Notes under the pieces: model-generated
The model's database searches: none
What the model was told of the DNA's origin: nothing
What the model saw: the letters and a program-made list of their open reading frames with translations, nothing else
Assembly (NCBI GenBank): GCA_001303705.1
Contig: LJUI01000084.1
Location: 1-14,277, forward strand
DNA: 14,277 nucleotides
Direction: 5' to 3'
DNA from: a candidate division TA06 bacterium SM23_40
GTDB taxonomy: Bacteria > LJUI01 > SM1-40
In this document: in pieces, positions 1-14,277 of the stretch
How positions within the stretch are numbered: position 1 is the stretch's first letter
Layout: each line of letters opens with the position of its first letter
Program-made: the position numbers and the translations under genes

Positions 1-180
1 GCCATCATGGGACCTGATCAGTACACCCTCCCGGCCGAGACGACAGTGCAACGGCACCTGACTCACACCGTGCCTCCGGCCGCGCCGCTCGGGCTGTACG
101 GGTATCGTTCCCGGATCGGAGTGCCCCCGTCCACGCTCTATGACGAGGACAGCTTCGCGCTCACAATGGTGGCGCCGTAG
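1..180 (+). CDS. C-terminal end of a protein, probably secreted (partial, start outside window)
   Basis: Frame 1 is open from the first base to a TAG at 178-180, giving 59 residues with no start inside the window, so only the tail of the gene is present. The residues read like the end of a beta-sandwich module: an LPAETTVQRHL stretch, then VPPAAPLGLYGYRSRIG, then a final DEDSFALTMVAP. The pattern 'VP..AP.G.Y.Y...(V/I)G.(Y/P)P....D.DSF' is one I associate with C-termini of secreted proteins from candidate-phylum bacteria; this is recall, not a search. The reading is supported by a strong hairpin terminator about 80 nt after the stop. Function and full domain content cannot be told from this fragment. 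Confidence 0.6.
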   Translation, partial: AIMGPDQYTLPAETTVQRHLTHTVPPAAPLGLYGYRSRIGVPPSTLYDEDSFALTMVAP

Positions 181-259
181 CGGAGTACAGGAAATCTCGG
201 CTGTGGGAGGATCACGAGAGCGACCGTCCGAGGCACACGAGAGCGGTGGAAATGTACCT

Positions 260-292
260 GCCCGCCCCTGTCCGCAGGGGCGGGCGTCCTTT
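260..292 (+). terminator. Probable rho-independent terminator of the left-edge gene
   Basis: An 11-bp GC-rich stem (260-270 with 275-285) closes a TCCG tetraloop and is followed by TCCTTT at 287-292. The U tract is short, so termination efficiency is uncertain. A second small hairpin (CGTCC/GGACG, 285-298) directly abuts it. Its place 80 nt after the stop of the plus-strand partial gene fits a terminator. Confidence 0.6.
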
Positions 293-382
293 CGGGACGA
301 GGCCCGAGTGATAGGGCGATCTGACCGCAGCCGTGACAAGGTGGACCGGCCGCGGGAAACGAAGCGCCGACCATAACAAGTG

Positions 383-408
383 ACGAGCGCCTCACGTGAG
401 GCGCTCGT
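383..408. repeat. Perfect 26-nt palindrome (bidirectional terminator stem or protein site)
   Basis: Positions 383-408 equal their own reverse complement with no mismatch; the centre is CTCACGTGAG. It lies between the plus-strand gene ending at 180 and the minus-strand array ending at 463, the expected place for a shared terminator of convergent transcripts. Neither flank has a clear T tract (ATCTCTCC on the plus side; CACTTGTTATGG reading minus), so a symmetric protein-binding site is also possible. Confidence 0.5.
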
Positions 409-462
409 ATCTCTCCGGGTGATCTCTCACTGGGTGATCGCTTCTAAGTGCGATGATATCGT

Positions 463-732
463 CTACGATTTTGCAAGTAGGTGCTGCAGCTGCTCCGTGA
501 GTCGGTGGACTTCGCGCTGCGTCTCTTCGCTCAGCATTATCCAGAAGAGCTCCGGGGTCATCTTGCGGTCGATCGTGGAGGAGAAGACGCGAACGATGTC
601 CCGGCGCGCCGGCTCACTGAGGTTATTCCACGCATTCAGGATGCGAAAATCGAACAGTTCCTCTTTGCGCCGTTCGAATCCGCTTCGCCTGTCATCGCCC
701 TTCCGTCTATCCTCCATTTCCTCGCTACCCAT
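463..732 (-). CDS. Small RR-motif protein, paralog 1 of 3 (unknown function)
   Basis: An 89-residue protein read on the minus strand. ATG at 732 is preferred because a GAGGG lies about 8 nt upstream; a GTG at 768 would add 12 residues. The N-terminus carries three basic-acidic pairs in register (EDRRKGDDRR then SGFERR, residues ~7-22). A conserved region follows: DFRILNAWNNLSEPARRDIV, an LFWIMLSEETQREV segment, and a short polar tail ending LLAKS. It aligns without gaps with the proteins at 778-1257 and 1440-1730 from the RR motif to the end of the SEET block. No signal peptide or membrane segment is visible, so it is probably cytoplasmic. Triple [DE]RRxG motifs occur near the N-termini of varied bacterial regulators, but I know no assigned role. 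It is the last gene of the three. Confidence 0.8.
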   Translation of the reverse strand: MGSEEMEDRRKGDDRRSGFERRKEELFDFRILNAWNNLSEPARRDIVRVFSSTIDRKMTPELFWIMLSEETQREVHRLTEQLQHLLAKS

Positions 733-777
733 GGCTCTGCCCTCATCGAAGTGACGCCACGTCACCACCGTCTGTGG

Positions 778-1257
778 CTAGGTTGTACGCGCTTTTCCCC
801 TCTTCTTCTGTTCCGATGCGTGGGCTGCAGATTTCTGGCGGATCTCCCGCTTCGTCTCCTCGCTCAGCCTGTTCCAGAGCTTTCTGTAGGAGAGCGGCTG
901 ATCGAGGGACGACCCGAGAGCCTGGACGATGTCTTCTCGGGCCTCCTTGCTCAGATGCTCCCACGCCGGCGGTATCTCGAATTCGTGGACGGCTGATCTC
1001 CTCCGCTCGAAGCCCTTGCGGCGATCTGCTCCCTTCCTCCGCTCGGTTCCGTCCCAGATGCCAGTCGTCGATGTGACCTCGCCCGCACCCTCGGCCCCGA
1101 GAGAAGCCGCGAGCAGGCCTTCCGCATAGTCGCCGAGGGAGGTGCGGATCGCCCGAAGCTCGGCCACGATCGCATCCAACTGGAGATCCATCTGGGTGAG
1201 CATCTCGTAGATGGAGCGCAGCTGATTGACGGTCTCAGGAGGAGCCTCGATCGTCAT
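778..1257 (-). CDS. RR-motif protein with coiled-coil N-terminus, paralog 2 of 3 (unknown function)
   Basis: A 159-residue minus-strand protein, ATG at 1257, TAG stop at 778-780. The ribosome site is weak (GGGGA about 12 nt upstream). It is the longest of the three paralogs because it adds an N-terminal region of ~70 residues. Residues ~9-42 (NQLRSIYEMLTQMDLQLDAI onward) have the hydrophobic spacing of a coiled coil, suggesting dimerisation. After a small Gly/Ala-rich linker comes WDGTERRKGADRR then KGFERRR, followed by the shared domain (EFEIPPAWEHLSKEAREDIV, then LWNRLSEETKREI) and a Lys-rich tail. A candidate promoter lies 88 nt upstream (1345-1373), so it may also be transcribed separately from the gene before it. 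No recognised enzyme motif, signal peptide or membrane segment is present. Confidence 0.85.
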   Translation of the reverse strand: MTIEAPPETVNQLRSIYEMLTQMDLQLDAIVAELRAIRTSLGDYAEGLLAASLGAEGAGEVTSTTGIWDGTERRKGADRRKGFERRRSAVHEFEIPPAWEHLSKEAREDIVQALGSSLDQPLSYRKLWNRLSEETKREIRQKSAAHASEQKKRGKARTT

Positions 1258-1344
1258 GGTCGGTCATTCCCCGGAAGCGGTAGATTACAGCGGTCTCATC
1301 TGCCGAACAACACCGAGAGAGGGCCTGTACGGCGACTCGAGTAC

Positions 1345-1373
1345 AAACTAACCTCCGGCGGTTGCAGTGTCAA
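1345..1373 (-). promoter_or_regulatory. Candidate sigma70-type promoter for paralog 2
   Basis: Reading the minus strand, TTGACA (1368-1373) is followed by a 17-nt spacer and TAGTTT (1345-1350). The -35 box is perfect; the -10 box keeps only the T, A and final T. It points to the gene starting at 1257, predicting a leader of about 80 nt. Confidence 0.4.
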
Positions 1374-1384
1374 GAGGGGGAGGG

Positions 1385-1442
1385 TGAAACATCATGCGCA
1401 GGCCGCCGTGAAGGCGTCTTCCATCTGCGAGTCCGTGTTTCA
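1385..1442 (-). other. Nested hairpin at the stop codon of paralog 3
   Basis: TGAAACA (1385-1391) pairs with TGTTTCA (1436-1442). Inside it CGCAG pairs with CTGCG, and CGCC pairs with GGCG around a GTGAA loop. The element begins on the minus strand exactly at the TGA stop of the 1440-1730 gene. There is no U tract after it, so it may be an mRNA-processing or stability element rather than an intrinsic terminator. A chance origin is not excluded. Confidence 0.35.
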
Positions 1443-1730
1443 GTCACCCGTTCTCCCGCCGGCAGGAGTGATCTCCTCGATCTCGTTCTTTGTCTCCTGG
1501 CTCAGCATGGCCCAGAGCAGGTCCCGAGGCAGTGGTCTGCTGATGAACGAGGTGAGAACCCGTGCGATCTCCTCTCGTGCCCGCTCGCTCAGGAAATCCC
1601 AGTGTCTCAGGATCTGGAACTGCTCTACCGCCCCAGCGCGCCGATCAAGACCCGACCGTCGTTCCTCCCCCGTTCGCCGATCCATCCCGTCCCACGTTCT
1701 CGGTGCTTCCTTCAGCTCTTTCTCCGCCAT
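1440..1730 (-). CDS. Small RR-motif protein, paralog 3 of 3 (unknown function)
   Basis: A 96-residue minus-strand protein. The start is well fixed: on the minus strand ACAGGAGGACAACCGATG places AGGAGG seven nt before ATG 1730, although the frame stays open to 1886. The protein opens MAEKELKEAPRTWDGMDRR, completing the triple motif with TGEERR and SGLDRR. The shared domain follows (QFQILRHWDFLSERAREEIA, then LLWAMLSQETKNEIEEI) and a short tail ending GGRTGD. It is the promoter-proximal gene of the array, 182 nt before paralog 2. Conserved positions across all three copies are the RR pairs, a Trp before 'LS', the Ala-Arg pair, and LW/FW..LS.ET..E. No function can be assigned. Confidence 0.85.
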   Translation of the reverse strand: MAEKELKEAPRTWDGMDRRTGEERRSGLDRRAGAVEQFQILRHWDFLSERAREEIARVLTSFISRPLPRDLLWAMLSQETKNEIEEITPAGGRTGD

Positions 1731-2096
1731 CGGTTGTCCTCCTGTATGAAGCCCTCCTCCGCCGGGAGAGAGACGGCCCTCGGGGGAGAACGTCGCGCCG
1801 CGCCAGAGAGGGGAGCCAGAACCAGCGTCTACCGCAGGCACAAAGACGTGAGCCATCCTGCTCGGGCCCGACGCCTCGCCACCCATGAGCTGCCCGGCAC
1901 TCGGGCGATCTCCAGCGAACCCCCTGAAAAGGGGAAATTCGCGGAAGCAACAGCATATTCGGCTGGGCTCCCCGCTCTGCCGCGATCATGAACCTCGCCG
2001 AGCGTCAGTAAGTGGCAGTACCCCCCAGCCCTGGCCGAAGGGCAGGGAATCCGTATCGCAATCGGAATCGGTGAGATAGGATTTCGATCCTGTTTA

Positions 2097-2125
2097 ACTA
2101 TAGTGTGCTCTCCGCCCACTGTCAA
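2097..2125 (-). promoter_or_regulatory. Strong sigma70-type promoter for the RR-motif gene array
   Basis: Reading the minus strand, TTGACA (2120-2125), a 17-nt spacer, then TATAGT (2097-2102): a perfect -35, optimal spacing and 5/6 of the -10. The predicted transcription start near 2090 lies about 360 nt before ATG 1730, with no other gene in between. Confidence 0.7.
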
Positions 2126-2199
2126 GGGGCAGGGATGCGCGATTGGGGCGTACGACCGGGGGCCCACCTCGGCGCTGTGTGCGATTCGGTGGAAATCAC

Positions 2200-2229
2200 T
2201 TGACGCCCGGCCACGAGTTCGCTTAGGAT
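2200..2229 (+). promoter_or_regulatory. Candidate promoter for the OmpA-type gene
   Basis: TTGACG (2200-2205), an 18-nt spacer, then TAGGAT (2224-2229). It diverges from the minus-strand promoter, with about 75 nt between the two -35 boxes. The predicted leader to GTG 2406 is about 170 nt. Confidence 0.5.
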
Positions 2230-2357
2230 CGCAGATAACCTAACCAGAGCGTCTGTGTGATGAGAGATCGTCGGTTCTCTGTCGTACCCCGGGCCTGGTC
2301 AACGCGGACCGCGTGAATGGGAGGCTCAGCCCAGGGCCGAGCATGTCATCCTGATTG

Positions 2358-2385
2358 CGTGACCGCCGGATCCGGCATGGTCACG
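2358..2385 (+). promoter_or_regulatory. Hairpin in the 5' leader just ahead of the OmpA-type ribosome site
   Basis: CGTGACC (2358-2364) pairs with GGTCACG (2379-2385) and encloses the 12-nt palindrome GCCGGATCCGGC plus an AT bulge. It ends 6 nt before the GGAGG at 2392-2396. A stable hairpin here could stabilise the mRNA or modulate initiation; this role is inferred. Confidence 0.45.
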
Positions 2386-2405
2386 AGACATGGAGGTTTC
2401 GAGAG

Positions 2406-4124
2406 GTGAGAACGATATTTCGAGTGCTCTTGGCCGTCGGGATTTCGTTGAACTGTATCGGTGCTGCCTGGGGCGCGCCCGCTCTGTATGGGACGAAGGG
2501 CCTGCTGCGTGTGCAGTCCGCTGATTCGGAGGGGAAAGGCATACTCTCGGTCAACCTGCACGGTCAGTTCTCGCAGGAAGACGTTGAGGCGGTGCCCGGG
2601 CAATCCGAGACGGCGCGCGATGTGTACGGGCACCTCGGGGTGACGTATGCCCCGGTATCGAACGTGGAGCTGGCCTTATCCGGTCTCGGCCGCCACAGCG
2701 CTATCGGTGAGTCGAGCAACAGCGGAATCGGAGACACCCAGCTGGGGGTCAAGCTGAGTTTCCCGGTGGTCGACATGCTTTCTCTGGGCGCGGGCGGCTT
2801 TGCTGTACTCTCCACAGGAGATAAGCCATTTACGAATGAAGAGCCTATCTTCGGTGGTCGCGGTATTGCCACGATCGACATGCAGCCTGTCGAGGGGGCG
2901 CCTCCGTTCAAGTTGCACCTCAACGGCGGGTATATGGTGAACCAGCGTGAGTATGATGGGGAGACGGTCGATACCGACGACTTCGTCCTGATCGGCTGCG
3001 GACTCGAACTCCCGTCGGACCTATTTACGCCGTTCGTCGAGTATACTGCAGAGTATGCGCCCGCGAACGATTCCTTTGCCTTCGCCGAGCAGCCGATGCG
3101 GGTCACGCTCGGTGTGCGGTTTGCGACTCCGGTTCATCTCAACGCTGACCTCGGGATCGATCTCGGGGTATCGCGGGAGCGCGAGGATGGAACGAAGGCC
3201 GTTCCGAACTGGAATCTCGTCTTCGGGCTGGGCTGGTCAGTACCGGTGACGAAGGCTGCGGCTCGGCCACCGGTGGGCGGCATCGTCGGGGCGGTGACTG
3301 ATGCGGAGACTGGCAGTCCCCTCGCCGCGGTCATCGACTTTCCCGGGACTGAACTGGCTTCGACCGCAACGGAGACCCAAACGGGCAAGTACGAGGCGTC
3401 GAGAATCCCGGCAGGCGTTGTGACGATCGAAGTCACGGCGGAAGGGTACCGGCGTCTGGTGGCACCTGTTGTCGTCCGTCGCGGCGAGATAACAGTCAGA
3501 GAATTCGCGCTCGAGCCGGCGGTCGTGGAGGGGCTATTGACTGGTATGGTGACGGAGAGTGAGACCAGCCGGCCTCTCGGCGCCACCATCGCTTTCCCTG
3601 GTACCGACATCGGTAGCGTGGAAGTTGACCCTCGGACAGGGGTCTACGGGCTCTCGTTACCCCCGGGGACGTACACGGCCGAGGCCGCGCTCGAAGGATA
3701 TGTTGCTCGATCTCAGACAGTGGTGATCGAGGATGACGAAACGACGGTCGCCGACTTCGTGCTGATCGAGGAGGGGACCCGCATCACTCTGCGCCAGGTC
3801 TATTTCGAGAGCGGGCGCGCAACGATCCGTCCCGACTCTCATCCCGAACTCGCCGCGGCCGCCGAATTCCTCCTTTCGAATCCCGATCTGGTGGTAGAGA
3901 TACACGGCCACACAGACAGCCAGGGAGATGCGGCTACCAATCTGCGCCTCTCGCTAGCCCGTGCAAACGCCGTGCGCGACTATCTTGTCGAGACTCTCGG
4001 GGTCAATGCCTCTCAGCTTGTGGCAAAGGGCTTTGGCGAGGAGTTTCCCACAGCAGACAATGCTACCGCGGAAGGGAGGGCGCAGAACAGAAGGATCGAG
4101 TTCGTGATCGTCGGCGACCGGTGA
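2406..4124 (+). CDS. Outer-membrane beta-barrel protein with two regulatory-like beta-sandwich repeats and an OmpA domain
   Basis: GTG 2406 is chosen: GGAGG (2392-2396) lies 9 nt upstream and the protein then opens with a clean signal peptide ([21 protein letters not shown]); the upstream in-frame start is a TTG with no ribosome site. Length 572 residues. Residues ~25-290 have alternating, aromatic- and Gly-rich strands typical of a barrel (e.g. [20 protein letters not shown]). Two tandem ~80-residue carboxypeptidase-regulatory-like modules follow (~291-375 and ~376-457), each starting G(x)VTdaETgxPLxAxIxFPGT and containing GxYeaxxxPG. The C-terminal OmpA-family domain (~458-572) has [36 protein letters not shown] and NRRIEFVIV, the signature of non-covalent peptidoglycan binding. 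The expected role is an outer-membrane porin-like protein tethered to the wall; no transported substrate can be inferred. It may be co-transcribed with the Nudix gene 94 nt downstream. Confidence 0.85.
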
Positions 4125-4158
4125 GGCATCCCTGTTCACTCGCAGGAGAACGAAAGGG

Positions 4159-4215
4159 CGGGAGGTGCGCCGGCGGGAGGTGCGCCGGCGGGAGGTGCGC
4201 CGCCGGGAGGCTCGA
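4159..4215 (+). repeat. 15-bp tandem repeat (3 copies plus a degenerate fourth) ahead of the Nudix gene
   Basis: The unit CGGGAGGTGCGCCGG occurs at 4159-4173 and 4174-4188; the copy at 4189-4203 differs only in its last base; a decayed copy starts at 4204. Each unit carries a Shine-Dalgarno-like GGGAGG and an in-frame GTG. The last GGGAGG (4205-4210) is 8 nt before ATG 4219. If an upstream GTG were used, the protein would gain up to 18 residues of RRREV repeats. Confidence 0.85.
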
Positions 4216-4218
4216 CAG

Positions 4219-4611
4219 ATGAGACAGTTGCCGCGCCTGGCAGTGGATCTAATCATCGAAATCGACGAAGGCGTAGTGCTCATCGAGCGGAAGAATCCGC
4301 CGCACGGGTGGGCTCTGCCCGGCGGTTTCGTCGAATACGGAGAGACGCTCGAGGAGGCAGCGAGGAGGGAGGGCAAGGAAGAAACCTCTCTCGACATCGA
4401 GCTGCTGCGCCAGTTTCATGCCTACTCCACCCCGGACCGGGATCCACGGTTTCACTGCGTGTCGGTTGTCTTCCTGGCGAAGGGTGAAGGTGAACCGGTG
4501 GGGAAGGATGACGCCCTGGCGGCGAGAGTCTTCCGGCGGGAGGGACTCCCGGGCAGGATAGCGTTCGACCATCGAACGATTCTCGATGACTATTTCGCGG
4601 GCAGATACTAG
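4219..4611 (+). CDS. Nudix hydrolase (ADP-ribose pyrophosphatase-like)
   Basis: ATG 4219 is chosen for the GGGAGG 8 nt upstream and because the Nudix fold begins right after it ([20 protein letters not shown]). Length 130 residues, a usual single-domain size. The Nudix box spans residues 36-58: G36-x5-E42-x7-R50-E51-x2-E54-E55. The metal-binding REXXEE core (REGKEE) is intact, but the usual hydrophobic after RE is Gly52 and the late Gly is Ser57. The preceding [20 protein letters not shown] is the pattern seen in small ADP-ribose-pyrophosphatase-like members, so hydrolysis of a nucleoside diphosphate-linked compound is likely; the substrate is not determined. It ends 23 nt from the convergent mazG. 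Alternative GTG starts at 4165, 4180 and 4195 lie inside the tandem repeat. Confidence 0.85.
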
Positions 4612-4634
4612 GCGGCCTCGGGAGTTCCCGTCAT

Positions 4635-5450
4635 CTATTGCTCTCCCGGCGTGCTCTTTCGGCGCTGCTCCTCACCTTTGATGAGGTTCCAGAGTTGCTC
4701 CATCTCCTCGAGGGTGGCAGCTTCTGCGCTCGATCCCCGCTCTCTCAGAGACTCCTCGATCTGCTTAAAGCGCGCGATGAACTTGTCGGTGCTGCGTTTC
4801 AACGCATCTTCAGGATTGACGTTGAGGAGCCGGGCGAGGTTGACGATCGCGAACAGGAGGTCGCCGAGCTCTTCCCGGATAGCGATCCCCTCATTGCCCC
4901 GGCGCGCCGCCGACAGTTCCTGGAGTTCTTCCTCGACCTTCCTCATAACGTCTTGGGGGTCGTTCCAGTCGAAACCCACTCGCGATACCTTGTCCTGAAT
5001 TCTGTGGGCTCGCAGCAGCGCTGACAGACCCTTCGGCACTCCATCGAGGAGAGATCCCGCCCGACCGTCGGGCGATTCCTGCCGTTTGATCTGCTCCCAA
5101 TTGACCAGGACCTCGCGGGGCCCGGAGACGCGTTCTGCGCCGAAGACGTGCGGATGACGCCGCCTCATCTTCTTCAAGTTGTCCCGCAGCACGTCGTCGA
5201 TCGTGAATCGTCCCTCTTCCTTGGCGATCTGGGCGTGGAACAGTACCTGGAATAGAACGTCGCCGAGCTCGTCCTTCAGGCGTTCGTCGCTCCCTTCCTC
5301 CAGTGCCTCGATGACCTCGTGAGCTTCCTCGAGGAGGTAGGGCTTGAGGGTCTCGTGAGTCTGCTCTCTGTCCCACGGACAACCGGTCTCGCCGCGCAGG
5401 CGGTCGACAAGATCCACCAGCTGCGAGAAGACGTCGTTCGTTCCACCCAT
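4635..5450 (-). CDS. mazG: Nucleoside triphosphate pyrophosphohydrolase MazG
   Basis: A 271-residue protein close to the length of E. coli MazG, ATG 5450 on the minus strand, with GGAGGAG about 12 nt upstream. It has the two tandem MazG domains of the full-length family. The N-terminal one has GCPWDREQTHETLKPYLLEE followed by the metal-ligand pattern E41-E42-x2-E45 and E61-x2-D64 (DELGDVLFQVLFHA). The C-terminal one has EEELQELSAARRGN then REELGDLLFAIVNLARLLNV and DALKRSTDKFIARF. MazG hydrolyses NTPs and dNTPs to NMPs and pyrophosphate, removing non-canonical nucleotides and, in E. coli, tempering the stringent response. It is monocistronic here: convergent with the Nudix gene and divergent from alr. 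Confidence 0.95.
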   Translation of the reverse strand: MGGTNDVFSQLVDLVDRLRGETGCPWDREQTHETLKPYLLEEAHEVIEALEEGSDERLKDELGDVLFQVLFHAQIAKEEGRFTIDDVLRDNLKKMRRRHPHVFGAERVSGPREVLVNWEQIKRQESPDGRAGSLLDGVPKGLSALLRAHRIQDKVSRVGFDWNDPQDVMRKVEEELQELSAARRGNEGIAIREELGDLLFAIVNLARLLNVNPEDALKRSTDKFIARFKQIEESLRERGSSAEAATLEEMEQLWNLIKGEEQRRKSTPGEQ

Positions 5451-5555
5451 GTCTGTAATCCGCTCCTCCCAGTTCGATCTGTTACAGTGTGTCGAGGAAA
5501 CGATCGGGGGAGCACTGCGCTCGATGGTGCCGGCGTCTCCTTTCGGAAAGGGGTA

Positions 5556-5583
5556 TTGCGCGAATCAACGAATATCTTACTAT
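5556..5583 (+). promoter_or_regulatory. Weak candidate promoter for the alr operon
   Basis: TTGCGC (5556-5561), a 16-nt spacer, then TACTAT (5578-5583); TATAAA (5581-5586) is an alternative -10 with a 19-nt spacer. It overlaps the stronger minus-strand promoter, so the two would compete for polymerase. The predicted alr leader is about 175 nt. Confidence 0.3.
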
Positions 5584-5608
5584 AAAAGAGAAGGGGCTGG
5601 GAGTGCAA
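5579..5608 (-). promoter_or_regulatory. Candidate promoter for mazG
   Basis: Reading the minus strand, TTGCAC (5603-5608), an 18-nt spacer, then TATAGT (5579-5584). The -10 is the same hexamer as in the promoter at 2097. It predicts a leader of about 120 nt before ATG 5450. Confidence 0.5.
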
Positions 5609-5766
5609 CAAGAAAGAACGGGTAATCCGCGGAGCCGGGCTGCACGGGGTGAGAAAAAAAATCTTGCGTTTTAAGGGGGGATATGGTACAAACCCACCAA
5701 CTGTGCGCTCATCTCGTGAACCCCTTCAGTTGCAAGAAGTTCGTTCAAACGGGAGTACCGATTCCA

Positions 5767-6960
5767 ATGACGATGGATCTCGGACGGACCTGGGGCGAGA
5801 TAGACCTGGATGCGCTGGCGGCGAACTTCCGCGACATTCGACAGCTCATTCCTGGAGAGACGAAGATCATGGTGCCGGTCAAAGCTGATGCGTACGGCCA
5901 TGGTGTGGGCGAGGTCGCCAGAACGCTCGTCGACGAAGGCGCAGACATGTTCGGCGTCGCCAGCCTGGACGAGGCACTCGAGCTGAGGGCCGAAGGCATC
6001 TTTCTCCCGATCCTCATTCTCAGTCCAGCAGGGTTCGGCGAGGTGACCGAGATCATAGAGAACGCGCTGGCGTGTACGGTGACGAATGTACCTTTTGCCG
6101 ACCGACTCTCCCGCGCTGCGGTCGCGTCACAGAGGGTGGCGAGCGTGCATATCGAGATAGATACGGGGATGGGGAGGAGCGGGGTACTCCCCGAGGATGC
6201 CGTCGCATTTGTGAAGCAGATAAACGATCTGGCGGGGCTCCGCATCGAGGGGATTTTCACGCACTTCTCCAATGCGGAGGATGCCGACAAAAGCTTTGCA
6301 CACGACCAACTCGAGCGGTTCTACCGTGTCCTGGGAGAGCTGCGTGAAACTGGATACAATGTGGGAATCTGTCACGCCGCCAATAGTGCAGCGCTCATCG
6401 ACCTGCCTCCCTCGATATTCGATATGGTTCGTCCGGGCCTCATCCTCTATGGACTCTATCCATCGACCAGCGTCGCTCGCCGCATCGAGGCGAGGAGAGT
6501 CATGAGTCTGAAGACGAGGGTCGTCCACGTCCAGCACCTCCCTGTCGGTGCATCTGTCAGCTATGGAAGGACCTATCGAGTCGCACGCCCCTCCACGATA
6601 GCCACTATCTCCGTCGGCTATGGCGACGGTTACGACCGCGCATTCTCGAATGTGGGGCGGGTTCTCGTGCGCGGGAAGAGCGCGCCCATCGTAGGTACCA
6701 TCTGCATGGATCTGACGATGGTCGATGTGACGGAGATCCCGGGTGTCTCTGTCGACGATGAGGTCGTGCTCCTCGGCACAGACGGGAATGAGGAGATCAC
6801 AGCCGATGAACTGGCCCGGCTGAGTGGGACGATCAGTTACGAGATCATTGCCCGGATCGGCCCGCGAGTGCCGAGAGTCTATATGCGCAATGGTGAACCA
6901 TTCAAGGTTCGTACTCTCCTTGGCGAACGGCTTGTCAGGGAGTGGGGGGCTGGCGCATGA
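5767..6960 (+). CDS. alr: Alanine racemase
   Basis: A 397-residue PLP-dependent fold-type III enzyme that interconverts L- and D-alanine for peptidoglycan. ATG 5767 is chosen because the family start (GRTWGEIDLDALAANFR) follows at once and GGGAG lies 11 nt upstream; ATG 5773 is nearly as good, and ATG 5683 would add 28 non-homologous residues. The PLP lysine is K39 in VPVKADAYGHG. The second catalytic residue is Y266 in ASVSYGRTYR. Other family blocks are HIEIDTGMGRSG, GIFTHFSNAED, HAANSAAL, MVRPGLILYGLYPS, ISVGYGDGYDR and GTICMDLTMVDVT. Its TGA overlaps the ATG of the next gene (ATGA), so translational coupling is likely. It heads a four-gene unit ending at the terminator at 9158. Confidence 0.95.
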   Translation: MTMDLGRTWGEIDLDALAANFRDIRQLIPGETKIMVPVKADAYGHGVGEVARTLVDEGADMFGVASLDEALELRAEGIFLPILILSPAGFGEVTEIIENALACTVTNVPFADRLSRAAVASQRVASVHIEIDTGMGRSGVLPEDAVAFVKQINDLAGLRIEGIFTHFSNAEDADKSFAHDQLERFYRVLGELRETGYNVGICHAANSAALIDLPPSIFDMVRPGLILYGLYPSTSVARRIEARRVMSLKTRVVHVQHLPVGASVSYGRTYRVARPSTIATISVGYGDGYDRAFSNVGRVLVRGKSAPIVGTICMDLTMVDVTEIPGVSVDDEVVLLGTDGNEEITADELARLSGTISYEIIARIGPRVPRVYMRNGEPFKVRTLLGERLVREWGAGA

Positions 6961-7415
6961 GTGAGGGGGTCGAAGGCGGCAGGGGAGCCGATGAGAGCAC
7001 GACGCCTCCCGAGGATGTTTCCTCTGAGGAGGAGCGCCGGTCTCCGACCGAGGATAGATCCGAGACCAGGGATGAGCAGAAAGAGGAGAGTGAGTCGGGA
7101 GTTACTTCCGGTGAGGAGCAGATTGAGGTCCCGCCGGCCTCGTTCATCTCATTGGTCGTGAGCTTGGCGACGTCGGCAGTAGCCCATCTCGGGTTCATGC
7201 CGGACCCGGTGTCGGGGAAGACGGTGCAGCACCTGGAAATGGCACGGCACGACATAGATCTGCTCGGCATTCTGAGGGAGAAGACAGCGGGGAATCTGGA
7301 GGCGGAGGAGGAACGGCTGTTGGAGGAGATTCTCTCCGACCTGAGACTGAAGTTTGTGCGCATTCGCGAAGAGAGGGGCTCGTCGTCGCACGGCGAGGGA
7401 GGCGGGGATGCTTGA
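6957..7415 (+). CDS. DUF1844 family protein
   Basis: A 152-residue protein starting at the ATG that overlaps the alr stop. Residues ~1-62 are acidic and Glu/Ser/Arg-rich, probably disordered. The DUF1844 domain follows at ~65-140: PPASFISLVVSLATSAVAHL, GFMPDPVSGKT, a HLEMARHDIDLLGILREKT segment, then EEERLLEEILSDLRLKFV. The family is small, helical and of unknown function; members are common in proteobacteria and several candidate phyla. The hydrophobic helix (FISLVVSLATSAVAHLGF) is short for a membrane span. ATGA coupling to alr suggests co-expression, but I know of no shown functional link. Confidence 0.85.
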   Translation: MSEGVEGGRGADESTTPPEDVSSEEERRSPTEDRSETRDEQKEESESGVTSGEEQIEVPPASFISLVVSLATSAVAHLGFMPDPVSGKTVQHLEMARHDIDLLGILREKTAGNLEAEEERLLEEILSDLRLKFVRIREERGSSSHGEGGGDA

Positions 7416-7465
7416 ATGCCGGCGTGCTCATCCTGTCTTCCAACGCGCCGAAAGGAGAAAGGCCC

Positions 7466-8563
7466 ATGGAATGGAGAGTGCGAACCTGCGTGACGGCCAT
7501 AGGACTGGGTACGGCGCTGCTCCTGGTCGGGTCGCTGTGGCCGGAGCTTGGATCGGCAGCGGAGGCTGGTGATGCAGGTCGCGTGCACGAGGTCAAGAAG
7601 GGAGACACCCTCTGGGATCTCTCGACCTCATACCTGCGCGATCCCTTTCTCTGGCCTGCTATCTGGGAGGCCAACCGAAGTCATATAGCTGATCCGCACT
7701 GGATCTACCCGGGGCAGCGGTTCCTCATTCCGCCGATGTACGTGCCGCCGGAGGCTAAGGTGCCGACCGAGGCCGAGGCGCCGCCCGAGGAACCGATCGA
7801 AGTCGAAGAGACTGCGGCGGTAGACTTCGTGACCGAGGCAGCCCCTCAGCTTGCCGTGGCGCGTGACCTCGCTCACAAGGCCGGCTTTATCACCGACGTC
7901 GAGCTCCCCGGCGGATTCATCGTCGCCTCAATACAAGACGAACGTGAGGATCTGATCAGGCACGATGTGGTGTACATCAATCTCGGCAGCGATGACGGCA
8001 CTATGGTCGGCGATTGCTTCACCGTGTACAGGCTCGACCGTAACGTACGTCATCCGAAGACCGGCAGGAATCTCGGACGGCTTGTTCGCGTTATAGGCCA
8101 GCTCTGTGTGACCGCGGTTCAGGAGCGGACATCGACCGCTATGATTATGGAGTCCTACGACCCGCTTCGCGTGAAAGACAGGATCACGCCCTATCGAGAG
8201 ATATGGATACAAGCAGACGAGAGGCCGGTCATCACGGATCTCGCAACGGAGGGCGTCCTCGTCACAACACGTGATGAGAAGGACGTGATCTGGCCGTTCG
8301 ATGTCGTCTATATCGATAAGGGGTCGCATGACAGCATCGTGCCCGGAGACATATTCACTGTCCATCAGCCGGGGGAGCAGGTACGCGATCCAGCGTCTGG
8401 AGAGACGCTGCGGCTTCCGGAGCAGATCGTCGGCAGCATACAGGTGCTCTCGGTCAACGAAGCTACGGCTGCGGCCTATGTGGCAGCCACGAGTGAGACG
8501 CGGGAGATGAAGGTAGGGGATAGGGTGCGTCTGTACGCAAAGATGCCGCCGGCCGGTGAATAG
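7466..8563 (+). CDS. LysM-domain envelope protein with a duplicated C-terminal domain
   Basis: ATG 7466 is chosen: AGGAG lies about 8 nt upstream and a signal peptide follows (hydrophobic core ~8-25, likely cleavage near LGSA-AEA at ~31). The frame stays open further upstream, but that would bury the signal. Length 365 residues. A single LysM spans ~39-91 (VHEVKKGDTLWDLSTSYLRD, LWPAIWEANRSHIADPHWIY, PGQRFLIPP), which binds peptidoglycan glycan. A Pro/Glu-rich linker (~92-125) follows. The rest contains two copies of a ~95-residue domain (~149-250 and ~263-360), aligned on HDVVYINLGSDDGTMVGDCF and FDVVYIDKGSHDSIVPGDIF, then on a V.G...V..V.E..A.A..... block and a final VKDRI/VGDRV. I do not recognise this domain by name. 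Likely a periplasmic, wall-associated protein; exact role unknown. Confidence 0.8.
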   Translation: MEWRVRTCVTAIGLGTALLLVGSLWPELGSAAEAGDAGRVHEVKKGDTLWDLSTSYLRDPFLWPAIWEANRSHIADPHWIYPGQRFLIPPMYVPPEAKVPTEAEAPPEEPIEVEETAAVDFVTEAAPQLAVARDLAHKAGFITDVELPGGFIVASIQDEREDLIRHDVVYINLGSDDGTMVGDCFTVYRLDRNVRHPKTGRNLGRLVRVIGQLCVTAVQERTSTAMIMESYDPLRVKDRITPYREIWIQADERPVITDLATEGVLVTTRDEKDVIWPFDVVYIDKGSHDSIVPGDIFTVHQPGEQVRDPASGETLRLPEQIVGSIQVLSVNEATAAAYVAATSETREMKVGDRVRLYAKMPPAGE

Positions 8564-8664
8564 AGGGGACGACCAGTCATTGCCGGAGGAGGGGCTGTCG
8601 CGGGCCCGTCACGACGAGTTGCCGGGTCGGCGGTTCACATCATGAAATGCGGAGGGACGGGGAG

Positions 8665-9129
8665 ATGGAAAAGCAAGAGGCACTGAGAAAGATCTACCTG
8701 TTCGAGGGGCTCACTCCAGATGAGCTCAATAAGATGATCCAGATCGGCGAAGAGAAGAAGTACAGCGGAGAAGATGTGATCATCAAAGAAGGAGACCCGG
8801 GGGACGGGTTCTACGCCGTGCTCTCGGGTGCTGTCCGGATCAGCGTCATAGTCCCGGGCGTGGGTGAGGAGGCACTTGCGATCTTGCGTGAAGGGGACTA
8901 CTTCGGTGAGATGGCTCTGATCGATGACCATCCGCGATCGGCCACCGCGATCTCCCACGGTGATTCGGTCCTGCTCAAGATCGAGAGTGAGGCGTTCAAG
9001 AAGCTTCTGTTCGAGGAACTCGGCCTCGCATACAAACTCCTCTGGGTCTTCGCGAAGACTCTCTCATCGAGGCTCAGAGAGACGGATGAGCGTCTCAAGG
9101 GGATGATGAGTCTCGCTAAGTCATTCTAG
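8665..9129 (+). CDS. Stand-alone cyclic-nucleotide-binding domain protein
   Basis: ATG 8665 is chosen because GGAGG lies 9 nt upstream; ATG 8647 has no good ribosome site. Length 154 residues. Nearly the whole protein is one CRP/PKA-type cNMP-binding domain: LRKIYLFEGLTPDELNKMI, then IIKEGDPGDGFYAVLSGAVR, then the phosphate-binding cassette FGEMALIDDHPRSATA with E82 and R91, the residues that hold the ribose 2'-OH and cyclic phosphate. These intact residues argue for true cAMP or cGMP binding. After the C helix there is only a charged helical tail (LLWVFAKTLSSRLRETDERL) and no helix-turn-helix, so it is not a CRP-like transcription factor. It probably acts by binding a partner, which is unidentified. 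It is last in the alr unit, 101 nt after the LysM gene. Confidence 0.85.
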   Translation: MEKQEALRKIYLFEGLTPDELNKMIQIGEEKKYSGEDVIIKEGDPGDGFYAVLSGAVRISVIVPGVGEEALAILREGDYFGEMALIDDHPRSATAISHGDSVLLKIESEAFKKLLFEELGLAYKLLWVFAKTLSSRLRETDERLKGMMSLAKSF

Positions 9130-9157
9130 GCTCGCAAGCTCCTTCGGATCAGTGGAG

Positions 9158-9195
9158 AGGCACCACCATGCGTTCTGTTGGTGGCCTTTCCTTTT
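9158..9195 (+). terminator. Rho-independent terminator ending the alr-to-cNMP unit
   Basis: CCACCA (9163-9168) pairs with TGGTGG (9179-9184) around a 10-nt loop. AGG/CCT extends the stem across a 2-nt CA bulge, and TTCCTTTT (9188-9195) follows. It sits 29 nt after the stop of the cNMP-binding gene and just before the aldehyde dehydrogenase gene, marking an operon boundary. Confidence 0.7.
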
Positions 9196-9213
9196 GAGTG
9201 AGGTGAACAACGG

Positions 9214-10521
9214 ATGAAGATGTACAAAGCCGGGGCGTGGTGCGATTCTCCGGATAAGATGGAGGTAAGGAGTCCCTACTCCGGAGGAGTGATCGACTCC
9301 GTGCCGCGGGCGAGTCTGGCCGATCTGGAGGAGGCGATTTCGAGCGCCCGCGATGCAGCGGGGGAGATGTGCCGACTTCCAGCATACGAGCGCTCCCGAA
9401 TACTGCGAACCGGCGCCGAGATGCTCGAGGCATCGGCGGAGCGGTTTGCCCAGACCCTCGCCTCCGAGGTGGGGAAGACGATTCGCGAGGCTCGCGGTGA
9501 GGTGAGCCGATCCGTCGAGACACTCCGGCTCTCCTCGGAGGAGGCGAAGAGGATACACGGCGAGACAGTGCCATTCGATGCCGGACCGGTCGCGGTCAAC
9601 AAGGTCGGATTCTATATGAGGGTCCCGGTCGGGCTCGTCGCGGCGATCAGTCCGTTCAACTTCCCGCTGAACCTCGTTCTGCACAAGGTCGGACCGGCGA
9701 TCGCGGCGGGGAACTCCGTGATTCTCAAGCCTGCCTCAGCAACACCGCTCGTCGCCCTGATGTTGACAGAACTCCTGCTCGAGGCCGGGCTGCCGCCGAC
9801 GGCCATCAATGCGCTGACTGGGCCGGGCGGGGAGATCGGCGACGCGCTCGTCGCCGACCCGCGTATCGATATGGTCACCTTCACCGGCAGTCTCGAGGTG
9901 GGGCGGCGGATCGCGGCCCGCCGCGGGCTCGGCAAGTTGACGATGGAGCTCGGGTCGAACTCTGCCTGTATCGTCATGCAAGGCGCGGATCTCGACCGGG
10001 CGGTCCCGAAGATCGTCAGGGGTGGGTACGCTCTCGCCGGGCAGGTCTGCATCTCTGTTCAGCGCGTCTATGTCCTCGACGCGATCTACGACCAGTTCCT
10101 CGAACGGTTGATACCCCAGGTGCGGAGTCTCAAAGTTGGTGATCCTCTCGACGAGACTGTCGATATGGGGCCCATGGTCACTGAGGAGGCTGCCGTACGC
10201 GCTCTCGACTGGATTGCCGAGGCGGTCGATGCGGGCGCGACGGCGGTTGTGGGCGGCGGCCGCGCCCGTGCTCTCCTCGAGCCGACGGTTCTCACCGATG
10301 TATCGCCCGAAGCAAAGGTCTCGTGTGAGGAGGCGTTCGCGCCTATCCTCGTCGTCAACCGTGTCCATACTCTCGATGAGGCGATTGCAGGAGTCAATGA
10401 CTCCAAGTACGGTCTCCAGGCGGGCATCTTCACCAACGATATCGGACAGGCGTTCGACGCGGCCAGGCGGATCGAGACCGGCGGGGTGATGATGCGCGTC
10501 GTCTGCTTCGATCTCGGCTAG
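9214..10521 (+). CDS. NAD(P)-dependent aldehyde dehydrogenase, C-terminally truncated
   Basis: A 435-residue protein; ATG 9214 has AGGTG about 8 nt upstream. It matches the ALDH superfamily from the N-terminus onward: AISPFNFPLNLVLHKVGPAI (with the conserved Asn), GNSVILKPASATPL, TFTGSLEVGRRIA, general base E245 in TMELGSNSACIV, and the nucleophile C279 in AGQVCISVQRVYV. EEAFAPI and NDSKYGLQAGIF follow. Homology stops at ETGGVM (codon ending 10491): the expected VND..T.R.D..PYGGVK.SG..REG.......E.T block is absent, and the frame ends with MRVVCFDLG and TAG. Family members usually run ~40-45 residues further; that tail carries oligomerisation and substrate-site contacts, so activity is doubtful. 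Catalytic residues are intact. Position 35 nt before deoB suggests a former or present role in oxidising the acetaldehyde made by DeoC, but the substrate is unproven. Confidence 0.85.
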   Translation: MKMYKAGAWCDSPDKMEVRSPYSGGVIDSVPRASLADLEEAISSARDAAGEMCRLPAYERSRILRTGAEMLEASAERFAQTLASEVGKTIREARGEVSRSVETLRLSSEEAKRIHGETVPFDAGPVAVNKVGFYMRVPVGLVAAISPFNFPLNLVLHKVGPAIAAGNSVILKPASATPLVALMLTELLLEAGLPPTAINALTGPGGEIGDALVADPRIDMVTFTGSLEVGRRIAARRGLGKLTMELGSNSACIVMQGADLDRAVPKIVRGGYALAGQVCISVQRVYVLDAIYDQFLERLIPQVRSLKVGDPLDETVDMGPMVTEEAAVRALDWIAEAVDAGATAVVGGGRARALLEPTVLTDVSPEAKVSCEEAFAPILVVNRVHTLDEAIAGVNDSKYGLQAGIFTNDIGQAFDAARRIETGGVMMRVVCFDLG

Positions 10522-10556
10522 GCGGCAGGTCTCGTCTCTCGAGGGGAGGGTAGGGA

Positions 10557-11738
10557 ATGTCGCTGATGGATCGGGCGATCCTCATGCTGCTCGACGGGGT
10601 CGGTGTGGGAGCTCTGCCCGATGCGGACGACTACGGTGATGGCGGCAGTAATACGCTGGGTAATCTGGCGCGTGCGGTGGGCGGTATCGATCTGCCGCAT
10701 CTTGAGCGCCTCGGGCTCGGATGGATCGAGCCGATTCCCGGTATCGAGAGGATACTGCAGCCGCAGGCCGCGTTCGGGAAGATGGCGGAGCGGTCCGCGG
10801 GGAAGGACAGCATCTCCGGCCACTGGGAGATTGCGGGCCTCGTTCTGAGCGAACCATTTCCCACCTATCCGAATGGGTTCCCGCCAGAGATAGTCGAGCC
10901 CTTCGAGCGCGCAATCGGGAGGAAGGTGCTGGGGAACGAGCCGGCCTCCGGGACGGAAATCATCGAACGATTGGGGCCGAAGCACCTCTCCACTGGCCGG
11001 CCTATCCTGTACACATCCGCGGATAGCGTTTTCCAGGTCGCTGCCCACGAGAGCGTCATTCCGGTCGAGGAGCTCTATCGCTACTGTCAGCTGGCGAGGG
11101 ATCAGCTCGTCGGCCGGCACATGGTTGCCCGCGTGATCGCGCGGCCATTCATCGGATCGCCTGGTGCTTTCAGGCGAACGGAACGGCGCAAGGATCTCTC
11201 AGTGCCGCCACCCGGAGAGACTCTTCTCGATCTCCTCGTCGCTCACCGGTATTCCGTAGTCGGTATCGGGAAGGTAGACGAGCTCTTCGCCGGCCGGGGC
11301 ATCACGGAGTCCGTTCACACGGTCAGCAATGACGAGGCGCTCGATGCCGCGTTGGCAGCGATGGGGAGACTCGACCGCGGACTCATCTTTGTGACGCTCG
11401 TCGAATTCGATATGCTCTGGGGGCACAGGAATGACTGCGAGGGGTTCTATGCCGCGCTCAGGGCGTTCGACAGCCGCATCCCCGAGATAGTCGGACTGCT
11501 GCGCGAGCGAGATGGCCTATTCATCACTGCTGACCACGGCAACGACCCGACAACGCCGAGCACAGATCACTCGCGGGAGTACGTGCCGCTCCTCGTCGCT
11601 GGTCCCCGGATCGCTCAGGGCAGGGATCTGGGAACGCGCGAGACGTTCGCCGATCTGGGGGCGTCGATAGCCGAGGCGCTGGGCGTAGTGGGGCTGCCGA
11701 GCGGGAAAAGCTTCCTCACAGAGGTTCTGCATGGCTGA
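10557..11738 (+). CDS. deoB: Phosphopentomutase
   Basis: A 393-residue alkaline-phosphatase-superfamily enzyme that interconverts (deoxy)ribose-1-phosphate and the 5-phosphate. ATG 10557 follows a strong GGGGAGGG. The N-terminus has the metal-site motif LLDGVGVGALPDADDYGD (D13). The di-Mn ligands expected from the Bacillus enzyme are all visible: D285 and H290 (EFDMLWGHRND), D326-H327 (TADHGND) and H338 (STDHSREYVP). The cap domain includes IGSPGAFRRTERRKDLSVPP. The phospho-acceptor motif reads GKDSISGHWE where GKDTxTGHWE is usual, putting Ser at position 85 where Thr85 is the phosphorylated residue in B. cereus. Ser can serve as acceptor in related phosphatases, so activity is still expected. 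Its stop overlaps the start of cdd by 8 nt. Confidence 0.95.
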   Translation: MSLMDRAILMLLDGVGVGALPDADDYGDGGSNTLGNLARAVGGIDLPHLERLGLGWIEPIPGIERILQPQAAFGKMAERSAGKDSISGHWEIAGLVLSEPFPTYPNGFPPEIVEPFERAIGRKVLGNEPASGTEIIERLGPKHLSTGRPILYTSADSVFQVAAHESVIPVEELYRYCQLARDQLVGRHMVARVIARPFIGSPGAFRRTERRKDLSVPPPGETLLDLLVAHRYSVVGIGKVDELFAGRGITESVHTVSNDEALDAALAAMGRLDRGLIFVTLVEFDMLWGHRNDCEGFYAALRAFDSRIPEIVGLLRERDGLFITADHGNDPTTPSTDHSREYVPLLVAGPRIAQGRDLGTRETFADLGASIAEALGVVGLPSGKSFLTEVLHG

Positions 11739-12138
11739 TACACGTACGATCGACCGGGAAGCCCTCCTCGCGCACGCCAGGGAGGCGAGAGATCGCGCGT
11801 ACGCGCCCTACTCGGAGTACCGCGTGGGGGCCGCGGTCTTCACCGGCTCAGGTAAGGTGTTCGTCGGTGCGAACGTGGAGAACGCGTCGTATGGCTTGAC
11901 CGTATGCGCCGAGCGAGTTGCCGCCTGGGCGGCGGTGGTCGCCGGGGAGCGCACCCTGATCGCCATGGCAGTGGCTGGCGAACCGGGCAAGCGCTCGGTC
12001 CCCTGCGGCGCCTGCCTTCAGGTGCTCAGCGAGTTCGGTCCAGATATGGAGATCATCGTAGAGAACGAATCCGGGGCGATAGAAGTCCACCGGCTCAGTG
12101 AGTTTCTCCCCGAGGCGTTCTCTCTCGACGCTGAATGA
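11731..12138 (+). CDS. cdd: Cytidine deaminase
   Basis: A 135-residue protein, the size of the homotetrameric bacterial enzymes such as that of B. subtilis. It converts cytidine and deoxycytidine to uridine and deoxyuridine. The zinc site is complete: C59 with the proton-shuttle E61 (TVCAERVA), and C92 and C95 (PCGACLQVL). Substrate-binding blocks are AYAPYSEYRVGAAV and GANVENASYGLTVCAER. ATG 11731 lies inside the end of deoB (ATGGCTGA), so translation is probably coupled. The next gene, deoC, starts 11 nt after its stop. Confidence 0.95.
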   Translation: MADTRTIDREALLAHAREARDRAYAPYSEYRVGAAVFTGSGKVFVGANVENASYGLTVCAERVAAWAAVVAGERTLIAMAVAGEPGKRSVPCGACLQVLSEFGPDMEIIVENESGAIEVHRLSEFLPEAFSLDAE

Positions 12139-12149
12139 GGGTATAATCG

Positions 12150-12821
12150 ATGACCACGGCTCCTGGGGAACGAATCGACCTCGCGAGGCTTATCGATCAT
12201 ACGCTACTTCGCGCCGATGCCACGCAGAGCGATGTCGAGAGGGTGTGTGACGAGGCCATACAGTGGGGTTTCGCTGCAGTCTGTGTCAATCCCTGGTATG
12301 TGAAGCTGGCAAAGCGAGAGCTGGCCGGCTCCTCCACCAAGGTCTGTACTGTCGCCGGGTTTCCTCTCGGCGCCACTCTGAGCGCGGTCAAGGCGCATGA
12401 GGCGGAGCTCGCCGTGAGCGAAGGCGCGCAGGAGATCGATATGGTGATGAACCTGGGGGCGCTCAAGTCAGGCCTATCGGACGTCGTGAGCGATGACATC
12501 CGCGCTGTCGTCGTCTCCGCAGGGCCCAGCGCGATCGTGAAGGTCATCATCGAGGCGTGCTACCTCACGGATGAGGAGAAGGTGCTGGCCTGCCGGCTGA
12601 TTCAGGAGTCAGGTGCGGACTTCGTCAAGACCTCGACAGGCTTCGGCACCGGCGGCGCGACAGTCGAGGATGTGCGTCTGATGCGGCGCTCGGTGGGGCC
12701 TGAGCTGGGAGTGAAGGCGGCCGGGGGGATCGCAGACCGCAGGACCGCGCTCAGTCTCGTTGAGGCCGGGGCCACGCGTATCGGATCGAGCAGGAGCCTG
12801 GCGATCGTCGGTGAGGCCTAG
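12150..12821 (+). CDS. deoC: Deoxyribose-phosphate aldolase
   Basis: A 223-residue class I aldolase, short single-domain type. It splits 2-deoxyribose-5-phosphate into glyceraldehyde-3-phosphate and acetaldehyde. The Schiff-base lysine is K160 (ADFVKTSTGFGTGGAT). The second active-site lysine is K189 (GVKAAGGI) and the aspartate is D97 (EIDMVMNLGALKSG). Other family blocks are LIDHTLLRADATQSDV, CVNPWYVKLA, VAGFPLGAT and VKVIIEACYLTDEEK. ATG 12150 has GAGGG 8 nt upstream. It sits between cdd and the nucleoside phosphorylase, consistent with a polycistronic deo-type operon. Nothing unusual is seen in the catalytic residues. Confidence 0.95.
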   Translation: MTTAPGERIDLARLIDHTLLRADATQSDVERVCDEAIQWGFAAVCVNPWYVKLAKRELAGSSTKVCTVAGFPLGATLSAVKAHEAELAVSEGAQEIDMVMNLGALKSGLSDVVSDDIRAVVVSAGPSAIVKVIIEACYLTDEEKVLACRLIQESGADFVKTSTGFGTGGATVEDVRLMRRSVGPELGVKAAGGIADRRTALSLVEAGATRIGSSRSLAIVGEA

Positions 12822-12882
12822 AGTTCGGGTGCGGTACCGCAAGGTCGCGATCAGAGCCGCGACCGCAATCGAGGGGGAGGGC

Positions 12883-14187
12883 GTGACCGCCTACGAGATC
12901 ATCCGCAAGAAGCGGGACGGGGGCGAACTCACGGGGGAAGAGATCGAGTACTTCGTGCGATCGTACACCGGAGGTGAGATCCCCGACTACCAGGCTGCCG
13001 CACTATTGATGGCGATCGTCCTGATCGGCATGTCGGCCGGGGAGACGGCCGATCTGACGATGGCGATGATGCGATCCGGCGACGTGATCGATCTCTCCGA
13101 TATCCCCGGCGTAAAGGTGGACAAGCACAGCACAGGAGGCGTGGGGGACAAGGTCTCGCTCGTCCTCGCTCCTCTTGTCGCCGCCTGCGGTGTGCCGGTA
13201 CCGATGGTCTCGGGACGAGCCCTGGGGCACACGGGCGGCACACTCGACAAGCTCGAAGCGATTCCAGGTCTGCGCACCGACCTTTCGGTGCGCGAGTTCA
13301 GAGATCTGCTCCGCGGCATCGGTGTGGCGATGATCGGTCAGACCGACGAGATGGTACCTGCCGATCGCGAGCTGTACGCGCTCAGGGATACGACGGCAAC
13401 TGTCGAGTCGATACCCCTCATCTCAGCGAGTATCATGTCGAAGAAGATTGCGGAGGGGGCCGACGCGCTCGTGCTCGATGTGAAGACGGGGAGCGGTGCG
13501 TTCATGCAGGAGGAGGCGATGGCGCGGGAACTCGCACGAGCGATGATCGATATCGGGGTCAGAATGGGGAAGCGGGTTCGGGCGCTCATCACAGACATGG
13601 ATCAGCCGTTGGGGAGGGCTGTCGGCAATGCTGTAGAGGTCGCGGAGGCGATCGAGACGCTGCGCGGCGAAGGCCCCGACGATCTGCGCGCTCTCTGTCT
13701 GGCGCTCGGCTCAGAGATGCTCCGCATGGGAGAACGCGCTGCGTCCGAGGAGGAAGCGCTCACGCTGCTCGCCGACGCGATCTCGAGCGGCAGGGCTCTC
13801 CAGCGATTTCGCGAGATGGTCGCCGCTCAGGGGGGAGATGCGCGGGTCATCGATGATCCGTCGCTGTTGCCGAGCGCTCCCCTCCAGATGGAGGCGCGGG
13901 CCGAGGCCTCGGGCTACGTGCAGGGCATTGAGACTCGCGAGGTGGGACAGGCAGCCGCAGAGCTGGGGGCAGGGCGTGCGACGAAGGAGTCATCGATAGA
14001 CCACGGCGTGGGGATCATGATTGAGAAGAAGGTCGGAGATCATGCGGAGAAGGGCGAGCCTCTGGCGCGCATCCTGGCGCGGAGCGAACAGGCGGGCATA
14101 CGCTGTGTCCAGCGGATCGTGGACGCCTATGGCCTTGGCGATCGGCCGGGATCGGTTCCACCCCTGGTGCGGAGTACGGTCGAATAA
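12883..14187 (+). CDS. pdp: Pyrimidine-nucleoside (thymidine) phosphorylase
   Basis: GTG 12883 is chosen because the family start (TAYEIIRKKRDGGELTGEEI) follows directly and GAGGGGGAGG lies just upstream. The frame is open back to 12760, but those residues overlap deoC and look non-homologous. Length 434 residues, close to the Bacillus enzyme. It phosphorolyses uridine, deoxyuridine and thymidine to base plus (deoxy)ribose-1-phosphate. The phosphate site is K81-HSTGGVGDKVSL. Further blocks are VPMVSGRALGHTGGTLDKLE, IPLISASIMSKKIAEGADAL and VLDVKTGSGAFM. The C-terminal beta/alpha domain has GRATKESSIDHGVGIMIEKK. The pyrimidine-specific type (pdp) is favoured over deoA by length and by the presence of cdd; the two cannot be fully separated by eye. 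It is 61 nt after deoC and the last gene of the unit. Confidence 0.9.
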   Translation: MTAYEIIRKKRDGGELTGEEIEYFVRSYTGGEIPDYQAAALLMAIVLIGMSAGETADLTMAMMRSGDVIDLSDIPGVKVDKHSTGGVGDKVSLVLAPLVAACGVPVPMVSGRALGHTGGTLDKLEAIPGLRTDLSVREFRDLLRGIGVAMIGQTDEMVPADRELYALRDTTATVESIPLISASIMSKKIAEGADALVLDVKTGSGAFMQEEAMARELARAMIDIGVRMGKRVRALITDMDQPLGRAVGNAVEVAEAIETLRGEGPDDLRALCLALGSEMLRMGERAASEEEALTLLADAISSGRALQRFREMVAAQGGDARVIDDPSLLPSAPLQMEARAEASGYVQGIETREVGQAAAELGAGRATKESSIDHGVGIMIEKKVGDHAEKGEPLARILARSEQAGIRCVQRIVDAYGLGDRPGSVPPLVRSTVE

Positions 14188-14193
14188 CCCGAT

Positions 14194-14216
14194 CCGCGCT
14201 CGGTACGGCGGCGCGG
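14194..14216. terminator. Possible terminator hairpin after pdp
   Basis: CCGCGC (14194-14199) pairs with GCGCGG (14211-14216) around an 11-nt loop, beginning 7 nt after the pdp stop. No T tract follows on either strand, so it is only a weak candidate; in GC-rich sequence such stems also arise by chance. Confidence 0.25.
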
Positions 14217-14255
14217 ACTCAGAGGAGGCTCGCGAGGGCTTGCGACCGCGGCCCG

Positions 14256-14277
14256 TCACAGCCCGAACGGGTCGTCG
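14256..14277 (-). CDS. Possible C-terminal end of a minus-strand gene (partial)
   Basis: Reading inward from the right edge on the minus strand, one frame gives DDPFGL and then TGA (14256-14258). A DDPFG-like acidic/aromatic end is plausible for a real C-terminus, and the gene would be convergent with pdp. Six residues cannot establish a gene; this is flagged only for joining with the neighbouring sequence. Confidence 0.2.

Follow-up and report, generated by a model that had tools for sequence, protein, structure and literature searches.

Three tandem paralogs with an internally duplicated, predicted helical domain in candidate division TA06 bacterium SM23_40

In candidate division TA06 bacterium SM23_40, three consecutive minus-strand genes, here termed P1, P2 and P3, encode a real, old, selected and undescribed protein family of ordinary scale. 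The window, i.e. the whole stretch of DNA that was analysed, is a complete contig of 14,277 bases belonging to a 2.88-Mb genome in 189 contigs that is ~90 % complete; features of the locus are collected in Table 1. A first-pass annotation had described three neighbouring homologous genes whose products align without gaps, and both its coordinates and frames proved right. Ungapped identities over 75 positions amount to 33/75 (P1-P2), 34/75 (P1-P3) and 34/75 (P2-P3), i.e. 44-46 %, and with the RR stretch left out the ungapped BLOSUM62 scores of 109-121 per pair lie about 10 standard deviations above shuffled sequences (20,000 shuffles, peaking at 22-28; z ~10 each). Furthermore, all invariant residues listed beforehand are found in P1, P2 and P3. 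Searched against its own genome, P1 recovered P2 at 2e-17 and P3 at 8e-17, with no credible match beyond these two; a hit at E 0.06 (C88:29901) falls where an SMC-like ORF of 883 aa takes up the locus and was treated as noise. Translation of P1 probably starts at the ATG at 732, preceded by GAGGG, rather than at the GTG at 768.

Table 1. Features of the P1-P3 locus, in positions of the window
Feature	Position	Strand	Remarks
P3 (96 aa)	1440..1730	-	leads the array; a pair of W-LS units follows the RR hexapeptides
P3 start	ATG at 1730		GGAGGACAACCG lies in front, read from the sequence as an optimal Shine-Dalgarno
P3, triple [DE]RR hexapeptides	1639..1682	-	pattern match
P2 (159 aa)	778..1257	-	coiled coil at the N-terminus, then a disordered linker, the RR hexapeptides and a pair of W-LS units
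P2, triple [DE]RR hexapeptides	1001..1044	-	pattern match
P1	463..732	-	89 aa from ATG 732, 101 aa from GTG 768; RR hexapeptides with a pair of W-LS units
P1, triple [DE]RR hexapeptides	668..711	-	pattern match
Sigma-70-like promoter TTGACA-17-TATAGT (candidate)	2097..2125	-	faces the array; 11/12 matches, consensus match only
Hairpin terminator just beyond P1 (candidate)	383..408	-	26 bases forming a perfect palindrome; modest T-tail, CACTTGTTAT

Each protein carries the same 29-residue unit, hW..LS..[AT][RK].[DE]I, twice. When the domain was slid against itself, an offset of 29 gave a mean local score of 32.1 versus 12.3 for the runner-up offset, and alignment of the two halves of each protein yielded z values of 4.1, 5.1 and 3.4. 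Thus, the ~50-residue domain proposed at first is indeed shared by all three proteins, but is really a tandem duplication of one shorter unit. The AF2 model, built from the three sequences, predicts helices at residues 29-32, 38-49, 58-64 and 67-75, with pLDDT ~75-90 there; their order of short, long, short, long parallels the two 29-residue units, and the LS.E segment probably caps the N-terminus of a helix. The RR region was poorly modelled, and since just three sequences entered the alignment, overall confidence stayed modest (mean pLDDT 71.9 and 67.5; pTM 0.52 and 0.35). At this medium confidence, the prediction agrees with the small helical family suggested previously. In a fold comparison with the PDB, neither VIA-align nor Foldseek returned a match above background for these medium-confidence models (best Foldseek E 4.5 and 0.34; VIA Z 3.3, rmsd 4.8 over 70 residues).

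Relatives were sought in ~620 other genomes in total, which are related to the source genome at the domain level only, the latter apparently being the sole member of its phylum there. Even with permissive E-values, Pfam, NCBIfam and PHROGs offered no credible family for P1-P3, consistent with the earlier statement that no function has been characterised, and in Pfam P2 attained sub-cut-off scores only. Single-sequence searches of 59 other genomes yielded nothing credible; one match at E 0.005 (G038) was weak and contained an internal stop. An HMM of the three copies, run against 386 genomes of many phyla, detected no W-LS relative outside the array, as its matches, at 2.5e-4 or weaker, occurred near the chance rate or covered the RR strip alone. 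Four of the phyla that rank nearest in RpoB, represented by 132, 7, 95 and 1 available genomes, yielded no match to the domain and one to the RR strip, beside an N-gapped contig. Two scans of GTDB contigs, with patterns taken from different stretches, returned 164 and 36 pattern matches with 0 confirmed, and no relative was present in viral contigs, phages and plasmids or, by sequence, in the PDB. Because the comparison set is devoid of same-phylum genomes, this absence elsewhere is weak evidence on the true range of the family.

We tentatively propose that P1-P3 form a family confined to one lineage and made up of co-expressed helical adaptor or scaffold subunits, which are small, soluble and cytosolic and originated by nested duplication. 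A 29-residue helical-hairpin unit (a helix ending in hW..L, an N-capping S and a second helix, ..E[AT][RK].[DE]I) would first have doubled, generating a compact four-helix domain behind a strip of [DE]RRxGx hexapeptides that is flexible and of mixed charge; a tandem triplication of the gene would have followed, and one copy, P2, would have gained or kept a coiled coil. This coiled coil, previously reported as an addition to one copy, is borne out by the heptad pattern of P2 residues 9-42, where 9/10 a/d positions are hydrophobic, and by a helix predicted at residues 7-55 with block-mean pLDDT of 73-88 as far as residue 50. Made from a single transcription unit, the three proteins would act jointly as adaptor or scaffold subunits: their W-LS domains could dock on one another or on a common partner, the P2 coiled coil may dimerise the assembly, and the arginine strip might provide electrostatic contacts with a partner, a nucleotide or an anionic surface; that is, we infer oligomerisation, partner binding and a ligand. 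The proteins contain no Cys, almost no His and no hydrophobic or membrane segment, and their charge is near neutral, which speaks against simple DNA binding as well as a redox, metal or membrane role. The adaptor function was deduced largely from the fact that no catalytic residues are evident, and is a guess, but the best at hand. By our ranking, an adaptor or scaffold would be likeliest, a strip binding a signal ligand would come next, and nucleic-acid binding would be less likely, with the remainder left to something else.

The strip, [DE]RRxGx[DE]RRxGx[DE]RR, is a hexapeptide repeat. From the triple [DE]RRxG motif described in the first-pass annotation, the three RR pairs stand, but xG follows only the first two in all copies, the third pair reading ERRKE, ERRRS and DRRAG. 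Within the own genome, the complete triple pattern is confined to the three array genes, and the remaining two-RR matches fall in unrelated or wrong frames. Across the 386 genomes, the coded triple pattern occurs in 10, source genome included, with some of these pattern matches being low-complexity or out-of-frame. The same stretch is found in unrelated proteins of other bacteria, for instance in a homocitrate-synthase-like ORF (L035) and a transglycosylase-like ORF (L041), both assigned by eye, and hence is not the family hallmark as which it had been offered. Instead, the strip reads as a recurrent charged element that is not by itself family-defining. Neither Pfam or NCBIfam nor the open literature searched with the motif strings gave a name for it. 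In another of the 10 genomes, a 281-aa GGDEF diguanylate cyclase ORF (L011) bears a triple [DE]RRxG stretch at its N-terminal part, and in further ones of them tiny proteins (L030, L031, L037), which have no Pfam match, consist almost entirely of [DE]RRxGx hexapeptides. These four share the [DE]RRxGx[DE]RR spacing with P1-P3, which in the cyclase is likewise N-terminal; unlike P1-P3, they are devoid of the W-LS domain.

An alternative, which we regard as unlikely, is that P1-P3 are signalling accessories that recognise a cyclic dinucleotide or some other anionic signal by binding it to their arginine/aspartate hexapeptides and relay it to a partner via the W-LS domain. Such a role would fit the very similar triple-RR stretch at the N-terminus of the diguanylate cyclase and the similar stretches that constitute the tiny RR-only proteins, yet the stretch also occurs in proteins outside cyclic-dinucleotide signalling (L035 and L041). 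Moreover, the PilZ signature combines RxxxR with D/NxSxxG on a beta barrel, whereas the RR pairs of P1-P3 are spaced R-x4-R in proteins predicted to be all-helical; a PilZ-type c-di-GMP receptor was discarded, as Pfam gave no PilZ match for P1-P3. More doubtful is the idea that an undescribed, duplicated 29-residue W-LS fold, present in one phylum-level lineage only, would be joined to a widespread arginine hexapeptide ligand-binding strip within a three-subunit hetero-complex. Less probable again is an association with RNA or DNA through the arginine-rich strip and the small helical domain, a suggestion made at the outset that found no support: although the proteins are small and the RR-rich stretch carries a local charge of +1.8 to +4.8, a D/E accompanies each R pair, the overall charges of -1.3, +0.8 and -2.4 are near neutral or slightly acidic, and neither a nucleic-acid-binding family nor a convincing DNA-binding fold was among the matches.

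Together with the candidate promoter and terminator flanking them, P1-P3 look like one transcription unit. There are 2 promoter-like sites in the region versus 0.4 expected; the terminator count is not above chance, and in positions 1-2400 no inverted repeat was found besides the perfect one of 13 bp. A riboswitch in the 366-nt leader was rejected, as no Rfam element matched at gathering score and the fold was no more stable than that of shuffles (z -0.36). Upstream of the array lies a divergent OmpA/CarboxypepD_reg/PEGA gene, and beyond the terminator comes the 3' end of a convergent gene for a secreted protein, which is cut off by the contig end 462 bases past P1; the gene context on this side is limited to this stretch. 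The DNA of window positions 7-179 (+), which encodes the C-terminal tail of the secreted-type protein at the left edge, is 77 % identical to positions 1070-1242 (+) of L027, where contig C128 encodes the C-terminus of a beta-helix-like protein rich in repeats; this C-terminal module hence recurs in the source genome. Farther along the window, a gene for a LysM domain fused to a FlgT_C-like region (7412-8563, +) adjoins a DUF1844 gene, a stand-alone cyclic-nucleotide-binding domain protein of 160 aa (8647-9129, +) is flanked by the LysM/FlgT_C-like protein and an aldehyde dehydrogenase, and a nucleoside-salvage cluster, deoB-cdd-deoC-deoA, spans 10557-14187 (+). That small, co-transcribed genes of restricted distribution might belong to a self-contained cassette of the defence, toxin-antitoxin or mobile-element type seems very improbable here, given that the neighbours (alr, mazG, deoB, cdd, deoC and deoA) are ordinary chromosomal genes, that there are three homologous copies instead of a two-component pair, and that PHROGs and phage, plasmid and viral-contig collections gave no match.

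Selection was measured among the paralogs P1-P3 of this one genome. Identity between paralog pairs was 0.59-0.62 at first, 0.64-0.71 at second and 0.37-0.47 at third codon positions, and the Nei-Gojobori method gave dN ~0.5 and dS of 1.2, 1.4 and saturated, with dN/dS ~0.35-0.45. GC by codon position is gene-like as well, being highest at the third (0.71-0.77) and 0.39-0.49 at the second. Based on the codon-position pattern and dN/dS, the minus-strand frames are coding and the antisense ORFs by-products; since dS is high or saturated, the duplications are old, in keeping with the initial view of an array that is both old and maintained. The converse, that P1-P3 are spurious ORFs antisense to genuine plus-strand genes, could draw on the plus strand, where ORFs of 171 and 209 aa overlap the array, but is for practical purposes refuted by the minus frames, whose third positions are least conserved and richest in GC, besides the strong Shine-Dalgarno at P3 and the stops in at least one copy of every antisense frame, none of which exceeds the minus-strand proteins in conservation.

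Among known families, DUF1289 (PF06945) shows a weak likeness to one W-LS unit of P2, but the match was rejected, as it spans 19 residues of P2 only and scores 13.3 bits versus a gathering cut-off of 27 (E = 0.075). DUF1289 possesses a conserved cysteine motif, whereas P1-P3 lack any Cys. Likewise, DUF7347 (PF24038) attained 15.4 bits versus a cut-off of 27.6 over 37 residues of P2 only, being absent in P1 and P3.

P1-P3 alone neither overturn nor open a major question. They do, however, provide a clear example of a small protein family that came about via nested duplication, with the unit doubled and the gene tripled, and was retained under selection in a lineage without sampled relatives, and they point to a [DE]RRxGx strip recurring across unrelated bacterial proteins. 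The FESNov catalogue (PMC10849945) gathers novel, lineage-specific gene families of uncultivated taxa, and P1-P3 are, by the same type of measure, without homologue in reference databases. FESNov families are, like P1-P3, short, selected, homologue-poor and from an uncultured lineage; unlike them, P1-P3 are a set of three paralogs known from a single genome. Coding selection across several genomes is a further mark of such families, and for P1-P3 dN/dS compares the paralogs. In these terms, P1-P3 are a further orphan small-protein family of an uncultured lineage, comparable in kind to the families of that catalogue.
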